From: a virus
Direction: 5' to 3' (one strand)
Length of the DNA stretch: 63,946 nt
IMG/VR virus record: IMGVR_UViG_3300036851_000534
Location: 1-63,946 of that record
In this document: piece by piece, positions 1 through 63,946 of the stretch
Layout of the letters: the number at the start of each line of letters is the position of its first letter
How positions within the stretch are numbered: position 1 is the first letter of the stretch
Program-made: the position numbers and the translations under genes
The notes under the pieces: generated by a model
Seen by the model: only the letters and a program-made list of their open reading frames with translations
Told to the model about the DNA's origin: nothing
Databases searched by the model: none

Positions 1-127
1 CATCCTGCCGCTCCTTTCGCGGCTTCCCGCCGCTCTTTCTCCGCCTTGATGCGTTTCCGCAGTTCCATGCCATAGCTATAGAGAGCGGCGTTGGTCTCCT
101 CCTCCGGCACGATCGGCGCGAGCACTG
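1..127. repeat. Exact 127-base terminal direct repeat (left copy)
   Basis: Bases 1-127 are identical to bases 63820-63946. A leftward gene crosses the joint in frame and its stop codon overlaps the next start (ATGA) once the circle is closed, so the sequence is circular or circularly permuted. A length of 127 equals a common maximum assembly k-mer, so this is more likely an assembly overlap than a biological terminal repeat. Confidence 0.95.
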
Positions 128-683
128 GCATCCCCCATTCCTCGGCAACGGAGAGATCCGTCCGACACGTCGAGATCAGGGAGAGCCGCTGGTAGCGTTT
201 GCCGCCGATCTCATACCAGGGCTCGAAACCGGGCGGCGGGTCCGGCGTGTTAACCTGCGCCGCGACGGTGCTGGTCTCGGCCGCCTTGACCGCCTCACGG
301 GCGCGCGCCTTGCCGTTGGCCGGCGGGGCGCTGGCGGCGACCTCCTGCTCGGAAAGCTCCTCGAGCATGGTCTGGCCGACGTTGACCGCATCGCGCAGCG
401 CCCGGCCCTTAGCGCGAGTACTCGCCATTCGGAGCAAGGCCGTCGCCACCCGCGAAGCCGTGTTCCTGGGGCTGGCGTCACCGTAATCGGTAAAGCTCTC
501 GCCGTCCTTCAGGATGACGGTGGCCCGCATGATGGCCGTCTGCTCGTTGGCCTGGCTCGGAGCCTGGATGAGTTCGACCTCGATCGCCTTCAGGCCGCGC
601 TCATGCGCCTCGGCCAAGAGACCGGCGTACAAAATGAAATCCTTGCCTCCAAGGTTGATTACGTGCTCCGGCTTCAGCGCCAT
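1..683 (-). CDS. Possible single-strand annealing recombination protein, spanning the circle joint
   Basis: The frame starts at ATG 683 behind a good ribosome site (AGGAGGG) and runs to position 1. The stop TGA is completed by base 63819 after circularisation, giving 227 residues. Around residues 75-105 it has GDASPRNT followed by RMASTRAKGRALRDA, a pattern I associate with phage recombination or ssDNA-annealing proteins of the Rad52/Sak type. That link is inference from the motif only. The C-terminus is low-complexity and charged. It sits downstream of small zinc proteins and directly before the next operon gene, overlapping it by four bases, within an operon that also encodes a DnaQ-like exonuclease. 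It could also be an unrelated conserved phage protein. Confidence 0.75.
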   Translation of the reverse strand, partial: MALKPEHVINLGGKDFILYAGLLAEAHERGLKAIEVELIQAPSQANEQTAIMRATVILKDGESFTDYGDASPRNTASRVATALLRMASTRAKGRALRDAVNVGQTMLEELSEQEVAASAPPANGKARAREAVKAAETSTVAAQVNTPDPPPGFEPWYEIGGKRYQRLSLISTCRTDLSVAEEWGMPVLAPIVPEEETNAALYSYGMELRKRIKAEKERREAAKGAAG

Positions 684-892
684 CGACAGATCCCTCCTCC
701 TATTTGCTCCAGCCTGCTGCTCGCCTCGGTCCCCAGCCGTTCATAGCAGGCATCGCAGAGACGAATGACGCTCCCGCCCAAGCTCCAGAGATTGCAGAAC
801 CAGCAGAGGGTCTTCGCCTCCATGGGCTGCCGGCACTCCGTGCAGGCCCACTCCTTGCGCGTGGTCATCCGACGGAACGGTGATTTCGGCAT
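674..892 (-). CDS. Small zinc-finger protein
   Basis: A 72-residue protein with paired cysteines: CTEC near residue 17, CWFC near 30 and CDAC near 46. This suggests one or two structural zinc sites. It overlaps the start of the downstream gene by ten bases and its own ATG overlaps the upstream stop (TGATG), so translation is probably coupled along the operon. Function is unknown; DNA or RNA binding would fit a treble-clef type finger. Confidence 0.75.
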   Translation of the reverse strand: MPKSPFRRMTTRKEWACTECRQPMEAKTLCWFCNLWSLGGSVIRLCDACYERLGTEASSRLEQIGGGICRWR

Positions 893-1164
893 CAGATCCC
901 CCCCTCCCTCACGAAGACGGTCGCTCCGGTTGTTCGGAGCCGCGCGGCGTACGCTTCCGGGTCCAAGCTGCCATCCTCGAAGCCGGTAAGCAGCACGACG
1001 CGGTTTCCGGGCTGGATCTCATCGAGCCACTGTTCCCGGCCATTGGCGTCTCGATACGACGAGAGCCGATGCACCTGCTGCGCATACGGCGTCGGCTGCG
1101 CGCGCTTGATCCAGGACCCCGATCCCGTGCTCTCGCCGCCTTTGGCTCGCCGTGGTCGCGGCAT
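892..1164 (-). CDS. Hypothetical small early protein
   Basis: A 90-residue protein starting at ATG 1164, preceded by GGAAGGG. A longer upstream reading is open but has no ribosome site. The N-terminus is basic and Arg-rich. The middle reads like a small beta-rich domain and the end is VFVREGGI. The gene two upstream ends with almost the same octapeptide (LFVREGGI), which hints that this pair arose by duplication or shares a conserved gene-end segment. It is coupled to the next gene by a TGATG overlap. Confidence 0.65.
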   Translation of the reverse strand: MPRPRRAKGGESTGSGSWIKRAQPTPYAQQVHRLSSYRDANGREQWLDEIQPGNRVVLLTGFEDGSLDPEAYAARLRTTGATVFVREGGI

Positions 1165-1165
1165 G

Positions 1166-1384
1166 TTAGATCCCTTCCTGGAGAGACTTCCATTCCTTCG
1201 CCTGCTGTTTATGCCATCGCTCCAGGCATCGCTCACAATATATGGTGCGGGGTGCCTTCCGAGCCCAGCGCCGGTAAACCATGTGCCCGCAGGTTAAAAA
1301 GACGCGCCACGTATAGCTGCGATGCCCTTTCAGCGGAAAGAATGCTATTTCTGTCCGTTCTACCTCCTGGCGGAATCTTCTCAT
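1166..1384 (-). CDS. Small basic zinc-binding-like protein
   Basis: 72 residues, very basic. CGH near residue 33 and CERC near residue 52 could form a Cys3-His or Cys4 zinc site. The start at 1384 overlaps the upstream stop as TGATG and lies just after a GGAGGGAGGG run. Function is unknown. It belongs to the chain of coupled small early genes. Confidence 0.65.
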   Translation of the reverse strand: MRRFRQEVERTEIAFFPLKGHRSYTWRVFLTCGHMVYRRWARKAPRTIYCERCLERWHKQQAKEWKSLQEGI

Positions 1385-1620
1385 CAGATCCCTCCCTCCC
1401 TCACGAACAGCGGCTCGCCCCGCTTCCATGACCATAGTTTCCCGGTCCCCTCGACCATTACCTGCGCCAGGTAATACCCCTCGGCGCGCCAGATCGGCCC
1501 GGTGAAGCACACCGGGACCTGCACTGAGGAGAGGAGCCGGCAGGAGGCGGCGAGCGCCTCCCAGAGGCCGTCCGGCATTTCCTCGGCGGAGAGGAGGGGC
1601 AGGGCGATGGTGGCGCTCAT
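1384..1620 (-). CDS. Hypothetical small early protein
   Basis: 78 residues when started at ATG 1620, which overlaps the upstream stop as ATGA. A longer frame exists but begins inside the upstream gene. The sequence looks like a single small alpha/beta domain (GLWEALAASCRLL, then VPVCFTGPIW). Its C-terminus LFVREGGI nearly repeats that of the gene ending at 892. No function recognised. Confidence 0.65.
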   Translation of the reverse strand: MSATIALPLLSAEEMPDGLWEALAASCRLLSSVQVPVCFTGPIWRAEGYYLAQVMVEGTGKLWSWKRGEPLFVREGGI

Positions 1621-2132
1621 CGGCGGCAGCGCCGGCAGTAGCCATTGAAGAGCAGCCCCTCGCATTCAGCGCAGAGCGCCGGCCCCTCCTCCCCCTCGGG
1701 ACGGAAGGGATCATCAAAGGGCGCGGTCACGACGGTTTCGCTCTCCTTCGCCGCGAGCCAGGCCAGGATGTCGCGCCGCGACATTTGCCAGGCCTCGCCG
1801 AATGTTTCGCGCTCGAGGCCGGCAATACGCTCCCGCTTGAACGCCTGATACCAGCGGAGCGCCTTCCGATCGCTCTTCGTGGCGTGGGCCAGGAGTGCGA
1901 GTGCGAGCTGCGCCGGACCACTGCCGCCAAATCCCCACTCAACGCCATCGGGCGAATGATTGAACAGGTCGGTTCGGAGGGGCAGCTCGACCGGATAGCG
2001 CCAGGCCCGGGTGATCCAGACCTGACAACCTCCCGCCGCCGCATGCCGTGTGCCGATGTACACGATCCCCTCGCGGGCGGGTGGCCCTGGGTTCATTGCC
2101 TCGCGCTGTTGTTTGCGTTCCTGGGCGTTCAT
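1617..2132 (-). CDS. DUF6166-like protein with C-terminal zinc ribbon
   Basis: 171 residues from ATG 2132 (upstream GAGAGGAAGG). Residues 20-110 carry the pattern GIVYIGTRHA ... WGFGGSGPAQLALALLA, which I recognise as the DUF6166 type: small proteins common in phages and mobile elements, of unknown role. The last 20 residues contain CAEC and CRRC, a plausible zinc ribbon. Position and coupling place it in the early operon. Confidence 0.75.
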   Translation of the reverse strand: MNAQERKQQREAMNPGPPAREGIVYIGTRHAAAGGCQVWITRAWRYPVELPLRTDLFNHSPDGVEWGFGGSGPAQLALALLAHATKSDRKALRWYQAFKRERIAGLERETFGEAWQMSRRDILAWLAAKESETVVTAPFDDPFRPEGEEGPALCAECEGLLFNGYCRRCRR

Positions 2133-2194
2133 CGCCTTCCTCTCCCTCCCGGCCCTCTCCCCTTTTTGGGGGAGAGGGCCAGCCTTGCCGCTGC

Positions 2195-2407
2195 CTACCG
2201 CACCGGATGCGGGATGCTCATCTTCGCGAGTGTCTTCTGCCACTGGGCCGCTGCCTGCTCTGCCTCGATGCAGTACTGCATCCCGAACGGCTTCGCCTGG
2301 TAGAACGCAAGCTTGTCCCGGGCCTCCTCCTCCGTCAGGTTCCGCGCGACCACGCTCTCCCGTCCTCCGTAGAATGCGACGATTCGGTAAAGTTTCTGCT
2401 GTTCCAT
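2195..2407 (-). CDS. Hypothetical small early protein
   Basis: 70 residues, starting at ATG 2407 behind AAGGAGAG. It reads as a compact alpha/beta protein (LYRIVAFYGGRESVVARNL, then a helix with EEEARDKL). It is the first gene downstream of the promoter at 2451-2480. Function unknown. Confidence 0.75.
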   Translation of the reverse strand: MEQQKLYRIVAFYGGRESVVARNLTEEEARDKLAFYQAKPFGMQYCIEAEQAAAQWQKTLAKMSIPHPVR

Positions 2408-2450
2408 CTCGCTCTCCTTGCGGCTGTCCGTGTGATTGTTTACTGATAAT

Positions 2451-2480
2451 ATTATACCGCACTGGAGAGGGTATCGGCAA
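2451..2480 (-). promoter_or_regulatory. Leftward early promoter, TTGCCG-N18-TATAAT
   Basis: On the minus strand TTGCCG (2480-2475) is followed by 18 bases and TATAAT (2456-2451). It lies 44 bases upstream of ATG 2407 in an AT-richer gap. The same -35, spacing and -10 recur at three other leftward operon heads. Confidence 0.75.
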
Positions 2481-2526
2481 GTAAAAGATGGGCAGGGACG
2501 GGATTATTTTCCCGGGGGTCCCGGGA

Positions 2527-2862
2527 CTATTCGGGCCCGTGGTCGGCGCAACGGAACTCCTCATCCCGCAGGTTGCCAAGGTACTTCCCGCCGCGGCTCC
2601 AGGCATAGCACCAGGCGCCGGAGTGCATGCCGCCGGAGAGGTAAACGGTTTGCCGGCGCGGCCGGCGCTTTTCCCGCCGGCACGCCTCGCAGAGAAGGGT
2701 CAGGCGGATCGCAACGCCAACGGTGCCATCCTGGCTACGCCCATGAGCGACGATTGGGTAGAGCCGATCATCGTGGTAGCGGCAGAGAGCGCCGATGATT
2801 GCCTCCTCACCTTCCTCCTCGATGACGATATCGAGTTCTTCCACGTCGATGATGCGGGACAT
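2527..2862 (-). CDS. Acidic small protein with Cys motif
   Basis: 111 residues from ATG 2862, which overlaps the upstream stop (TGATG). The N-terminus is strongly acidic (EELDIVIEEEGEEA). A CEAC pair near residue 57 is followed by a very basic stretch, then a beta-rich C-terminus. Possibly zinc binding. No family recognised. Confidence 0.65.
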   Translation of the reverse strand: MSRIIDVEELDIVIEEEGEEAIIGALCRYHDDRLYPIVAHGRSQDGTVGVAIRLTLLCEACRREKRRPRRQTVYLSGGMHSGAWCYAWSRGGKYLGNLRDEEFRCADHGPE

Positions 2863-3230
2863 CAACTCAGCCTTTCTTCAGCCTCTCCCGGGAGTTCCGG
2901 CTCCCATGCCTCCAGTGCGCCGTCCCAGCAGTCGCAAGGCTCCAGGATGGGGAGGCCGTCGTCGTAGTTCCAGCCACACAGGACGCAGGGGCCGTCGCCG
3001 TCTTCGGGAGTGAGACCGGCACAGCCGCAGCGAGGGCAGCGTCCCGTGAGCGTGCAGTCGCAGGGATAGGCGCGCGGCGGCTCTTCCCAACCCCCACTCG
3101 TGCCCGTCTGGCCCCAGCCGTCGCAGCGGGGGCAGTAGTGCGGCCACCGGAGGAGCCAGACGGTGTATTCGACGTATCGATGCCCGAAGGAATCCAGGCA
3201 GGCTTTGGTATGCAAGTTAGGAACGCTCAC
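2862..3230 (-). CDS. Protein with multiple zinc ribbons
   Basis: 122 residues if started at GTG 3230, which overlaps the upstream stop as GTGA. It contains CPRC, CDC, CPRCGC, CVLC and CDC in about 80 residues, so two or more zinc ribbons of rubredoxin or DnaJ-like type are likely. The acidic C-terminus is unlike its basic neighbours. Such proteins may bind nucleic acid or host RNA polymerase, but no specific role can be read here. Confidence 0.65.
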   Translation of the reverse strand: MSVPNLHTKACLDSFGHRYVEYTVWLLRWPHYCPRCDGWGQTGTSGGWEEPPRAYPCDCTLTGRCPRCGCAGLTPEDGDGPCVLCGWNYDDGLPILEPCDCWDGALEAWEPELPGEAEERLS

Positions 3231-3487
3231 AGTAGCCCTTTCTGGACCAGGTGAAGAGCCAAGGCAATGGCGTGCTTGCACTTTCGGTTCGTTCCGGCAC
3301 AGCGGTAAACGTGATCGGGGCAGGAGCAGCCCTGCCCACTGACCTCATAGCGACCGCCGCTCGCTGTCTCCACGCGCCAGCCGGCCGCTGTCTTCGTCCA
3401 CTGCATCGCCTCGCCTTCCGCGAGCGCCCGGGAGACCCGGGCCTCACGGGCGCGCCGGAGCGTCTCTTCGGGGGTGGGTGGGGTCAT
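3227..3487 (-). CDS. SWIM zinc-finger protein
   Basis: 86 residues from ATG 3487 (CGGGAG upstream). Residues 45-75 read CSCPDHVYRCAGTNRKCKH, a CxC-x(n)-CxH arrangement typical of SWIM domains. A second phage gene, 31512-31826, has a recognisably related segment (CSCAEWHQHCQGTDRRCCH), so the two may be paralogues split between early and late regions. SWIM domains bind nucleic acid or protein partners; no catalytic domain is attached. Confidence 0.75.
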   Translation of the reverse strand: MTPPTPEETLRRAREARVSRALAEGEAMQWTKTAAGWRVETASGGRYEVSGQGCSCPDHVYRCAGTNRKCKHAIALALHLVQKGLL

Positions 3488-3488
3488 G

Positions 3489-3740
3489 TCAGTCTCCCGA
3501 TTCTGTCGTAGCAACCGGCGTTCGCAGTGGCCGCAGAGGGTCAATCTGGCGCCGGGCGATGTTGACCACATATTCAAGCGCTTTCAGTTCGTCTTCTGTC
3601 CGTTGGTCGAGCCGCAACGCCTCATGGCACCACTTAATCTCGGCTCGGCGGCCGGGTTGTTCGTGCTTCCAATCCTCGAATGCTTTCTCAGTGTAGTACA
3701 GAGCGTCTTGCTTGCTTCGCCGAGCGCCATAACGTCTCAT
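3489..3740 (-). CDS. Hypothetical small basic protein
   Basis: 83 residues from ATG 3740 behind GAGGAGAG. Mostly helical and charged (KAFEDWKHEQPGRRAEIKW). Its stop lies inside the ribosome site of the next gene. No domain recognised. Confidence 0.65.
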   Translation of the reverse strand: MRRYGARRSKQDALYYTEKAFEDWKHEQPGRRAEIKWCHEALRLDQRTEDELKALEYVVNIARRQIDPLRPLRTPVATTESGD

Positions 3741-3803
3741 CGTCTTCTCTCCTCGCGTCTTCGTTGGGGAAGGAGCGGGCAGGCTCCTCCCGGAAGTGAT
3801 AGG

Positions 3804-4013
3804 TTAGACGAAGATGCCTCGGGCGGTGCTGGAGGCTATCCAGCGATCAAGCGCCTCGTCAGCAGCGCGTTCGTCCGCGGCCATGGCGGCGCGCTGCGCC
3901 TCGGGTGTAAGAGCATTCCAGTAGGCCATGAAGGTCGCCTCCAACTCATCGAGTGTAGCCCGGGGCTCGCTCCCTCCCTCGTCTTCAAAAGGATCGTTCC
4001 AGGTTGTTGCCAT
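3804..4013 (-). CDS. Hypothetical small acidic helical protein
   Basis: 69 residues from ATG 4013 with GGAGAGGGAG just upstream. Acidic and helix-rich. It is the first gene of the leftward early operon after the promoter at 4062-4091, so it is probably among the first proteins made. Function unknown. Confidence 0.7.
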   Translation of the reverse strand: MATTWNDPFEDEGGSEPRATLDELEATFMAYWNALTPEAQRAAMAADERAADEALDRWIASSTARGIFV

Positions 4014-4061
4014 CTCCCTCTCCTTATTCCCTCGTCGTCCGGCCGTGTGTCTGTCTCCTAT

Positions 4062-4091
4062 ATATTACCATATATAAGAATAGAACGGCAA
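4062..4091 (-). promoter_or_regulatory. Leftward early promoter, TTGCCG-N18-TAATAT
   Basis: TTGCCG (4091-4086, minus strand), 18 bases, TAATAT (4067-4062). The -10 region sits inside an inverted repeat TATATA-N6-TATATA. It heads the early operon that reads towards position 1. Confidence 0.7.
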
Positions 4092-4388
4092 CATTTTCCG
4101 GGTAAATCTTGGATAATATTTCGAGCAGCAGCAGCAGAAGGCCGGTGAGTATCGAGACCCCTCCCGGGAGGAGCGGGAGGCGGGTAGGACACGCGGCCAG
4201 CGAAAGCCGCCGCGCCGGGTAGACGCACTGGGGCGAAGAGGTTCCAGGCGGGGTGATGGTCGGGACGGGGGAGCCTACCGAGGCGCTGCGGATGGGACAG
4301 TCGGCGCTGCCGTTGGGAGTGTGATCCACACAACCTCCGATAATGGTTACTATGTCAGCCTGTGCTTGTCCACCGGTGTCCTCATCTG
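4092..4388. other. Intergenic divergence region
   Basis: About 300 bases between the leftward and rightward promoters. It is moderately AT-rich near 4092-4125 and GC-rich after that. No credible gene is seen. It is a reasonable place for operator sites. Confidence 0.5.
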
Positions 4389-4417
4389 TTGACCCTCCCG
4401 GGATCTCCCGCTATACT
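4389..4417 (+). promoter_or_regulatory. Rightward promoter, TTGACC-N17-TATACT
   Basis: TTGACC (4389-4394), 17-base spacer, TATACT (4412-4417): a near-consensus housekeeping-sigma promoter pointing into the late region. A second TATACT lies at 4601-4606, twelve bases before ATG 4619, with only a weak -35 (TGGGCA). Confidence 0.7.
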
Positions 4418-4494
4418 GACCGCAACGGCGCGAGGTGCCGGGCTGGGTTACTTCGCTTCAAATGAAACGCCCGCCCAACCTTCCCTCGCTCCTT

Positions 4495-4575
4495 GCAGTC
4501 CGTGGCGGCGCCCGGCGTTTCACGCGGTTGCACTGGTCGCGCCGGGCGTGGCAGGTTCGACTCCTGCCGGCTGCA
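4495..4575 (+). other. tRNA-like element (T arm and acceptor-like pairing)
   Basis: GCAGG-TTCGACT-CCTGC (4551-4567) is a perfect T arm with the conserved loop. The seven bases after it (CGGCTGC) pair with GCAGTCC at 4495-4501, with one G-U pair and one mismatch. The middle 49 bases do not form normal D and anticodon arms; instead CGCCCGGCG and CGCCGGGCG make a 9-bp stem. There is no encoded CCA. It could be a decayed tRNA, a tRNA mimic or a chance resemblance. Confidence 0.3.
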
Positions 4576-4618
4576 CTGGGCAATGGTCGCCTGCCTGTGC
4601 TATACTCGTCCTAATGTG

Positions 4619-5104
4619 ATGCGCTTTGTCGCCGACCAAGCTCCACCGCATTGGCGCGGGTCCGAATGGCTGGCGGCAGTATGCGAGGGGGCGGGACTGA
4701 CGCTCGAGCAGGCAGAGGCAGCCCATCTCGTCGTGGCGGGCTGTCCCTGGGCCCGGCTGGCCGGCGCGCTCTCCCAGGTCATGGGAGAGCGGATGGGCGC
4801 CCGGCGCGCCCGGCGGAGAGCCTGGCAGGCTGGTGTGGAACTCCGCCGCTATCGGGCGGATCTGCATGCAGAGCACTGGGCCGAGGCTCGGGATCTGCTC
4901 TCCTGCCTGCGGAATACGACGCCCTGTCGCCCCCCCTTGCAGGTCTACGCAGAGAAATGGGGCGTGATCGACCGCGATGCCGTCCGCTTCCGGAGCCGCC
5001 TCGACGGTGAGCATCCGGAGGACCTGGCCCGGCATCCCCTGCGCTTCCTGCGGGACCTCGGCCGTCTGCGCAAGCGCCTTGCCGAACGCGCCTCCGGCGA
5101 GTAG
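4619..5104 (+). CDS. Hypothetical protein at head of the rightward region
   Basis: 161 residues from ATG 4619. The upstream open frame runs through the tRNA-like element and is not credible coding. GTG at 4616 is an alternative start. The protein is Arg-rich and helical, with an SQVMGERMGARRARRRAW stretch that suggests nucleic-acid binding. No family recognised. The -10 box TATACT lies 12 bases before the ATG and no ribosome site is visible, so a very short leader is likely. A terminator follows at 5230. Confidence 0.6.
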   Translation: MRFVADQAPPHWRGSEWLAAVCEGAGLTLEQAEAAHLVVAGCPWARLAGALSQVMGERMGARRARRRAWQAGVELRRYRADLHAEHWAEARDLLSCLRNTTPCRPPLQVYAEKWGVIDRDAVRFRSRLDGEHPEDLARHPLRFLRDLGRLRKRLAERASGE

Positions 5105-5229
5105 CCGGGTATGAGCTGCGCGCCCTCTCGGTTATCCCACGCGCCTTCGCGGCAAGCAAGCAACAGCCGTCTTCCTCCGTTTTCTGCGGTGTCCGGTTCG
5201 GATGTATTCCACATGTCTCCTTTCGGGTT

Positions 5230-5262
5230 AGCCCTCGCCCTGTCGGCGGGGGCTATTTCTTT
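5230..5262 (+). terminator. Rho-independent terminator
   Basis: AGCCCTCGCC (5230-5239) pairs with GGCGGGGGCT (5245-5254) across a five-base loop and is followed by ATTTCTTT. It separates the gene ending at 5104 from the methylase/endonuclease locus. Confidence 0.65.
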
Positions 5263-5265
5263 GGT

Positions 5266-5346
5266 ATGAGCGAAGCGCGCGCCGTTCCCATTACCAGCAT
5301 CGAGTTCGATGCGGCGAACGCGAAAGAGAAGGAACAAGCGGAGCGG
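5266..5346 (+). pseudogene. Displaced 5' end of the ParB-like/methylase gene
   Basis: From ATG 5266 the frame encodes about 27 residues, including AVPITSIEFDAANA. This aligns with ALPIDRIFFDAKNA in the first 20 residues of the intact methylase at 6142 (9 of 14 identical). After it the frame loses similarity and the GIY-YIG gene begins at 5364. The natural reading is that this was the original start of the methylase gene, cut off when the endonuclease gene arrived with its own replacement 5' end. Confidence 0.7.
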
Positions 5347-5363
5347 GTGTTGAACTTAAGTGC

Positions 5364-6179
5364 ATGGAAACAACCTTCATCTATGCACTTGCGGACCCTC
5401 GGGATGGAGCGTTGCGCTATGTCGGGAAGTCAAACGCCCCTAAGGTCCGCTATCGCCGCCATGTGACTGAGGTCAACACGACGCATCGTGTCTGCTGGAT
5501 TAAGGGCCTGCGGCTCCTGGGATTGCGTCCGACCCTGATTATCCTTCAGGAAGTGCCTCGTGAGACCTGGGAAGAGTTTGAACGTGCTTGGATACAGCGG
5601 CTCAAGACAGAGGGGTGCGCCCTCACCAACCTGACAGATGGCGGTGGGCATTGTGAGCTTGGCCCAGAAGCGCGGGCGAAAATGCGGGCCGCGAAGGTCG
5701 GGAAGCCGCCTCACAATAAGGGCAAGCAGACTTCTATAGAGGCGCGGCAGAAACAGAGCGAGTCTGCAAAGCGGCGTTGGGAGCGGATGACTGCGGAGGA
5801 GAAGCAGCAGGGGGTGGCTCATTTGCGAGGGATCCCCCAGAAGGGCCGGCCTGGGCATCCACAGACGCCCGCGACTCGAGCGAAGATTTCGGCAGCAGGG
5901 ATTGGCCGGCGGCACTCTGAGGAAACCCTCAGGAAGCTGTCGGCCGCATCGAGAGGCCGTCCGCACAAGGCGACCGGGCCGTGTTCTCCCGAGCGCAGGG
6001 AAAAGATTAGCAGGACACTGCGTGCATTGTCTGACGAGCAGGTCACCGAAATACGCTTGTTGCTCGCGGAAGGTCGGTTGACGGGCAAAGAGATTGCCGC
6101 GCGAGTTGGGGTGGCGCCGCAGAAAATCTCAACGATCAAGAATGGGAAAACCTACCGAGATTACCGCGCTCCCCATTGA
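5364..6179 (+). CDS. GIY-YIG homing endonuclease with NUMOD-like and HTH modules
   Basis: 271 residues. N-terminal GIY-YIG nuclease domain (residues 1-90): FIYALADP and LRYVGKS supply the two signature strands, VRYRRH the arginine, and FERAWIQ the metal-binding glutamate. NUMOD3-like repeats (GPEARAKMRAAKVGKPPHNKG type) follow around residues 95-190. An HTH is at the end (LTGKEIAARVGVAPQKI). Such proteins cut a target allele and spread their own gene. Its last 38 bases overlap the new start of the methylase gene in another frame. A displaced copy of the methylase start lies directly upstream. Confidence 0.88.
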   Translation: METTFIYALADPRDGALRYVGKSNAPKVRYRRHVTEVNTTHRVCWIKGLRLLGLRPTLIILQEVPRETWEEFERAWIQRLKTEGCALTNLTDGGGHCELGPEARAKMRAAKVGKPPHNKGKQTSIEARQKQSESAKRRWERMTAEEKQQGVAHLRGIPQKGRPGHPQTPATRAKISAAGIGRRHSEETLRKLSAASRGRPHKATGPCSPERREKISRTLRALSDEQVTEIRLLLAEGRLTGKEIAARVGVAPQKISTIKNGKTYRDYRAPH

Positions 6180-7476
6180 CCGCATCTTTTTCGATGCGAA
6201 AAATGCCAACGTCGGCACTGAGCGGGGCCGGCAGGTCCTCGCCCATTCCCTGGCGACCTATGGCGCCGGCCGGTCGATCCTGGTAGACCGTCAGGATCGG
6301 GTGATCGCCGGGAACAAAAGCCTGGCAGAGGCGGTCGCCGCCGGCATCGCTACGGTGCGCGTGGTGGAGACGGACGGCTCCGAGCTGGTAGCGGTGCGGC
6401 GCACCGACCTGGACCTCGACGAACCAAAGGCCCGCTTGTTAGCGTTTGCGGATAATCGCAGCTCGGAACTTGATCTCGCTTGGAATGTGGAGCAGATCGC
6501 GGCCGACCTCGATGCCGGCCTCGACCTCTCGGCGCTCTGGACCGGGGATGAGCTAGAGGAACTGCTGCGGGGTCTTCAGGAGCCGGGCGGTGGCCTCGTG
6601 GAGGGCGTCGATCCCGACGTCATCCCAGAGAGCGTGCCCTCCCGCTGCCAGCCGGGCGACCTCTGGCAACTGGGCCGGCACCGGCTGCTCTGTGGCGATA
6701 GCACGAAGGCGGAGGACGTGGCGCGGCTGATGGAAGGCGAGGAGGCGGATCTCTGTTTCACCTCGCCGCCCTACGATCAGCAGCGGCAATATACCGGCGG
6801 GATCGGCGACTGGCTGACGCTCATGCAGGGCGTCTTCGGCAACCTGCCGATGGTGGAGAAGGGGCAGGTGCTCGTCAACCTGGGGCTCGTTCACCGCGAC
6901 GGGGAATGGCGGCCCTACTGGGACCCGTGGATCGCCTGGATGCGGGAACAGGGCTGGCGCGCTTTCGGCTGGTATGTCTGGGATCAGGGGCCGGGACTCT
7001 GTGGTGATTGGAACGGCCGGCTGGCACCCGCGCACGAGTTCATTTTTCACTTCAACCAGATCGCAGAGAAAGCGCGTAAGTCGAAGGCAACTGCCTCGCC
7101 GGGCTGCTATCAGCACGGCCCCGGCTTTAAGCGGCGGGACGGCTCTGCGGCAGCGAAGAAGACCGGACACGGCCAGCCGGTGCAACCTAAGAAGATCCCT
7201 GATAGCGTGATTCGGGTCATGCGCCAGAAGGTCGGCGGCCTTCCAACCCAACATCCCGCCATCTTCCCTGTCGCCCTCGTTGCGGAGATCATGCAAGCCT
7301 TCTCCGACCCAGGCGATCTCTGCTTCGAGCCCTTTGCCGGTAGCGGGACCGCCTTGATCGCCGGGCATGAGCATGGCCGGCGTGTCTGTGCGCTGGAGCA
7401 GGAAGCAACTTACTGTGATATCGCGATTGCCCGCTTCGAGCAGGCCACCGGCCTCTCGGCCAGGCGGCTCGACTGA
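6142..7476 (+). CDS. ParB-like nuclease-fold/DNA methyltransferase fusion
   Basis: 444 residues. The N-terminal 110 residues look like the ParB/Srx fold seen at the front of many phage methylases (RSILVDRQDRVIAGNKSL). The C-terminal part is a class-beta amino-methyltransferase: TSPPYDQ (motif IV) near residue 210 and FEPFAGSGTALIA (motif I) near residue 395. It would methylate adenine N6 or cytosine N4 in DNA, for self-protection or packaging control. The ATG at 6142 lies inside the end of the GIY-YIG gene and has no clear ribosome site. A methionine 48 bases upstream in frame is an alternative but lacks similarity to the displaced start at 5266. Confidence 0.88.
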   Translation: MGKPTEITALPIDRIFFDAKNANVGTERGRQVLAHSLATYGAGRSILVDRQDRVIAGNKSLAEAVAAGIATVRVVETDGSELVAVRRTDLDLDEPKARLLAFADNRSSELDLAWNVEQIAADLDAGLDLSALWTGDELEELLRGLQEPGGGLVEGVDPDVIPESVPSRCQPGDLWQLGRHRLLCGDSTKAEDVARLMEGEEADLCFTSPPYDQQRQYTGGIGDWLTLMQGVFGNLPMVEKGQVLVNLGLVHRDGEWRPYWDPWIAWMREQGWRAFGWYVWDQGPGLCGDWNGRLAPAHEFIFHFNQIAEKARKSKATASPGCYQHGPGFKRRDGSAAAKKTGHGQPVQPKKIPDSVIRVMRQKVGGLPTQHPAIFPVALVAEIMQAFSDPGDLCFEPFAGSGTALIAGHEHGRRVCALEQEATYCDIAIARFEQATGLSARRLD

Positions 7477-7877
7477 TGCTTCAGCGTATCTATATCGCCG
7501 GCCCCTACACGGCCCCGACCCCGAAGGGCGTGCAGGTCAACCTTGACGCCGCCTTCCGCGCCGCCATTTGCCTTATCCGGCTCGGCCACGTCCCGTACTG
7601 CCCGCACCTCACCCATTACCTGGATGCGGCGGCCCTCGCCCTGGGCGTCAATATCGAATACGAGGAGTGGCTCGGCCAGGACCGCGAATGGCTCGCTCTC
7701 TGTGACGCGCTGCTCTACCTGGCGCCCTCACCCGGCGCCGACCGGGAACGGGACTGGGCGGCGGCGCTCGGGCTCGTGATCTACCACCGGCTCGACGAGA
7801 TCCCTCCCGCCGAGCAGAAGCGGCTCCCTGCTCCTTTGTTGAAAGAGCAGCAGCAGCAGTGGGACGTAGGGGCATAG
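7476..7877 (+). CDS. DUF4406/nucleoside 2-deoxyribosyltransferase-like protein
   Basis: 133 residues. It begins RIYIAGPYTAP and has VPYCPHLTHY near residue 50, then YEEWLGQD and CDALLYL, the typical order for DUF4406 proteins related to nucleoside 2-deoxyribosyltransferases. Family members move or hydrolyse deoxyribosyl groups of nucleotides, but activity cannot be assumed. The start overlaps the methylase stop by one base, which hints at a role in nucleotide supply or DNA modification. A longer relative is encoded at 49387-49947. Confidence 0.8.
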   Translation: MLQRIYIAGPYTAPTPKGVQVNLDAAFRAAICLIRLGHVPYCPHLTHYLDAAALALGVNIEYEEWLGQDREWLALCDALLYLAPSPGADRERDWAAALGLVIYHRLDEIPPAEQKRLPAPLLKEQQQQWDVGA

Positions 7878-7896
7878 ACCCCGATAGGATTGACAA

Positions 7897-8355
7897 ATGG
7901 CAGGACAGACGCGAGGAGCGGCTCCGAAGATTACCCCGGCCGTGGAAGCGCGCCTCCTGCAATTGCTCCAGGCCGGCGCGACGAAACGAGACGCCTCGCA
8001 AGCCTGTGGGATTAACGAAGATACGCTTTACCGGCACCTGAAAAAATCCGCGGATTTTGCGGAACGCTTGACAAAAGCGCAGGCAGAAGCGGCCTGCGCC
8101 AATGTCCTCGTCGTGCGGAAAGCTGCCCAGGCCGGGACCTGGCAGGCGGCGGCGTGGTGGCTCGAGCGCCGGCGGCCGGAGGACTGGGGCCGGATCGATC
8201 GTCTGGAACTGACCGGCAAGGATCGCAAACCCATCGAGATCAATGTTAGCAGCTACTCTACCGAGCAGTTGGGCCAGATCCGTGACCTCCTCCGGCAACC
8301 TGCCCAGGCTGCTCGAAACGGTCGAAACGGAACTCGCGAGGAGGAGTCTCCATGA
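7897..8355 (+). CDS. terS: Terminase small subunit-like protein
   Basis: 152 residues. An N-terminal HTH (KRDASQACGINEDTLYRHLK, residues 30-50) is followed by a helical oligomerisation-like region with AGTWQAAAWWLERRRPEDWG, characteristic of small terminase subunits. It lies immediately before, and overlaps, the large subunit. It would recognise the packaging site and regulate the packaging motor. Confidence 0.82.
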   Translation: MAGQTRGAAPKITPAVEARLLQLLQAGATKRDASQACGINEDTLYRHLKKSADFAERLTKAQAEAACANVLVVRKAAQAGTWQAAAWWLERRRPEDWGRIDRLELTGKDRKPIEINVSSYSTEQLGQIRDLLRQPAQAARNGRNGTREEESP

Positions 8356-9712
8356 GTTCGTGCGGCAAGCTTGGCCTCACGTCGATCCCGATCCCTTTAT
8401 CGACGGCTGGCACCTGGAGGCGATCTGCGCGCACCTGGAGGCCGTGAGCCGGGGTGAGATCCGCAACCTCGTCGTCAACATCCCGCCCCGAACCGGGAAA
8501 TCGACCCTGGTCTCGGTCCTCTGGCCCTGCTGGGAATGGATCGATCACCCGGAGGTCCGCTGGCTCAATTCCTCGTATGCCCAGAACCTCTCCATCCGTG
8601 ACAGCGTGAAGTGCCGGCGCCTCCTGCTCTCGTCCTGGTATCAGGAGCGATGGGGCGACCGCTTTACTCTGATGGGCGATCAGAATGCCAAGGTCCGCTT
8701 CGATAACTCCGAAGGCGGCTACCGCCTCGCGACCTCCGTCGGCGGTCAGATTACCGGAGAAGGCGGCGACCGCCTGGTGGTGGACGATCCCCACAACGTG
8801 ATGGAGGCCGAGTCGGACGTGCAGCGCAAGGAGGTCCTCGACTGGTGGGATGCCGCGATGAGCACGCGCGGCAACAATCCCCGTACCGTCGCCCGGGTGA
8901 TCGTCGCGCAGCGGGTTCATGAGGCCGATCTCTGCGGCCACGTCCTCGCCAAGGGGACCTATGAGCACCTCTGCTTGCCGGCCGAGTATGAGCCGGAGCA
9001 TCCGTTCCGGCGCGTAACCTGTATCGGCTATGAAGATCCCCGCCGCAGCGAGGGGGAACTGCTCTGCCCGGAGCGGTTCGGGCCGGCGGAGATCGAGCGC
9101 ATTCGCCTGGACCTGACCCCGCTTCGAGCGGCCGGACAACTCCAACAGAGGCCGGCGCCGCGCGAAGGCGCGATGTTCAAACTGGAATGGATGCGGTCCA
9201 TTCCGGCCCTGCCCGCCGAAGCGCAACGGGTCCGAGCGTGGGACCTGGCCGCCGCAGACGGGCAGAAGAACGATTTTACCGCTGGCGTCAAGATGGCGAA
9301 GACGCCGGAGGGGCTCTATGTGATCGAAGATCTGGTGCTGGGCCGGTGGACGCCGGATGCCCGTGATCGGATCATTGTCAATACTGCCGAGAAGGATGGC
9401 CTCGATTGCGCGGTCTGGATCGAGCAGGAACCCGGCTCCGGCGGCATCGCCCAGGTGGCGGCGCTCGTGCAGCGTCTCGCGCCGGCCGCCGGCCGCGGGG
9501 AGCGGACGACGGGCGAGAAAACGACGCGCGCCGATCCGCTGGCGGCGCAATTTGAAGCCGGTAACGTCCGGATCTTCAAAGATATGCAGAACCGTGAGGC
9601 TCTCGAAGGCCAACTCTCCCAGTTCCCTGCCGGCGCCCATGATGATGCCGTTGATGCCTGTGCCCTCGCGTTCCTGAAACTCGCCGGGAAGCGGGAGATG
9701 ACGGTTTACTGA
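8243..9712 (+). CDS. terL: Terminase large subunit
   Basis: 489 residues if started at ATG 8243; GTG 8282 is the other likely start, and neither has a strong ribosome site. Walker A is PPRTGKST near residue 85 and Walker B is RLVVDDPH near 180. The C-terminal RNase H-like nuclease has RAWDLAAADG near 332, EQEPGSGG near 393 and HDDAVDACA near 470. It packages and cuts DNA at the portal. The nuclease acidic residues all appear present. Confidence 0.96.
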   Translation: MLAATLPSSWARSVTSSGNLPRLLETVETELARRSLHEFVRQAWPHVDPDPFIDGWHLEAICAHLEAVSRGEIRNLVVNIPPRTGKSTLVSVLWPCWEWIDHPEVRWLNSSYAQNLSIRDSVKCRRLLLSSWYQERWGDRFTLMGDQNAKVRFDNSEGGYRLATSVGGQITGEGGDRLVVDDPHNVMEAESDVQRKEVLDWWDAAMSTRGNNPRTVARVIVAQRVHEADLCGHVLAKGTYEHLCLPAEYEPEHPFRRVTCIGYEDPRRSEGELLCPERFGPAEIERIRLDLTPLRAAGQLQQRPAPREGAMFKLEWMRSIPALPAEAQRVRAWDLAAADGQKNDFTAGVKMAKTPEGLYVIEDLVLGRWTPDARDRIIVNTAEKDGLDCAVWIEQEPGSGGIAQVAALVQRLAPAAGRGERTTGEKTTRADPLAAQFEAGNVRIFKDMQNREALEGQLSQFPAGAHDDAVDACALAFLKLAGKREMTVY

Positions 9713-9924
9713 TGCCTGCCCGTGAAGGCTGGATCATCGGCGGGGCGCTCCTCTTCCTGCTCTTTGTCGGCGGTCTCCTGCTGCCAGTCGTGTTTTCGCC
9801 CATGAGCCCGATGGAACTGCTGCTCTATGGCCTCGCTTTTGCCGGCGGCGCGTTCGCGTTTGGCCTGGGATTGCTGTTCCTGTGCGCGGCCTGGCTCTGG
9901 CTGCTTGGCAGCCGGTCGTCCTAA
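9712..9924 (+). CDS. Small two-helix membrane protein
   Basis: 70 residues with two hydrophobic spans: IIGGALLFLLFVGGLLLPVV and a second around residues 38-62. It starts at the A of the terminase stop (TGATG). It is the first of three tiny membrane proteins between terminase and portal. Function unknown; a holin would be unusual here because the lysis genes lie elsewhere. Confidence 0.7.
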   Translation: MPAREGWIIGGALLFLLFVGGLLLPVVFSPMSPMELLLYGLAFAGGAFAFGLGLLFLCAAWLWLLGSRSS

Positions 9925-10004
9925 TGGGCCTCGTGGACGCGGTAACGCTCGCGTTCTTTCTCCTTGCGGTTGCTTATCTCGCCTGGGTCCACTTTCACCA
10001 ATGA
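9924..10004 (+). CDS. 26-residue single-span membrane peptide
   Basis: ATG 9924 overlaps the previous stop (TAATG). The peptide is one hydrophobic helix (VTLAFFLLAVAYLAWV). Its own stop overlaps the next start (ATGATG). Tight coupling on both sides argues that it is translated. Confidence 0.5.
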   Translation: MGLVDAVTLAFFLLAVAYLAWVHFHQ

Positions 10005-10066
10005 TGGAGTTCTGTCTCGTTGCCGCGCTCCTCCTGATCTGCAAGGGGATCTCGCTGTGCCGGTGA
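10004..10066 (+). CDS. 20-residue hydrophobic peptide
   Basis: Reads from ATG 10004 (10001 is also possible), with core CLVAALLLICKGISL. Its stop overlaps the GTG start of the portal gene, so it may mainly serve translational coupling. Real expression is uncertain. Confidence 0.4.
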   Translation: MEFCLVAALLLICKGISLCR

Positions 10067-11424
10067 TCAGCCGCATCCGCGAGGGCTGGAAAGCCTTTCG
10101 CTTCCCCGGCTCTTCCGGCGGTGGCCAGCCATGGGGCAGTGCGACATGGTTCGGCGGCCTCTTTCCGATCCTGCCGAGCACCCGGTACGACTACCGGCGC
10201 GAGGCCGGCGCGCTTTACCTCAACGGCACCGTCTGGTCGGCGATTCAGTGGCTCTGTCGCACCTGGCATGAGGCGCCCAGCACCGTCTATCGGCCGGCCG
10301 CCGGCGGCGAGGAGGAAGCGATCCGGCCGCATCCGCTAACCGAACTCCTGGCGAATCCGAATCGCTGGTATGATGCGAGCGTGCTCTGGATGGGGACGCT
10401 CCTTTCCTTCGAGACGGACGGCAACGCCTATTGGTACATCGAGACCTCCGGCGCCGGGGTCCCGGTCGAGCTGATTTACCTGCCCCATTACCTGATCGAG
10501 CCGCTCTGGCCGAAGGACGGCAGCGCCTACCGCTCCGGTTACGCCTATCGCGTCGATGGCAAGACGACAATCCTTAAGCCCGAGCAAGTGCTCCATTTCC
10601 AGAATGGCTTCGATCCGGCGAATCTCCGCAAGGGTCTCTCGCCGTTGGCCGCCGAGCTGCGCTCGATCTGCACCGACAACGAGGCGCAGAGCTATTCCGC
10701 CGCGCTGCTGCGGAATATGGGCGTGCCGGGCGTGGTGATCACGCCGAAGGATCCCAACGTCAGCATCCCGCCGGCGGTCGCCGAGCAGATGAAGGCGCTC
10801 TTCCGCGAGCGTGTGCAGGGAGACAACCGAGGCGAGCCGCTTATCCCATCGATGGCGGTCGAGATTACCAATCCGGGGTTTTCCCCCGAGCAGCTCGCCC
10901 TCGACAAGATCTCCCGCCTGCCGGTGCCGCGGATCTGCGCGGCGCTTGGAATCGATCCGATGGTCCTGGGACTGCCGGCGGAGAACAAGACGTACGCGAA
11001 TCTGGACGCGGCGATGGAGGGGACCTATGAACGGACCCTCATGCCGCTCCAGCGGCTCTTCGACAGCCAACTCAATCGGCAACTGCTGCCCCGGATGCCG
11101 GGGGCGCGGTTCGGAGATCGGCTCGGACGGGATTACTCGAAAGTCCGCGCGCTCCAGGAAGATGCCGATAAGCTCCACGCCCGGCTGACCCGGGCGGTAG
11201 GCGGGCCCTGGATGACGCCCGATGAGGCCCGGGCGCAGCTTGGGCTTGATCCTATCCCCGGCGGCGATACCCTCTATCCACAAAGCAGCAGCAGGACGCC
11301 CGGAGGGGAAACAGACTCCGGGGGCGTAACGCTGCGCGCGGCATCACTGGCGAAGGCGCAGCTCGTCGAGCGTTGGCGGGAGCGGCGGCTGCTGGCGGAG
11401 CGAAATGGGCATGGGGAGGGGTAG
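10057..11424 (+). CDS. Portal protein (HK97-type)
   Basis: 455 residues from GTG 10057. The sequence fits the HK97 portal family: YLNGTVWSAIQWLCRTWHEAP near residue 50, DGNAYWYIE near 125, LHFQNGFDPANLRKGLSPL near 180 and PRICAALGIDPMVLGLPAE near 290. It forms the dodecameric gate for DNA entry and tail attachment. Neighbours terL, protease and capsid confirm the module. Confidence 0.92.
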   Translation: MPVISRIREGWKAFRFPGSSGGGQPWGSATWFGGLFPILPSTRYDYRREAGALYLNGTVWSAIQWLCRTWHEAPSTVYRPAAGGEEEAIRPHPLTELLANPNRWYDASVLWMGTLLSFETDGNAYWYIETSGAGVPVELIYLPHYLIEPLWPKDGSAYRSGYAYRVDGKTTILKPEQVLHFQNGFDPANLRKGLSPLAAELRSICTDNEAQSYSAALLRNMGVPGVVITPKDPNVSIPPAVAEQMKALFRERVQGDNRGEPLIPSMAVEITNPGFSPEQLALDKISRLPVPRICAALGIDPMVLGLPAENKTYANLDAAMEGTYERTLMPLQRLFDSQLNRQLLPRMPGARFGDRLGRDYSKVRALQEDADKLHARLTRAVGGPWMTPDEARAQLGLDPIPGGDTLYPQSSSRTPGGETDSGGVTLRAASLAKAQLVERWRERRLLAERNGHGEG

Positions 11425-11456
11425 GGAAGGCCCGGGAGGCCGGCAAACCTGACAGT

Positions 11457-12671
11457 ATGCGATCCCCTGCTTCGCCCAGACTCCCCCTTGAGTTTCCCGG
11501 TGGCCCGCAGCTCACCCTCTTGCAGGGCGATTGCCGGGAAGTGCTGGCCGGATTGCCCGAGCAGAGCGTTCATTGCGTGATCACCTCGCCTCCCTACTGG
11601 GGGCTAAGGGACTATGGGGTGGACGGGCAGATCGGACTGGAGGCGTCTCTGGAGACGTTCATCGAGGAGATGGTCGGGGTTTTCAGGAAGGTGTGGCGGG
11701 TGCTGCGCGATGACGGAACGTGCTGGATGAACCTGGGCGATGCGTATGCGGGCAGCACGCACTCAGGTGGAAGTCCGGCAGGGCGCTGTGACGGTGGCAC
11801 GCGCCGGCTTGAGGCACAGCGCGAAGCTAATCGCCACATTCGCATGACGACGCCGGCCGGCCTCAAGGCGAAGGACCTCTGCGGTGTGCCGTGGCGGGTG
11901 GCGCTGGCGCTTCAGGCGGATGGCTGGTATCTGCGGAGTGACATTATCTGGTCGAAGCCGAACCCGATGCCGGAGAGTGTGACGGATCGGCCTACGAAGA
12001 GCCACGAGTATCTTTTTCTCCTCTCCAAGCAAGCGCGCTACTACTACGATGCTGACGCGGTGCGGGAGGCGCATACAGCACCCGAGAGGCAAGGGAAGCC
12101 GAACAGCGGCTGGGACTTCGGGGCCGACCGCCGCCAGGATACCCACCTCCTGCAATACCACCCCCTCGGCCGTAACCGCCGCACGGTCTGGACGATCACG
12201 CCCCAGCCGTTCCCCGGCGCCCACTTCGCCACCTTCCCCGAGGCCCTCGTGCGCCCCTGCCTGCTGGCGGGAACGAGCGCCAGGGGGGTTTGTGGCCGGT
12301 GCGGCAGTCCCTACCGGCGGGTGGTGGAGCGGGGGGAGCCGGTGCGAATCGGGGGCAACGCCGGCGTCTCCGTAGGACATGCCGATGGGCCGATGGATCG
12401 CAACGGCAACGGCCAGTGGGATGAGGGGCACATGCCGATGGTGCGGCCGACGACGACCACCGGCTGGCAGCCCTCCTGCACCTGCGAGGCCGGCGAGCCG
12501 GTCCCTGCCACTTGCCTGGATCCATTTGCCGGCGCGGGGACTGTCTCCCTCGTCGCGGCCAAGCATGGTCGCTCCTCCATCGCCATCGAGCTGAACCCGG
12601 ATTACCTGGACCTGGCCCGCGAGCGCCTGGAGCCGTGGCTGGGGATACCGGAACCTGTAAACGGTGCATGA
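11457..12671 (+). CDS. Site-specific DNA methyltransferase with Cys-rich insert
   Basis: 404 residues from ATG 11457; the frame is open further upstream into the portal gene. TSPPYWGLRDYG (motif IV) is near residue 45 and CLDPFAGAGTVSLVA (motif I) near 355, a class-beta N4-cytosine or N6-adenine methylase. Before motif I is an insert with CGRCGS and CTCEAG, which could bind zinc. This enzyme sits within the head genes, between portal and the head morphogenesis protein, and is not homologous end to end with the ParB fusion at 6142. Confidence 0.9.
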   Translation: MRSPASPRLPLEFPGGPQLTLLQGDCREVLAGLPEQSVHCVITSPPYWGLRDYGVDGQIGLEASLETFIEEMVGVFRKVWRVLRDDGTCWMNLGDAYAGSTHSGGSPAGRCDGGTRRLEAQREANRHIRMTTPAGLKAKDLCGVPWRVALALQADGWYLRSDIIWSKPNPMPESVTDRPTKSHEYLFLLSKQARYYYDADAVREAHTAPERQGKPNSGWDFGADRRQDTHLLQYHPLGRNRRTVWTITPQPFPGAHFATFPEALVRPCLLAGTSARGVCGRCGSPYRRVVERGEPVRIGGNAGVSVGHADGPMDRNGNGQWDEGHMPMVRPTTTTGWQPSCTCEAGEPVPATCLDPFAGAGTVSLVAAKHGRSSIAIELNPDYLDLARERLEPWLGIPEPVNGA

Positions 12672-13260
12672 CGCCTTCCTCGCGCTCCATGCCGACACCT
12701 CCGCCGAGGCCCGCGCCCTCGTCGCGCAGGTCGCTGCCGGGGAGATCGGCCCCCGGCAGTTCGGAGAGCTGTTCGCGGCGCTCCTGGAGGAAGCGCACAC
12801 CGAGGCGGTCGTCCTCGGCCGGAGTCACGCCGGCGACACCGCGCCTCTCGAGGCCGATGATCGCCGCTTCGCTGCCGCCGTGATGGATCATGAGGCAGCG
12901 TTCTTGGCCGGGTTCGTCCGCGATCTGGAGGATGACCGCTACCTGGACGCGGAGGGCAGCTTCCGGATCGAGGCGGCAGCGCAACGAGCCGGCATGTACG
13001 TCGGCCGGCTGACCGGCACCGCCAATGAGGCATGGGGGCTGACCCTGCCGCCGGAGACGACGTTGCTCTACTGGACGCTCGGCGCCAATGACGACCGCAA
13101 CTGCCCGGACTGTCCGGCGCTCGAGAGCCGTAGTCCCTACCGGCCGGAGGAGATGCCCACCTGGCCGGGACGCAGCGAGACGCAGTGCCTGAGCCGGTGC
13201 CGATGTTCGGTGCATACGGCTGCCGGCCAGACAGGCTTTAGTGTTCCTGAAGGAGTGTGA
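12664..13260 (+). CDS. Mu F-like head morphogenesis protein
   Basis: 198 residues from GTG 12664, overlapping the methylase stop. The C-terminal half has ANDDRNCPDCPALESRSPY and ETQCLSRCRCSV, the Cys-containing signature of phage Mu gpF-like minor head proteins. It is probably a minor capsid protein near the portal. The N-terminal half is helical and Ala/Glu-rich. Confidence 0.8.
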   Translation: MHDAFLALHADTSAEARALVAQVAAGEIGPRQFGELFAALLEEAHTEAVVLGRSHAGDTAPLEADDRRFAAAVMDHEAAFLAGFVRDLEDDRYLDAEGSFRIEAAAQRAGMYVGRLTGTANEAWGLTLPPETTLLYWTLGANDDRNCPDCPALESRSPYRPEEMPTWPGRSETQCLSRCRCSVHTAAGQTGFSVPEGV

Positions 13261-13263
13261 CGG

Positions 13264-13515
13264 ATGGGGCAGCGCGTCAAAGTCTTGCGAGTTACGCCGG
13301 AGTTCATCGCCGACCTCTTTCGTCCCGGGATCCATCGCTTCGAGGTGCGGGCCGAGGGCGTCCCGGAGAACGCGGCCATCGTGAGCTGCGACTGGGATGG
13401 CAAGCGAAACGTCTTCCTGATCATGATCTCGCATCCGAGCTTTCCGGAGACGGAGAACACCGACATCTTGCCCCAGATCGCTCCCGTCTGCTTCGCTCTT
13501 CCGAGAGGAGCCTGA
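13264..13515 (+). CDS. Hypothetical protein before the prohead protease
   Basis: 83 residues starting at ATG 13264. Beta-rich and slightly basic. It lies between the head morphogenesis protein and the protease, with short gaps. An overlapping frame from 13257 merely extends the protease frame backwards and is not used. No family recognised. Confidence 0.6.
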   Translation: MGQRVKVLRVTPEFIADLFRPGIHRFEVRAEGVPENAAIVSCDWDGKRNVFLIMISHPSFPETENTDILPQIAPVCFALPRGA

Positions 13516-13517
13516 TC

Positions 13518-14549
13518 GTGGACCTCCAACGCAAAACCTGCGATCTCGCGCAGTTCAAGCTCTCCGAGGAGGGTACAGGTTCCTTTGCCGGCCATGCCTC
13601 GGTCTTCAACGTCCTGGATCGGCAGGGAGAAATCGTGCAGCCGGGCGCCTTCGCCGGCACGCTCGAGCAGTTCGAGGCGACGGGTTTCGTCGCCATCGCG
13701 CATGATTGGGACGCCCTCCCGGTCGCCTCGATCAAACGCTGTCGGGAGGATGAGAAGGGACTCTGGATCGAAGCGGAGTTCCATTCGACCCCGGAAGCGC
13801 AGGGTTGCCGGACCTACGTCCGGGAGCGCCTGGGTCGCGGCAAGACAGTGCCGCTCTCAATCGGCTACTGGGTGCGGGACAGCCAGCCGACGAAGGAGGG
13901 GTTACTCCTCAAGCAGTTGGATCTCGCGGAGGTAAGTATCGTGACCGTTCCCGCCAATCCGCAGGCCGGCGCGGCGCGCGCCAAGACCGCCGGGACGAAA
14001 GCCCAATACCTCGGCGAGTATGCCGAGATGGACATGACCTGGCAGGTGCTCCACTCGCTCGGCTATAGCCTCCAGGACGCCCTTTATGCCTGCCTGTTCG
14101 GCGCCGAAGGCATGCGCGAGGAGAAGCTCGCCCGCGTGGATGATTGCTTGGCCGAATATCATCAACTCGTTTTGAAGGCGATTACCGCTCTTTATCCTGA
14201 AGACGGCGCGGAGACCGAGGCGCTGGCCGCCGAGGTAAAAGCCGCCTGGAACCTGTCCGATTCCTCCGACCCGCCGGCCGGGAAGGAGTTCGACCGCCAG
14301 ATTGACGAGGCGCATGCCGCGCTCGTCGATCTCATCACGCGCAGCCGCGAGATTGCCGTCATGCGCGCCAAATCGGGGAGGACGCTCTCCGCCGCGCGCC
14401 GCGAGGATCTCGCCGCGCTTCATACGGCCCTGGGCCTCCTCCTCGTGGAAGTCGCGCCCCGGGCCTCGGAAGCGGAGCGGCGCGCCGCCGAACTCGACTT
14501 CCTGCGCCGGAAGCACCGGCTCAGGGCAGGAGATTCCCCATGGACCTGA
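13518..14549 (+). CDS. Prohead protease (S78-like) with C-terminal scaffold-like region
   Basis: 343 residues from GTG 13518, behind GAGAGGAG. GHASVFNVLDRQGEIVQPGAF (about residues 25-45), IAHDW (catalytic His, near 66) and VPLSIGYW (catalytic Ser, near 112) match HK97-type prohead proteases. The region after residue 165 is helical and acidic, perhaps a scaffold that the protease later removes. The C-terminus overlaps the capsid start by ten bases. Confidence 0.88.
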   Translation: MDLQRKTCDLAQFKLSEEGTGSFAGHASVFNVLDRQGEIVQPGAFAGTLEQFEATGFVAIAHDWDALPVASIKRCREDEKGLWIEAEFHSTPEAQGCRTYVRERLGRGKTVPLSIGYWVRDSQPTKEGLLLKQLDLAEVSIVTVPANPQAGAARAKTAGTKAQYLGEYAEMDMTWQVLHSLGYSLQDALYACLFGAEGMREEKLARVDDCLAEYHQLVLKAITALYPEDGAETEALAAEVKAAWNLSDSSDPPAGKEFDRQIDEAHAALVDLITRSREIAVMRAKSGRTLSAARREDLAALHTALGLLLVEVAPRASEAERRAAELDFLRRKHRLRAGDSPWT

Positions 14550-15943
14550 AAGCCTTGCTCGAACAGTTCGAGCAGAAGCAGAATGAACAGAAGGCCCTCC
14601 TGGAGAAAAAGGAGGGCCTTTCCGCGGAAGAGATTTCCACCGTTAAAGCCCTCGACGGCGAACTCGACGTGCTCGAGGGTCAAATCAAGGAACTCAAAAG
14701 CGTCGCTGACCTCCAGGCCAAATCGACCCGGCGCGAGCAGTGGTTGACGACGCCCGGAAACGCGCTGCCGCTGCCTTCGGGCTCCGGGGTGCCAGAGAAC
14801 AAGGGCGGCAGCCTCGCCCCCAGCTTCGCGATCCCTCGCCGGGGCAAGGCGAAGTTCTTCAAAGCCTATGACGACGGCCAGGGCACGAGGCGGAGCGCCG
14901 AGGAGATGGCGTTTCGCTTCGGGATGTGGGCGCTCGGTTTCGCCTCCGCCCGGCCCAACTCGCACTGCATGAAGTGGTGCGAGGAACATGGCGTCAAGGT
15001 CATGTATGAGGGCTGGAACGAGTCGGGCGGCGCGCTTGTCCCCGAGGAGTTTGAACAGACCCTCATCGACCTCCGCGAGCAATATGGCGTCTTCCGCCAG
15101 TACGCGGATATCGTGCCGATGGGCCGCGATACCAAGCTCATCCCGCGCCGGACGGGCGGCGTTACCGTCTATGCGGTGGCGGAAGGAGCCGCGATCACGG
15201 CGAGCGACCTGGCGTTTGATTTCGTGCAGCTCGTCGCCAAGAAGTTCGCGGCGCTCGGCAAGCTCTCTTCCGAGCTGAATGAAGACTCGATCCTCGACTT
15301 CGGCGACCGTCTCGCTCAAGAGATGGCCTACGGATTCGCCAAGAAGGAGGACGAGTGCGGATTTATTGGCGACGGGACGCAGACCTATCACAATATCGTG
15401 GGGGTTACCCGCGCCCTTACGGCCCTCTCCGGCACGATTGCCAACATCGCCGGCCTCGTCGTCGCCGCCGGGAACGTCTTTAGCGCCTTTACCCTCGCGA
15501 ACCACGAGAGTGTGGTTGCCCGGCTCCCCCAGTATGCGGACACCGCGAACGCCCGCTGGTACTGCCACCGGACCTACTACTTCGAGACGATGATGCGCCT
15601 GGCGCTCGCGGCCGGCGGCACCACCGCGGCGGAGGTTATTGCCGGCACCCGGGAGTTCCGCTTCCTGGGCTATCCGGTCACGATCACCCAGACCATGCCC
15701 AAAACGGATGCGAACTCGCAGGTGGCCTGTCTCCTCGGAGATCTCCGCCTGGCGGCGGCTCTTGGCGATCGGCGCGAGAACCGGATCGCGATGAGTGAGC
15801 ACAGCGATTTCGCCAACGATCTCATCGCGGTGCGCGGCACGACGCGGCTCGATATCAACGTGCATGACGTGGGCAACGCTTCCGCCACGGCCGCAGATCG
15901 GGAAGCCGGCCCGATCGTCGGTTTGATCTCTGCGGCGGCGTAA
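14540..15943 (+). CDS. Major capsid protein, HK97 fold
   Basis: 467 residues. The N-terminal 60 residues form a charged coiled coil (the delta domain that is normally cleaved). The remainder fits the HK97 fold: GGALVPEEFEQTLIDLRE near 160, a long spine-helix region, and RGTTRLDINVHD near the C-terminus. It assembles the icosahedral shell. A perfect hairpin lies in codons 18-27. Confidence 0.92.
   Translation: MDLKALLEQFEQKQNEQKALLEKKEGLSAEEISTVKALDGELDVLEGQIKELKSVADLQAKSTRREQWLTTPGNALPLPSGSGVPENKGGSLAPSFAIPRRGKAKFFKAYDDGQGTRRSAEEMAFRFGMWALGFASARPNSHCMKWCEEHGVKVMYEGWNESGGALVPEEFEQTLIDLREQYGVFRQYADIVPMGRDTKLIPRRTGGVTVYAVAEGAAITASDLAFDFVQLVAKKFAALGKLSSELNEDSILDFGDRLAQEMAYGFAKKEDECGFIGDGTQTYHNIVGVTRALTALSGTIANIAGLVVAAGNVFSAFTLANHESVVARLPQYADTANARWYCHRTYYFETMMRLALAAGGTTAAEVIAGTREFRFLGYPVTITQTMPKTDANSQVACLLGDLRLAAALGDRRENRIAMSEHSDFANDLIAVRGTTRLDINVHDVGNASATAADREAGPIVGLISAAA
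14593..14618 (+). other. Hairpin inside the start of the capsid gene
   Basis: GGCCCTCCT (14593-14601) pairs perfectly with AGGAGGGCC (14610-14618) across GGAGAAAA, then TTT. It resembles a terminator but is inside codons. It could pause transcription or tune the start of capsid translation. Confidence 0.45.
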
Positions 15944-15953
15944 GGAGGACATG

Positions 15954-16397
15954 ATGCAGAAACAGCTTGCTGAAAAACTGGTCTGGATCATCAACGTTCC
16001 GGCCGCGGCGGTCAATGCAGCGGCGTTCACGACTGCCTCGGTCGATCTCCGGGGCTGGGGTCACTGCTCGGTCTATTTCCGACTGGGTGCGATTGGCGCC
16101 GCCGCGATGACGGTCCTAAGGATCCAGGAATCGGACGACGATTCGAGCTACGCGACCGTTACCGGCCTGGACTGTTCCGGCTCGACGGGCGAGGGGCGCC
16201 TCCCCCAGGCGACCGACGACGACAAGACCTTCGCCTTCCACTTCCCGACCACGGGAAGGAAGCGTTACATCGATCTGAACGCGACGGCTGGCGCCGCCGA
16301 TACCTGGGCCGTCGCCTATGCGGTGCTCTCGCGCGGCAAGGAGGCGCCGAACACCTCTGCCGAGCGAGGCGTCGACTCGGCCCTGCATCTGCCGTAA
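15954..16397 (+). CDS. Probable head decoration or fibre protein
   Basis: 147 residues from ATG 15954, five bases after AAGGAGG (ATG 15951 is too close). Beta-rich, with LRGWGHCSVYFRLGAIG and a pattern of short strands. Its place directly after the capsid gene suggests a decoration or vertex protein. A strong terminator follows. Confidence 0.6.
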   Translation: MQKQLAEKLVWIINVPAAAVNAAAFTTASVDLRGWGHCSVYFRLGAIGAAAMTVLRIQESDDDSSYATVTGLDCSGSTGEGRLPQATDDDKTFAFHFPTTGRKRYIDLNATAGAADTWAVAYAVLSRGKEAPNTSAERGVDSALHLP

Positions 16398-16414
16398 GGA
16401 GTACTCACTGATGA

Positions 16415-16444
16415 GGGGGCCGGCAAGCGTGCCGGCCCCCTTTT
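16415..16444 (+). terminator. Strong rho-independent terminator after the capsid genes
   Basis: GGGGGCCGGCA (16415-16425) pairs perfectly with TGCCGGCCCCC (16430-16440) across AGCG and is followed by TTTT. It would cap the high-level capsid transcript and lower expression of the following fibre-like genes. Confidence 0.85.
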
Positions 16445-16464
16445 GCTCTCTACGGGAGTTCCCC

Positions 16465-17433
16465 ATGCCGATTTTCGAGGATCCCCTGGTCGTCAAGCAG
16501 GCATATATGGAGCTATCGGGCTCCAATATCGAGGCTCCGGCGCCGCTTCGCAAGGCGAGGATCTGGTACGACGACGCGAACGCGGTCCTGAAGTTTTCGG
16601 TCAACGGCGGCGCCTTTAGCGAGAACCCGGGGGCGCTGTCGCTTCAGGATCTCACGGCGCATGTGCTGACCACCGCGCCAACGGCTTCGGGGGCGGCGGC
16701 GGTGCTGCGTCTCGATACCGGCACGTTCGCGGGCTCGGCGAACGGCACGATGCTCGGGATCAACCTGCATACGGGCACGGCGGATCTCCTCAACCTCCAG
16801 AAGGCGGGCGCGGATCGCTTCAAGGTCTCCGAGACCGGCATCGCCACCGTGATCAAGGCGGTGATCGGCGGTACGACGGCGGTGGGTCAGGCGACCATCA
16901 CCTCGACGGATGCGGCCATCGTCCCGCTCATCGTCCGCGCGGCAACCGCAAGCCCTACGGCGAACTGGTTCGAGATCCAGAACTCCGCCGGGACGCAAAC
17001 GCTCGTCAGCTTCGGCGGCTCCTCGCCCTTCTTCAACGTGGGCATTAACGCCTACGGATTTTTCTATGGCGGCCAGATTTCTACGCTCGTCCGGATGGGG
17101 GCCACCGCCGACACGACGACGGCCATTCCGATCTGCGCGAAAGGGATCGCCGGCCAGACCGCCGACCTGTTCCAGGCGCGCGCCTCGACGGATGCGGTGC
17201 TCTTTGCCATCGCGGCTGCCGGCCATCCGACGCTCGGCGAGGGAATCAACATCATTGCGGGCACTACCACCGGCACGAAGATCGGCACGGCGACCTCGCA
17301 GAAGCTCGGATTCTTCAACGCCACCCCGGTGATCCAGCAAACGCTTGCGGCCGCGGCGACTGACGCGGCCACCACGCAGACCCTCGCAAACTCGCTCCGC
17401 ACTGCGCTGATTAACCTGGGACTGGGAGCCTGA
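16465..17433 (+). CDS. Ala/Thr/Gly-rich virion surface protein
   Basis: 322 residues from ATG 16465 (GGGAG upstream). The sequence is rich in short beta repeats and low in charge, with SEDPGALSLQDL-like and ITSTDAAIVPLIV segments. Such composition is usual in phage head fibres or trimeric surface spikes. It ends five bases before the next structural gene. No precise family recognised. Confidence 0.6.
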   Translation: MPIFEDPLVVKQAYMELSGSNIEAPAPLRKARIWYDDANAVLKFSVNGGAFSENPGALSLQDLTAHVLTTAPTASGAAAVLRLDTGTFAGSANGTMLGINLHTGTADLLNLQKAGADRFKVSETGIATVIKAVIGGTTAVGQATITSTDAAIVPLIVRAATASPTANWFEIQNSAGTQTLVSFGGSSPFFNVGINAYGFFYGGQISTLVRMGATADTTTAIPICAKGIAGQTADLFQARASTDAVLFAIAAAGHPTLGEGINIIAGTTTGTKIGTATSQKLGFFNATPVIQQTLAAAATDAATTQTLANSLRTALINLGLGA

Positions 17434-17437
17434 TAGC

Positions 17438-18025
17438 ATGGCGGACAGCTACCTCGAAATCAACGGCCGGCTCGTAAAACTCATCGATCTGGGCGGAGAC
17501 CGGTTTGCCTGGGCGACGAGCGCGGCGGGTGGGGTCGGCAGCGCGGCGAGCCTGGTCGCCATCACGAGTAATGCCGTCGTCCAGGCGGCGGCCTATGCCC
17601 AGGAAGATCTCGTCGGCGGCAAACAGAGTTTCCTCAACGTCGTCGAGGCGGCCACCGGTCCCGGCATCATCCGGGGCATTTTGATCGGCGATCAGGCGAA
17701 GAACACCGCGGATAACTCGAAATACAACATCGTCTTCTTTGATGCCGATCCTACCGGCACGACGTTTACCGAGAATGCCCAGCTCGATGTGGCGGACGCG
17801 GACCTCTCGAAGATCTGCGGCGTCGCTTTCTTCGACGCGAGCAATGGGATTGGCCGGCAGTGCAACTTTGCCGACAACACCGTCTTTTACGGCGCCGTAA
17901 CGATTCCGTTTCAACTCCAGTCCGGCACGACCCTCTTCATGGCGATGATCGTCGAGGGCGCGACCGGGCCGACTTTTGTGGCAACGACCGATCTCTTCGT
18001 TCGGCTTCTCATCGAGCGGCTGTGA
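17438..18025 (+). CDS. Structural protein, unknown
   Basis: 195 residues, beta-rich and Ala/Thr/Val-rich. It begins MADSYLEINGRLVKLIDLGGD and contains an NIVFFDADPTGTTFTENA strand pair. It resembles small phage structural proteins with a jelly-roll-like design. It belongs to the post-capsid run of virion surface genes. Confidence 0.55.
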   Translation: MADSYLEINGRLVKLIDLGGDRFAWATSAAGGVGSAASLVAITSNAVVQAAAYAQEDLVGGKQSFLNVVEAATGPGIIRGILIGDQAKNTADNSKYNIVFFDADPTGTTFTENAQLDVADADLSKICGVAFFDASNGIGRQCNFADNTVFYGAVTIPFQLQSGTTLFMAMIVEGATGPTFVATTDLFVRLLIERL

Positions 18026-18033
18026 GGGATTAG

Positions 18034-19122
18034 ATGCCTACAAACACGAGCCGAACCGTTCCGATCGGCCATGACGTTGGCCCCACGGAATACCGCCACG
18101 CGCTCCTGCGTTACGGGGATCGCCCCTCGGAATCGTGGGCGCCGGCAACGGGGAATGAACACGCGACGCTCGCGACGGCGGGCGCGTTCACGACAACCCG
18201 AACGTGGCTGCCGGCGCTGCCGAACTACAGCGCCGTTGGGGTCGAGATCATCGTCAACGTGACGACCGCGCCGGGTGGGGGTCAGACCCTCGCCGCCTAT
18301 CTCGATCATTACTCCCTCCAGACGGCCACCTATGTCGAGGCGGAGAGTTTGGGGACGATTGCGGGCACCGGCGCGGCATTCTTCCGCAACCGGGAGCCGC
18401 TCCCGCAGCTCTGGCAACTGCGCCTCGTCCCCTCCGGCGCCGGCACCTGGAACGCCGGCGCCGGCTACAACTATTGCCAGAGCCGCGCGCAGTCGGCCCT
18501 TCCAGCGGGGACGAACAACATTGGCGATGTCGATGTCCTGACCCTGCCGGCCCTGGCGGCCGGGACCAACAACATCGGCGATGTCGATGTCCTGACCTTG
18601 CCCGGGGTGGCGGGCGATGTGGCGCACAGCGTGGCCGACAGTGGCAATCCGCTCAAGCTCGGCGCGAAAGCGATCGCCTTCGGCGCGAACCCGACCGAAG
18701 TGGACGCGGACGAGCGCACCAATCTCTACGCCCAGCGGAACGGCGTTCCCTGGGTGATCGGCGGCCATCCCAACGTCCAGAGTTTCCGCGCCACCTACAC
18801 CAGCGCCCAGACGGACGCGGCCATCATTACCGTCGGCGCCGGGGTCAAGATCGTCGTGACCCGGGTCCTCGTGACCTTGCACAAGGCGACGACGGTCAAC
18901 GTTGCGGTGATCATCGGCTTCGGGGCGACGATCACGCCGACCGGCGCCGGCGTGGTCGCCAGCCATCCGGGCATTGAGGCCGGCAGCGGCTTCGCCACCG
19001 GCGACGGCTCCGGCATCCTCGGGGTCGGCGCCGCTAACGAGGATCTGCGGATCACGAGCGGGGTGCCGACGACCGGGGCCCTCGACGTGAATATCTCCTA
19101 CTACACGATCGCAGAGGCGTAA
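18034..19122 (+). CDS. Structural protein with internal 18-residue repeat
   Basis: 362 residues. Around residues 157-190 it has two consecutive copies of AGTNNIGDVDVLTLP. This NIGDVDV repeat is common in phage surface proteins. The rest is beta-rich with low charge. A role in decoration or host contact is plausible but not shown. Confidence 0.6.
   Translation: MPTNTSRTVPIGHDVGPTEYRHALLRYGDRPSESWAPATGNEHATLATAGAFTTTRTWLPALPNYSAVGVEIIVNVTTAPGGGQTLAAYLDHYSLQTATYVEAESLGTIAGTGAAFFRNREPLPQLWQLRLVPSGAGTWNAGAGYNYCQSRAQSALPAGTNNIGDVDVLTLPALAAGTNNIGDVDVLTLPGVAGDVAHSVADSGNPLKLGAKAIAFGANPTEVDADERTNLYAQRNGVPWVIGGHPNVQSFRATYTSAQTDAAIITVGAGVKIVVTRVLVTLHKATTVNVAVIIGFGATITPTGAGVVASHPGIEAGSGFATGDGSGILGVGAANEDLRITSGVPTTGALDVNISYYTIAEA
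18505..18606 (+). repeat. 54-base tandem repeat within a structural gene
   Basis: Two copies at a 54-base period (ACAACAT..GGCGATGTCGATG core) keep the reading frame. Most differences between them are third-base changes, so the duplication is old or selected. Confidence 0.75.
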
Positions 19123-19140
19123 GGCAAAGCGAGGTAAGCC

Positions 19141-19626
19141 ATGGCCGGTGGCCCGATCTTTCCTCACAGCGCAGTCCCAGTTACCTCCGGCAACGTGTTC
19201 CCCAACATCCACGTCGGCGCGGGCGCCAACTCGAAACACGATCAGGGGCTCGGGGTCGCGGCGTCAATCGCGGCGGACTCCATCTGGGATCTACGCTTCT
19301 GGATGCCGCCGACCCTGCCGACCGGCACGGGGAAGCTGAAGCTTTGGGCACTGGCGAACGCCACCTCCGGCAACGCCAAGGTAAACCCAAAGTGGGTCTC
19401 GGTGGCTGCCGAAGAGGATCCGAGCGCCGCGACGCCGGTCGCCGAGACGGTGCAGACCGTTACCTGGGGGGCGGGGGACAACGACCAGTATAAGGAACTG
19501 AAGGTTACGCTCGACGCCGATACCCTGGTCGGCGGGGAGATGGTGGTGATGCGGCTCGTCTTCGAGACGGCCTCATGGACACTAGCCCAGGTAAGTACGT
19601 GGTCGGCCGCGGTGATTTGGGAGTAG
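19141..19626 (+). CDS. Structural protein, beta-sandwich-like
   Basis: 161 residues. It starts MAGGPIFPHSAVPV and reads as alternating strands (IWDLRFWMPPTLPTGTGKL, ELKVTLDADTLVGGEMVV). It resembles phage proteins of similar size that follow capsid or fibre genes. No specific function assigned. Confidence 0.55.
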   Translation: MAGGPIFPHSAVPVTSGNVFPNIHVGAGANSKHDQGLGVAASIAADSIWDLRFWMPPTLPTGTGKLKLWALANATSGNAKVNPKWVSVAAEEDPSAATPVAETVQTVTWGAGDNDQYKELKVTLDADTLVGGEMVVMRLVFETASWTLAQVSTWSAAVIWE

Positions 19627-19662
19627 GGCGGAACACGGTTCTGTGGGAAGAGGAGCAAGAAG

Positions 19663-19920
19663 GTGGCACTGCTGGATAGCGCGGCGCGGGCGGATGCCAC
19701 GCGAAAGTTCGTGGAGGCATTCTTCGTGGGACTCGCGCGGGTCGCGGATTTGGATAGTGACGAGGTGCGGACCCTGGTGAACGATCTGGATGCGTGGCTT
19801 GACGCGAACCAGACGGCGGCGAACAATGCGATTACGACAAGTGTGCGGAACAAGGCCAGCACCACCACGAAGTTCGCGGCGCTGGCTTACGTCGCCCTTA
19901 AAAGAGGGAACGTCATTTAG
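19663..19920 (+). CDS. Small helical protein with replaced 3' end
   Basis: 85 residues from GTG 19663, helical (VEAFFVGLARVADLDSDEV). The last residues are ALKRGNVI and its stop overlaps the convergent HNH gene by eight bases. A second copy of this ending, ALKRGGVI plus stop, lies on the far side of the HNH gene at 20580-20606. The present ending uses AT-richer codons (CTT AAA AGA) than the displaced one (CTC AAG CGC), so it probably came with the endonuclease. Confidence 0.65.
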   Translation: MALLDSAARADATRKFVEAFFVGLARVADLDSDEVRTLVNDLDAWLDANQTAANNAITTSVRNKASTTTKFAALAYVALKRGNVI

Positions 19921-20560
19921 CGACAGGGGTGCTGAACGCCTTGTCGATTGACCACCCGGCTTTGAGGCGATGCGCCAGGGTTCGTCGGTCGATGCCGAGG
20001 AGTTTCCCCCAGTCATTGAGGAGACGAGTTTCCCCGCGCCATTCAAGCGGGCGACTGCTGCGGCGATTCTCATTCTGTTCAATCCGGGATGCCCAGCGGC
20101 AGTTTCCCGGTTCATAGTTGCCGTTGTTGTCGATGCGCTCGATCGTATAATCTGGCCCCGGTTTCTTGCCCACGTCAGCAAGAAATGCCGAGAAGTCCAT
20201 CCAGCGTTCGCAGATCGTAATGCCGCGTCCGCCATAGTCGGCATAGCGAGGGTGAGCCGGGTTTAGGCACCGGCGCTTCATGTGCTGCCAGGAGTTGTAT
20301 TCAGGCGTTGGCTTTTGCCTCCGGGTGTTCCCGTGGGAGGTGAACTGCGCGCGGCATCGTTGCACAGAGAGTTCGCGGTTGAGACATCCGCAGGAGCGTG
20401 ATGCTCCACCCCGGAGGATATCGCCGCGAACGACCACGGTGCCGCCGCAATCGCAGTGGCAAAGCCAGAAGCCGCCTCTGCCACGAACTACGTGGGAGAG
20501 AGACATGACGGTGAGGCGCCCGAAACAGAGGCCAGACATGTTGATGATGGGTCTGCTCAT
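19913..20560 (-). CDS. HNH homing endonuclease inserted at a gene end
   Basis: 215 residues, opposite in direction to its surroundings. The N-terminal part has CHCDCGG and CGCLNR, probably zinc-bound. The HNH core is at about residues 90-165: SWQHMKRRCLNP, YGGRGITICERW, IERIDNNGNYEPGNCRW. A C-terminal HTH follows (WGKLLGIDRRTLAHRLKAGW). A TATAAT box lies about five bases before the ATG, so it has its own promoter and almost no leader. Related proteins are at 41035 and 56110. Its last codons overlap the new 3' end of the invaded gene. Confidence 0.9.
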   Translation of the reverse strand: MSRPIINMSGLCFGRLTVMSLSHVVRGRGGFWLCHCDCGGTVVVRGDILRGGASRSCGCLNRELSVQRCRAQFTSHGNTRRQKPTPEYNSWQHMKRRCLNPAHPRYADYGGRGITICERWMDFSAFLADVGKKPGPDYTIERIDNNGNYEPGNCRWASRIEQNENRRSSRPLEWRGETRLLNDWGKLLGIDRRTLAHRLKAGWSIDKAFSTPVAK

Positions 20561-20579
20561 ACCTTATTATAGCACAAGG

Positions 20580-20606
20580 GCGCTCAAGCGCGGCGGAGTG
20601 ATCTAG
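20580..20606 (+). pseudogene. Displaced 3' end of the small gene at 19663
   Basis: Encodes ALKRGGVI and a TAG whose G is the first base of the next gene's GTG start, the tight coupling expected of the original operon. The intact gene now ends 660 bases upstream with ALKRGNVI. The HNH gene lies between the two. Confidence 0.7.
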
Positions 20607-21361
20607 TGGCGCGGAACTTCGATGCCGTCAACGATAAGGTGGCGCTTTCGACGCCGACATCGAGCAACTTTATCACCGCCTCCGCCGGTACGCTGGCGCT
20701 CTGGTTGCGGGCGACGAGCGCCGGCGCCGCCGCCGGGAACGTTTACACGGGCTCTGTAGCAATCGCAGATGCGGGCGCGTTTTTTGGCATCTTTCAGGCT
20801 GTTGTTGGCGGTCTTGATCGGATCTGGGCCTACAACTATGACGGCAGTGAAGATACAGCCGGGGCGACGTATACCGTCGGGACCTGGCATCATATCGTCT
20901 GGCGGCACAGCGGTGGCACCCTCTACCTTTACAAGGATGGCGCCGAAGCAGCCACCGCGACCAGCGGCAACACGACGGATCTCACCAATGCCATGTCGAT
21001 CGGCGGCGGGGGTTTTGCAGGATCGGAGAGCTGGGGCGGGGATCTGGCGGAAGTCGCGGCGTGGAACGTGGCGCTGACGGTCAGTGAAATCGCGGCGCTG
21101 GCGCGCGGGGTCTCGCCGCTCTCGCTCCGTTATGGCGCGGCCGGCTCGCTTACCGCCTACCTGCCGCTCTGGGGCATCCACTCGCCCGAGCCGGATTTCT
21201 CCCACAACCGGCGCACCGGAACTCTGACGGATACCACGCGCGCCAATCACCCGCCGGTCAGCCCGTTCTGGCTGCCGCCGCTGGTCACGCAGACGCAGGA
21301 CATTGCGGCGGCCGCGGCGGCATCAAGCGCGCGCCGCCTGGCGCTCCTGGGCGTCGGATAG
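20606..21361 (+). CDS. LamG/concanavalin-like lectin-domain virion protein
   Basis: 251 residues from GTG 20606. Residues 25-170 follow the LamG-like plan: FITASAGTLALWLRATS, VGTWHHIVWRHSGGTLYLYKDG, and LAEVAAWNVALTVSEIAAL. Such domains bind sugars and are common on phage surfaces. It may help adhere to host polysaccharide. The C-terminal 60 residues are Ala-rich. Confidence 0.75.
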   Translation: MARNFDAVNDKVALSTPTSSNFITASAGTLALWLRATSAGAAAGNVYTGSVAIADAGAFFGIFQAVVGGLDRIWAYNYDGSEDTAGATYTVGTWHHIVWRHSGGTLYLYKDGAEAATATSGNTTDLTNAMSIGGGGFAGSESWGGDLAEVAAWNVALTVSEIAALARGVSPLSLRYGAAGSLTAYLPLWGIHSPEPDFSHNRRTGTLTDTTRANHPPVSPFWLPPLVTQTQDIAAAAAASSARRLALLGVG

Positions 21362-21373
21362 GAGTTGAAGCCG

Positions 21374-21658
21374 ATGGAAGTCTCCACAAACGGCGCGTTG
21401 GCGCCGGTCGAAAGCTTGCCGGAGCCGGACCTCTCTTACTACCTGAGCCTGCGGGCGCAGTATCACGCGGCGCAGGTCAGCTTCCATACCTGGCAGCAGG
21501 CGCTCCAGGTCATGACGGTAGACATCATGCAGCGGTATGGCCTCCGGCCGGAGGATGGGATCGACCCGCGCGGCCGGTTCATCCGCGCGCCCCGGGAAGA
21601 GGCAACCGCGGAAGGGGAGATCACGGACCTCCGCTTCCCGGTGGAGCGGCAGCCATGA
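21374..21658 (+). CDS. Hypothetical small protein
   Basis: 94 residues from ATG 21374, nine bases after GGAG. Helical in the centre (YYLSLRAQYHAAQVSFHTWQ), the rest charged. It overlaps the next gene as ATGA. Possibly a structural accessory protein. Confidence 0.6.
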   Translation: MEVSTNGALAPVESLPEPDLSYYLSLRAQYHAAQVSFHTWQQALQVMTVDIMQRYGLRPEDGIDPRGRFIRAPREEATAEGEITDLRFPVERQP

Positions 21659-21876
21659 AGACCAGTTATGCCGTCGGCGATCGCTGCCGGGTAGCCGGCG
21701 CCGAGGGGACGATCAAGGCGGTCGTGCCCGAACGGAATGGCTACCGCGTCCAGATGGACGACGGCCGGAGCGTCTCGGTGGATGAGAAGCACCTCCAGGG
21801 GCCGGCGCCGGCCCGGCCGACGCATAAGATGGTCGAGGGACCGCGGCGGCGCGGACGCGCGGGCGACGAGGGTTAG
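21655..21876 (+). CDS. Small SH3-like or KOW-like protein
   Basis: 73 residues. YAVGDRCRVAGAEGTIKAVVPE and GYRVQMDDGRSVSVDEKHL suggest a small beta-barrel of SH3/KOW type. A basic tail follows. It sits among virion surface genes; function unknown. Confidence 0.6.
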   Translation: MKTSYAVGDRCRVAGAEGTIKAVVPERNGYRVQMDDGRSVSVDEKHLQGPAPARPTHKMVEGPRRRGRAGDEG

Positions 21877-22368
21877 ATGCCGATCCCGAACGGGGCCGAG
21901 ATCTTCTACGCGGGCGTGCCCGTTAACGGCGTCTCCGAGGTGCAGCGTCTTACCATCACCGGCACGCCCACCGGGGGCACCTTCACCCTGACGTGGTCCG
22001 GCCAGACGACGGCGGCGATTGCCTACAACGCGACGGCCGCCGTCGTCCAGGCAGCCCTCGAAGCCCTCTCCAACATCGATGTTGGAGAGGTCGCCTGTTC
22101 CGGCGGGCCCCTGCCCGGCACCGCCGTTGACATTACCTTTCAAAACGGGCTCGGCGGCAAGAACCAGCCGGCCGCGACGACGACAGACAGCCTGACCGGC
22201 GGCTCGAGCCCGGCGAGCGCGATTACCACGCCGACGCCGGGCGTTCAGGGCACCTACCGCGGCGCGGCCTTTGGCGCGATCCTCCTTGACACGGTGAATG
22301 GCGTCATCTACGAGCAGACCAACACAAGTCCTGCGACGCCGACGTGGAGCGCGGTGGAGATCGACTGA
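21877..22368 (+). CDS. Virion surface protein with Ig-like repeat
   Basis: 163 residues. LTITGTPTGGTFTLTWSGQT, then IAYNATAAVVQAALEAL, is a domain pattern I recognise in several phage structural proteins. Low charge and many Thr and Gly residues. Probably an exposed virion protein. Confidence 0.6.
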   Translation: MPIPNGAEIFYAGVPVNGVSEVQRLTITGTPTGGTFTLTWSGQTTAAIAYNATAAVVQAALEALSNIDVGEVACSGGPLPGTAVDITFQNGLGGKNQPAATTTDSLTGGSSPASAITTPTPGVQGTYRGAAFGAILLDTVNGVIYEQTNTSPATPTWSAVEID

Positions 22369-22442
22369 TGGGCGCTGATCTCGCCCTGATTGCGGCGCTC
22401 ATCTTTCTCCTGGGCGCGGCGGCCGGCTGGCTGGGAGCCTAG
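22368..22442 (+). CDS. 24-residue single-span membrane peptide
   Basis: ATG 22368 overlaps the previous stop (TGATG). The sequence is one hydrophobic helix (LALIAALIFLLGAAAGWLG). One of several such peptides scattered among the late genes. Confidence 0.45.
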   Translation: MGADLALIAALIFLLGAAAGWLGA

Positions 22443-22466
22443 TTGTCCCGGCCCAGCCGCTAACCG

Positions 22467-22556
22467 ATGGACCCGCTGGCGCTGACGGCCCTACTCGCGG
22501 CGTCTTTCGTTCTGGGGCTGCTGATAGGATACGCTATCGGCCGGCAGAACCGCTGA
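22467..22556 (+). CDS. 29-residue single-span membrane peptide
   Basis: MDPLALTALLAASFVLGLLI followed by a basic tail ending GRQNR. This has the topology of a small inner-membrane peptide. No strong ribosome site. Confidence 0.4.
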   Translation: MDPLALTALLAASFVLGLLIGYAIGRQNR

Positions 22557-22608
22557 GGGAGCGAGATCGTGATCGCTGGAGGAAAAACCGAGGCGCCCTC
22601 TGGAGGTA

Positions 22609-22833
22609 ATGACCGGGGTCCTCATCGGCATCTTCGCGATCGGGCTGCCCTTGTTCTACTTCTCCGCCAGTCGGCGCAACTCGTTTGCCTCCGAACTCTC
22701 GGCCGGCAAGTCAAGGGCTTTGGCATATCGGGAGAGCATGGCGAAATTCGATGGGGGAACGGCGGCGCCGCGCTCGTCGCGCTATGTACGCCCGGATCGA
22801 CCTGCGCCGCTTCGCAGAAGGCCCGCATGGTGA
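22609..22833 (+). CDS. Possible membrane protein overlapping the XRE remnant
   Basis: 74 residues from ATG 22609, behind CTGGAGG. The first 20 residues are a hydrophobic span (GVLIGIFAIGLPLFYFSA). The rest is antisense to the XRE-like pseudogene and may not be native. Either the N-terminal part is a former one-span peptide like its neighbours, or the frame is chance. Confidence 0.35.
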   Translation: MTGVLIGIFAIGLPLFYFSASRRNSFASELSAGKSRALAYRESMAKFDGGTAAPRSSRYVRPDRPAPLRRRPAW

Positions 22834-22888
22834 TCCGCTTCTCCATCCGCAGCCGGTAGACGAACTGTCCGAATGTTTCTTGTTCCAT
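22656..22888 (-). pseudogene. Frameshifted XRE-family HTH regulator
   Basis: From ATG 22888 the frame reads FGQFVYRLRMEKRITMRAF then CEAAQVDPGVHS, the first helices of a Cro/C1-type HTH. There it loses register. One base away the frame resumes RDERGAAVPPSNFAMLSRYA and ends LRRLAEK at 22656. Together these make a normal XRE fold with the usual SxxERG element, so a single-base deletion (or an assembly error) is the simplest account. It faces against the late transcript. Confidence 0.7.
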
Positions 22889-22931
22889 ATAACTAGATTC
22901 GTCGGCAGCCCGCTCGCTTCCTTCTATCCCC

Positions 22932-23624
22932 ATGGCACACTCCGCCTATCCTACCGCGGCGCAAATCGAGAGCTTCATTCGCGCGCTGGGCATCCTCGAG
23001 GATGACGACGTAACGGCGCTGCTGGAAAACCTCGACCTCTCAAGCATCGCCGACGCGGCCAAAGCGGCATGGGAAGCCGATACCGGCTGGAAGCCCTTTC
23101 TGCGGGACGCGACCCCAGTCAGCCGGCGGTTCGACGCGCCCGGCCCGAACCGGGGCCGGATGACGCGCGGCGGCGCGCAGCGGCTCGAGCTGGACGCCGG
23201 CCTGCTCCAGATCACGGCCTTTGTGACGGGCTACTCCGCCTCCCTCGTCGAGCCGGATGCGGGGGATGCGCTCGTGGTTGAAGATGACTACTGGCTCTGG
23301 CCGCCGAATGCCGCGCTCGAGGACCGGCCCTATACCGCGATCGAGTTCGCCGGCTACCAGTGGGGCATCCCGCAGAGCGTCCGGGTGACCGGCTATTGGG
23401 GTTACTCGGCGAACATCCCTCATGATGCCTGGGAGGCGATCCTGCGCCAGGCCGGGCTCCTGGCCTACTCCGAGCTTACACTTCAGGTAACGGGCGCCAT
23501 GGCAGGCTGGAGCGAGGCGGACGTGAAGGAGCAATATGATCTCTCCCCGCTGGAGCTGCATCGGAAGGCATGGGAGATGCAATGGGACCGAGCGGTGAAC
23601 CGCTATCGCCGGCCCTACTTGTAG
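22932..23624 (+). CDS. Head-tail connector protein
   Basis: 230 residues. It begins AYPTAAQIESFIRALGILEDD, with a middle domain holding LLQITAFVTGYSA and VTGYWGYSANIPHDAWEAIL, the layout of head-tail connector (gp6-like adaptor) proteins. It would dock beneath the portal. The following 140 bases to the terminator hold no gene I can support. Confidence 0.7.
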   Translation: MAHSAYPTAAQIESFIRALGILEDDDVTALLENLDLSSIADAAKAAWEADTGWKPFLRDATPVSRRFDAPGPNRGRMTRGGAQRLELDAGLLQITAFVTGYSASLVEPDAGDALVVEDDYWLWPPNAALEDRPYTAIEFAGYQWGIPQSVRVTGYWGYSANIPHDAWEAILRQAGLLAYSELTLQVTGAMAGWSEADVKEQYDLSPLELHRKAWEMQWDRAVNRYRRPYL

Positions 23625-23763
23625 TGGCGCCTCTGCGAGCGAGCGAGGATCTCCGTCCGCCCGCGCTGCCGATCGCGCCGCCGCAGCCTCGGAAACTGAA
23701 CGCAGGAAGAGAACGCTAACAGGGCGAACGGTTCCGCGTAACCACTGTATCCCTCTGAACAGC

Positions 23764-23800
23764 CGGCCGGTCCTCCTACTCCTGGGGCCGGCCGTTTTTT
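23764..23800 (+). terminator. Rho-independent terminator
   Basis: CGGCCGG (23764-23770) pairs with CCGGCCG (23788-23794) across a 17-base loop, then six T residues. It lies ten bases before the next start. Confidence 0.75.
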
Positions 23801-23809
23801 CATGCTCCC

Positions 23810-24265
23810 ATGGCACTAACCTTTCTGACGCCGCGACAGCGCCGCCTGTACACCGATCGCTGCGTATTGTACGAGCCGGTCTTGACGAAGGATCCGACGA
23901 CCGGGCGGCTGACGCAGAAGGTGTTTCATCGCCGCGCGAGCGCCGTCCCGTGCTATTTCCAGATCAGCGCCCACAGCACGGAAGCGCCGAGCTTCCTCGG
24001 CGCGATCGAGGGGGACAACCTGTTCTCGAGGGATCAGATCCATCTCGACGGCGCGCAGGTCGTCGATTCCGGCTGGATCCTCAAGAACGTAACGCGCGAG
24101 CCGAACGGGGCGCCCTCGAAGAACTTTGGCCGCTACTGGGTGGTGAGCGGACAGCCCAAGAGCGTTAGCAACCGGGGCCGGCGGCGGGCGTACAAGCGTC
24201 AGGTGGAAGCGATCCAGTTTCAACGGCCGCCAGAAGGGGTCGATCCGAACGGATTGGATGAATGA
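23810..24265 (+). CDS. Head closure/stopper-like protein
   Basis: 151 residues. Position after the connector and before the tail terminator, and content such as YTDRCVLYEPVLTKDPTTGR and YWVVSGQPKSVSN, fit head-closure proteins. The C-terminus is basic. No ribosome site is visible and a terminator is directly upstream, so how it is expressed is unclear. Confidence 0.6.
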   Translation: MALTFLTPRQRRLYTDRCVLYEPVLTKDPTTGRLTQKVFHRRASAVPCYFQISAHSTEAPSFLGAIEGDNLFSRDQIHLDGAQVVDSGWILKNVTREPNGAPSKNFGRYWVVSGQPKSVSNRGRRRAYKRQVEAIQFQRPPEGVDPNGLDE

Positions 24266-24423
24266 GCGAGGAACGACGAATGAACGTGCAGTTCAACTGG
24301 GGCCTGGGCGCGGTACTCGCGCTCGTGGCTCTCATTCTGATCATTGTCTTTGCCGCGATGGGCAAGCTGGCGCTCATTCTGGCGGCGATCCTGGCGCTGC
24401 TCGCGATTTCGCGGCTTTGCTGA
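24262..24423 (+). CDS. 53-residue two-span membrane protein
   Basis: ATG 24262 overlaps the previous stop (ATGA). After a short charged N-terminus come two hydrophobic spans (GAVLALVALILIIVFAAMG and LALILAAILALLAISRL). A real but unexplained membrane protein within the connector genes. Confidence 0.6.
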   Translation: MSEERRMNVQFNWGLGAVLALVALILIIVFAAMGKLALILAAILALLAISRLC

Positions 24424-24424
24424 C

Positions 24425-24901
24425 ATGGCCTACGATTGGCTCGCGTTCCGCGCCGACGCCATGACGGCCCTGCGCGTCGGGATGCCGACGGCCGTTCCGG
24501 GGGGTCTGTACACAAGCCAGGCTTTAGCACGCACGAGCTGGGAAGTGCCGACCGCCTACCCCTACCTGGTGCTGCATCAGGGAGTGGCCCCCGCCGGTGA
24601 CTGGGGGATCACCAACGACGCCTTTGAACCCGTCGTGGATGTTTATCTGATCGTCGCCGAGACCGTCGCCCAGGAACAGGACCCCGACTCGGCTGAGAAC
24701 CAGATCCACGAGGGGCTAGAGGCGATCAAGAACGCGATGCGGGCCGCGACCTTCACGAACTCGCAGGCGAGCCTTCTGGAGGTCTCCGAGATCGACTGGG
24801 GGCCCTTGTTGGACGTGAATGCCATCCTCCTCGGCAAAAACGTGCCGGTGCTCGGCGGCCGGATCTCCTTCCGCTTCACCCTCGGCGAAACGGCTTCCTG
24901 A
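24425..24901 (+). CDS. Tail terminator/completion-like protein
   Basis: 158 residues from ATG 24425. PYLVLHQGVAPAGDWGITND and FEPVVDVYLIVAETVAQEQD resemble minor tail or tail-completion proteins that cap the tail tube. Order in the operon supports this. The start overlaps neither neighbour, and a longer frame runs back through the membrane gene. Confidence 0.6.
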   Translation: MAYDWLAFRADAMTALRVGMPTAVPGGLYTSQALARTSWEVPTAYPYLVLHQGVAPAGDWGITNDAFEPVVDVYLIVAETVAQEQDPDSAENQIHEGLEAIKNAMRAATFTNSQASLLEVSEIDWGPLLDVNAILLGKNVPVLGGRISFRFTLGETAS

Positions 24902-25347
24902 TGCCCTCCGGTTCCCCCCAGCAGATCGCGCTCCTGCTACGGCGCAAGGCGCTCCAGTTCGAGCAGGCGGTGCGGCAGGCGGAGAAAGAGGCGGCGGCCG
25001 AGGCGCTCCGGATCGCGCGCGAACTTTCCTCGGGCCCCTACTCCTCGGCGGCGCTCCGGCGGATGGGCCACCCCTACGCCAGGCGGAGGCCGCGCCCTCC
25101 CGGGGATGTGGCGATTGTGAACGTCCAGACCGGGCGCTTCCTGGCGGCGTGGCGGGTGAGCGGCCCCCGAAAGACGGGCAGCGGGCTCTCGACGCGGCTG
25201 GTAAACAACAGCCCACAGGCGCGGCTCCTCCTCGGCGGGACAAAGGTTATGATTGCCCGCCCGATCATCAAGCGGATTGGAGAGCGGGTGGCGGCGAAGC
25301 GCCGGCGGCTGCACCAGCAGGCGATGCGGCGAGCGCTGAAAGGATAG
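24901..25347 (+). CDS. HK97 gp10-like tail component
   Basis: 148 residues, basic. An N-terminal helix rich in Glu and Ala is followed by GRFLAAWRVSGPR and RLVNNSPQARLLLGGT, the VxNxxPYA-like site typical of HK97 gp10-type proteins. It probably acts at the head-tail joint. The start overlaps the preceding stop. Confidence 0.65.
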   Translation: MPSGSPQQIALLLRRKALQFEQAVRQAEKEAAAEALRIARELSSGPYSSAALRRMGHPYARRRPRPPGDVAIVNVQTGRFLAAWRVSGPRKTGSGLSTRLVNNSPQARLLLGGTKVMIARPIIKRIGERVAAKRRRLHQQAMRRALKG

Positions 25348-25351
25348 ACGC

Positions 25352-25846
25352 ATGGCAACAGTCGGCACGATTCCCCTTTGGATGCTCGGCAGCGGCACCG
25401 GCGCTGTGGTGCTGACGGTCCTCTCGCTCAATACCACGACCGGGGCGCTCGATGACGGCACGCCTGGCAACAACGACCTCGCGACTCTCACCGGGCTTTT
25501 GGATGGCCTGCAGATCATGCCCCGGAAGAACACACAGAATCTTTCCCCCCTCAATCGGACGAACGCCCATCACTACCCGATCACGATCGGCTATGACATC
25601 GTGCTCTCCGAGATCATGGGCTATGGACACCTGACCGTTTCGACCTCCTACACGAAGTGTTTTCTTGGCAACGCATGGTTTGCGGGCCGCTCGGCGTACG
25701 TGCGCGTAGTAGCAACCAGGCAAGGCCGGTCTTTTTCGATGTTAGGAATCATGACGGCCTACGAGGAGACCCTCGTCCGGGGGAAAAATGTCGCCCGCCT
25801 GACGGTGCAGATGATCGACAGCGGCACCGCGCCGACCCTGGCATAA
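25352..25846 (+). CDS. Tail tube-like protein 1
   Basis: 164 residues, beta-rich. LDGLQIMPRKNTQNLSPLNR and the C-terminal GKNVARLTVQMIDSG resemble the next gene's GKVVGELTIAMIDIT at the same relative position. The two are probably paralogues, one the main tube protein and the other a variant or connector. Confidence 0.6.
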   Translation: MATVGTIPLWMLGSGTGAVVLTVLSLNTTTGALDDGTPGNNDLATLTGLLDGLQIMPRKNTQNLSPLNRTNAHHYPITIGYDIVLSEIMGYGHLTVSTSYTKCFLGNAWFAGRSAYVRVVATRQGRSFSMLGIMTAYEETLVRGKNVARLTVQMIDSGTAPTLA

Positions 25847-25855
25847 GGAACCCGC

Positions 25856-26359
25856 ATGGCTGCAACCCTTCGCCAACCCCTCCGCGGCCGGGATGTCTAC
25901 TCCTTGACGGCGCGCGGGCAAATCGCTGACGCGGCTGGGGCGATCACCAATTCCGGCTCATCACAAAACTTTCACGCCATTGTCGATTCCGTGGAATATC
26001 GAGGCCGCGCGATTACAGAGGACATCGCCCCGATCACCTCTCCGTACGAGAACAACGTCGTCGTGGAGAAGGACGATCAGGTGGTGCTGCGGGAGATCCT
26101 CCGCACCGGCACCGACAGCCAGCTTCTCGCCTTGACCTTCTTCCTCGCCAATACCGACTTCATCCTGTTCACTCTCCAGCGGGGCTATCCGGCGACGTTT
26201 GGGGCGGGCGGGCAGGTCGCCACGATTACCTTCTATGGGACCCAGGCGCAATATAGGGAGGTCTGGCAGAAGGGCAAAGTCGTCGGCGAGCTGACGATCG
26301 CCATGATAGACATCACCGACCAGAACAACCCGCTGTATGCGATGGCAGCCACCTCTTAA
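25856..26359 (+). CDS. Major tail tube-like protein 2
   Basis: 167 residues. VEYRGRAITEDIAPITSPYE and a run of strands ending with GKVVGELTIAMIDIT fit small major tail proteins that stack into the tube. It directly precedes the frameshifted chaperone, the usual place for the major tail protein. The ribosome site is weak. Confidence 0.65.
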   Translation: MAATLRQPLRGRDVYSLTARGQIADAAGAITNSGSSQNFHAIVDSVEYRGRAITEDIAPITSPYENNVVVEKDDQVVLREILRTGTDSQLLALTFFLANTDFILFTLQRGYPATFGAGGQVATITFYGTQAQYREVWQKGKVVGELTIAMIDITDQNNPLYAMAATS

Positions 26360-26363
26360 GTCT

Positions 26364-26792
26364 ATGCCAAAAGTCAACGTCTACGCATTGGAGCGGCCGG
26401 CACGCCGTGTCGAAACGCGCACCTTTGAGGAGAACGGGCAAAGCCTCACCCTGGCCTTCCACAAGCCGGACGCCGCCGACCTGGCGATGGCGGCCGAGCG
26501 GGCACAGAAGCTCATCGAGGATTGGATTACCGGCTCCGAGATTCGCGGGCCGGCGCCCTTCCCTTATCCCGAGGTCAAGCTCTCAAAGCTCCTCTGCAAC
26601 AACGTGGCGGTGGCGGTGGAGTGCCAGGAGGCCGAGGATCCGGCGGAGCGGTATGAGGCGATCGAGTTCCTCGTGATGTCGGCTCGGCTGCCGGAGACCT
26701 GGATGCAGGTACAACGACTGTTGCAGGAGTTGACCGCGAGCCCCCCGGTGGCCAGCCCGAACGGAGCATCGCCCGCAGTGCCTATGGGCTGA
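26364..26792 (+). CDS. Tail assembly chaperone (short form)
   Basis: 142 residues from ATG 26364. Helical, with an N-terminal beta hairpin. It precedes the tape measure and has an overlapping downstream frame that joins it by a -1 shift, the hallmark of G/GT-type tail chaperones. The slip site is at 26741. The short form would end VASPNGASPAVPMG. Confidence 0.7.
   Translation: MPKVNVYALERPARRVETRTFEENGQSLTLAFHKPDAADLAMAAERAQKLIEDWITGSEIRGPAPFPYPEVKLSKLLCNNVAVAVECQEAEDPAERYEAIEFLVMSARLPETWMQVQRLLQELTASPPVASPNGASPAVPMG
26741..26746 (+). promoter_or_regulatory. Probable -1 frameshift slip site (CCCCCC)
   Basis: In the zero frame the codons are AGC CCC CCG GTG. Slipping back one base gives GAG CCC CCC GGT and an open frame that runs without a stop through PGGQPERSIARSAYGLIV into the 26834 gene, ending at 27052. 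Tandem prolines on a C run allow re-pairing. A GC-rich downstream segment could form a stimulatory structure, which I did not model. Confidence 0.6.
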
Positions 26793-26833
26793 TCGTTCGG
26801 GCTGCTCTAACCCTCACCGGGGAGCATCCTCTC

Positions 26834-27052
26834 GTGACCTTCCAGCGGGATGCCCTCCTGCGGTCCATCAACGATCGGCTGGGCGGGAGCGCCGGCCAGG
26901 AGATCCCGCCGCTCTCTCGGGAGTATCTCGGCGAGCTGCTGGAGTTCGCAGTGGCGAACCACGAAGACCTTGAGGCCGATTACGAAGAACGGGTTCAGGA
27001 GATCCGGCAGGAAGGGGATAGCGATCTCTGGGAGCGGTTGAGTAGTGGCTGA
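26834..27052 (+). CDS. Tail assembly chaperone, frameshift extension (T part)
   Basis: 72 residues if read from GTG 26834, but more likely the C-terminal part of a frameshifted protein (26364-27052, about 228 residues). It is acidic and helical (EYLGELLEFAVANHEDLEAD). A downstream T-like domain binds the tape measure in other phages. It overlaps the tape measure start by eight bases. Confidence 0.65.
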   Translation: MTFQRDALLRSINDRLGGSAGQEIPPLSREYLGELLEFAVANHEDLEADYEERVQEIRQEGDSDLWERLSSG

Positions 27053-28061
27053 CGAGAAACACGTCATCGAGTTCGACCTCCGCGGCCACGCGGAGGTGGT
27101 GGCCGGGCTCCAGCAGGTGGCGGCAGTCTTGGGCGGCTTCGGCACCTCTGGAGGTGGCGGCGGCGCCGGTCTGGGCAGTATTATGCTCGGCGTCGGCAAG
27201 CTGAACGTGGCCCTCGCTGTGGCAACCGCCGGCTTCGCGGGCCTCTCAACCGCCGTCAACCGCGTCGGACAAACGCTCCAGGAACTCGCCCAGACGCGCT
27301 TCGGCCTCGGCTCCTCCGGCTCTACGTCCCTGCTCGCCGATCTCCTCGGCCAGGCGGTGGGGATCAACAACATCAGCGGTGTGGCCGCTGGCATCCACGC
27401 CGGCACCCTCTCCGGATTTGGCATCGGCATCGCCGGCCAGTTTGGGATCCCCTATCGTCCCTACGAGATTGGTGGCGCCACTGATCGCGGCGAGATGCTC
27501 CTCAAGGTAATCGAGGGCCTCCGGCAGACCCGCTTAAACGAGGGGATGGGCGCCGCCATCGGTAAAGCCCGTACCCTGGGCAGCGGCGCCGAGCAGCTTC
27601 TTCCCCTGACGTTCCTCTCCCCGGAAGAGATCCAGAACGCGGCCAAGCTGGCACAGCTCAACGCCGAAATCTACAGCCCCGAACGGATCGTAGCGGGCAC
27701 CCGACTCAACCTCGCTCTGGCCGAGTTGAAACTCTCCTTCACCGAACTCGAAACCCTCATCGTGACCGCCCTCATTCCCGGCGTCAAACTCCTCGATTAC
27801 ACCTTTAAGGCGTCTACCATGTTCGCACCAGGCATCATGCTGGCGCGCTGGTGGGCGAATCGCCAGGCCCCCCTCGATCAAAATACAGAAGCCCTGAACC
27901 GAAACTCAGCAGAAATGCAGAAGCTCAACGGCACGTACGGAGGCGGCACGCGCACGCGCGGGGCGATGCCGTCCGCCTTCGGCGTCGGCGCCGGCTTCGA
28001 GCTGGGGCAGGCACTCCGCTCCGGACACGTCCGCTTCGGCGCCTACTCCGTGAATTTCTAA
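27045..28061 (+). CDS. Tape measure protein (short)
   Basis: 338 residues from GTG 27045. A Gly/Ala-rich N-terminus with a hydrophobic stretch (LNVALAVATAGFAGLSTAVN) and long helices, right after the chaperones. It is short for the family. At about 1.5 angstrom per residue, the rule of thumb for tape measures, the tail would be near 50 nm. A second hydrophobic segment lies around residues 235-255. Confidence 0.7.
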   Translation: MADEKHVIEFDLRGHAEVVAGLQQVAAVLGGFGTSGGGGGAGLGSIMLGVGKLNVALAVATAGFAGLSTAVNRVGQTLQELAQTRFGLGSSGSTSLLADLLGQAVGINNISGVAAGIHAGTLSGFGIGIAGQFGIPYRPYEIGGATDRGEMLLKVIEGLRQTRLNEGMGAAIGKARTLGSGAEQLLPLTFLSPEEIQNAAKLAQLNAEIYSPERIVAGTRLNLALAELKLSFTELETLIVTALIPGVKLLDYTFKASTMFAPGIMLARWWANRQAPLDQNTEALNRNSAEMQKLNGTYGGGTRTRGAMPSAFGVGAGFELGQALRSGHVRFGAYSVNF

Positions 28062-28067
28062 TCCCCT

Positions 28068-30680
28068 ATGCGAACCGAACAGGTTCAAACAACCCACCTC
28101 ACCCGCGGCCGCGAAACGACGATCTCCTTCGACTACACGGAGACGATTCTCACGCAGCCCTGGTACATTCACAGGCGGCGCGGTGAGCAAATGGAACCGA
28201 GCGCCACCTCCGGCGTGATCCGCCTCTCCTCCGGCGCCTGGATCTTGCGTCCCCTCAACGATCCGCTGACAGGCGACACGACCGTTGAGAACCAGTACGC
28301 GATGCGCCTGACGGATTTCTACGCCTCGGGTATCGTGAAGGAGATCACCAGAGGGAGACGGTTGTCAGAGCTAACCGGAGTCAGTCCCCACGCGGATGTG
28401 GCAACCACGGGCGATTACTACTTCATCAAGCGGATCGGGGCCGGCGCGACGTGGAGCAATGCCATCGTAGTCGGCGACCCCAAGCCCACGCTTCCGACCG
28501 CCCTGTACCCCCTGGACCGGCTTGCTTTTGGTAACCCTCTCCACGATGCAGATACTGGTTACTTGCTAAAGCTCATCATCCCCGGCAATCAGCTCGCGAT
28601 CCCAGACTACTTTTTCGGCTTTTCTTGGGGAGGGATCCTCACCGAAGCCGGTTACGGGAAGTGGTATCTCGCGCTCTCCGGCGACGGGCACGCGAAGCTC
28701 TTTGAGCGCGTAGAAGGCGCTTGGGTCGAGAAGGCAGACTGGCGCTGGGTGCCCCCCGCGCAGGTCCCTGGCGGCGCCTTAATTTTGAGAATTTTGCCTC
28801 ACCTTCCGCGATTTTTGGAGCTGACCGCCCTCTCACCGGGCATCGTGCCGAACCTCTTGCACACGCAGACGGAGGATCTGTTGGCGGCGATCCGCGCCGG
28901 CCGACGCGACCCGGGCAGTCGCTCCACCTACCTCCACGAGATCACCGACCGACCGGACGGGAATCTTACGCCCGAACAGTTCTACTATCCGATCAGCGGC
29001 AACGGCCACGTAACGGTGGACGTGCGTCGGGACGTGCGGATGGAATGGGCGATAAGCAGACTGGCGTATGGTTCTTCCGGCACGATTCAGGACCGTGGAT
29101 TTAACCTCCCTTACGGCGTGACCGATGAGCATGTCGTTCGAGCGGAGGTCAACGCCTGGGTGACCTATGTCAACGGGACGCAGGTGGTTTCGGTGACGCC
29201 GACCATCAAGGAGGCAGACGGGACCGCCCTGGTCGCCGACACGGAGAGCTTCACTTTCAACGGCGTCGCGCGGACTCTGAGCGGTTGGAATCCTCCGGGA
29301 GGGCTCAATCAACTACGCTGTGACTTCCTCCTGGAGAACACGGGGGAGACGACAAACAACAAGTGGCACACGCCAGTTTTTCTCGGCTACCACATCCTCC
29401 GGAACGGGCACACCCAGACCCATTCGCCCACCCTCAGGGTAGGGTTCGGGAAGTGCCAGGAAGTCTCGATCACCGGCCCCGGCTTTCGAGCCGATGAGGA
29501 GAGCGCCAGCCTTCGGATCGAGGATCTGAGCAATGACCTTGCCATCCTGCGCGTGCGGGGCGGCGTCGGTATCCAGATCAGCGTCACCCCGGCGAGCGGC
29601 GACATCCCCATCATTGCCTTCGAAGGGTACACCGGCCGGGTCACCGCGAGCCAACGCGGCAAGTCAGGGAAGACCTTTCCCTCTCCGAACTGGCACAGCC
29701 TGGACATCGAGTGCGCCGGCAAGTGGGACCGGCTCCAGGGCCTCTTCTTCTCCCAACAGTTCGACTTCCAGGACAGCATCACGTCGCCGGAGGGGCGGGA
29801 AACCGGTCTGCGCGAACCGTGGCGCGTGACCTCGGCGCTGCGTTATATCTTGATGATGTGTGGCTTCCCCGACAGCCAGATTCTCATTACGGACGAGCCG
29901 ATGCGGCTCTTTGCCAACCCGGCGACGGCCCCCGAAACGAACCTCATGCCAAACCCAAGCGTCAATGTCAGCGACTGGATTGGCAACCTGGCAAGTTCAT
30001 ACTTGAATGCCGCGGTCTATTTCGACGCCAACGCCCTGACAACGGGGGCATGGAGGCTCAAGAAGGCGCCGGTCTCCACAGATACCCCCGTCTGGAATTT
30101 CGTGACGACGCGTCCGACCGCCGGCCGCATCACCCACATCGATGCCGCGTACGCAGCGAATACCAGCCCTATCCTCTCTCGGCTCGACAGAATTCCCATT
30201 CGCCCTGAGTTCAATGTCATCGTAGTTCGGGGTGTGGCGAAGGCCAAGCCAGGCGGTGCCGTCGAGACTCTCCAGGCCGTCCGGGTCAACAAGAAGTCGT
30301 TCAACAGCCCGCTTCATCCGGCGACCGCAGATCCGAATTCTGCGGACTACATAGGCCGTATGGTCGGCATGGAACTCCACGATACGACCCTCGACACGCA
30401 GGAAGCAGTGAACTTCGCCTGCAACCGGCGGTATAATCTCGCGGGGAGGGGGCGGGCGCTGCGGAGCTTCATTTCGGCCTACACGCTGATCCCCGCCGCC
30501 ACCCTGGAGCCAGGCGTCTATACCTTCCGCCTGAAGCGGCCCCTGCTGCCGCTGGATCTCATCACGATCGATACGGACCGCTACGTGGTCCGGTCATGTA
30601 ATCCCCACTGGGAAAAATCAGGCATCATGCGACAGATGCTCGAAGCCGAGAAGATCGAAGAGGATCTTGTTTACGGGTAA
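28068..30680 (+). CDS. Large tail tip or baseplate protein
   Basis: 870 residues, the largest late protein. It follows the tape measure, where distal tail and tip proteins normally lie. Beta-rich, with SESFTFNGVARTLSGWN-like strands. The region after residue 600 (PNPSVNVSDWIGNLASSYLNA) resembles late-control or hub proteins. No enzymatic motif seen. A short AT-richer patch is at 28780-28815. Confidence 0.6.
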   Translation: MRTEQVQTTHLTRGRETTISFDYTETILTQPWYIHRRRGEQMEPSATSGVIRLSSGAWILRPLNDPLTGDTTVENQYAMRLTDFYASGIVKEITRGRRLSELTGVSPHADVATTGDYYFIKRIGAGATWSNAIVVGDPKPTLPTALYPLDRLAFGNPLHDADTGYLLKLIIPGNQLAIPDYFFGFSWGGILTEAGYGKWYLALSGDGHAKLFERVEGAWVEKADWRWVPPAQVPGGALILRILPHLPRFLELTALSPGIVPNLLHTQTEDLLAAIRAGRRDPGSRSTYLHEITDRPDGNLTPEQFYYPISGNGHVTVDVRRDVRMEWAISRLAYGSSGTIQDRGFNLPYGVTDEHVVRAEVNAWVTYVNGTQVVSVTPTIKEADGTALVADTESFTFNGVARTLSGWNPPGGLNQLRCDFLLENTGETTNNKWHTPVFLGYHILRNGHTQTHSPTLRVGFGKCQEVSITGPGFRADEESASLRIEDLSNDLAILRVRGGVGIQISVTPASGDIPIIAFEGYTGRVTASQRGKSGKTFPSPNWHSLDIECAGKWDRLQGLFFSQQFDFQDSITSPEGRETGLREPWRVTSALRYILMMCGFPDSQILITDEPMRLFANPATAPETNLMPNPSVNVSDWIGNLASSYLNAAVYFDANALTTGAWRLKKAPVSTDTPVWNFVTTRPTAGRITHIDAAYAANTSPILSRLDRIPIRPEFNVIVVRGVAKAKPGGAVETLQAVRVNKKSFNSPLHPATADPNSADYIGRMVGMELHDTTLDTQEAVNFACNRRYNLAGRGRALRSFISAYTLIPAATLEPGVYTFRLKRPLLPLDLITIDTDRYVVRSCNPHWEKSGIMRQMLEAEKIEEDLVYG

Positions 30681-30685
30681 AAACG

Positions 30686-30922
30686 ATGCGCGACCTGAAC
30701 AACTTCCGCGAAGTCGTCAGCCGGGAGAGCCGGCGCGCGTTGGGAACCAGTCCCTACAGCCCCCGAACAACCGTGGGCGGGACGACCGGCACCTTTATGC
30801 TGCCGGAGTTGCTCGCGCTCCCCGTTGACTTCACCGATCAGACTGACCTGATGGACGCCGCCCTGGAGCAGGTCTTTATGTTCGACATGAGCGCCTTCGA
30901 CGGCCCGAACCCCTGGGCATAG
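30686..30922 (+). CDS. Hypothetical small tail protein
   Basis: 78 residues, acidic C-terminus (LMDAALEQVFMFDMSAFDGP). It sits five bases after the tail tip gene and is probably co-translated. No family recognised. Confidence 0.6.
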   Translation: MRDLNNFREVVSRESRRALGTSPYSPRTTVGGTTGTFMLPELLALPVDFTDQTDLMDAALEQVFMFDMSAFDGPNPWA

Positions 30923-30990
30923 GAGGAAGCAGGCGTCTCGGCGGCGAAGATAGCAGGATAACTGCTGTCTTCTCGCTGAAAGAGGGCGCC

Positions 30991-31359
30991 ATGTCGCGGA
31001 GAGGCTACGATCGGGCAGTAGTCGCCATCGCCATCGTCATCATCGGGTTCTTCTTTGGAAGGGCGTTTCGGCCGGCGGAAGCGGTGGCCCGCTGGATGCT
31101 GAACAATGCCCGCCCGCAGGTCTTCCGGGTTCACCATTCCGATGTGCGAGACTGGAACCTCGCCAACGAGCCGAAGCGGATCCGCTGCCCGGAGTGCGGG
31201 GGAACGCCACCCGGCCTGCAAGGGATCGACAAGTGGACCGGCCAGCCGATCTTCTGTCGAAGCTGTGGCGTTTACGGCACGGTAGACGTGCGGAGCCTCT
31301 TGCTGCCGGTGGTCATCGTGGCCGATGGAGAGCTGACAGACTACCAAACTGTTCGATAG
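30991..31359 (+). CDS. Membrane-anchored zinc-ribbon protein
   Basis: 122 residues. An N-terminal transmembrane helix (AVVAIAIVIIGFFFGRAF) is followed by CPECGG and CRSCGV about 25 residues apart, a zinc ribbon. The topology would put the ribbon on one face of the membrane. Function unknown. Confidence 0.65.
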   Translation: MSRRGYDRAVVAIAIVIIGFFFGRAFRPAEAVARWMLNNARPQVFRVHHSDVRDWNLANEPKRIRCPECGGTPPGLQGIDKWTGQPIFCRSCGVYGTVDVRSLLLPVVIVADGELTDYQTVR

Positions 31360-31511
31360 TTTGTGCCTGAAAAATAGTTGAACTTTTTCTTCAACATCGG
31401 GAGGAGCCGCCGCCGGCAGCGTTGAACCTACAGCCATAATAGGAAACGCCCGCGCGCTTGTTGATCGCAAGCCGCGGGCATGGTCAAGCGCCTGGTTAGG
31501 AGGCCCATGAC
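31360..31511 (+). other. Intergenic region with several hairpins
   Basis: About 150 bases with AAACT-GTTCGAT-AGTTT at the end of the preceding gene, GTTGAA-CTTTTTC-TTCAAC near 31377-31395, and a GC-rich imperfect stem (GCCCGCG...CGCGGGC type) near 31447-31480. A ribosome site (TTAGGAGG) follows. It may hold a terminator or a structured leader. No gene seen. Confidence 0.5.
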
Positions 31512-31826
31512 ATGGAAAGAGTTCCGCACGTCCCCACCGTTCTCCTCCCCGTGGAGCACCCGCGCCCCGAGCCATCCGCCTACCACTGGCAGCCCTGGCA
31601 CGAAGACCGCTGGCTCTGCGAGACCCAATCCGGCTCCCTGTACATCGTCGGCGCCGATGGCTGCTCCTGCGCGGAATGGCACCAGCACTGCCAGGGAACC
31701 GACCGCCGCTGCTGTCATCAGAGCGCCCTGGGGTACAGCCTCATCAGCCAAGGCTCGGCGCTGACCCTGCTCGGCCTGGAGTTGCTCGAAGAAGAGCCGG
31801 CGACGGGAGGGCATCATGGATGCTGA
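31512..31826 (+). CDS. SWIM-like zinc-finger protein
   Basis: 104 residues. CSCAEWHQHCQGTDRRCCH (around residues 51-70) parallels the early SWIM protein at 3227-3487. Trp- and His-rich N-terminus. The last residues overlap the start of the GIY-YIG fusion by eleven bases. Probably binds nucleic acid. Confidence 0.65.
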   Translation: MERVPHVPTVLLPVEHPRPEPSAYHWQPWHEDRWLCETQSGSLYIVGADGCSCAEWHQHCQGTDRRCCHQSALGYSLISQGSALTLLGLELLEEEPATGGHHGC

Positions 31827-32985
31827 GGCCCGCTTCGCCCGCCGCGGCTCCCTGACCCATCTTGGGTCGTTGAAGCACCTCCGTCCTCGGCAAACGTGGC
31901 AGGCGCCGCCCTTTGACATGCGCCCCGCCTGGGATACCTTCGAGGCGGAGACCCGCGAGGCGCTGAAGCAGCATGAGGCCGAAGAGTCGGACGCCCCGCC
32001 CCCCTCGGGGGGCGGGGCCGATCGGCTGCCCGATCCACAATCCGGATTCATCTTCATCTACGCGCTCACGCATCCAGAGACCAATGCAGTCAGCTATATC
32101 GGACGCACAAATCAGCCACACGTCCGATGGCGAAGGCATTGTCGCACGGAGGACCGAGGCCGGGCATTAGGCCGCTGGATTATCGCTCTGCGGGATCAGA
32201 ACCAGAAACCACAGATGCGGGTTTTGGAGATGGTTCCGGAGAGCGAATGGCAAGAGGCGGAACGGCGGTGGGTTGCTCACTATCGCTCGCAAGACGCACC
32301 CTTGATGAATGGCACGGATGGCGGGAACGGGAGTAGACACGGACTTCAGTTCTCGCCGACGCACTGCAAGCGGATTAGCGAGGGACGCAGGGGCATAGCG
32401 TACACGCCACAGGCCCTAGAAAATCTGCGCCAAGCCGCCAAGGAACGAGCGCAGCGTTACCGGGCCAGCGGACAGAAGCGCACCATGTCCGCCGAACAGC
32501 GCGCCGAACTCAGCGAGCGCACGAAACGGCAAATGTTAGCCGCCTATCCCTTGACAATAGCCGGGGTGACAAAGACGCGGGCGCAATGGGCGAGGGAGAA
32601 TGGCATCCAGCCAGCGACGATAAAATCGCGTTTGGAGCGTGGGTGGGATCCCGTCGCAGCAGTCACGACCCCCGCTCGCATCGGCTGCCCTCTCGGCCGT
32701 CCTGTGAGTGCAGAAACTCGGGCCAAAATCGGGCAGTCCAACCGGGGCAAAAAGCATGCCAAGGGCTGGAACCACTCCGAGGAGGCGCGAGAAAAGATGC
32801 GCGCTCGATCACTCGCACATTCTGGTCGGCTCTGGGAAGGTTTTCAACGCCCGGACGGATCGCCCATCGAAGCATTCCCGAACTTGCATGCCTTCTGTGC
32901 TGAACATGGACTTCTGGTTTCATCCATGCATGCCGTCTATCATGGTCGCTGCCGCCAGCATCGCGGCTGGACCTGCCGCCGCTAG
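31816..32985 (+). CDS. GIY-YIG endonuclease fused to a phage gene's N-terminus
   Basis: 389 residues. The first 75 residues (helical, EALKQHEAEESDAPPPSGGG) look like the start of an ordinary phage gene. At residue 76 a GIY-YIG domain begins: FIFIYALTHPE and VSYIGRT, VRWRRH, and EAERRWVAHYRS with the catalytic Glu. HTH/NUMOD-like modules follow (RAQWARENGIQPATIKSRLERGW and FPNLHAFCAEHGL). It appears that the endonuclease gene inserted into or replaced the 3' part of the original gene, creating a fusion. Confidence 0.85.
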   Translation: MDAEARFARRGSLTHLGSLKHLRPRQTWQAPPFDMRPAWDTFEAETREALKQHEAEESDAPPPSGGGADRLPDPQSGFIFIYALTHPETNAVSYIGRTNQPHVRWRRHCRTEDRGRALGRWIIALRDQNQKPQMRVLEMVPESEWQEAERRWVAHYRSQDAPLMNGTDGGNGSRHGLQFSPTHCKRISEGRRGIAYTPQALENLRQAAKERAQRYRASGQKRTMSAEQRAELSERTKRQMLAAYPLTIAGVTKTRAQWARENGIQPATIKSRLERGWDPVAAVTTPARIGCPLGRPVSAETRAKIGQSNRGKKHAKGWNHSEEAREKMRARSLAHSGRLWEGFQRPDGSPIEAFPNLHAFCAEHGLLVSSMHAVYHGRCRQHRGWTCRR

Positions 32986-32986
32986 T

Positions 32987-33103
32987 CCCGGCCCCTCCCG
33001 GGAGGAACTTCCCCGCCTGCCGCCGAACCCTATCCCGCCTGTAACCAGCCGGCGCCGCGAGCGGTTCCCCTCACGAACTGCGAGGACCGGCGCCGGCCCT
33101 TGA
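32987..33103 (+). pseudogene. Displaced 3' part of the gene now fused to GIY-YIG
   Basis: Directly after the fusion's stop, an open frame reads PGPSREELPRLPPNPIPP and ends at 33103, ten bases before the next start. It lines up loosely with PPPSGGGADRLPDPQS just before the GIY-YIG domain (PxPS...RLP shared, 6 of 16). This is weaker than the other displaced ends, but position and frame fit the same pattern. Confidence 0.45.
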
Positions 33104-33112
33104 GGAGCGATC

Positions 33113-33307
33113 ATGGCTGCCAGTCTGACCGCGAAAACACCCTTCGATCCGCGCCCGGAGCCGGAGCGCCGGGAGGACCAGCTCCAGCGCGCCCGCGCCA
33201 TCGCCCGGGCGTGCTATGCCGTCCTGAAGCATCGGATGAGTTTCGACCGGAAGACGATGCAATGGCTGGCCGAACTCAAGGCAGGAAACGAATGGCTGGA
33301 GGAATAA
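33113..33307 (+). CDS. Hypothetical small helical protein
   Basis: 64 residues, charged and helical (QLQRARAIARACYAVLKHRM). It lies ten bases after the displaced gene end and is preceded by TTGAGGAG. No family recognised. Confidence 0.65.
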   Translation: MAASLTAKTPFDPRPEPERREDQLQRARAIARACYAVLKHRMSFDRKTMQWLAELKAGNEWLEE

Positions 33308-33317
33308 GAGGCGCGAG

Positions 33318-33584
33318 GTGATGGTCCCCCATCAGACGCTCCAGGAGCAAGAGAGTATCCGCCTCGGTTTCCACCCCGGCGGGGCATATCGGATTGACTG
33401 CCTCCACGAGACATGCAGCCACAAAGGTTACCTCGTCGCGGCAACCGGGGCAGGAATCTGGTTAACGGGCGCCTGCTGGTGGCGCACCCCGGCGTGGCAG
33501 AAGCATGCCACGGATATCTTCCTTCCTTGGGGCATCATCCGCGTTATCGCGGTGCTGAAGCCGGACGAGATGGCTGATGCGTGA
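33318..33584 (+). CDS. Hypothetical small protein with Cys and Trp
   Basis: 88 residues from ATG 33318 with GAGGTG just upstream. Contains RIDCLHETCSHKGYLVAATG and WWRTPAWQK. The Cys and His residues may bind metal. It overlaps the following gene by eight bases. Confidence 0.6.
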   Translation: MMVPHQTLQEQESIRLGFHPGGAYRIDCLHETCSHKGYLVAATGAGIWLTGACWWRTPAWQKHATDIFLPWGIIRVIAVLKPDEMADA

Positions 33585-34521
33585 CCTCTGCCTCTCGCTC
33601 TTCTTGTGCCTGCTCCTCCCCGCATGGCTCATGGAGCGCCAGACGCCGCCGCATGGCGTCCCGGGCCTCGGTCCGAACGCCTCCCTCCACGGTCGCCGCC
33701 CCTTCCCGGCCGACAACCCCTGGAATCAGGTCATCGACGATGACCCGGTCGATCCGAACTCCGCCCGGCTCATCGCCTCGATCGGCGCCAACACCGGCCT
33801 CCATCCCGACTTCGGGACGACCTGGGAGGGAAAGCCCAACGGCATCCCCTATGTAGTTGTGGCCGGCCCGCAGACGACCGTCCCCGTAAAGTTTACTGCT
33901 TGGCCGCAGGAGAGCGATCCCGGCCCTTATCCGATCCCGGCCCACGCGCCGGTGGAGGCCGGCGCGGACGCTCACGTGCTCGTGGTGGACCGGGACAACT
34001 GGAAACTCTTCGAGCTGGCCGTCGCAAAGAAGCGCGGCAACGGCTGGGCGGCGGCCTGCGGCGCGAAGTTCGATCTGAACTCCAACCGCCTCCGCCCGGC
34101 CGGATGGACCTCCGCCGACGCCGCCGGCCTCCCGATCTTCCCGGGCCTGGTTCGGTACGATGAAGTGGTCGAGGAGCAGGAGATCCGGCACGCCCTGCGG
34201 TTTACGGTGAGCCGGAGCCGGCGGGCTTACGTGGCGCCCGCGCGGCACTTCGCGAGCCGCCGGACCTCTCCGAACCTGCCGCCGATGGGGATGCGCGTGC
34301 GCCTGCGGAGCAGCTTCGAGACGGCGAGCTTTCCGCCGCGCGTCCAGGTGATCCTCCGGGCCCTGAAGCTCTACGGAATGTTCGTCGCCGACAACGGGAG
34401 CGATTGGTATATCTCGGGAGCCCCGGATCCACGCTGGAACGATGACGAGCTGCGGACGCTCAACCGCGTGCGGGGCCGGGATTTCGAGGTGGTCCAGATG
34501 GGGCAGGTAGTCACGCGATGA
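33577..34521 (+). CDS. Secreted protein of a widespread bacterial family
   Basis: 314 residues. An N-terminal signal peptide (CLSLFLCLLLPAWLM) leads into a conserved body: PADNPWNQVIDDDPVDPNS, SIGANTGLHPDFGT, ESDPGPYPIPAHAPVEAGAD, LRPAGWTSADAAGLPIFPGL and ADNGSDWYISGAPDPRW. I recognise this as a family found in many free-living bacteria, function unknown to me, so it was probably captured from a host. Its last 23 residues recur in displaced, damaged form at 34784-34855. Confidence 0.75.
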   Translation: MRDLCLSLFLCLLLPAWLMERQTPPHGVPGLGPNASLHGRRPFPADNPWNQVIDDDPVDPNSARLIASIGANTGLHPDFGTTWEGKPNGIPYVVVAGPQTTVPVKFTAWPQESDPGPYPIPAHAPVEAGADAHVLVVDRDNWKLFELAVAKKRGNGWAAACGAKFDLNSNRLRPAGWTSADAAGLPIFPGLVRYDEVVEEQEIRHALRFTVSRSRRAYVAPARHFASRRTSPNLPPMGMRVRLRSSFETASFPPRVQVILRALKLYGMFVADNGSDWYISGAPDPRWNDDELRTLNRVRGRDFEVVQMGQVVTR

Positions 34522-34757
34522 GCGGCGACGTGATCCTTGTTGAAGGACTGGGCATGGTCCATGCGACGGAGTTGAGAGAGCGATACTACGAGGCGATAAG
34601 GCAGCGGGAACAGGCGCGGCGCACGGCGGAGCGCCTCTGGATTGGTGCCCACCGGAAGGGCGAATACCCGAAGCGGATCCTCCCCTGGAAGCCCGAGATT
34701 GACCCGGAGACACTGCGGCTGCTGGGACAACACCGGGAGTTCTACGGCGAGTGGTAA
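34518..34757 (+). CDS. 79-residue protein between an intact and a displaced gene end
   Basis: Starts with an ATGA overlap on the secreted-protein stop. Charged, with a long helix (RERYYEAIRQREQARRTAERLW). It lies exactly between the intact 3' end of the secreted-protein gene and the displaced copy of that end, the position occupied by endonucleases elsewhere in this phage. It has no nuclease motif I can see. It may be a passenger, a decayed nuclease gene or a new kind of mobile gene. Confidence 0.65.
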   Translation: MSGDVILVEGLGMVHATELRERYYEAIRQREQARRTAERLWIGAHRKGEYPKRILPWKPEIDPETLRLLGQHREFYGEW

Positions 34758-34766
34758 CGCATGACA

Positions 34767-34855
34767 GGCGCGCTAACCGCAGGCTGCGGACACTCAACCG
34801 GGTGCGGGGATAGGATTTCGCGGTGGTGCGGATGGGGACGGTGGTCACGCGGTAG
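34767..34855 (+). pseudogene. Displaced 3' end of the secreted-protein gene
   Basis: From about 34784 the frame reads LRTLNRVRG, a TAG, then DFAVVRMGTVVTR and a stop. The intact gene ends LRTLNRVRGRDFEVVQMGQVVTR. The DNA is also clearly similar. The in-frame TAG shows that this copy is dead. Confidence 0.8.
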
Positions 34856-35285
34856 GAGTGCCGGCGGGAAGATGCCGGCAGAGTAGACACCGCAGGATAC
34901 GACCGTCGCGATAGAACTCGTGGCCGGCGCACTTTTCACAGGTCAAGGAGCGCTCGCGCAGAATGAACTCCAGCGCGCCGACCTCCGCTTGGTCCATGAT
35001 CATCGTCAGCATCTCCTCCGCAGGCGGCCAGAGTTCGCGGCTGACAACAACGGTGACGCCGATCCCCTCGCGCTTGAGGCGGCGCTGAAAGTAATCAGGC
35101 TCCCGATCCGGCAGGACACGCATGAGGGGAATGGTGACTCCGAGCGGCTTCGGGTGCAGAAAGCGGGCGCCGCGCTCAAAGAACAGCGCCCCCGAGCCAT
35201 CCGCGGCCAGATAGAGCGACACGCGGATGGCGAGATACACTTCTCCATGCGTCTCCTTCAGCACTCGGTATGGATAGGCAGGCAT
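34845..35285 (-). CDS. Lone leftward gene with C-terminal zinc site
   Basis: 146 residues from ATG 35285; an upstream extension of the frame runs through tandem repeats and is not credible. The middle reads as an alpha/beta domain (VTIPLMRVLPDREPDYFQRRL). The end has CEKC and CLLC spaced for zinc binding. It faces against the late transcript, and its 3' end overlaps the displaced secreted-protein end by eleven bases. Confidence 0.6.
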   Translation of the reverse strand: MPAYPYRVLKETHGEVYLAIRVSLYLAADGSGALFFERGARFLHPKPLGVTIPLMRVLPDREPDYFQRRLKREGIGVTVVVSRELWPPAEEMLTMIMDQAEVGALEFILRERSLTCEKCAGHEFYRDGRILRCLLCRHLPAGTPTA

Positions 35286-35304
35286 AGCCTCAGGTTCTAA
35301 CGTA

Positions 35305-35370
35305 TGGCCGCGCTCTCCTCCGGGAGGTAATGCATGGCGGCGCTCTCCTCCGGGAGGTAATGCATGGCGG
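35305..35370 (+). promoter_or_regulatory. Triplicated start region with two 8-codon upstream ORFs
   Basis: A 30-base unit (35311-35340, 35341-35370) carries CTCCTCC, GGGAGG, TAA and an ATG. As a result ATG occurs at 35304, 35334 and 35364. The first two encode the identical peptide MAALSSGR then stop; the third opens the 737-residue tail protein. Each GGGAGG can serve the next ATG. The CTCCTCC of one unit could pair with and mask the GGGAGG of another. Confidence 0.75.
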
Positions 35371-37577
35371 CGCTCGGAAGCGGCACGCTGGACACCGGCA
35401 TTCTCCGTACGCACACGTTGACGGTAGACGTAGAACTCCGGCAGATGGTCGGCGCCGGCGCGGTACTGATCGACGGCTCCGGCAGCGCCGAGGCCCGGAT
35501 CGTGGTGGAAGCGGCGGCCGGCGCGACGGATCTGCTCTGCACCGGCCTTGGTCCCGGGGTCACTTCTTATGACAACCTGGAGCTAGCCCTCTACGTCAAC
35601 GGCGTGCGAACCCTCCTTGACACTGGCACCGGCTCCTGTACCCCCGGTTGGTTTCCGGCCGTCACCATCACGAAGGTGATCGGAAACTTGCGGCTCGGGG
35701 TGGCCTACTCGGGCGCCAACGTCCTCGGCTATTCCTGGTGGACGGATAGCGCCACGACCATCGCGATCGACGTTGAGGGAACGGTCGTTCGCAATGACAC
35801 GCTTACCGAACCTCCCCTGGTCATCGGTGCCGGCGAGATCATGACCATGGGCGGTGCTACTTTCAACCCCCCCACGCTCACCTATGCCCGCTTCTCCAAC
35901 TTCACCTCCAACGGGGTCGCCCTCACGCATGGCCCTTATGAGATCATCAACTCCGATCAAAAATACTTCGGCCCCACCTGGCGGTATACCGTCGATCTGG
36001 CGCTGATCGGCCCGGATGGCGTGGCGGTGACCGGGGCGGATGCGACCTATAACGGCGCGAGGAGCGTCCCCTCTAGCTTCACCCAGACCGCCGATATGTT
36101 CGCCGAAGACGGCGCCGACCTCCCCTTTGTGCGCGCGGTCGGGGCGGCGACCCTCGCAAACCCCTGGCTCGCGGCCCAGACGATCCGGCCCTATGAGGCG
36201 GATCGGACGTTTGTCTTCGAGGGCAATGATCCGAAAGACCCGACGAAGAGCGCGGTGACAACCTGGAACGTCGGGACGGTGCGGATCAACTCGCCGCTGA
36301 CCATGCTCCTCTCCCCCAACGTCTGGGTGGCTTCCTCGGGAGATATCATCGTTTCGGGCGCGGGAGGTTCGACCTGGACAGTGGGGGCGACCGGGAGTCA
36401 CGTCACCCGCACCCTCGCCGAAAGCTGGCGGGATTGGAACACCCCAGCCCATCCGGATGAGGAGACGGACGATAACTATACGACCACGAAGCACAACTAC
36501 TATGCGAGTGGGGCCACCGATGACGTGTGGGGTTGGAGCCTCTACGCCTATCTCGACGTGAACCTGACCGTGCCGAGCGCGTCGGTCTTGACGCTCCGGG
36601 TCAGCTGGGCGGTCATTCTGGAGGACGAAAGTATCGTCACGGTGAACCGGAGTTACACGAAGACGTGGACTGTCTCAGGCACGCAGCGGATTGATCTGCT
36701 CTACCCGGACGAGGGAGAGAAGCCTTTCTACGGAGAGCGGGTGGACTCAATTCGCATCTCCGGGTTCAACATCGGCGCCTATACGCTCAACAGCATGGAA
36801 CTGGTCGCCGATCAGGATGCCTATCTAAAGCACGGCTTCCGTAGTTTCACCGATACCGGCGGGGTGATGCTGGCCCAGGACGGGGAGTTCGTCTTCTCAC
36901 AGTGGAACGGAGACAGTATCATCGACGGGACGGATGCCGACCTCGACGGCCTGATCGATCGGACGAAGGATCACCAGAACGGGGTCTTCGACTACGCACC
37001 CGATGAGAGCGATCCCGTCGATACTCAGAGCCTTGGCGGAGCGGCGGGTCTGGCCCTGGTCCCGGGGGTGACCCTTCAGCAGATGTTCACGGAGTTGCAC
37101 CGGCTGGAGGGGCTGACGGCGACCTATGACGATACCGCCTTCGCGCCGGATGCCGGCGATGCCCTCACCGACAGCTTCGGAAACACGATCACGGCTCGGC
37201 GGGCGGAATGGCTGCGGCTCAATCTCCCCCACACCCGGGTGGCGAAGAACACGAACGTGAGCCTGGTCGCCCGCCTCGTTGCCGCCGATGTTCACCTTGT
37301 CGGCGGCCTCCTTCCGGCCGAGCAGGTGATCTTCCAGCGTAATCGGCTCGGGATGGCCCTCGAAGCCCAGACGCGGACCGCGGCCAACGCCCGGGGCGGC
37401 GCCGGCCAGACGGTGACGGCGCGCGCCTTCTTCGGCGGGGCGCCGGTCGGCAATGACCCGTCGCTCGGAAGCGGCACGACGGACGCGAGCGGGTTCGTGA
37501 CGGTGCCGATCCGGACGGGAGAGTACCTGGATGGCTCGACCTATCGAGAGTTCAGTTGTCTGCTCGAAGGTTCGTGA
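35364..37577 (+). CDS. Large tail or receptor-binding protein
   Basis: 737 residues. Beta-rich with many Thr, Gly and Asp. The middle domain (around residues 310-460) looks like a beta-jelly roll, and the C-terminal 90 residues (LVARLVAADVHLVGGLLPAEQVIFQRN, split by an Ig-like fold) resemble bacterial Ig-like domains. Probably a tail-tip appendage. It is preceded by an unusual triplicated start region. Confidence 0.6.
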   Translation: MAALGSGTLDTGILRTHTLTVDVELRQMVGAGAVLIDGSGSAEARIVVEAAAGATDLLCTGLGPGVTSYDNLELALYVNGVRTLLDTGTGSCTPGWFPAVTITKVIGNLRLGVAYSGANVLGYSWWTDSATTIAIDVEGTVVRNDTLTEPPLVIGAGEIMTMGGATFNPPTLTYARFSNFTSNGVALTHGPYEIINSDQKYFGPTWRYTVDLALIGPDGVAVTGADATYNGARSVPSSFTQTADMFAEDGADLPFVRAVGAATLANPWLAAQTIRPYEADRTFVFEGNDPKDPTKSAVTTWNVGTVRINSPLTMLLSPNVWVASSGDIIVSGAGGSTWTVGATGSHVTRTLAESWRDWNTPAHPDEETDDNYTTTKHNYYASGATDDVWGWSLYAYLDVNLTVPSASVLTLRVSWAVILEDESIVTVNRSYTKTWTVSGTQRIDLLYPDEGEKPFYGERVDSIRISGFNIGAYTLNSMELVADQDAYLKHGFRSFTDTGGVMLAQDGEFVFSQWNGDSIIDGTDADLDGLIDRTKDHQNGVFDYAPDESDPVDTQSLGGAAGLALVPGVTLQQMFTELHRLEGLTATYDDTAFAPDAGDALTDSFGNTITARRAEWLRLNLPHTRVAKNTNVSLVARLVAADVHLVGGLLPAEQVIFQRNRLGMALEAQTRTAANARGGAGQTVTARAFFGGAPVGNDPSLGSGTTDASGFVTVPIRTGEYLDGSTYREFSCLLEGS

Positions 37578-37770
37578 GTTACAAGCGGCGAGTATCTGCT
37601 TGCGCCGGACTGACGGCGAAGAGTTGTGGATCGACCGGGAAGAGGGCAGTCGTGTCGCGATCCGCTGGGAGGATCGCGAAGCGGGTTTCTATTCCTCGCT
37701 GACTCTTCAGCCGCATGAGGCCCGCCAACTCCTCGCCTGGCTGAAGGAGCAGTTCCCGGAGGACGCATGA
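37531..37770 (+). CDS. Tandem small-protein family, member 1
   Basis: 79 residues. It overlaps the tail gene by 47 bases, so the true start may be later. It ends HEARQLLAWLKEQFPEDA. Members 2 and 3 end in nearly the same way, and the repeated DNA carries the next gene's start. Probably a duplicated accessory protein; function unknown. Confidence 0.6.
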   Translation: MARPIESSVVCSKVRELQAASICLRRTDGEELWIDREEGSRVAIRWEDREAGFYSSLTLQPHEARQLLAWLKEQFPEDA

Positions 37771-37958
37771 GCGAGCCCAAGCACTATATCGCCTCCGATG
37801 TCGATCTGCTGTGCCGGAAGATCATCACCCGGCATGGCAGCCATTGCCTGATGATCCGTCTTGGTCGGGAGCCATCAGAGCAGGCGGCCATCCTTGACAC
37901 GCAGGAGACGCGCAACCTCCTCGCCTGGCTGAAGGAGCAGTTCCCGGAGGACGCATGA
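37767..37958 (+). CDS. Tandem small-protein family, member 2
   Basis: 63 residues from an ATGA overlap. Ends ETRNLLAWLKEQFPEDA, identical in its last 12 residues to member 1. The N-terminal half differs, so either the N-terminus has diverged or only the 3' segment was copied. Confidence 0.65.
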   Translation: MSEPKHYIASDVDLLCRKIITRHGSHCLMIRLGREPSEQAAILDTQETRNLLAWLKEQFPEDA

Positions 37959-38167
37959 GCGATGGCTTCTCGAAGGCGCCTACTCCTTCCGCGCGTCGGC
38001 TGATCTGGTGGACCCCAGAAGGGAGCCTGGAAGTGTCCGTTACCGCTGACGGTGTGGCAGTGTTCCGGGTGGATATCGGGCCGGAGCACTGCTGTTTCGC
38101 GCTGACCGAGGCGGATCGGCATTCTCTCCTCGCCTGGCTCAAGGCGCAGTTCCCGGAGGAAGGATGA
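37955..38167 (+). CDS. Tandem small-protein family, member 3
   Basis: 70 residues. Strand-rich middle (GSLEVSVTADGVAVFRVDIG), then DRHSLLAWLKAQFPEEG. It shares the C-terminal helix and the start-overlap arrangement with members 1 and 2. Confidence 0.65.
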   Translation: MSDGFSKAPTPSARRLIWWTPEGSLEVSVTADGVAVFRVDIGPEHCCFALTEADRHSLLAWLKAQFPEEG

Positions 38168-38373
38168 GCGAGCGGTACATCCTCGACCTGCGCGAGGAGC
38201 CGATCCTCCATTTCGATGTGCGGCGGCAGCGGCGCTTACCCTGGACGCCGTCTCACATCTCCGTGGAGGTGCGACCGGAAGGGGGCGGGGATAGCCTCAC
38301 CCTGCGACTCGCCGAGGGGCAGGCCGAGGCGCTGCTGATCCTGCTTGAGCGCGAGGTCGGTCGGAAGGAATAG
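38164..38373 (+). CDS. Tandem small-protein family, member 4 (diverged)
   Basis: 69 residues. Same plan: strands (HISVEVRPEGGGDSLTLRL), then a C-terminal helix AEALLILLEREVGRKE that has lost the LLAWLKEQF wording. It overlaps member 3 as ATGA. Confidence 0.6.
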   Translation: MSERYILDLREEPILHFDVRRQRRLPWTPSHISVEVRPEGGGDSLTLRLAEGQAEALLILLEREVGRKE

Positions 38374-38376
38374 TTC

Positions 38377-39360
38377 GTGCCCGCCGTCCTCCGCTATGTC
38401 CGCTCCACCATCCGCAAACCCCGCACCGGCCAGCGAGTCCGGCTCCAGGCCACCGTCCCGGCCGTCAGCGATGAGGTCTTCAATCTGACCTCCAGTTTCG
38501 GCAACTACGCCCGCGTATCCACGATCAACGGGAACATCCGCTTCGCTTACAGTCACGACCCGGTTCCGTTCAGTTATGAGTTCGAGGTCACGGCCACGAA
38601 CACCGGAGACTGCGCCACGGGAAGGTTCTGCTGGACGCCCCGACAGCGGCTCCACCTCACCTATTACTGCCCGACCGAGACCCTGGAGCGCACCTCTGAC
38701 GATGATGGACGCACCTGGAGTGGTGAAACCACGATCTTTGCCAATGCGCGACATCCGGACATCGCGTGCTCGACGGAGGGCACGATTCTACGGGCTGCCC
38801 ACGAAACGGCGACGAATAAGATTACCTGTACGCGCCAGTATACCGGCGAGGCGGCCGCTGGTTCTCCGTTCTACCTGAAGAACGCGGCCGGGGCGGATAT
38901 CACGATCGAAGATGACAGCTTCCGGCTCTGTCCGGATCTGCGGGGCTGGTGGTGGCTGCACGTTCGGCTCGCGGGAGGGAGTGCGACCTCGCTGCTCTTT
39001 TCGACGGACGACGGCGAAACGTTCGCCGCCACCGCCGGCGCTGTCACTGGAATCAGTTCCGGGACGCACCCGGGATTCGCGGCCGGTCACGACGGCACGC
39101 TGTGGGCGTGGGCCTACCTGGGAGGCGAGGTCGCCATGACACGCCGCTATCCGGGTGAGGTGGACTGGAGCAGTCCGGTGAGCGTGCAGGACAACCTGGG
39201 AGCGGATCTCGCGGTGAAGGACATCCCCTCGAGTATGGCGCTGGCCTGGGAAGGACCGAAGCGGCTCATCCTGGCGACGATCTACTCGACGCACGTCGGG
39301 CCGTCAGACTGGTGGTCAAGCGACGATGCAACGAGCTTCAAGCGGTTCCTCGGGACATGA
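38377..39360 (+). CDS. Beta-propeller tail protein with Asp-box repeats
   Basis: 327 residues from GTG 38377. Contains Asp-box-like motifs (SDDDGRTWSG near residue 110, STDDGETFAA near 210), typical of sialidase/BNR propellers. Strand pattern is regular. No catalytic residues of sialidases identified, so sugar binding is more likely than cleavage. Probably part of the host-recognition device. Confidence 0.65.
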   Translation: MPAVLRYVRSTIRKPRTGQRVRLQATVPAVSDEVFNLTSSFGNYARVSTINGNIRFAYSHDPVPFSYEFEVTATNTGDCATGRFCWTPRQRLHLTYYCPTETLERTSDDDGRTWSGETTIFANARHPDIACSTEGTILRAAHETATNKITCTRQYTGEAAAGSPFYLKNAAGADITIEDDSFRLCPDLRGWWWLHVRLAGGSATSLLFSTDDGETFAATAGAVTGISSGTHPGFAAGHDGTLWAWAYLGGEVAMTRRYPGEVDWSSPVSVQDNLGADLAVKDIPSSMALAWEGPKRLILATIYSTHVGPSDWWSSDDATSFKRFLGT

Positions 39361-39803
39361 AACCTCGGCTGATCAGCGAAGCGCAGCATCGCCTCGAGCG
39401 TCTCAACGCGACGATCGCCCACCAGCGCGCGGAGGCCGAGAAGCGGGCCGAGGAGTTGCAGGAACTCGAGCGCCAGCAGTTCGCGGCCCGGGAGCAGCTA
39501 CAGGCGGAAGCCGCCGCCGATCCGCAGCCCGGCGATCTCTGGAGCGAAATGTGTTCTTACTGGCTCCATGTCGTGGCCCGGGAGGGGGATCAGGTGACCT
39601 GCCTCCACGCGGGCGGGCCCTGCACTTTCCCGCAGGATGGGAAACTCTGGGAGGGGACGGTCGCGGCGTTCGCGGCAGAGTGGAGTACCTACAGCCTCTA
39701 TGAGCGGGGCATCGACGTTAGCGGGTGGCTTTCTCGGTGGCGGGCGCCTCGATTAACCCCGCCTCCTCCTTCGCCTTCTGAATTCCTGCGTCGGCGTGCT
39801 TGA
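39357..39803 (+). CDS. Coiled-coil protein, end of the first late block
   Basis: 148 residues from ATG 39357 (ATGA overlap). The first 55 residues form a coiled coil (RAEAEKRAEELQELERQQFA). A small globular part follows. The last 29 codons overlap the convergent gene at 39718, and this Pro/Arg-rich tail may not be native. Confidence 0.6.
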   Translation: MKPRLISEAQHRLERLNATIAHQRAEAEKRAEELQELERQQFAAREQLQAEAAADPQPGDLWSEMCSYWLHVVAREGDQVTCLHAGGPCTFPQDGKLWEGTVAAFAAEWSTYSLYERGIDVSGWLSRWRAPRLTPPPPSPSEFLRRRA

Positions 39804-39963
39804 GCCAGCGAAGGCAATCGTTCTTCAGATAGGGCGCGAGGCCCCGCAGCCGACGCGAGAGGAGCCCTGCCGCGAGGTTGGCGACGGTCTCGAAGCATTG
39901 TTCGTGCGACAGATCCAGGCGTTCGTCCCAGCCGCAGATCGGACAGCGCCAGGGTTCAGCCAT
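39718..39963 (-). CDS. Small zinc-finger protein
   Basis: 81 residues from ATG 39963. It starts with CPICGWD, then HEQC: a likely zinc site. Helical afterwards. Last gene of a small leftward cluster and convergent with the preceding late gene. Confidence 0.65.
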   Translation of the reverse strand: MAEPWRCPICGWDERLDLSHEQCFETVANLAAGLLSRRLRGLAPYLKNDCLRWLKHADAGIQKAKEEAGLIEAPATEKATR

Positions 39964-40375
39964 TCCACTTCCCTCTCCCCAAACCCGTAAGCCGGCGCAG
40001 CTCTGCGCAGGTCTTACAGGCGCACATGCCGCCGACCACCTCCGCGTGGCCCGGCATGTCTCGCCCGCCGCGCGTGGCCTGGCGGAGCAGATCGCGGGCC
40101 GCCGCCAGGTCCCCATGGTACTGGTCGCGCTGGGTGATCAACTGCTCTCGCTGTGCGGTTAGTCCGGCGACTTCCTCACGGGCCGCCGCGAGGTCGATCT
40201 GCATCTGCTCCCACTGCCGAAAGGTCGGCCAGGCTGCGGGATCAGAAGGACCGGAGAGCATGACCGCGAGGCTCTTGGGATCGACGTCGGCCAGATCGGC
40301 GTCCGCGAACGGCTCCCAGGCAAACTGTTCCGGCAGCGCGCGGTAAAGCCTGGCGCGCGATTCCGAGTCACTCAT
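39956..40375 (-). CDS. Coiled-coil protein with Cys pair
   Basis: 139 residues. Helical with a coiled-coil stretch (EEVAGLTAQREQLITQRDQY) and CACKTC near residue 118. It overlaps both neighbours. Function unknown. Confidence 0.65.
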   Translation of the reverse strand: MSDSESRARLYRALPEQFAWEPFADADLADVDPKSLAVMLSGPSDPAAWPTFRQWEQMQIDLAAAREEVAGLTAQREQLITQRDQYHGDLAAARDLLRQATRGGRDMPGHAEVVGGMCACKTCAELRRLTGLGRGKWNG

Positions 40376-40692
40376 TCGACGCCCTCCGCGCCCCGCGCCA
40401 GCGCCTCCACCGGCTCATGCCCGGACAGGCAGAACGTCACCGGGCGAAACCCGCGCCGCAGGAGCATGCCGGCGAGCTTCATGCTCAGCACGACTGTGAA
40501 GACCACGTTCTTATCGTGCGGAAGCGCGTCCAAATAACGCGAGACGCTGCCTTCGCCCGGCGGGATCCCGATCACCAGCGGGATCAGCAGCCAACCTGGA
40601 ACCGGCTCGGCGCAGATGCCGTAGACGCCGGGAGCCAGCTCGTCCAGGTCCTCGGGGATCCGATCGATCCGCAGCTCCTTCGTGAGAGTCAT
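40372..40692 (-). CDS. Hypothetical small protein
   Basis: 106 residues, alpha/beta, with LLIPLVIGIPPGEGSVSRYL. It overlaps both neighbours by four bases (ATGA), so the cluster is a tight operon. No family recognised. Confidence 0.65.
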   Translation of the reverse strand: MTLTKELRIDRIPEDLDELAPGVYGICAEPVPGWLLIPLVIGIPPGEGSVSRYLDALPHDKNVVFTVVLSMKLAGMLLRRGFRPVTFCLSGHEPVEALARGAEGVE

Positions 40693-40961
40693 GGCCGCTT
40701 CAAATCCAGGCGCGCCTCGCGGAAGGCGCGAAACTCCCGTAGCATCGTGGCGATCTCCGGATCCGTCATGGCAAGCTTTTCCCGCATCACCATGACGAGA
40801 AACGCATCCTGTTCGGCTGCCTCGGCGGCTTCGATCACGACGGCGGCATGATGACGCGCCTCTTCCGGCGACAACTGTCCGCGCTCGGAGCCCCAGGAGA
40901 GCACCAAAAAGGGCTTGCCTACCAGGGTGACCGAGGACTCGACTTCGATCCTTTTGCCCAT
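40689..40961 (-). CDS. Hypothetical small protein
   Basis: 90 residues from ATG 40961 behind GGGAAGGGAG. An upstream ATG at 41044 would overlap the HNH gene and adds a Ser/Arg-rich stretch; it is less likely. Mixed strands then helices (EEARHHAAVVIEAAEAAEQD). Confidence 0.65.
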   Translation of the reverse strand: MGKRIEVESSVTLVGKPFLVLSWGSERGQLSPEEARHHAAVVIEAAEAAEQDAFLVMVMREKLAMTDPEIATMLREFRAFREARLDLKRP

Positions 40962-41034
40962 CGCTGCTCCCTTCCCTAAGGTTCCGGCTCTTCCCGCCCG
41001 ACTCCTGCTGCTGGTGTTTGGATCGAGGTAGCGG

Positions 41035-41787
41035 TCACTCATCCTGGGGATTTGTAAGGATTCGCTCAACAGGCCAGCCTCGATCCAGGCGGCGCCCGAG
41101 CGTTCGGTGATTGCATCCGAGCCGCTTTGCCCATTGTGTGAGAGAGAGGGTTTCTCCCTGATAGACTATCAAGCGCGGCTTCCTTTCGGGGCGAGGAGGT
41201 TCCGTCAGGGCTTTTTCGATCGGCCACCCCTGTGCCAGACGGTAACGGAGAGTTGTCGGATCGAGATTGAAACGAGCGGCCCAATCTTCCCGGGTTAGCC
41301 GTTCTCCTTGATACTCAATAAAACGGTTCGTTCTTTTGTTCCGTTGCTGCTCTGCCGTTGTCGCCCAGCGAACGTTGCCAGGTTCGTAGTGGCCGTCATT
41401 GTCGATCCGCTCCAGGGAGTGATTCGCGCCGGGGCGCCAGCCCATATCTTCGATAAACGCCGCAAAGTCGTGCCAGCGTTCGCAAACCCGGATCCCTCGT
41501 CCCCCGTAGAGCGGCCAGACCTTCAGATTGGGATTTCGACAGCGCGCGAGCATCGACTGCCAGACCTTGTATTCCGGTGTCTGCCAGCCGCCATGTTTGG
41601 CGAGTCTTTTCCCCATGCACGCGCGGCAACTGGAAGTTTTCCCGGTGCGAAGATTGAGGGCATAAATGGGTTTTTCGACCCCACAGGCACAGCGACAAAG
41701 GACGTGACGCCGCGCTTCATATCGGGGCAACTCTGCCAGGACGGTCCATTGTCCGTACGTCTTTCCGATCATCGGTATCTTTTCCAT
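41035..41787 (-). CDS. HNH homing endonuclease with duplicated C-terminal HTH
   Basis: 250 residues. N-terminal CRCACGV and CRACMG (zinc). HNH core at residues 75-150: VWQSMLARCRNPN, LYGGRGIRVCERW, LERIDNDGHYEPGNVRW. Two C-terminal HTH units (LTREDWAARFNLDPTTLRYRL and LSLTQWAKRLGCNHRTLGRRL) indicate a duplicated DNA-binding module. A TACAAT box lies about eight bases before the ATG. Unlike the other two HNH genes, no displaced gene end is visible beside it. Confidence 0.9.
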   Translation of the reverse strand: MEKIPMIGKTYGQWTVLAELPRYEARRHVLCRCACGVEKPIYALNLRTGKTSSCRACMGKRLAKHGGWQTPEYKVWQSMLARCRNPNLKVWPLYGGRGIRVCERWHDFAAFIEDMGWRPGANHSLERIDNDGHYEPGNVRWATTAEQQRNKRTNRFIEYQGERLTREDWAARFNLDPTTLRYRLAQGWPIEKALTEPPRPERKPRLIVYQGETLSLTQWAKRLGCNHRTLGRRLDRGWPVERILTNPQDE

Positions 41788-41837
41788 AATGCTTTATTGT
41801 ATCGCGGTTCATAGGTGTCTACGCATAGGATAAGCCC

Positions 41838-43934
41838 ATGCCAACGATCTTGACTGCCGTCAACTGCCCTCAGAACCCTACATTTTCCGGTGTTTACCTG
41901 CCCAGCTCCGCGCCGCTCACGTCTCCCACCATCCTCCAGGGCGAGACCACCAACGCCAGGCCGAAGGTCAACGAGGGGCACACGCGCGCCGACCTGACCG
42001 CCCGGTTCGGCGGCGGGGCTTATGCGCTCGTCCACGGCTGCGCGCTCTCGGCGGGCGCCGGGCTGACGCTCAATATCGCCACCGGGCAGGCGCAGATCAA
42101 CGGGACGGTGACGGTCGGCTCCGGGGTGACGGCGAGCCTGACCGACGGCGGCCGGAACTGGATCTGGCTCAGCCAGGCGGGGGCCATCACGGTCGTCTTC
42201 AACTCCCTCACTCCACCGGCCGGCGCCCAATGCCTCCTCGGCTCGGCGCTGACCTCGGGCGGCAGCATTTCAAGCGTGGACACGAGCGGCGTTCTCTTGC
42301 TCATCGGCGGCATGCTGAAGCGACATACCGCCGACACGACGACGCCGGGGGATACACCCCCCTCGCAGCTCCAGTTCTGGGCGTTCGGCGGCAGTTCCAA
42401 AGTCTGGTACTGGAATGGGCTCGTCTATACCGACCTCTCGACGGTCGCCACGCCCGTCTCCATTGCCAACGGCGGCACCGGGGCGACGACGGCGGCCGGG
42501 GCGCGGGCGAACCTGGCGGTAAGCCGCGAAGGCCAGGTGATCAAGACCGTCAATGCGAACGTGACGCTTACCGGCGATGAGACCACCTACTCGCAGATCG
42601 AACTCGCGCAGGGAACGATCGCCGCCGCCTGGGATCTGACGTTTCCGAGCGCGGCCACCATGATCGCGGCGGGGACGGTGGCCGGTCACCAGTGGATCAT
42701 CCGCAACGACACCAACTACGCCGTGCGGATCATCAATCCGGGCACCGACCGCTTCCTGCCGGAACAGAGCCAGGGCGTCTTCTTTTTCGATGGGGTGGAG
42801 ATTTTCGAGCTGGCGCAAAACTATCCGCAGTATGCTAGCCTGACCGCGCCGGCGGCCGATCACAGCTTTGCCACCATCGGCAGCCAGATGAAGGCGCTCA
42901 TCGACATCGAGGTGGACGGCGCGAACCGCAACTTGAACTTCGTCGGCTCCACCGGCAGCCAGCGCGGCCGGCTCTGGGCGGTCCGGAGCAATCAGGACTC
43001 GAGCACGATGCTGACCGCCAAGACCTCGGGGGCGGCTGCTGAGTTCGATACGGTGCTGATGCCGGGCGAAGTCCAGCTCGTGACCATGAAGGGGGACGGC
43101 AACCTGGTGCCGGCGCCTTCGCGCCCCTATACCCGCCGGGTCGCGATTACGCATGACGACGCGGCATCCTACACCGTCCCGCAGGGCGATACCCTGGCGG
43201 TTTACCTCTCGGTTGGCGGCACTTTGACGGCAGCGCGGAACCTCGTCCTTCCGACCTGCAATCACAAGCTGTTCTTCATTGCCAATGCTGCCGCGGGCGG
43301 CTTCGCCATCACGGCAAAGACTTCCGGCGGGACGGGCGTACGGATCCCCAGTGGAAAGGGAGCCTGGGTCTTCTGTGACGGCACGAACTACGTGCGCGCC
43401 GATACCCTCGCCTCGCCCACCGGCGGCGGCTCTCTGGAGGCGCAGGCAACCCAGATTGCCACGGGCACCGTCGCGAACACCGTCACCGAAACAACCCTCA
43501 TCAGCACCCTCATCGGAACGGCGACCTTCGATGCGAACCTGCTCAAGATCGGCCGGACGGTGCGCGTCACCGCCTGGGGCCTGCTAGGGACGACCGGGAC
43601 GCCGACCCTGCGGATCCGGACAAAGATCGGTTCAGTTACCAACGGCGATACGGGCGCGGTGACCATGGCCTCGGTGACGGCGCGCGTCTGGAAACTCGAG
43701 CTGGAGATCGCCTGTCGGGCCATCGGCGCTTCCGGCACGATCCAGAGCACCGGCCGGTTCTTCTACATGCCGGCGGCCACGACGACGGCGCCGAACTTCT
43801 GGGAACTGGGCGCCGGGAGCAACACGCTCGATACGACGGCAACGGCCTTGATAAACATCACCGCCGAATGGTCGGCTGCCGATGCGGCGAACACCATCTC
43901 GCTGACGAATATGACTCTCGAGGTGTTGAACTAG
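41838..43934 (+). CDS. Tail fibre protein
   Basis: 698 residues. The segment VSIANGGTGATTAAGARANL (near residue 212) is the classic phage fibre motif. The rest is low-charge and repetitive with beta structure. It probably forms a trimeric fibre with a receptor-binding C-terminus. AGGATAAG precedes the ATG. It ends the late region and converges on the replication operon with an 11-base gap. Confidence 0.8.
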   Translation: MPTILTAVNCPQNPTFSGVYLPSSAPLTSPTILQGETTNARPKVNEGHTRADLTARFGGGAYALVHGCALSAGAGLTLNIATGQAQINGTVTVGSGVTASLTDGGRNWIWLSQAGAITVVFNSLTPPAGAQCLLGSALTSGGSISSVDTSGVLLLIGGMLKRHTADTTTPGDTPPSQLQFWAFGGSSKVWYWNGLVYTDLSTVATPVSIANGGTGATTAAGARANLAVSREGQVIKTVNANVTLTGDETTYSQIELAQGTIAAAWDLTFPSAATMIAAGTVAGHQWIIRNDTNYAVRIINPGTDRFLPEQSQGVFFFDGVEIFELAQNYPQYASLTAPAADHSFATIGSQMKALIDIEVDGANRNLNFVGSTGSQRGRLWAVRSNQDSSTMLTAKTSGAAAEFDTVLMPGEVQLVTMKGDGNLVPAPSRPYTRRVAITHDDAASYTVPQGDTLAVYLSVGGTLTAARNLVLPTCNHKLFFIANAAAGGFAITAKTSGGTGVRIPSGKGAWVFCDGTNYVRADTLASPTGGGSLEAQATQIATGTVANTVTETTLISTLIGTATFDANLLKIGRTVRVTAWGLLGTTGTPTLRIRTKIGSVTNGDTGAVTMASVTARVWKLELEIACRAIGASGTIQSTGRFFYMPAATTTAPNFWELGAGSNTLDTTATALINITAEWSAADAANTISLTNMTLEVLN

Positions 43935-43945
43935 AGATCGATCCG

Positions 43946-44194
43946 CTACCGATCTTCCCTGCTCATTTTCCGGCGCTTCCTGACACCCTCGGCCAACCAC
44001 TCAAGAGTCCGGGTGCGCCGGAAGAACGCCTCTGACGCCTCGAAGACCTCCCGCTCCTGCACGACCGCGCATTGGTCGAGCCAGTCGACCGCCTCGCAGG
44101 CAATCTCGCGTGCTTCATCCCGTTCTTTGAGGGCATCATCGCGCTCTTTGAGGGCGCTGTCTCTCTCATCCAGGACTCGGTGATAGTCGCTCAT
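43946..44194 (-). CDS. Coiled-coil protein, last gene of the replication operon
   Basis: 82 residues. The N-terminus has tandem seven-residue units (DERDSAL, KERDDAL, KERDEAR), a clean coiled coil. The basic C-terminus could bind nucleic acid. It overlaps the upstream gene's stop region. Confidence 0.65.
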   Translation of the reverse strand: MSDYHRVLDERDSALKERDDALKERDEAREIACEAVDWLDQCAVVQEREVFEASEAFFRRTRTLEWLAEGVRKRRKMSREDR

Positions 44195-44213
44195 CGCTCG
44201 TCCTCTCCCTCCG

Positions 44214-44405
44214 TCAGCCCCGCCGCCATTCCTTCGATCGCCGCACCGCCGCCGCCATCGCCTGCCGCTCCTCCGCCGTCAGTTCGCGATCCGTCGGCCG
44301 CGGCCCCTTCGGCGGGACCATGGGACGGTGCCAGAGCAGTTGTTCCTCCAGCCGCTTCAGCCGCGCCTCGATCGCCGCGAGCCGCTCCTCCATCTCCTCG
44401 CTCAT
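44214..44405 (-). CDS. Small coiled-coil protein
   Basis: 63 residues from ATG 44405 (ATGA overlap with the upstream gene). EEMEERLAAIEARLKRLEEQ is a short coiled coil. A longer overlapping frame on the same strand is rejected because its start lies inside the upstream gene. Confidence 0.6.
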   Translation of the reverse strand: MSEEMEERLAAIEARLKRLEEQLLWHRPMVPPKGPRPTDRELTAEERQAMAAAVRRSKEWRRG

Positions 44406-44641
44406 CGCACTTCCTCCTCAACCGCTTCATTACTCTCCCAGCACCAGGGAGGCGTATTCGGCTGCCCATGCTCAGGAGGCCGCTCGGGAATAGAGATCCA
44501 CCCATAGGACCCGCCCTCTGCCGCGGTAGTTTTGGCGAGGATCTGCTCTGCGACCCATTGAAGGTCCGTGAAGTCGCCGCAAACCTCGAAGGAGCCACAC
44601 AACGCGCGCTTCACCGTGCCATGCGCGAGAATGATTCGCAT
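44402..44641 (-). CDS. Hypothetical small protein
   Basis: 79 residues: IILAHGTVKRALCGSFEVCG, then a helix, then a Trp- and Pro-rich end. It overlaps the next gene by four bases. No family recognised. Confidence 0.65.
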   Translation of the reverse strand: MRIILAHGTVKRALCGSFEVCGDFTDLQWVAEQILAKTTAAEGGSYGWISIPERPPEHGQPNTPPWCWESNEAVEEEVR

Positions 44642-44660
44642 CGCCTCCCTTTCTTTTGTC

Positions 44661-45008
44661 TCAATCCCAATCCAGGATCACGAGCTGCTCCGGCGGCAGG
44701 CGAAAGAGGAAAGCGAACACGGCAAACGTCCACTCCATGCACCCTTCCCAGGGCCGGGGGCGCTGCTGGATCTCCGCCGCGTGCGTCCAGGTAAGCGGAT
44801 CGCCATAGCTGTCCGTGTGCGTCGTCTCCAAGCCGGTCTCCTCGGTATATCGCTGTAGTCCTCCCGGCAGCCCCCAGACCGTCCAGGCCTCGACGAACTC
44901 CCGGGCGCCGTCGTCGAGCGTCAGGTGGAGCCGATCGGCGGCGAAGACCGGCCGCCCGGCCGACAGTTCATTGCGGATCGGGAAATAGAGCGTCACCGAG
45001 ACTCCCAT
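44661..45008 (-). CDS. Hypothetical protein, beta-rich
   Basis: 115 residues from ATG 45008, overlapping the upstream stop by one base. VTLYFPIRNEL and LTLDDGAREFVEAWTVWGL suggest strands followed by helix. Aromatic-rich C-terminus. Function unknown. Confidence 0.65.
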   Translation of the reverse strand: MGVSVTLYFPIRNELSAGRPVFAADRLHLTLDDGAREFVEAWTVWGLPGGLQRYTEETGLETTHTDSYGDPLTWTHAAEIQQRPRPWEGCMEWTFAVFAFLFRLPPEQLVILDWD

Positions 45009-45286
45009 CACTCCTCCTCCGTCAGCCACGCCGGCACCCCGATGCCTGCCGCGCGCAGGCTCGCCAGGATCTCCTCCCGCGTCTCCGGGTCGGTCCACTC
45101 CCGCAGCAGGTAGCGAGAGATTGCCTGGGCCTCATCCCGACCCCGCAGCAGGTAGCGAGAAGTCGCCCGGGCCTTATCCCGCTGCGCCTGGATTCGGCGC
45201 CGGCAATCGCCCAACGCATGCCGCAGATGCATGTCGCAGTGAGCTTCATAGTTCTCCCCACACTCGGGACAGATCCATTTACTCAC
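45008..45286 (-). CDS. Zinc-finger protein with internal repeat
   Basis: 92 residues from GTG 45286 (GTGA overlap with the displaced upstream gene end). CPECGENYEAHCDMHLRHAL is a C2H2/C2HC-like zinc site. Two copies of a segment around SRYLLR follow (ATSRYLLRGRDE, AISRYLLREWTD). Confidence 0.65.
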   Translation of the reverse strand: MSKWICPECGENYEAHCDMHLRHALGDCRRRIQAQRDKARATSRYLLRGRDEAQAISRYLLREWTDPETREEILASLRAAGIGVPAWLTEEE

Positions 45287-45374
45287 GCCTTCCCCCAGTC
45301 CCGGCAGCAGGTCCGGTGATAATACACCCAGCCGGCCTCATTGCGCCTGAGGAGGATCGCCGCCGCGGCGCATT
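45283..45374 (-). pseudogene. Displaced 3' end of the zinc gene at 45687
   Basis: Reads CAAAAILLRRNEAGWVYYHRTCC, then RDWGKA and a stop. The intact gene now ends RNDQGWLYYHRTCCRDGKG. The displaced stop still overlaps the next start (GTGA), as expected of the original operon. About 310 bases of foreign-looking DNA separate the two ends. Confidence 0.75.
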
Positions 45375-45478
45375 GAACCATTACCGGGAGATCACGGTTA
45401 TTAAGGCACTCCCTCCGCGCACCTTGAAGACTGAGCGTCGGGAGTTGCGCCAGGGAAAACGGCTGGCGCATAAAACGT

Positions 45479-45660
45479 TCACCGAATCCGAGTGTGCTCA
45501 CGCTGCGGGTCCTTGTGGCCCGTAGGGGCGACCGCCTTGAGCGGGTCCCGGCTTGCCGGGATCGTAAGCCGTCCAGACAGCTCGCCGGGGTTCCCCCTGG
45601 AAAGGGAACCGCCTTCCGGTAGGGCTAAATGCTCACCAGCTTTAGTGGTGGGATGCTTAC
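45479..45660 (+). mobile_element. Possible TnpB C-terminus/omega-RNA-like right end (remnant)
   Basis: On the plus strand a frame reads RVCSRCGS, then a Ser/Arg/Pro-rich tail ending PALVVGC, reminiscent of the last part of IS200/IS605 TnpB proteins. The DNA is highly structured, and near its end is CTCACCA-GCTTTAG-TGGTGGGA, then TTAC. IS200/IS605 right ends carry such hairpins and the omega RNA. No transposase, complete TnpB or left end is present. The identification is tentative. Confidence 0.4.
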
Positions 45661-45686
45661 TCCGCCCCGTCCGTATCCGCTCCCAC

Positions 45687-45941
45687 CTAACCCTTCCCAT
45701 CCCGACAACATGTCCGGTGATAATATAGCCATCCTTGATCGTTGCGCCCCGTCCGCATTCCCTCCTTTCCCAGGATCGGCGTGCCGCAGCCGACGCAGGT
45801 CGGGGCGACCAACTCCGCCATGCACAACTCCAGGTCGGCCAGTTCCTCGGTGAAGGTCCGCGCGTCCAGACCATCTCGCTCGACAACGGCCACGAACTGC
45901 CGGGCCGCCTCGACGACGCTGTTCAGCCGCTCGCGATTCAT
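45687..45941 (-). CDS. Zinc-site protein with replaced 3' end
   Basis: 84 residues. Helical N-terminus, then CVGCGTPIL and YYHRTCCRDGKG. The cysteines and His probably bind one zinc. Its present stop is followed by the TnpB-like remnant and then a second copy of its own ending. It overlaps the upstream gene by four bases. Confidence 0.7.
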   Translation of the reverse strand: MNRERLNSVVEAARQFVAVVERDGLDARTFTEELADLELCMAELVAPTCVGCGTPILGKEGMRTGRNDQGWLYYHRTCCRDGKG

Positions 45942-46171
45942 CCTTCCTCTTTCCTCTCGTTCCTCTCCCGGATCATCCCCACCATCTGCTGATTGAGCAG
46001 CGCCACCTGCTCCCCCAGGTTCCGCACCTGCTGCCGCAGATCTTTGATCTCCCGTTCCTGCGCCTCGTTCTCTGCGTGCGCCTGAAGCAGCCGGTCGCGG
46101 AACGCCTGCGTGGCTCGGGCCACCTCGCAGTGGTGGCAGGTGCAGCCAGGATGGGGGAAGGTCAGGGTCAT
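45938..46171 (-). CDS. Coiled-coil protein with N-terminal Cys/His site
   Basis: 77 residues from ATG 46171 (ATGA overlap). CTCHHCEVA near the start suggests metal binding. The remainder is a coiled coil (EIKDLRQQVRNLGEQVALL). Possibly a dimeric regulator or scaffold. Confidence 0.65.
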   Translation of the reverse strand: MTLTFPHPGCTCHHCEVARATQAFRDRLLQAHAENEAQEREIKDLRQQVRNLGEQVALLNQQMVGMIRERNERKEEG

Positions 46172-46563
46172 GGATCTTCTCCCGCCGCAGTTACCACGAT
46201 GACCACTTCCTCCCGCTGCTTCCAGCGGTCTCCGGTCTCTTGCTGCACCGGCGCCCACTCGACATAGCGGGCGCTGTCGTCCGGCGTGATCCCGAATCCC
46301 TGGCGGCGCCGGCAGAACAGCGCGTTGATGATCGGCTCCGCCGCGGCCAGCAAGTGGTCCGGATCGATGGTGCGGCCGCGGCGCACCAGGAGCGTCACGC
46401 GCGCACGTCCTTCGACCTGCGGCGCGCCGGCGGCGAAGTAGGCGAGCTGGGCCGCGGCCTGCGCGGTCTTCTCTCGCCGCCGGCGTTCCTGGAGATGGAG
46501 CCGCTGATTGGACGTGAGCCGACCCAGATCATAGCAGACGCGCAGGATGAGCTTGTCGCTCAT
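46168..46563 (-). CDS. RusA-like Holliday junction resolvase
   Basis: 131 residues. RRGRTIDPDHLLAAAEPIIN near residues 60-80 and ITPDDSARYVEW near 92-103 match the order of motifs in RusA-type resolvases, where Asp residues bind metal. These enzymes resolve branched DNA before packaging. Place in the replication operon agrees. The second acidic motif is less canonical than in E. coli RusA. Confidence 0.65.
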   Translation of the reverse strand: MSDKLILRVCYDLGRLTSNQRLHLQERRRREKTAQAAAQLAYFAAGAPQVEGRARVTLLVRRGRTIDPDHLLAAAEPIINALFCRRRQGFGITPDDSARYVEWAPVQQETGDRWKQREEVVIVVTAAGEDP

Positions 46564-47723
46564 GGTCGAGCCTCCCGGCGGATCTTGCCGAGGATGTTGG
46601 CGACCGTTTTCAGCGCGATTCCGAGCTGCGCCGCGATCTGTGCCTGTGAATGGCCCTCCCTCTGAAGCTGGAGGATGGCCGCGGCGCGCTCTTGCCGCGA
46701 CGGCCGGGGCTCCCGGAGCGGAAGGCGTCCCTCGAGCTGCGCGCGCCGGATGAGGCGGCCGACCTGCTGGTGGGAAAGCGACAGCGCCGCGGCGATCTCC
46801 GCATAGGAGCGTCCTTCGGCATGGAGTCTCAGGACGGGGTCCGGATCCGCGGCGCGCGCCGCGCCTGCGATCGGCGGCAGCAGGCCGAGGCGCCGGGCCT
46901 CCCAGATCCAGGTATAGACAGTGGGCCGAGGGGCGGCAAGCTGCGCGGCGATCTCGGTCGGCGAGAGACCGGCGGCCATGAGGGCGCTCACCTCCCGGTG
47001 GCGGACGGTCTCTCGCCGGGGACGGCCGGCATAATCGGGCGTCAACGGAAGTGCCGGCGGCTCCGGAGTCACCCCAAGGATTTGGCGGAGCGCGAGGACT
47101 GCCTCCTGGTAGCGCTGGAAAGCGCCGGATTCAGAAATCCCGCTCCGCCGGCCGAGGGCGAGAAACGTTTCCCCCTCCATCCGGCCAGAGAGAACGTCTC
47201 GCTGCTCCTGGGTGAGCCTTCGCAGCGCCGACCGGAGCGCGAGCTGCGTTACGACCTGCTCTTCGGACCAGCCATCGGCGAGTGCCAGGTGCTCAGCGCG
47301 GTCAAAGACGTGGCTTACGCCGTCCTCATTCTCGATCAGCAGTTCCTCGAGGGAGAGGATCCGCTCGCGCAGGGGAGGCGGCTCCTCCGGCGGCTCGGGC
47401 CGCTGCCCCGCTGCATAGGCCGCCTGCTGCTCCTCATAGTCGCGCCAGCGTTGCCGCGCCGTCCGTCCCGCCGGATCCCAGTCTCGCAGCGCGTCTTTGA
47501 GGGCCCACCGGATTTTATTGATGATCCAGGTCCGCCGCGCCCACCCCAGTTCGGGTCGATAGCTGCGAGTCGCCCTCAGGGCGGCCTGGAGGGCAATCGC
47601 TTTCCAGTCGTCCTCATCCGCCTCCGGCAGCACTGGCAGGGCCAGCCGCGCCACCGTCTGCGCCGCCAGGGCGAAGAGGTGACTGATCTCTGCCGTTTCA
47701 GGGCAGGGAAGGCAGGGTTTCAT
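46560..47723 (-). CDS. Sigma-70-like factor fused to three HTH domains
   Basis: 387 residues. Residues 40-85 resemble sigma region 2 (SYRPELGWARRTWIINKIRW, then ALKDALRDWD). Residues 165-215 resemble region 4 (LTQEQRDVLSGRMEGETFLA with SGISESGAFQRYQEAVLALR). After residue 230 come three HTH segments: MAAGLSPTEIAAQLAAPRPT, EGRSYAEIAAALSLSHQQVG and EGHSQAQIAAQLGIALKTV. A phage sigma factor could redirect host RNA polymerase to late promoters. The extra HTH array is unusual. It could instead be an HTH regulator that only resembles a sigma factor. Confidence 0.65.
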   Translation of the reverse strand: MKPCLPCPETAEISHLFALAAQTVARLALPVLPEADEDDWKAIALQAALRATRSYRPELGWARRTWIINKIRWALKDALRDWDPAGRTARQRWRDYEEQQAAYAAGQRPEPPEEPPPLRERILSLEELLIENEDGVSHVFDRAEHLALADGWSEEQVVTQLALRSALRRLTQEQRDVLSGRMEGETFLALGRRSGISESGAFQRYQEAVLALRQILGVTPEPPALPLTPDYAGRPRRETVRHREVSALMAAGLSPTEIAAQLAAPRPTVYTWIWEARRLGLLPPIAGAARAADPDPVLRLHAEGRSYAEIAAALSLSHQQVGRLIRRAQLEGRLPLREPRPSRQERAAAILQLQREGHSQAQIAAQLGIALKTVANILGKIRREARP

Positions 47724-48058
47724 GGTCGCTTCGCTCTGGCTCTCAGCTCGGGGCTCTCGGCTCTTGGCGGGACGGGGAAGGGGAGGGACAGGTTCCCGTC
47801 CTCACGCGAAGCCGAGAGCCGAGAGCCGAGAGCCGCCCTTCTCCCCGGCCCGATGAGCGCCCGCGCTTCCAGGCACCATACCCGGTACGGATAGCCTTTT
47901 CGCTCGCCCCAGGGATAGTAAGCGCGGAGTTCCCGGCGGGTAATCCCGGGCTGTCCCTGCTTGAGCGTCCAGATCAGCTCCGCCGCCCGCTCGCGCCAGG
48001 TCTGGGGGCGCTGGTCCGCGAGGGATTTGATGAGGGCGGAGCGGTTGCCGCGTTTCAT
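47720..48058 (-). CDS. Hypothetical basic protein
   Basis: 112 residues. An N-terminal helical region with TWRERAAELIWTLKQGQPGI, then ITRRELRAYYPWGERKGYPY. The C-terminal part is encoded by DNA with tandem GCCGAGA units and may be unstructured. It overlaps the sigma-like gene by four bases. Confidence 0.6.
   Translation of the reverse strand: MKRGNRSALIKSLADQRPQTWRERAAELIWTLKQGQPGITRRELRAYYPWGERKGYPYRVWCLEARALIGPGRRAALGSRLSASREDGNLSLPFPVPPRAESPELRARAKRP
47735..47845. repeat. Inverted and tandem repeats of GCCGAGA
   Basis: GCCGAGAGCCGAGAGCCGAG at about 47809-47836 (three tandem 7-base units) is complementary to CTCTCGGCTCTTGGC near 47752-47766. They could form a long hairpin inside the end of the 47720 gene. 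It might be a recombination trace or an RNA signal. Confidence 0.5.
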
Positions 48059-48066
48059 GGCGGTCC

Positions 48067-48468
48067 TTACCTCTCCAGAACGCCCATCCTCGCGCCGGAA
48101 ACCGCGCTGAGGCGTTCTTGGTCGTTTTCGCCGCTCGGTGCGTCAGAATCGCATCGTGGCGCGTTGACGCGCAATCTAGGCTGCCAGCGTCCGACGGTCA
48201 CATGACACCGCCCGACGCGCGCCCCGATCTCCCGTTGGGTCAGTCCCGCGTCGGTAAGGGCCGCGATGGCGGCGAGCAGGGCGGCGTCGGTGCGGAGATG
48301 CCGGCCCTTCTCCCGGGGGATCCCGGCCCGGTCGAGATGCTTCCTAACCGTGGCCGGATGCATCGTCAGCCGCCGGCCGATCTCCCGGCAGGAGAGCCGC
48401 TCCTCGACGTAGAGTTTGGCGCAGCGGCGCGCCTCGCGGGCCTCGCGTGGGGTGAGCGGCAGGTTCAT
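48067..48468 (-). CDS. Double-HTH DNA-binding protein
   Basis: 133 residues from ATG 48468. Two HTH segments: ERLSCREIGRRLTMHPATVR (residues 24-44) and AGLTQREIGARVGRCHVTVG (about 73-93), of the kind seen in resolvase tails and Trp-repressor-like proteins. No catalytic domain. It probably acts as a regulator. ATGA coupling with the methylase upstream. Confidence 0.7.
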   Translation of the reverse strand: MNLPLTPREAREARRCAKLYVEERLSCREIGRRLTMHPATVRKHLDRAGIPREKGRHLRTDAALLAAIAALTDAGLTQREIGARVGRCHVTVGRWQPRLRVNAPRCDSDAPSGENDQERLSAVSGARMGVLER

Positions 48469-49058
48469 CTTCCTGCTCTCCCGACCTCGATCAGCACCTC
48501 CTCGGGCAGTAGCGTTCCAGGGCGCGGACGGCGTCCCGGCAGCGCATAAGGGATCTCTGGCTGCTGGCGCCATTGCTCCCACGCTCGGATTACCGCTCCC
48601 GATCCCGGAAACAGATCATGGAACTCGTCGTTAGCTCTTAATCCAAGCACGCCGAACAACCAATAACAGAAGGCGTCGGGCTTGGCCCCGATGACCGGGC
48701 GCCGCAGCGTAATGTTCGCAGCGCACCAATCCCGTACCGTCAACTGGCGGCGAGTCCGCCGCCGGCCGCCGCACACGAGGAGCGGCTCCCATGCATAGGC
48801 CACCCCGACTCCAGGTTTGAAGGAACAGAATGGCTTCACCCATGCCATGACACGCGTTACGTCGGGAACAAGCGCCAATAGGATTCGGAGACTTGGCGAA
48901 TGACATGAGAGCGCCCAACCATCCGGAAACTCTTCCACGAGCCGGGCGATGAGTGCCGCGTGATCTATCTCTTGCTTCTCTGGATAACGGTGACCACAGC
49001 CGAGGTAAGGAGGATCGGCATAGGCAAATCTGCCCGGCCGGTCTTTGAGGTCCCTCAT
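48465..49058 (-). CDS. DNA methyltransferase-like protein (short, permuted)
   Basis: 197 residues from ATG 49058. YADPPYLGCGHRYPEK (motif IV, residue 13) is N-terminal, and FHDLFPGSGAVIRAWEQW (motif I-like) is C-terminal near residue 155, so the order is that of permuted beta-class enzymes. MAWVKPFCSFKPGV and YAWEPLLVCGGR resemble MT-A70/adenine methylases. It lacks a large target-recognition domain. This is the third methylase of the phage. Confidence 0.75.
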   Translation of the reverse strand: MRDLKDRPGRFAYADPPYLGCGHRYPEKQEIDHAALIARLVEEFPDGWALSCHSPSLRILLALVPDVTRVMAWVKPFCSFKPGVGVAYAWEPLLVCGGRRRTRRQLTVRDWCAANITLRRPVIGAKPDAFCYWLFGVLGLRANDEFHDLFPGSGAVIRAWEQWRQQPEIPYALPGRRPRPGTLLPEEVLIEVGRAGR

Positions 49059-49390
49059 CCCTCTCCCCTCCCGGCCCCTACGGGAACGTCCCACGTAAGC
49101 GCCTGGCTCGCGTCCTCCGGGTGCGTGGCCCGCCAGTGCAGACCGAATAGGCTCACGCCCTCGGGGCGGAACGAAAGGTACGCGATGGCCTCGACGAACG
49201 AGGTCCACTCGGGCGCGGTCGTCACCTGATCGGCGGCGAAGAGGGTCAGCGCCGCTGCTTCTAGCCGCTCGCAGTGCAGCAGGCACCGCTCCTGCACGGC
49301 CACCAGCGGCCACCGGGAGAACTCCCGGATACGGAGCGGCACGGCGAGCGAGAGCGCCTCTTGCAAGAGCGGGAGGCTCAAGGCGTTCAT
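49055..49390 (-). CDS. Hypothetical protein
   Basis: 111 residues, helical N-terminal half (LSLPLLQEALSLAVPLRIRE). It overlaps both neighbours by four bases. No family recognised. Confidence 0.6.
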   Translation of the reverse strand: MNALSLPLLQEALSLAVPLRIREFSRWPLVAVQERCLLHCERLEAAALTLFAADQVTTAPEWTSFVEAIAYLSFRPEGVSLFGLHWRATHPEDASQALTWDVPVGAGRGEG

Positions 49391-49947
49391 GGGCGTCGAG
49401 CCTCCACGAGACGCGGCAGGCTATGAGGATAAGTGCCAAGATAGCGCAGTGCGGCGGCCGGCTCCGGAAAGTCGCCCAGATCGGTGCCGCAAGAGCGCAG
49501 GAACCACATATCCTCAACGACGTGCCAGTTCGGATAGGCGATGACGACGGGGATGCCCAGCCCTACGGCAAACCCGAGTTCCACCAGGGTGCCATAAGAG
49601 TCGGGCCGGTGAATCCAGGCGAACACAAGGTCGGAGCGGCGAATGGCGCTGAGACAAAGGGATCGCACGAGTTGCGGATCGGGGGCATCCCCACACATCT
49701 CCGTCGAGAGGCCATGCAGACCGCCTACTGTCGGCCTTCCGAGGTGATCCACCGCCGGCGTATGCGCGCAGCCGTGATCGCAGAAGGTGAAATAGGGGCC
49801 GGTGTAATCGAAGCCGCCCACGACGGCCTCGGAGAGGATCGGCCACGGCTCCCCTGGCTGATGCTCGGCGGTCTCCCAGTGGATGCCTTGGACCACACTA
49901 TGCCGCCAGCAGTTCTTCTCGATCTTGCCTGCCAGGTAGATTTTCAT
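49387..49947 (-). CDS. Nucleoside 2-deoxyribosyltransferase-like enzyme
   Basis: 186 residues. IYLAGKIEKNCWRHSVVQGI at the start, then SDLVFAWIHRPDSYGTLVEL (around 115-135) with the conserved GTLVELGFA element, in which the Glu is the usual nucleophile of this family. It would act on nucleotides, for pool control or modified bases. A shorter relative lies at 7476. Confidence 0.8.
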   Translation of the reverse strand: MKIYLAGKIEKNCWRHSVVQGIHWETAEHQPGEPWPILSEAVVGGFDYTGPYFTFCDHGCAHTPAVDHLGRPTVGGLHGLSTEMCGDAPDPQLVRSLCLSAIRRSDLVFAWIHRPDSYGTLVELGFAVGLGIPVVIAYPNWHVVEDMWFLRSCGTDLGDFPEPAAALRYLGTYPHSLPRLVEARRP

Positions 49948-50408
49948 GCGCGTCCCGCCCCCTCCCGGGCCTTCTTCGTCGCCTTGATTAGCTCGCTGGC
50001 GGCGGCCATGTCCGTTGGGATTTCCGCTTCCGTGTAGCCCCAGGCGAGCAGCAGGTTACGTTGGTTCTGGCTCACCGGCTTGTCTTTCATCACCACAAGC
50101 GCGTGCTGCTCGCCTTTCTCCCATTTGCGCCGGCGTTTCTCCTCATCCGACAGGGCAAGATAGGCGAACTTTCCCTCGGCATAAGCCAGTGCCTCTTCCT
50201 CAAACTCTCCGATAAGGGCAATGGTCAACTCGCCGCGCGAACGGGTATAAGGCTGGCGCAGCCACGCCACCGCCTGATCCAGCACGAGAGTGACGACCTC
50301 GCGGGCGTCTCTGGCCTGATCCCTCCGGATCGCGTCGAGGAAGGCGTTGGAGATCGTGCTTCGGACGGGAACCTCGAAGTGCTGGATGAATGCCTCGTCC
50401 TGTTTCAT
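49944..50408 (-). CDS. Hypothetical protein of the replication operon
   Basis: 154 residues from ATG 50408; a longer frame begins inside the upstream gene. Helical and charged, with KDKPVSQNQRNLLLAWGYTE, a segment I have seen in phage replication-linked proteins but cannot name. ATGA overlap downstream. Confidence 0.65.
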   Translation of the reverse strand: MKQDEAFIQHFEVPVRSTISNAFLDAIRRDQARDAREVVTLVLDQAVAWLRQPYTRSRGELTIALIGEFEEEALAYAEGKFAYLALSDEEKRRRKWEKGEQHALVVMKDKPVSQNQRNLLLAWGYTEAEIPTDMAAASELIKATKKAREGAGRA

Positions 50409-50740
50409 GGCGCAACTCCTGCCTTTCGGATCCGGACCCGGAAGCACCAGTTCACCTCGCCGGCAGTACCGGGTGTGGGCTGATAGCCGGCGGCGAGCAT
50501 GGCGCCTTTGAACTGGCCGTTGGTGACATAGAAACCCACGGCCTCGAAGTCATGCTTCAGTCCGTAGCTAGTCCGAGAGTTCGCTCGCGAGGTCGGCGTG
50601 AACGTCCGGGCGATCCACTGCTGCAATTCCATCTGCTGCGCCGCCGTCAATTCGGCATAGTGCTCCGGCGCATTGAACCGCGCCTCGTCGGCTTCCCTCT
50701 CCGGCTGTCGCTGCTTTCTGCTCGCTTTCGTCGCTTCCAT
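50405..50740 (-). CDS. Hypothetical protein beside the iteron region
   Basis: 111 residues from ATG 50740 behind AGGAGG. SRTSYGLKHDFEAVGFYVTN, then GAMLAAGYQPTPG, resembles small phage proteins associated with primases. Basic N-terminus. Probably binds DNA or a replication protein. Confidence 0.65.
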   Translation of the reverse strand: MEATKASRKQRQPEREADEARFNAPEHYAELTAAQQMELQQWIARTFTPTSRANSRTSYGLKHDFEAVGFYVTNGQFKGAMLAAGYQPTPGTAGEVNWCFRVRIRKAGVAP

Positions 50741-50794
50741 GGGCCCTCCTATCCTCACAGGTAAAGAGCCTGACCGCTGCCGTCTTCTCAAAGC

Positions 50795-50978
50795 GTGACG
50801 GGTTTCAGGCACCGTGACGGGTTGTGACGGGTTTTCCTATATGTTTTCTGTACAGTTCCGTCTGTTTGCCGGAGCCGCAAACCCGTCACAACCCGTCACG
50901 GGTTTTTCATGCGCGTGCAATTGGAGAAACCCGTCACAACCCGTCACCAGGCATAAAACCCGTCACGAAACCCGTCAC
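50795..50978. other. Putative replication origin: nine GTGACGGGT iterons
   Basis: Nine exact copies of the 9-mer. Three are direct (50795, 50814, 50824) and six inverted (50881, 50891, 50929, 50939, 50958, 50970), mostly paired about ten bases apart (one helical turn). They flank an AT-richer core at 50830-50880. The last copy contains the stop codon of the primase-helicase gene. This is the layout of an initiator-bound origin. Confidence 0.75.
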
Positions 50979-53374
50979 GCTCCCGCAAGGCGAGGATCAT
51001 CCCTCGTGTCTTCATCCAAGAGGCCGATGCCGCTGCGAAGTCGGCCGAGGTTGCGGTCGCGCACTTCCACGAAGCCCCGCTCGGTGAGCGCCCTCCCGAA
51101 GGCGGTTTGTGTCGCTGCTTGTTCCCCACTCGCCTGACACCATGCCTGATAAGCCGCGTAGAGGGCGCCGCTCCTGGCTCGCAGAGTAGGCTGCTGAACG
51201 CAGCGATCGGCGAGAAACCCGCCGAGGATGTCCATCTCCTGGCGATAGCTCTGCGTTGCCTCCAGCACGGCCGCCGGCCGTGCCAGCCCGATCTGTTGCC
51301 ATTGCAGACAGCCACGAACGGCCCAGGCGAGGATACCGGGCAGCTCGGCGAGCAGTTTGGTGAGCAGTAGTGGATCCTTGAGCGGTTGGCCGGGCAGCGC
51401 CCGGTCGGGATCGTAGAACGTGGCCGTAAAAGGGACGGTATGGATGCGTCGCCAAATGCCCTCGTCCGTTCCCTTGATTACCGGCTTGTGATTCGCCATG
51501 ATCCACAGCTTGTATTCAGGCAGGAACTCGACGAAATCCCGATGCATCTTGCGCCCCTTAAGGCGAACATCGCCCGTCATGCGTTTGACCAACTCCTCGG
51601 CGAGGCGCTTGCCTTCACCGACCTCCGAGCTGATGACGACCCGGCGTCCGGTAAGATCAGCGATGGCCGTAGGATGCTGGTCATGCTTCTGCTCCAACAG
51701 CAAACCGGGCGCTGCGGTCGTGGCGTACTCGCCGAGAAGCCGTTGGACCACCTCCAGAAACGTGCCCTTACCGTTCGCCCCCAATCCGTAGAGGAAGAAG
51801 AGACACTGCTCGCGCACGTCGCCGGCCAGGCTGTAGCCAACCGCACGCTGAAGATAGGCCGCCAGTGCCTCGTCGCCCTGGGTGATCTCGGCGAGGAACT
51901 GCTCCCAGCGGGGGCAGGTCGCCGTTGCGTCATAGTTGATCGGGATCTTGCGGGTGATGAAATCCTCGCGGCGATGCTGGCGCAGGGTGCCGGAGGTCAA
52001 TTCGAGGGTGCCATTTTCGAGGTTGAGCAGGAACGGGTGCGCGTCGAACTGTTCTGGAAGCAGGCAGATGCCGGGTTCGCTTTGGGCCAGCTCGATCATC
52101 GCTGCGAGCCGCCCGGCGCTTTCCGACTTCAAGCCCCACAGAGCGAGGGCTTTGCGTTCATCCGCCGAGTCGGCCTCACCCGCTTCGCTATAGATCGCGG
52201 CGACGGTCGCCTTGGCCCGTCGCATGATCGCGCGCGTCCGATCCTCGCACCAATGAGTCCCGCGCCAGATCAACCAGCCGTGAGCAAGCGTCGAGCGCAG
52301 ATTCTCTCCGTGTCGAGCCACCAGGCGCCGGGCGTTGCCCAGGTCCGTGTTGTGGATCGGCGCCGGCAGATCGACAGGCGGATCGGTCGGGGTGGTTACC
52401 TGGGGAGGGGCCGGCGAGTTCGGCAGAGAGGTGGCCGTGCGGTTGAAGGTGAACGCGCCGCTGCTGCCGTTGGCGGAGGGCTCATAGACGACGCCCCCGA
52501 GCGAGAGGGCCTTGTCGAGCGTCAGATCACCATAGGTTCGCTCACCCCGGCGTTCGTCCCACTTCTCGCGCATCAGCCCCGACTGACGGAAGAGCCGATC
52601 CATGCGCGGGCGGTCGCCCCGCGTCCAGAAGTAAAGCTCGGCGCAGAGCGCCAGGTCGGCCCGGCTGTCGTCGCCGCCGTAGTCGCCGGTATCGCCGCGC
52701 CAGAGCCGGCCGAACTTGAGGCCGTTCGCGGCCCGGTGGGCGCGGTCGAGGAGTTCCTGATCCGAGAGATCGAGCGGAGCGGCGGGGGCTGCCGGGGAGG
52801 AACGGGGGAGCATGAGGGCGTCGGGGAAACATTCGGCCAGCAGCGTGTCCAACTCCGCCTGGCGGGCCGCGATGATGGCCGGCGAGCCGGGCCAGTGCCG
52901 GCCGGTCACCGTCAGATAGCGGGCGCGATCGTAGACCTCGATCGCCCCGCCGTCGGCGAAGCTCTTCTTCCGGCCGTTGCCTGGCAGCCGGCCCTGGATC
53001 CAGACGCGGAGACCCTCCCCCGAAGGCGTAATCTCCGTATAGCTGTTGAGGAGGGCGATGGCGCGTGCTGACCAGGGAACGAGCCCCCCAGAGGAGAGGA
53101 TGCAATGGTCGAGATCGATGCCGACGTACGGATCGTCCGGGCTGATGACGAAACCGGGGCCGTTGAACTGATCCAGTCGCGCCGTTACCGCCTCGAAGGT
53201 GCTCCAGGTGGAGGCGTCCGTCGTGGAAGCGAGCCGGCCGTCAGGCCGAAACGGCGGCTTCGTGGGCCGGTCCTCATCCGCGCGGGTCACCCATTTCCAG
53301 CAAACCCACTGCGGCCGACCAGCCAGCTCCGAGAGGACGGGCAGCGAGGATTGAGTCGGATCAAACGTGTTCAT
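50975..53374 (-). CDS. Primase-polymerase/D5-type helicase
   Basis: 799 residues from ATG 53374. The N-terminal 200 residues fit an AEP-type prim-pol (GPGFVISPDDPYVGIDLDHC with the metal-binding Asp pair; SYTEITPSGEGLRVWIQG; IEVYDRARYLTVTG). The C-terminal 400 residues hold an SF3/D5-like helicase: LYGLGANGKGTFLEVVQRLL (Walker A), RRVVISSEVGEGKRLAEEL, and YKLWIMANHKPVIKGTDEGI. This resembles self-primed polymerase-helicases such as NrS-1 type. No separate DNA polymerase is seen in the window, so it may be the main replicase. Confidence 0.85.
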   Translation of the reverse strand: MNTFDPTQSSLPVLSELAGRPQWVCWKWVTRADEDRPTKPPFRPDGRLASTTDASTWSTFEAVTARLDQFNGPGFVISPDDPYVGIDLDHCILSSGGLVPWSARAIALLNSYTEITPSGEGLRVWIQGRLPGNGRKKSFADGGAIEVYDRARYLTVTGRHWPGSPAIIAARQAELDTLLAECFPDALMLPRSSPAAPAAPLDLSDQELLDRAHRAANGLKFGRLWRGDTGDYGGDDSRADLALCAELYFWTRGDRPRMDRLFRQSGLMREKWDERRGERTYGDLTLDKALSLGGVVYEPSANGSSGAFTFNRTATSLPNSPAPPQVTTPTDPPVDLPAPIHNTDLGNARRLVARHGENLRSTLAHGWLIWRGTHWCEDRTRAIMRRAKATVAAIYSEAGEADSADERKALALWGLKSESAGRLAAMIELAQSEPGICLLPEQFDAHPFLLNLENGTLELTSGTLRQHRREDFITRKIPINYDATATCPRWEQFLAEITQGDEALAAYLQRAVGYSLAGDVREQCLFFLYGLGANGKGTFLEVVQRLLGEYATTAAPGLLLEQKHDQHPTAIADLTGRRVVISSEVGEGKRLAEELVKRMTGDVRLKGRKMHRDFVEFLPEYKLWIMANHKPVIKGTDEGIWRRIHTVPFTATFYDPDRALPGQPLKDPLLLTKLLAELPGILAWAVRGCLQWQQIGLARPAAVLEATQSYRQEMDILGGFLADRCVQQPTLRARSGALYAAYQAWCQASGEQAATQTAFGRALTERGFVEVRDRNLGRLRSGIGLLDEDTRDDPRLAGA

Positions 53375-53390
53375 CACGCTCCTCGCGCGG

Positions 53391-53684
53391 TCACTTCTCC
53401 GCCGACTGCGCCTGCCAGCCCTGCGCCGTGAGCTTCCAGCCGAGGAGCGGACTCCCCTCGAGCAGTCCCCAGTCATGGAGCCGCTCCAGGTGACCCAGCA
53501 CCTCCGGGATGCTAAAGCCGGTCGCGCGGGCATACCAGCCCAGGGGCAAAAAAACGACGGTACTCTCGGCGGAATGTTCCGCGATACAACGGAGGATTGT
53601 TCGCTCGCGGGGAGGAACAATCGGGTATCTGGTCCCTGCCAACGTGCAGGAACCAGGTTCGACGCGAGACGCGCCGGTATCCAT
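53391..53684 (-). CDS. Winged-helix regulator-like protein
   Basis: 97 residues from ATG 53684 (AAGGAG upstream). Residues 25-90 read like a winged helix: ERTILRCIAEHSAESTVVFL, ARATGFSIPEVLGHLERLHD, WGLLEGSPLLGWKLT. It lies just upstream of the primase and downstream of repeated operator-like DNA. It probably regulates this operon. Confidence 0.65.
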   Translation of the reverse strand: MDTGASRVEPGSCTLAGTRYPIVPPRERTILRCIAEHSAESTVVFLPLGWYARATGFSIPEVLGHLERLHDWGLLEGSPLLGWKLTAQGWQAQSAEK

Positions 53685-53788
53685 GATCCACTCCTTGTTT
53701 CGTGGGTTGCTTGCGAACAGCGAATCGCGAGCCGGTGTTGACGCGAGATGCGCCCGTATGCAGGTGTCGCTCCTTGTGTCGTTTCGTG
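53661..53788. repeat. Duplicated translation-start segment
   Basis: 53661-53704 and 53740-53788 are imperfect copies. Each carries AAGGAG and a TGASRV-encoding start region on the minus strand. In the upstream copy the ATG is replaced by CTG/ATA, so only the second copy starts the winged-helix gene in its present frame. The segment resembles the triplicated start at 35305. Confidence 0.6.
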
Positions 53789-53815
53789 TTCGGATCAGCC
53801 CTACCAGTTCCAGCC

Positions 53816-53882
53816 GTCAAACTGGACGGGGTGGGTTTTGACCCTACGGGTCCCAGGCGTCAGACTGGACGGGTCAAACTGG
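53816..53882. promoter_or_regulatory. Three operator-like repeats (GTCARACTGGACGGG)
   Basis: GTCAAACTGGACGGG (53816), GTCAGACTGGACGGG (53859) and GTCAAACTGG (53873) lie just before a plus-strand TATAAT. They sit upstream of a winged-helix gene reading the other way. This is a natural binding site for a repressor. Confidence 0.55.
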
Positions 53883-53888
53883 TTCGGC

Positions 53889-53984
53889 TATAATGAGGGA
53901 GAGTGATGGATGGTTCTGACCTTGCCGGGTTGCGGAACCAACCTAATGGCCCGGAGAGTCGCCAAGCTCTCCGGGCCACTTTCT
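53889..53984 (+). ncRNA. Candidate small RNA or leader peptide unit
   Basis: TATAAT (53889-53894; possible -35 TGGACG, 17 bases upstream) points right. About 90 bases later GGCCCGGAGAG (53947-53957) pairs perfectly with CTCTCCGGGCC (53966-53976), followed by ACTTTCTT, a terminator. Between them GGTTC..GAACC can form another hairpin. An ATG at 53905 could encode a short peptide instead. The RNA would be antisense to the end of the 53943 gene. Confidence 0.5.
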
Positions 53985-54398
53985 TGTGCCGGCGCCGCGC
54001 GCCGCTTCCTCCAGTTCGCGAAATAATGCTGCCGCGAGCAATTCGTCCTCCGTTTCGCGGTCGCGCCGCACCGCATGGATTCGCCTCTTTACGAGTGCCG
54101 GCGCATACTCATCGCCGCCCTCTCCTGGTTCCACGCGCCCCCGGACCGGGCGCCGGCAAAACCATGCTTCTTGGCGCACGAGGATATCGAGCGCTGTCCG
54201 GGTACGGCCGCGGGAGAGGTGGCTGAGGTCCTGGATTTGGGCCAGGGAGGCGCGCCACCAGTGCCTCCCCGCCCCTACGGTTTTGCCATAGAGCACGCCG
54301 CCGACCGCGCGTACGTCCGGATTTGGATGCTGGGTGATGCGGAAACAGAGTTCAGACAGGTCGGCCGGGCCGCGTCGCTCTCTATGCTCATCCGCCAT
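53943..54398 (-). CDS. Putative helix-turn-helix replication protein
   Basis: 151 residues. LYGKTVGAGRHWWRASLAQI and SHLSRGRTRTALDILVRQEA look like a winged-helix fold. Charged C-terminus. Two such proteins in a row upstream of the primase suggest initiator or loader roles, but no specific family is recognised. Confidence 0.6.
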   Translation of the reverse strand: MADEHRERRGPADLSELCFRITQHPNPDVRAVGGVLYGKTVGAGRHWWRASLAQIQDLSHLSRGRTRTALDILVRQEAWFCRRPVRGRVEPGEGGDEYAPALVKRRIHAVRRDRETEDELLAAALFRELEEAARGAGTRKWPGELGDSPGH

Positions 54399-54401
54399 CG
54401 C

Positions 54402-54740
54402 CTATCGCTCCTGAGAGCCTCGCGCCGGACCGGCCATGCCGGGCGGCGGCTCCCACAGGATGTGAAAAACGTCGGCGCTCGCCTCGGCGACCCAGTTGAC
54501 CTCAGCGAGTCGCATCGCCGCCAGTCGGGTCCGCGCGAGGTTCAGGCCGCACTTCTCTGCCAGTTCGCCAACCGCAACGGTAGTTCCTGGTATGCCCGTC
54601 CGATTTTCCTCCATGAGGAGCCCGAGGAGCACGCGGAGCCCCTCGTCGGTAATGACATCGAGCTGCTCGAGCAGCTCGCGGGGGATCGCCACATACTCTG
54701 CCGCCCCGCCCTCGCTGTCTGTCGGTTTGCTGCTTGCCAT
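54402..54740 (-). CDS. Winged-helix protein
   Basis: 112 residues. IPRELLEQLDVITDEGLRVL, then VAVGELAEKCGLNLARTRLA, a winged-helix pattern like that of replication initiator N-terminal domains. It is followed by a three-base gap to the next gene. It could bind the nearby origin. Confidence 0.6.
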   Translation of the reverse strand: MASSKPTDSEGGAAEYVAIPRELLEQLDVITDEGLRVLLGLLMEENRTGIPGTTVAVGELAEKCGLNLARTRLAAMRLAEVNWVAEASADVFHILWEPPPGMAGPARGSQER

Positions 54741-54956
54741 GATGTCCTCTCGTCGTCGTGATTGCGCTTAGGGCGCTGTTACTGCGTCTCATGGCTGCTT
54801 TCTTTCCTCTGGTCAAAAAAGGAGGCGCCCCCGGACGGGGCCGGTCGCTTCCGACGCCGCTACTAGACTGCCGGCCGGTATTATGCTAAAATGGAAACGT
54901 TACGCGATGTCGCTCTACGTTCGTCGCCCGGCAGACGCCCTGCCGGGCGGCCTTAT
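54741..54956. other. Intergenic region with hairpin
   Basis: About 215 bases. CGCCCGGCAG (54925-54934) pairs perfectly with CTGCCGGGCG (54940-54949), with only a weak T tract after it (CCTTATT), so it may attenuate rather than terminate. AT-rich patch at 54880-54900. No gene supported. Confidence 0.5.
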
Positions 54957-55532
54957 TCAGGCGGCCGCTTCCTCCCGTCCCTTGACGGCCTCGATGCGGG
55001 CGCGCAGCTCTCGGACCCTCTCCTCGTTCCAGGCGCTCGCCGGCTCCATCAACGCGAGCAGGGGTTTCAGCACCTCCGGATCGAAGTGCCGCCGCTTGAT
55101 CCACGGTCCGGTTTCGAGGCGCGCTTCGAGCCAGTCCGAGAGATCCCCAAGGCTAAAATGCCACAAAATCGCTCCGTCTCTCGGCACGGCCAGGGCGCGG
55201 AGCCGGCCGTCAAGGATCTCCTGGCGCAGATGCTGCTTGCTCTTCCCGACGAGCCGGCGGGCGACGACCATCGGGACGATGACATGGCGCATCGCCTTCG
55301 GCAGCCCCGTCGTGGGACTGCGTTCCGCCTGCCACCGAGCCAGGGCCGCGCGGTCGATCAGAATCGCCGGCTTGCCGACTTTGCCGGATTGTCGAAACCG
55401 ATACGGCACGCCCGCCGCCTGGAGCGTGCGCCAGAGATAACGCCGCTCAAGCCCCGTCTCTGCGACCGCCTCCGGCAACGTCAGCCACTCCGCCTGCGGC
55501 TCCGGAACCTGCCCTTGTATCTCCATCGGCAT
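54957..55532 (-). CDS. Excisionase/MerR-like DNA-binding protein
   Basis: 191 residues (ATG 55532; ATG 55526 is better spaced from AAAGGAGG). Two HTH-like units: WLTLPEAVAETGLERRYLWR with GVPYRFRQSG, and GKSKQHLRQEILDGRLRALA. The order is that of excisionase-type or MerR-type domains. First gene after the promoter at 55550. It may be the main early regulator. No integrase partner exists in the window. Confidence 0.65.
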   Translation of the reverse strand: MPMEIQGQVPEPQAEWLTLPEAVAETGLERRYLWRTLQAAGVPYRFRQSGKVGKPAILIDRAALARWQAERSPTTGLPKAMRHVIVPMVVARRLVGKSKQHLRQEILDGRLRALAVPRDGAILWHFSLGDLSDWLEARLETGPWIKRRHFDPEVLKPLLALMEPASAWNEERVRELRARIEAVKGREEAAA

Positions 55533-55549
55533 CCGCCTCCTTTGTTTAT

Positions 55550-55579
55550 ATTATACTTCACAAGGAACTCAAACGGCAA
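55550..55579 (-). promoter_or_regulatory. Leftward promoter of the replication operon, TTGCCG-N18-TATAAT
   Basis: TTGCCG (55579-55574), 18 bases, TATAAT (55555-55550) on the minus strand, directly upstream of the excisionase-like gene. Same form as the other leftward promoters. Confidence 0.75.
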
Positions 55580-55628
55580 GATGATGTTCCGGGGAGGAGT
55601 TTGCGCCTGCTGTGGCGTAGAGTGACCC

Positions 55629-56162
55629 ATGCCACGCTTGATACCGGTGGACTGGACCCCCGAGTGTCGTATGTCGCGTCTGGTAATCCACTGGACGGCC
55701 GGAGCCGGGGCTCCTTCGGCAGAGGACCTCGAGAGTTACCATATTCTCATCGATCGGGTGGGCCTCCCCCATCGCGGCGACCACAGCATCCGCGACAACC
55801 TCAACACCATTGACGACGACTACGCCGCCCACACGCGCGCCCTGAATACCGGCAGCATTGGCCTGGCGCTTTGCGGAATGGCCGGCGCAAACCGGGCGCC
55901 GTTTGCTCCCGGGAGGTTCCCGCTGACCCGCCCGCAGTGGAATAACGCGCTCTTGGCCGCGGCGGATCTCTGCGAGCGGTATGGGATCGCGCCGGAGCGG
56001 AACACGCTCCTGATGCATTGCGAGGTGCCGCAGGCGCTTGGGGTGGCGCAGCGGGGAAAGTGGGACGTAACCGTTCGTACGTGGGCTGGGCCGCCGGAGT
56101 ATGCCTCGCTCACTCCAGGGGAAGAGTTAAGGGTTCGGGTGAAGAAACTTCTGGAGGGGTAG
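55629..56162 (+). CDS. N-acetylmuramoyl-L-alanine amidase (endolysin)
   Basis: 177 residues. RLVIHWTAGAGAP near residue 18 and LLMHCEVPQALG near 127 provide zinc ligands of Amidase_2/PGRP-type enzymes. GSIGLALCGMAGA near 77 is the usual central strand. It would cleave the peptide-glycan amide bond at lysis. The last 37 residues have a displaced, frameshifted copy at 56828-56939, and the present end overlaps the HNH gene by 53 bases. Confidence 0.88.
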   Translation: MPRLIPVDWTPECRMSRLVIHWTAGAGAPSAEDLESYHILIDRVGLPHRGDHSIRDNLNTIDDDYAAHTRALNTGSIGLALCGMAGANRAPFAPGRFPLTRPQWNNALLAAADLCERYGIAPERNTLLMHCEVPQALGVAQRGKWDVTVRTWAGPPEYASLTPGEELRVRVKKLLEG

Positions 56163-56811
56163 TCTTTTGCGGACGACTACGAATGGGGGCTGTGAGGGCT
56201 TTCTCGATATCCCAACCGGCCTTTAGCCGGCCGTGAAGTCGCTCCGGTTCGAGTCCGAGTTCGTGTGCCCATTGGGAGACGGTCTGCCGCCGGCCGTCCC
56301 ACTCGATCCAGACGTTTCGGCGCGTGTTGTTGGTGTTCTCGCGTTGAGTGGTCCATCGGCAGTTACCGGGGGCGTAGGGGCCGGCGCTGTCGATCCGATC
56401 CAGTACGGCCTTCGGGAAGGGTTTGGGTCCCATGGCGCGCAGGAAGTTGGCGAAGTCATGCCACTCTTCGGCTACGGTGATCCCTTGGCCGCCGTAGAAG
56501 CGATAGCGATCATGGTTTGGATTGTAGCAACGGCGCATCATACGCGCCCACGTCTGGTACTCTACGCTGGGGGTATGCTGGCGAGTGTGGCCGTGGGTAA
56601 CGCTTCTCTCACAGCCGCAACTCTTGCTTTCTCCCTTGAGGAGGGAGAAGAGGAAGACTGCATGCTCCGTTCCGCAGGAGCAGCGACAAGGGATGAACCA
56701 GTGAAGCCGCTTTCCGCGCAACTCTCGAAAGGGCGTGCCGATGATTTCCCAAAGTCCGACGTGCGCCCCGATCTCGGGGGCTTTCTCATGCATTCGCAGG
56801 CGTCTTCCCAT
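56110..56811 (-). CDS. HNH homing endonuclease inserted at the amidase gene end
   Basis: 233 residues from ATG 56811 behind GGAGG; longer frames exist but have no ribosome site. CRCSCGT and CGCERS near residues 40-60, HNH core at 75-150 (YQTWARMMRRCYNPNHDRY, FYGGQGITVAEEW, LDRIDSAGPYAPGNCRW), then an HTH (VSQWAHELGLEPERLHGRL). It converges on the amidase gene and its last 17 codons are antisense to the amidase's last codons, so the endonuclease gene carries the amidase's replacement end. Confidence 0.9.
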   Translation of the reverse strand: MGRRLRMHEKAPEIGAHVGLWEIIGTPFRELRGKRLHWFIPCRCSCGTEHAVFLFSLLKGESKSCGCERSVTHGHTRQHTPSVEYQTWARMMRRCYNPNHDRYRFYGGQGITVAEEWHDFANFLRAMGPKPFPKAVLDRIDSAGPYAPGNCRWTTQRENTNNTRRNVWIEWDGRRQTVSQWAHELGLEPERLHGRLKAGWDIEKALTAPIRSRPQKTTPPEVSSPEPLTLPLE

Positions 56812-56827
56812 CGCACTATCCTCCAAT

Positions 56828-56939
56828 GGTAAGTTCGACGTATCCCCCAAGACTTCCTGTGTTTTACCGAGGAAAGTACAACGCCGGGACTCCCGGCGAG
56901 GATCTGCGCCAGCGGGTAGAGTTGTTGCTGGAGGGGTGA
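56828..56939 (+). pseudogene. Displaced, frameshifted 3' end of the amidase gene
   Basis: It begins GKFDVSPKTS (compare GKWDVTVRTW in the amidase). After a frame change it continues AGTPGEDLRQRVELLLEG and stop (compare SLTPGEELRVRVKKLLEG). It lies directly behind the HNH start codon and eleven bases before the next gene's ATG. The shift shows that this copy no longer encodes protein in one piece. Confidence 0.8.
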
Positions 56940-56950
56940 GGAGTAGATAC

Positions 56951-57184
56951 ATGCCGAAGATCACGAAAGCCAACGCCTTATGGCATGCGGAGCGCGTCGA
57001 GGTGGCGATTGACGGTCCCGGCCCCGGTGGCATCTCGGTGACGCTCGCGCGGCCCGGGGATTGGTGCGCCTATCTGGAGACGAGTGACGGTGAACTGGTC
57101 TTCAAGGCGTTTCTGACGGACCAGGAGTATCGGGAAAAGTTTGTGCGTGTCGCGGGCGGTAGCCTGGCGGCGGAGCGTCGTTAG
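56951..57184 (+). CDS. Hypothetical small protein after the amidase locus
   Basis: 77 residues from ATG 56951 behind GAGGAG. Strand-rich (RVEVAIDGPGPGGISVTLAR). It overlaps the convergent membrane protein gene by four bases. It may have followed the amidase gene directly before the HNH insertion. Confidence 0.65.
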   Translation: MPKITKANALWHAERVEVAIDGPGPGGISVTLARPGDWCAYLETSDGELVFKAFLTDQEYREKFVRVAGGSLAAERR

Positions 57185-57438
57185 GGCGTGCCGCTCGTCT
57201 TCGCCTTGTGCTTGCGCCAGAAGTAGAGCCCCGCGCCGGCGGCTACCAGGAGCGCCGGGCCCCACGGGCCGGTGAGTGCCGCGAGTGCCATGCCGCTCGC
57301 GGCCGCGAGCACGTCTCGGACCTCCGGCTGTACCGTCACATCCACGGAGCCCTTCACCCCACTCGGGGAGGCACCGACTTCAACCTCCGCGTCGGCGAGC
57401 CCCGTCTTTAGCCCGCCCTTGAAATCTGCCCCGCTCAT
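57181..57438 (-). CDS. Small membrane protein, possible holin
   Basis: 85 residues. A polar N-terminus, then a hydrophobic region at residues 42-75 (DVLAAASGMALAALTGPWGP, ALLVAAGAGLYFW) and a basic tail. One or two membrane spans, beside the lysis genes. Holin is a reasonable guess, not a demonstration. Confidence 0.55.
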   Translation of the reverse strand: MSGADFKGGLKTGLADAEVEVGASPSGVKGSVDVTVQPEVRDVLAAASGMALAALTGPWGPALLVAAGAGLYFWRKHKAKTSGTP

Positions 57439-57485
57439 GTTAACAGTCTCCTTTCACCCAGCGCAGCGAAACGCCGCTCCCGACC

Positions 57486-57584
57486 CTACCGGGCCGGGAT
57501 CAACTGCAAATAGACCAGCAGCAGCAGGAGCGCCAAGCCGAGCAGCAGCCACGTCCCGCATGATAAGTTGCCCGGCAGCCGCAT
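57486..57584 (-). CDS. 32-residue single-span membrane peptide
   Basis: Starts at the A of the preceding stop (TAATG). CGTWLLLGLALLLLLVYLQL is one membrane helix. Possibly a holin partner. Not seen in longer-ORF surveys. Confidence 0.5.
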   Translation of the reverse strand: MRLPGNLSCGTWLLLGLALLLLLVYLQLIPAR

Positions 57585-57679
57585 TATCCCCTCCCGTCGC
57601 GCAGACAGTAGAGGAACCAGAAGAGGAAGGCGAGCACCAGCCCCAGCGCCAGATAGCCGGCAAACGTTATCCAATCCAT
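57584..57679 (-). CDS. 31-residue single-span membrane peptide
   Basis: MDWITFAGYLALGLVLAFLF, WFLYCLRDGRG: one helix with a positively charged end, coupled to the next peptide by TAATG. Located between the NlpC-like gene and the holin candidate, so probably part of the lysis unit. Confidence 0.5.
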   Translation of the reverse strand: MDWITFAGYLALGLVLAFLFWFLYCLRDGRG

Positions 57680-57690
57680 CCCAGGCTCCT

Positions 57691-58389
57691 TTACAAGCGC
57701 AAGACGGTCATGAGCTTGAAACCGCGGTTCCCGACCCGACGAATGCCGACCCGCAGCATGGAGGAGCTGGTGCCCGCCGTCAGCCCGCCACCGACATAGA
57801 TTTCCTGGTGGCCGAGCCGGTTGCCGCGCTTGTGAAAAAACAAAAAATCCCCGGGTTTATACCACTGGTAGTAAGGCGCATAGCGCGTCGAGACGCGAGA
57901 GGCGACGATTTTTCCGCCCCGCCGGCGGAGCTGTGGATAGGCGACGTTGACCGCATAGGAGTGGCGTTTGCCGCCCGATTTCACCAGGATGTAGGAGGTG
58001 AAGGCGGCGCAGGCGACCCGGGGCGCGGACGGCAGAAACCGGGAGTTTCGCGGCATGGACGACGCCACGCGGCGGGCGGTCAAGCCGACGCGCGTGCCGA
58101 GCCGGGAATGCCTTGCCCGGGGATTGACCAGGCGCAGCGCTTCCACGGGCGCGAAGATGTCCGGCCGGCCCGGGACGAGCGACTTCAGCCGCATGGTTGT
58201 CTTGCCCTGCCAGGTGCGGAGGATCTGCTGTGGCGGCTCGAAAAACTCCCCGACCGGATAGCCCGGCACGGTCATGACCGGCTCTTTGGGTCGGGGAGCG
58301 GCTGCCGCCCCGATGGCCCGCAGCCCGTTCCCGCGCCCGCCGCACAGGAGTAGGAGGCCAACGAGACAGAGCCGGGGACAGTTGTTCAT
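57691..58389 (-). CDS. Secreted NlpC/P60-like peptidase or amidase
   Basis: 232 residues from ATG 58389. An N-terminal signal, perhaps lipoprotein-like (LCLVGLLLLCGG). VACAAFTSYILVKSGGKRHS provides the candidate Cys near residue 132, and YKPGDFLFFHKRGNRLGHQE the downstream His. NlpC/P60-like enzymes cut cell-wall peptides. Its stop and start overlap neighbours within the lysis operon. Confidence 0.65.
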   Translation of the reverse strand: MNNCPRLCLVGLLLLCGGRGNGLRAIGAAAAPRPKEPVMTVPGYPVGEFFEPPQQILRTWQGKTTMRLKSLVPGRPDIFAPVEALRLVNPRARHSRLGTRVGLTARRVASSMPRNSRFLPSAPRVACAAFTSYILVKSGGKRHSYAVNVAYPQLRRRGGKIVASRVSTRYAPYYQWYKPGDFLFFHKRGNRLGHQEIYVGGGLTAGTSSSMLRVGIRRVGNRGFKLMTVLRL

Positions 58390-60200
58390 CGTGCGGCCCA
58401 TACGGCGCACCAATAGGCGCCGTCCTGCGCGATTCCGACCTCCCGGTACTGGCTCCCCAGGATGATTGCCTTGTGGCCGGGGGAGTTCATCCACGCTTGC
58501 GTCACGGCGGCGGGCGTCGGATACCCCATCGCGACGATCTCTCCGTAGGTGCGCCAGGGATAGCCGGCGCGGGTGAGTCGCGCGCCGGGGTTGCTGCCGT
58601 CCCCTCCCGTGTGGCTCATCATCTGGCGCTTTCGCATGTCAGCAGCGTGGGCGATGGCCGCCGCCGTGAGCTGCGGATGGATCACTACCGCCGTGAGGCC
58701 CGCCTGCACCCGCGCGGCGTTGAAGAGGGAGAGCACCTCGGCTGCGATCGTCTCCGTTCCCGGATCGATCACCGGCGGCGTTACCGGCGGCGGAACCGGG
58801 GTGGGGAGCGGGCCGGGGGCGGGCGGCGTAGGCGGCGTCGGCAGGCCCGGCGGCGCGCCTTGCTTTGCCTGCTGGCAGGCGCCGGCCGCGTTTAGGAGCC
58901 CGGCGCCAAAACTCTCATCCCAGCCGGGCGCCCCCAGGTCGCGCGCCGTGCTCGTCAGGAGTGCCCGCACCTGCTCCATCGAGAGGTTCGGGTTGATCGA
59001 GAGGATGGCCGTCGCGGCCCCGCTTACGTGCGGCGTTGCCATGCTCGTGCCGGAGAAGTAAAAATAGCCGCTCTGCTGGTTGCTCTGGCCGAACGTCTGC
59101 TGGAGGATCTGGCTCCCGGGAGCCGTCAGCGTCAGCCCTGGCCCATACTGCGAGAACGACGCCCGCGCCCCGCGCGCCGTCGTGGCGCCCACGGAGATGG
59201 TCTGCGGATAGGCGGCCGGATAGGTGATCCCCCGCTTGCCGGAGTTGCCGGCGGCGGCGCAGATGACCGCGCCCTTCTGCCGGGCATACTCGATGGCATC
59301 CTTGAGGGTCTGGCTCCCGACCCCACCAATCGAGAGGTTCAGGACCCGGGCGCCCTTATCCACCGCGTACCGGATCCCCACGCCAATGGAGTAGTTGCTG
59401 CCCCGGCCCGCCTTGTCCAGCACCTTGACCGGCAGGATGGTGCTTCCCGGGGCGAGGCCGGCGCAGCCCCGGAGGTTGTTGGTGGTCTGGGCGATGGTGC
59501 CGCAAACATGGGTCCCGTGGCCGTTGTCGTCATTCGTGTTCGTGTTGTTGGCGATGACGTTCAGGCCCGACATGAACTTCGTCCCGGTCAGGTCCGTGCT
59601 CGTCTGCCGCACGCCCGTATCCAGAATCGCACAAATGATGCCGGTCCCCTGCGTCAGCGCCCGCACGGTGGGCAGACCGACGCCATAGAGCCCATCGGCA
59701 AAGCCCCACTGAAACCGCAGATAGGGGTCGTTCGGCGTCTCCCGGGCGTCCAGGGCTTTGGAGAGCGGCAGCGGCAGTTTCTCGGGCAGGCGGTATCGCT
59801 GCACGATCGGGAGCAGCGCCATCCGCACTTCCGGCTCGATATATTCAATCGGCAGGTTGACCTCGGCGAGGGCGACGAATCCCTTCCGGGCGATCGGTTT
59901 CACCAGCAAGTACGGCCCCGGCTTGAGCTTGCCGACGACGGTGACGCCGAGTACCCGGCTCACCTGCTGGATGAGGGCGGCGGTGCTGTTCTGGTTGAGC
60001 TTGACAATCATCCGGCCGGTGACGAGCGGGGTCTCGACCATGATCTTAGTCGGGGCCACCGGCATGCCCATGCGGATCATCGGCAAGGTCACCGGTGCCG
60101 GCCGTCGGCCGATGTAGGGCGGGACGAGCTGCTGGGCAGACGCCAGGCGAAAGAAGCCGGACGCCAGGAGCAGGGCGAGAATGGTCCCCCTAACGAGCAT
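58386..60200 (-). CDS. Secreted subtilisin (S8) fused to a CAP/SCP domain
   Basis: 604 residues from ATG 60200, with a signal peptide (TILALLLASGFFRLASAQ). Residues 70-150 resemble an inhibitor-like prodomain. The S8 triad is visible: AILDTGV (Asp, near 203), GHGTHVCGT (His, near 242) and FSGTSMATPHVSGA (Ser, near 405). A Pro-rich linker (about 470-500) leads to a CAP domain at 505-604 (HPQLTAAAIAHAADM, AWMNSPGHKAIILG). Phages rarely encode exported proteases of this size. It may digest host surface protein during release. Confidence 0.88.
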   Translation of the reverse strand: MLVRGTILALLLASGFFRLASAQQLVPPYIGRRPAPVTLPMIRMGMPVAPTKIMVETPLVTGRMIVKLNQNSTAALIQQVSRVLGVTVVGKLKPGPYLLVKPIARKGFVALAEVNLPIEYIEPEVRMALLPIVQRYRLPEKLPLPLSKALDARETPNDPYLRFQWGFADGLYGVGLPTVRALTQGTGIICAILDTGVRQTSTDLTGTKFMSGLNVIANNTNTNDDNGHGTHVCGTIAQTTNNLRGCAGLAPGSTILPVKVLDKAGRGSNYSIGVGIRYAVDKGARVLNLSIGGVGSQTLKDAIEYARQKGAVICAAAGNSGKRGITYPAAYPQTISVGATTARGARASFSQYGPGLTLTAPGSQILQQTFGQSNQQSGYFYFSGTSMATPHVSGAATAILSINPNLSMEQVRALLTSTARDLGAPGWDESFGAGLLNAAGACQQAKQGAPPGLPTPPTPPAPGPLPTPVPPPVTPPVIDPGTETIAAEVLSLFNAARVQAGLTAVVIHPQLTAAAIAHAADMRKRQMMSHTGGDGSNPGARLTRAGYPWRTYGEIVAMGYPTPAAVTQAWMNSPGHKAIILGSQYREVGIAQDGAYWCAVWAAR

Positions 60201-60344
60201 GAAAAACCCTTTGCTGGAGGCGGCGACTGGGAGCAACTGGCGGGGCCAGGGAGCCTCTCCCTCGCACTCACCGCCTCCAGCCGTAAGCATTATCCGTAAC
60301 TAACCCGCTACAGCAAGCCGTCGCCATCTGCCTTCCCGAGCGAT

Positions 60345-60418
60345 TGACAGTACTGATTATTTAGTGATATGCCAGCGTACTGTCAGTGCGTCGAGGGACT
60401 ATCTGCCTGTCTAGACAG
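60345..60418. promoter_or_regulatory. Symmetric regulatory region upstream of the lysis operon
   Basis: TGACAGTAC (60345-60353) and GTACTGTCA (60377-60385) form a perfect inverted repeat with a 23-base spacer. Each arm supplies a -35-like TTGACA or CTGACA facing inwards. CTGTCTAGACAG (60407-60418) is a separate perfect palindrome. A repressor site with divergent promoters is likely; the -10 boxes are weak. Confidence 0.55.
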
Positions 60419-60491
60419 ACACGGACGGCTCGCTAGGTGATTGTAGCATGGAGGCGAACAAAAGACGCAAACGCTTTTGGGGGGAGGGGAA

Positions 60492-60516
60492 GGGGCCGGG
60501 AGGGACCGGCCCCTTT
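60492..60516 (+). terminator. Hairpin terminator, possibly bidirectional
   Basis: GGGGCCGG (60492-60499) pairs with CCGGCCCC (60506-60513), then TTTAT. It lies right after the stop of the leftward 60518 gene as well, though the minus-strand T tract is poor. Confidence 0.55.
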
Positions 60517-60517
60517 A

Positions 60518-61042
60518 TCACGCGTCGGCGAGGAGCCAGGTAGCAGCGAAGCAGGTCGCGAAGTCGGCCGCGACGGTCACGACTTTCAGATCGAGGCCGG
60601 CGAGGGGCAGAAGCGCCGTCTCCAGGAGCGGGCGCTCGTGGTAGAGCGGGGCGACGGTCTCCTCCAGACTGTGGGCGGTCAGTCCCTCCGGCCGCTCGCC
60701 GCCGAAGGAAATCGCCAGCGCCGTCGTCAGTCCCCAGAGCCCCGGCCCCGGGTCGGTGTGGTGATGAATGACGACGTTGTATTGAAACGCCTCTTGATTG
60801 CGCCCGCCCACGCAGAAGAACAGCTCATACCCGAGCGCCTCCGGGAACTGTTTCGAGAGCCCCAGGCCCACCCAGAAGGGCGGCAGCCCCTCCTGGCCGT
60901 GCTCGACCTGCGCTTCTCCGGCGCGCAGGCGCTCGAGGAGACCGGCGCAGACGTCGAGCGCCTCCGGAGACAGCGCGCGGGTATCCCAGCGGCGCCGGGA
61001 ATGGACCCGGCCGGCCATGAGGGTATAGTCGTGGAAGATCAT
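60518..61042 (-). CDS. Hypothetical protein
   Basis: 174 residues, alpha/beta. LPPFWVGLGLSKQFPEALGY and YNVVIHHHTDPGPGLWGLTT stand out; the three His residues could bind metal. First large gene leftward of the small pair driven by the 61665 promoter. No family recognised. Confidence 0.65.
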   Translation of the reverse strand: MIFHDYTLMAGRVHSRRRWDTRALSPEALDVCAGLLERLRAGEAQVEHGQEGLPPFWVGLGLSKQFPEALGYELFFCVGGRNQEAFQYNVVIHHHTDPGPGLWGLTTALAISFGGERPEGLTAHSLEETVAPLYHERPLLETALLPLAGLDLKVVTVAADFATCFAATWLLADA

Positions 61043-61127
61043 GGGTCGATCCCTCCGTTGGTAGGGAAGGGAGGCCGGGACCGTCCCGGCATCGAGGGGC
61101 CGGGAGAATCCGGCCCCAGGGGCGGGA

Positions 61128-61343
61128 TCAGCGGGAAGGCTTTTGGACTTCCTCCGCCGCGTCGGCCATGTTTTCGATCAGTTTTTGGAGGCGAATCAGT
61201 CCTAAGGCACTGAGTTCCCGCTCCAGGTCGGCGAGATAAACGCGGCTTGACGGTGCCCATATGTGCCCTGTTGCCGTCTCAAAGCGATCCATCGCTTTCC
61301 ACAGCGCTGCGGCGCTGTTCTCTCGTTGGTTGATCTCGCTCAT
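61128..61343 (-). CDS. Hypothetical small helical protein
   Basis: 71 residues, helical (SSRVYLADLERELSALGLIR). GAGGAGAG precedes the ATG. Two GC-rich hairpins lie between this gene and the next (61050-61125), which may attenuate transcription. Confidence 0.65.
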   Translation of the reverse strand: MSEINQRENSAAALWKAMDRFETATGHIWAPSSRVYLADLERELSALGLIRLQKLIENMADAAEEVQKPSR

Positions 61344-61400
61344 CGCTCGCTCTCCTCTCGGGAGGAAGGGAGGCCAGGAGCGTCCCGGCCTCGGGTGGGT

Positions 61401-61616
61401 TCAGGCAGGAAAGAGCTGGCTGCGTCGGCGCGCCTCGCGTTTGTCAGCGCGGAACAGGATGCGTCGGATACGATGCAGTCGGGTGTAGTCCCCTCCGCGC
61501 TCGTTCTCGTAACGCCATTCCGCAAGACGATCTCGCTCCGCATTCCGTGCATCCACCAGTCGGTCGCACAGCCCCATAGCCTGATCCAGAAGCCTTCCCA
61601 TCGTCGTCGTGGTCAT
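61401..61616 (-). CDS. Hypothetical small basic protein
   Basis: 71 residues from ATG 61616 behind GAGGAGAG. An upstream frame runs through the promoter and is rejected. Basic and helical (RLLDQAMGLCDRLVDARNAE). First gene of this leftward unit. Confidence 0.65.
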   Translation of the reverse strand: MTTTTMGRLLDQAMGLCDRLVDARNAERDRLAEWRYENERGGDYTRLHRIRRILFRADKREARRRSQLFPA

Positions 61617-61664
61617 TGCTCGCTCTCCTCTTGAATGGTCGTCCGCTCTGTTTCTACTAAGTAT

Positions 61665-61694
61665 ATTATACCTCATTACCTTATGTGTCGGCAA
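61665..61694 (-). promoter_or_regulatory. Leftward promoter, TTGCCG-N18-TATAAT
   Basis: TTGCCG (61694-61689), 18 bases, TATAAT (61670-61665). It faces away from the HTH-membrane gene at 61751. Confidence 0.75.
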
Positions 61695-61702
61695 CATAAT
61701 GG

Positions 61703-61730
61703 CGCGACATTTTTGTCCAAAACTGTCGCG
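61703..61730. promoter_or_regulatory. Operator-like inverted repeat CGCGACA-N14-TGTCGCG
   Basis: A perfect 7-base inverted repeat between the leftward promoter (61665-61694) and ATG 61751. A plausible binding site for the HTH protein encoded there, giving autoregulation and control of the leftward operon. Confidence 0.6.
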
Positions 61731-61750
61731 GCCCGGCCGACGTTTGTGGT

Positions 61751-62287
61751 ATGGAACGGGAGGAGACGGGAGAGCAAGAGGGCGTCGTCCTTACCTTTCG
61801 CCAAGCGTGTGAGCGGCTGGGCTTGAGTGAGAAGACACTGCGAAAGCGCATCCGCGCCGGCATGGTCGAGGCGTGGCAGGTCGAGGGCGCCTGTGGCAAG
61901 GAATGGCGGCTCCGATTGCCGGCACTGGCCGGGCAGCCCCAGGAGATCCGGGAGCCACCAGCGCCGGAGCCCGAACCTCTTCCTGCCACCGGACAGCTCG
62001 TGGTCACTGACCCTACCGCCGTGCCGCTCTCGCTCTACCAGGACCTCCTGACGCGGCACGAGCAGGCGATGCAGCGGCTCGGGCGGCTGGAGGCGGAGAC
62101 GGCGCGGCTGCCGGCGCTGGAGGCGGGGACGGCGGCGCAGGCAGCGGAGGTCCGAGAGGTCCGGGACCGGGAACTGGCGCTCGTCAAGCAGCAGCAGCAG
62201 AAGGGCCTCTGGGGACTGGTAGGCTGGGGCGTGGCGCTGGCGCTGTTGGTGTCACTGGCCGGCGTGCTGTTACTCTTCCAGCGGTAA
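61751..62287 (+). CDS. HTH protein with C-terminal membrane anchor
   Basis: 178 residues. Excisionase/MerR-like HTH at residues 12-55 (LTFRQACERLGLSEKTLRKR), Pro/Glu-rich linker, coiled coil at about 95-150, then one membrane span at the end (WGVALALLVSLAGVLLLFQR). It could tether phage DNA to the membrane or signal membrane state. The gene is alone on its strand here and ends 18 bases inside the convergent 62270 gene. Confidence 0.75.
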   Translation: MEREETGEQEGVVLTFRQACERLGLSEKTLRKRIRAGMVEAWQVEGACGKEWRLRLPALAGQPQEIREPPAPEPEPLPATGQLVVTDPTAVPLSLYQDLLTRHEQAMQRLGRLEAETARLPALEAGTAAQAAEVREVRDRELALVKQQQQKGLWGLVGWGVALALLVSLAGVLLLFQR

Positions 62288-62524
62288 GGTGGGCGCCCCT
62301 TTCGGCCGGCGCATTTCCTCCATCTGAGCGACGGCATCAATCGCGCCGCGTTGGGCCTCCATATAGGCCTCGGACGGGCATTTGTCGATCTCCTGTCCGG
62401 CGCGGTAGTGGCGCCACACGGCGCGCTTCAGAGGCGCCGGCACGAGGCGCCAGTGCCGCAGACACATGAGCAGACGCGGATCAACTTCGACGTGGCAGCC
62501 CCGTGTGTGGCATTTGTGGCTCAT
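62270..62524 (-). CDS. Small Cys/His protein, last gene of the early operon
   Basis: 84 residues from ATG 62524 (ATGA overlap). CHTRGCHVEVDPRLLMCLRH is a likely zinc site. The remainder is helical. Converges on the HTH-membrane gene. Confidence 0.65.
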   Translation of the reverse strand: MSHKCHTRGCHVEVDPRLLMCLRHWRLVPAPLKRAVWRHYRAGQEIDKCPSEAYMEAQRGAIDAVAQMEEMRRPKGAPTLPLEE

Positions 62525-63108
62525 GACTCCTCCAGCGGCGAGAACACCCCGAGGCGCTCGCCGACCTGGGCGGCGATGCGGGCGTCGGCCAGGGCGCGAT
62601 GCGTGCCGGTCCAGGGGAGATCGAGGGCGGCGCAGGCGCGAAAGAGCGAAAAGTGCTCGCGCTCCGGGGCGAAGCGGTTGGCGGCGGCGCGCATGAGGCA
62701 TGGTCCCCATTGAAACTCCATCCCGGCCTCCTGGATTGCTGCCGGGAGATCGGGGAGGAACCCCTGCTCGAAGTGCAGATTATAGCTCGTCGCGATGATC
62801 TCCGCTGCCTCGTGAAACGTCAGATTGATGGCCAGGCTCCGCATCGCCTGGGCCAGGTCAGGAACCGTTCCCTCGGCGATGCGGCCTTCCTCCGCCGGCG
62901 TCAGTCCCGAGATCCGCCGCGCGAGGGCGCGATGCTCCTCCGTCCAGTGGTGGGCGGCGGGCCGGATGAGCTGCTCCCCGGCGGCAATCTCCCGCGCGTT
63001 GGCCGGCGCCGCTGGATCCCACAGCACCGCCCCGAGCTGCCAGACGCCGGCGGTGGTGGGGTCAAGGCCGGTGGTCTCCACGTCGAGGATCAGCCAGAGG
63101 GCGGACAT
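62521..63108 (-). CDS. DnaQ-like 3'-5' exonuclease
   Basis: 195 residues from ATG 63108. WLILDVETTGLDP (Exo I, Asp and Glu), IATSYNLHFEQGFL (Exo II) and GTHRALADARIAAQV (Exo III with the DEDDh His) are in the right order. It proofreads or processes DNA ends. In this operon it may partner the strand-annealing candidate at 1-683. Confidence 0.85.
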   Translation of the reverse strand: MSALWLILDVETTGLDPTTAGVWQLGAVLWDPAAPANAREIAAGEQLIRPAAHHWTEEHRALARRISGLTPAEEGRIAEGTVPDLAQAMRSLAINLTFHEAAEIIATSYNLHFEQGFLPDLPAAIQEAGMEFQWGPCLMRAAANRFAPEREHFSLFRACAALDLPWTGTHRALADARIAAQVGERLGVFSPLEES

Positions 63109-63109
63109 T

Positions 63110-63400
63110 TCATGCCTCCTCCCGGGCCAGTCCCGGCCCATAATGACGCGCCCAGGCGGCCAACAGCGCCTCCTCGTCCACCTCATAGTGGCGGGCGACG
63201 TGCGGCAGGAGCCAGAGGAGCCGGCTCTGCCAATCCGGGAACCGGGCCCAGAGCGCGGCCGGCAGGCGGGCCAGACGCAGGCGCGCCAGGGTCGGCAGCG
63301 CGCCGAAGTGGAGGTCTTCCTCCTGACGGTCCTGGGGATCCGGAGCATTACTCCGGGGTTCGCAGGGGAGGGCGTAACCATTGAGGATCAGGGCGCTCAT
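63110..63400 (-). CDS. Hypothetical small protein
   Basis: 96 residues from ATG 63400 (ATGA overlap with the upstream gene). Leu/Ala/Arg-rich helices (LARLRLARLPAALWARFPDW). No family recognised. Confidence 0.65.
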   Translation of the reverse strand: MSALILNGYALPCEPRSNAPDPQDRQEEDLHFGALPTLARLRLARLPAALWARFPDWQSRLLWLLPHVARHYEVDEEALLAAWARHYGPGLAREEA

Positions 63401-63822
63401 GGCGCGCTTTCCTCTGCCTCGCATGCCGGACACTCCCAGTCCCCGCGCGGCGCCGGGCGCACCGGCCGTCCGCACTGACCGCAGAGGAGCAGCACGCGCA
63501 GCGCCTGCGTCCCCTTCCCTCCGGGCCCGGGGGCGAGCGCCTCCCCGAGCCAGGAATGGGTCTCGCCCACTGCGCCGGCGTAGGCCGCGGCGCCGGCCGG
63601 GTCCGCTTCATGCCAGCCTTCCCAGCACTCCCGCGCGATGGTGGTCGCCTCGACGGCCCGCTCGGCGGCGTCTTGCAGCTCGCGCACGGTCTCGAAGTGC
63701 GCCTGCTGGAGAATGGTGCTCGCTTCGACGGCGCGCTCGGCGGCGTCTTGCATCTGTTCTACGAGGGACTGCAAATCGACGCTGCCGTTCATTAGAAACG
63801 GCGGGTCATCATAGATGCTCAT
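63397..63822 (-). CDS. Zinc-ribbon protein with repeated helical segment
   Basis: 141 residues. Residues 25-80 contain two copies of a unit around QDAAERAVEA. CGQCGRP and CPACEAE near the C-terminus make a zinc ribbon. Its ATG overlaps the stop of the gene that crosses the circle joint, which supports circularity. Confidence 0.7.
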   Translation of the reverse strand: MSIYDDPPFLMNGSVDLQSLVEQMQDAAERAVEASTILQQAHFETVRELQDAAERAVEATTIARECWEGWHEADPAGAAAYAGAVGETHSWLGEALAPGPGGKGTQALRVLLLCGQCGRPVRPAPRGDWECPACEAEESAP

Positions 63823-63946
63823 CCTGCCGCTCCTTTCGCGGCTTCCCGCCGCTCTTTCTCCGCCTTGATGCGTTTCCGCAGTTCCATGCCATAGCTATAG
63901 AGAGCGGCGTTGGTCTCCTCCTCCGGCACGATCGGCGCGAGCACTG
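63820..63946. repeat. Exact 127-base terminal direct repeat (right copy)
   Basis: Identical to bases 1-127. Confidence 0.95.

Follow-up and report, generated by a model that had tools for sequence, protein, structure and literature searches.

Why should a phage amidase gene have two ends, one closing the gene itself and a second lying beyond an endonuclease gene on the opposite strand, and how could such an arrangement have come about? The locus that raises this question belongs to a single virus record of 63,946 bases, which was analysed over its whole length and is referred to here as the window. A sequence-only reading had noticed that the end of the amidase gene is duplicated around a convergent HNH gene. 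The point of interest, which that reading had not stated, is HNH-associated replacement of a gene end, recurring at other genes. The features of the locus are as follows.

55629..56162, + strand: Amidase_2 endolysin gene, complete, 177 aa (Pfam Amidase_2, E=1.4e-11)
56055..56066, + strand: GKWD codons with the invariant KWD motif (K144-W145-D146 invariant in relatives)
56067..56162, + strand: in-gene amidase end, proposed on the basis of GC3 to have arrived with the HNH gene
56110..56162, - strand: antisense overlap, in which the final 17 codons plus stop of the HNH gene lie opposite the final 17 codons plus stop of the amidase gene
56110..56811, - strand: gene of a 233-aa HNH endonuclease of the homing type, convergent with the amidase gene (PHROG 374, E=1.2e-53, residues 34-210)
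56820..56824, - strand: Shine-Dalgarno GGAGG of the HNH gene, read from the sequence, 8 nt upstream of the HNH ATG and with 3 nt between it and the displaced end
56828..56939, + strand: displaced amidase 3' end (remnant), frame-broken, homologous to the gene end
56951..57184, + strand: 77-aa gene, function not assigned, with a 63% identical homologue in L092

Results

The amidase is predicted to be complete with its in-gene end

The amidase gene terminates in TPGEELRVRVKKLLEG and a stop codon. Every column that is invariant in 15 relatives is present in its product, including H21, H130, K144 and D146, and in a six-sequence alignment the in-gene end lines up with the ends of phage relatives, with G164 and R168 invariant. 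The AlphaFold2 model (pLDDT 85) folds this end into a C-terminal helix (residues 163-176) at pLDDT 89-95, the KWD loop being less certain (pLDDT 57). Foldseek matched the protein to AmpDh2, AmiD and the Ts2631 endolysin, that is, to the AmpD/AmiD family and phage endolysins, at TM-scores of only 0.4-0.55. The Pfam match, the zinc and catalytic residues H21, H130, K144 and D146, and a fold of the AmpD/AmiD family thus all identify an Amidase_2 enzyme. Since the in-gene end aligns with its relatives and is modelled as the C-terminal helix, the amidase is predicted to be complete without the remnant; judged by alignment and model, it is the in-gene end, called new in the sequence-only reading, that completes the enzyme, and the copy beyond the HNH gene that is the displaced one.

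Close relatives carry empty sites. In the record IMGVR_UViG_3300037070_007697 (L012/L092), the amidase (65% amino acid identity) is uninterrupted, has a single end reading MTPGAELRIRVGRLLQT and stop, and has no HNH gene beside it. The amidase of L093 (55% identical) is likewise uninterrupted, with one end and no adjacent HNH gene. A search of 136 amidase loci found no other convincing second end and no HNH gene adjoining an amidase. The only other HNH match in these loci lies at 2035-2334 of L063, about 0.7 kb upstream of an amidase of the same family.

An antisense overlap confined to the HNH tail

A Pfam search of the HNH protein gave no match, and tblastn found relatives of the gene in 918 phage records. 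Single-sequence searches of viral contigs with the amidase or the HNH protein returned no matches, alignments being required. The earlier emphasis on one DNA segment that must serve both proteins is not supported: the two genes do share 53 bp (56110-56162), but on the HNH side these encode only the last 17 residues. The latter belong to a tail of about 23 residues (past about residue 210) that has no counterpart in 12 aligned HNH homologues and falls outside the PHROG family match at residues 34-210. The overlap is accordingly read as coding on both strands, and its HNH side, as far as the alignments indicate, encodes a non-conserved run-on tail.

The same phage has three further homing-type nucleases, at 41035-41787 (-), 19913-20560 (-) and 31816-32985 (+). 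Two are HNH proteins, one with its C-terminal module doubled, and one is a GIY-YIG/NUMOD3 protein that matches the same C-terminal module. No convincing duplicated ends were found at the two other HNH genes or at the GIY-YIG gene.

A second amidase end beyond the HNH start

Past the start of the HNH gene, at 56828-56939 (+), a second amidase end closes in TPGEDLRQRVELLLEG and a stop codon. It consists of GKFDVSPKTS at 56828-56857 and, in another frame, VFYRGKYNAGTPGEDLRQRVELLLEG and stop at 56859-56939. The sequence-only reading had quoted the displaced end as one continuous peptide; both pieces are present, but they lie in different reading frames and lack a start, so that the peptide could not be translated as written. 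The displaced copy spans 112 nt against 108 nt in the gene, with 62 identical positions and 4 nt of gaps, and the homology of the two ends begins at GKWD/GKFD, i.e. at the invariant KWD codons.

The duplication was assessed by a stop-anchored test, in which the last 16 amidase codons were compared with the 16 codons preceding each stop codon in six frames. The segment ending in TPGEDLRQRVELLLEG scores 59, and the next best of the window's 2,469 stop codons scores 14; in a wider set of the window plus HNH loci (69,450 stop codons) the best chance score is 25, which confirms the duplicated end around the convergent HNH gene. When the segment was shuffled 5,000 times as an independent check, the highest score was 43, the observed one being 62. 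Taken alone, the GKFDVSPKTS half supports the duplication less strongly, ranking 33rd among the 127,828 positions of a profile scan, though it stands at the expected place. A generic six-frame test of the flanks is weak (p=0.0095 for the amidase and 0.17 for the case in L092 described below) and was superseded by the stop-anchored test; the strong statistics depend on anchoring at the true gene end and its stop.

As the second end has no start codon and is frame-broken, we regard it, from its sequence, as a stranded, dead remnant. The locus therefore has the layout of the Allomyces and Glomus elements discussed below: the end of the host gene is duplicated on both sides of an endonuclease gene, the gene being intact with the proximal end and the distal end being dead. 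Had the displaced piece been the start of another gene, the sequence-only reading would have failed on its own terms. This is not the case: the remnant stops 11 nt short of the ATG that opens the 77-aa gene, and the L092 homologue of that gene begins at the same Met. In L092 the homologue has the opposite orientation and converges on the amidase with overlapping stop codons, so another rearrangement must have taken place at the window locus. A search for other relatives of the 77-aa gene found none. To judge by their sequence, the last codons of the remnant (GGAGGGGTGAGGAG) can serve as a ribosome-binding site of the 77-aa gene, a role that may be why these bases persist. Further along the window, adjoining the lysis genes, is a subtilase (Peptidase_S8, E=1.5e-59) fused to a CAP domain (E=1.2e-15) at 58386-60290 (-); the fusion is conserved in L092.

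The same layout at other genes

Stranded gene ends also occur behind HNH genes elsewhere. One case, at a second lysis gene, is in the nearest relative, L092, at 3221-4713 (-), where the last 12 codons of an NlpC/P60-like gene lie stranded behind an HNH gene:

3988-4713, - strand: NlpC/P60-like lysis gene of L092, ending in NRGFARCSVLRL and stop
3253-3954, - strand: HNH gene of L092, from other PHROG families than the HNH gene of the window and unrelated to it

Directly past this HNH gene, DRGFSRMSVLRL and a stop codon follow in another frame, scoring 44 against 25 for the best chance match (69,877 stops). The NlpC-like orthologue in the window ends in NRGFKLMTVLRL and stop with no HNH gene, and the DNA after the stranded end in L092 matches the stretch after the window's NlpC-like gene. 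A further case concerns ninB, which in L262 (1828-3251) and L243 (1927-3329) is complete and is followed by an HNH gene and then by about 66 codons of a second, divergent ninB 3' region, the two phages standing for two lineages; L312 is identical to L262 and provides no independent case. An N-terminal mirror image is found in L176 (2760-3728) and L182, where a truncated 5' fragment of a small gene is followed by an HNH gene and the complete small gene.

In a survey by a uniform test, a protein end was duplicated across the gene in 4 of 159 HNH loci, compared with 0 of 225 control ORFs, for which we estimate, without formal computation, a Fisher's p of only about 0.03. The survey is supportive, and it is the individual cases that carry weight. 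One of the four hits, at 2239-3195 in L294, has an HNH gene flanked by two genes whose cysteine-rich ends are alike (RCGECKYW...ADDFCSYG), and another HNH-like ORF comes directly after it; it was not counted as a clear case, each of the repeated ends having its own gene. Matches in L208, L153, L246 and L240 and at WIN:19916 were dismissed as Arg-rich and of low complexity.

Origin of the two ends

The ninB cassette allows the parts to be compared between two phages. Between L262 and L243 the HNH gene has the highest DNA identity, at 86.5%, followed by the in-gene 3' end at 84% and the ninB body at 73%; the stranded ends are only 56% identical. Thus for ninB, though not for the amidase, DNA identities demonstrate that the in-gene end and the HNH gene are common to two phages as one block and that the stranded ends are not. 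The GC3 of the in-gene end (0.45 in L262 and 0.48 in L243) differs from that of the body (0.81 and 0.73; p=3.6e-5 and 0.0056) and of the remnant (0.73 and 0.67; p=0.0014 and 0.034). In tblastn comparisons the nearest NinB group is one of Pseudomonas phages for the stranded end and one that includes lambdoid phages for the in-gene end; the two ends therefore come from different lineages, the in-gene end going with the HNH gene. Composition and matches together support a foreign proximal end and a native distal end. Because the body of ninB and its in-gene end have the same best match among phages, the block that moved may include sequence further upstream. A search of annotated phages for the exact DNA of the cassette found none.

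At the amidase, the part of the in-gene end that follows GKWD has a GC3 of 0.60, lower than the 0.79 of the body (p=0.034); the remnant has 0.77 and the HNH core 0.69. GC3 is not low in the amidase ends of the relatives L092 and L093. These values, which for the in-gene end derive from 30 codons only, are weakly suggestive of a foreign in-gene end and a native remnant. At the protein level, the end of L092 (GKWDVSVRSW) is matched by the in-gene end (GKWDVTVRTW) no less closely than by the remnant. No second phage with the HNH-amidase unit was found, and co-transfer of end and HNH gene has so far been seen for ninB and not for the amidase.

Discussion

At the level of sequence, our data demonstrate that two homologous ends flank the HNH gene, that the amidase gene is intact and the remnant dead, that relatives have empty sites and that the layout recurs at other genes. 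We consider it probable that these features reflect the insertion of an intronless HNH homing-endonuclease gene that swapped the end of the amidase. An HNH gene, accompanied by the 3' end of a related phage's amidase, would have entered the amidase at the invariant KWD codons, and the carried end would have rejoined the reading frame, thereby keeping the amidase intact. The recipient's own 3' end would have been pushed about 0.77 kb downstream, where, having lost its start and gained a frame-breaking indel, it would survive as the remnant just before the 77-aa gene. We propose that the HNH protein cuts the allele that lacks the cassette and that the break is repaired from the donor, one side by way of homology within the amidase body and the other by an irregular join. 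Such break repair would have moved the block, and the in-gene amidase end would be the foreign one. Phage homing genes occur in or near functionally critical genes (PMC2988022), which makes a conserved motif such as KWD an expected target of a homing nuclease. The GKWD codons (56055..56066) are the presumed neighbourhood of insertion and cleavage, and we infer a cleavage site there from the sequence.

Ordinary phage mosaicism would account for the locus differently: illegitimate recombination would have joined a module that carried a truncated amidase end of foreign origin, and perhaps the 77-aa gene as well, to a complete amidase, and the HNH gene would be a bystander. In favour of such an event, phages recombine freely, the 77-aa gene is inverted relative to L092 and the in-gene amidase end is like the L092 end. 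Against it, the two ends become homologous at the invariant KWD codons, no more than 4 nt away from the ribosome-binding site of the HNH gene, duplicated ends recur across HNH genes but in none of 225 control ORFs, and the ninB in-gene end and HNH gene form one shared block. We therefore regard mosaicism as unlikely.

A former tandem duplication of the amidase, in which the HNH gene entered the second copy and a deletion spared only its 3' end, would predict that the remnant is the 3' end of an amidase with fitting orientation and position, as is the case. Yet the two ends are alike in only 62 of 112 nt and the duplication would not be recent, relatives have a single amidase there, and the window yielded nothing of a second copy's 5' part; this history strikes us as highly improbable. 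Group I introns often house HNH genes (PMC2988022), and the intervening segment might accordingly be spliced out, or the two ends might be alternative C-termini of a split amidase gene. The window has no Rfam match at the gathering threshold, no intron family reaches E<=1 in the vicinity of the locus, the in-gene end needs no completion, the remnant is frame-broken and the HNH gene is antisense to the amidase, which leaves splicing or a split gene with hardly any credibility. Group I or II introns, inteins and other structured RNAs were likewise rejected as candidates, there being no relevant Rfam match and the amidase being complete without splicing.

The end-swapping insertion that we favour has a counterpart in mobile endonuclease ORFs of fungal mitochondrial DNA with a C-terminal duplication, found in atp6 of Allomyces and in atp6, atp9, cox2 and nad3 of Glomus sp. 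(PMC3630166). There, too, a free endonuclease ORF sits in a conserved gene, the carried 3' end completes the host gene and the native end is displaced downstream (PMC3630166). The two ends have diverged strongly in DNA in both settings (63.5% in Glomus sp. atp6, PMC3630166; 62 of 112 nt here). The fungal ORFs differ in encoding LAGLIDADG or GIY-YIG enzymes in mitochondria, as opposed to HNH in phage DNA (PMC3630166). In addition, the HNH gene at the amidase is convergent to its host gene and overlaps it, and an N-terminal version occurs in L176/L182. Expression has been tested for the fungal ORFs (PMC3630166).

Among phage elements, the free-standing seg and mob homing endonucleases of T4-like phages are similarly intronless and adjoin or lie inside conserved phage genes, often overlapping their neighbours (PMC2988022). 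They differ in being intergenic insertions or in splitting a gene into two polypeptides, as mobE does in Aeh1 nrdA and mobA in T4 gene 60 (PMC2988022), and we found no duplicated or carried gene ends described in this review of T4 homing (PMC2988022). The HNH endonucleases of lactococcal Skunavirus phages resemble ours in being encoded by HNH genes, which occupy recurrent genomic positions and have marker exclusion activity, although the paper makes no mention of duplication (PMC12724721). The end-carrying mechanism is thus known from fungal mitochondria, and our search of the open-licence literature, subscription papers being outside its scope, found no phage example.

Beyond this locus, we incline slightly towards a broader proposal, in which the HNH genes of phages would constitute a general class of intronless end-swapping cassettes. 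Each would combine an endonuclease with a replacement 3' or 5' end, enter at the codons of a conserved motif and leave a stranded native end as its footprint, spreading chimeric phage proteins and maybe making the new allele resistant to its own nuclease. Bringing along a spare end is a possible answer to how an intronless homing gene can invade a gene that the phage needs. Because the stranded end can be recognised as a footprint, earlier invasions could be counted in any phage collection. Some chimeric phage proteins, such as the endolysin and NinB, may therefore stem from selfish nucleases and not from random mosaic exchange.
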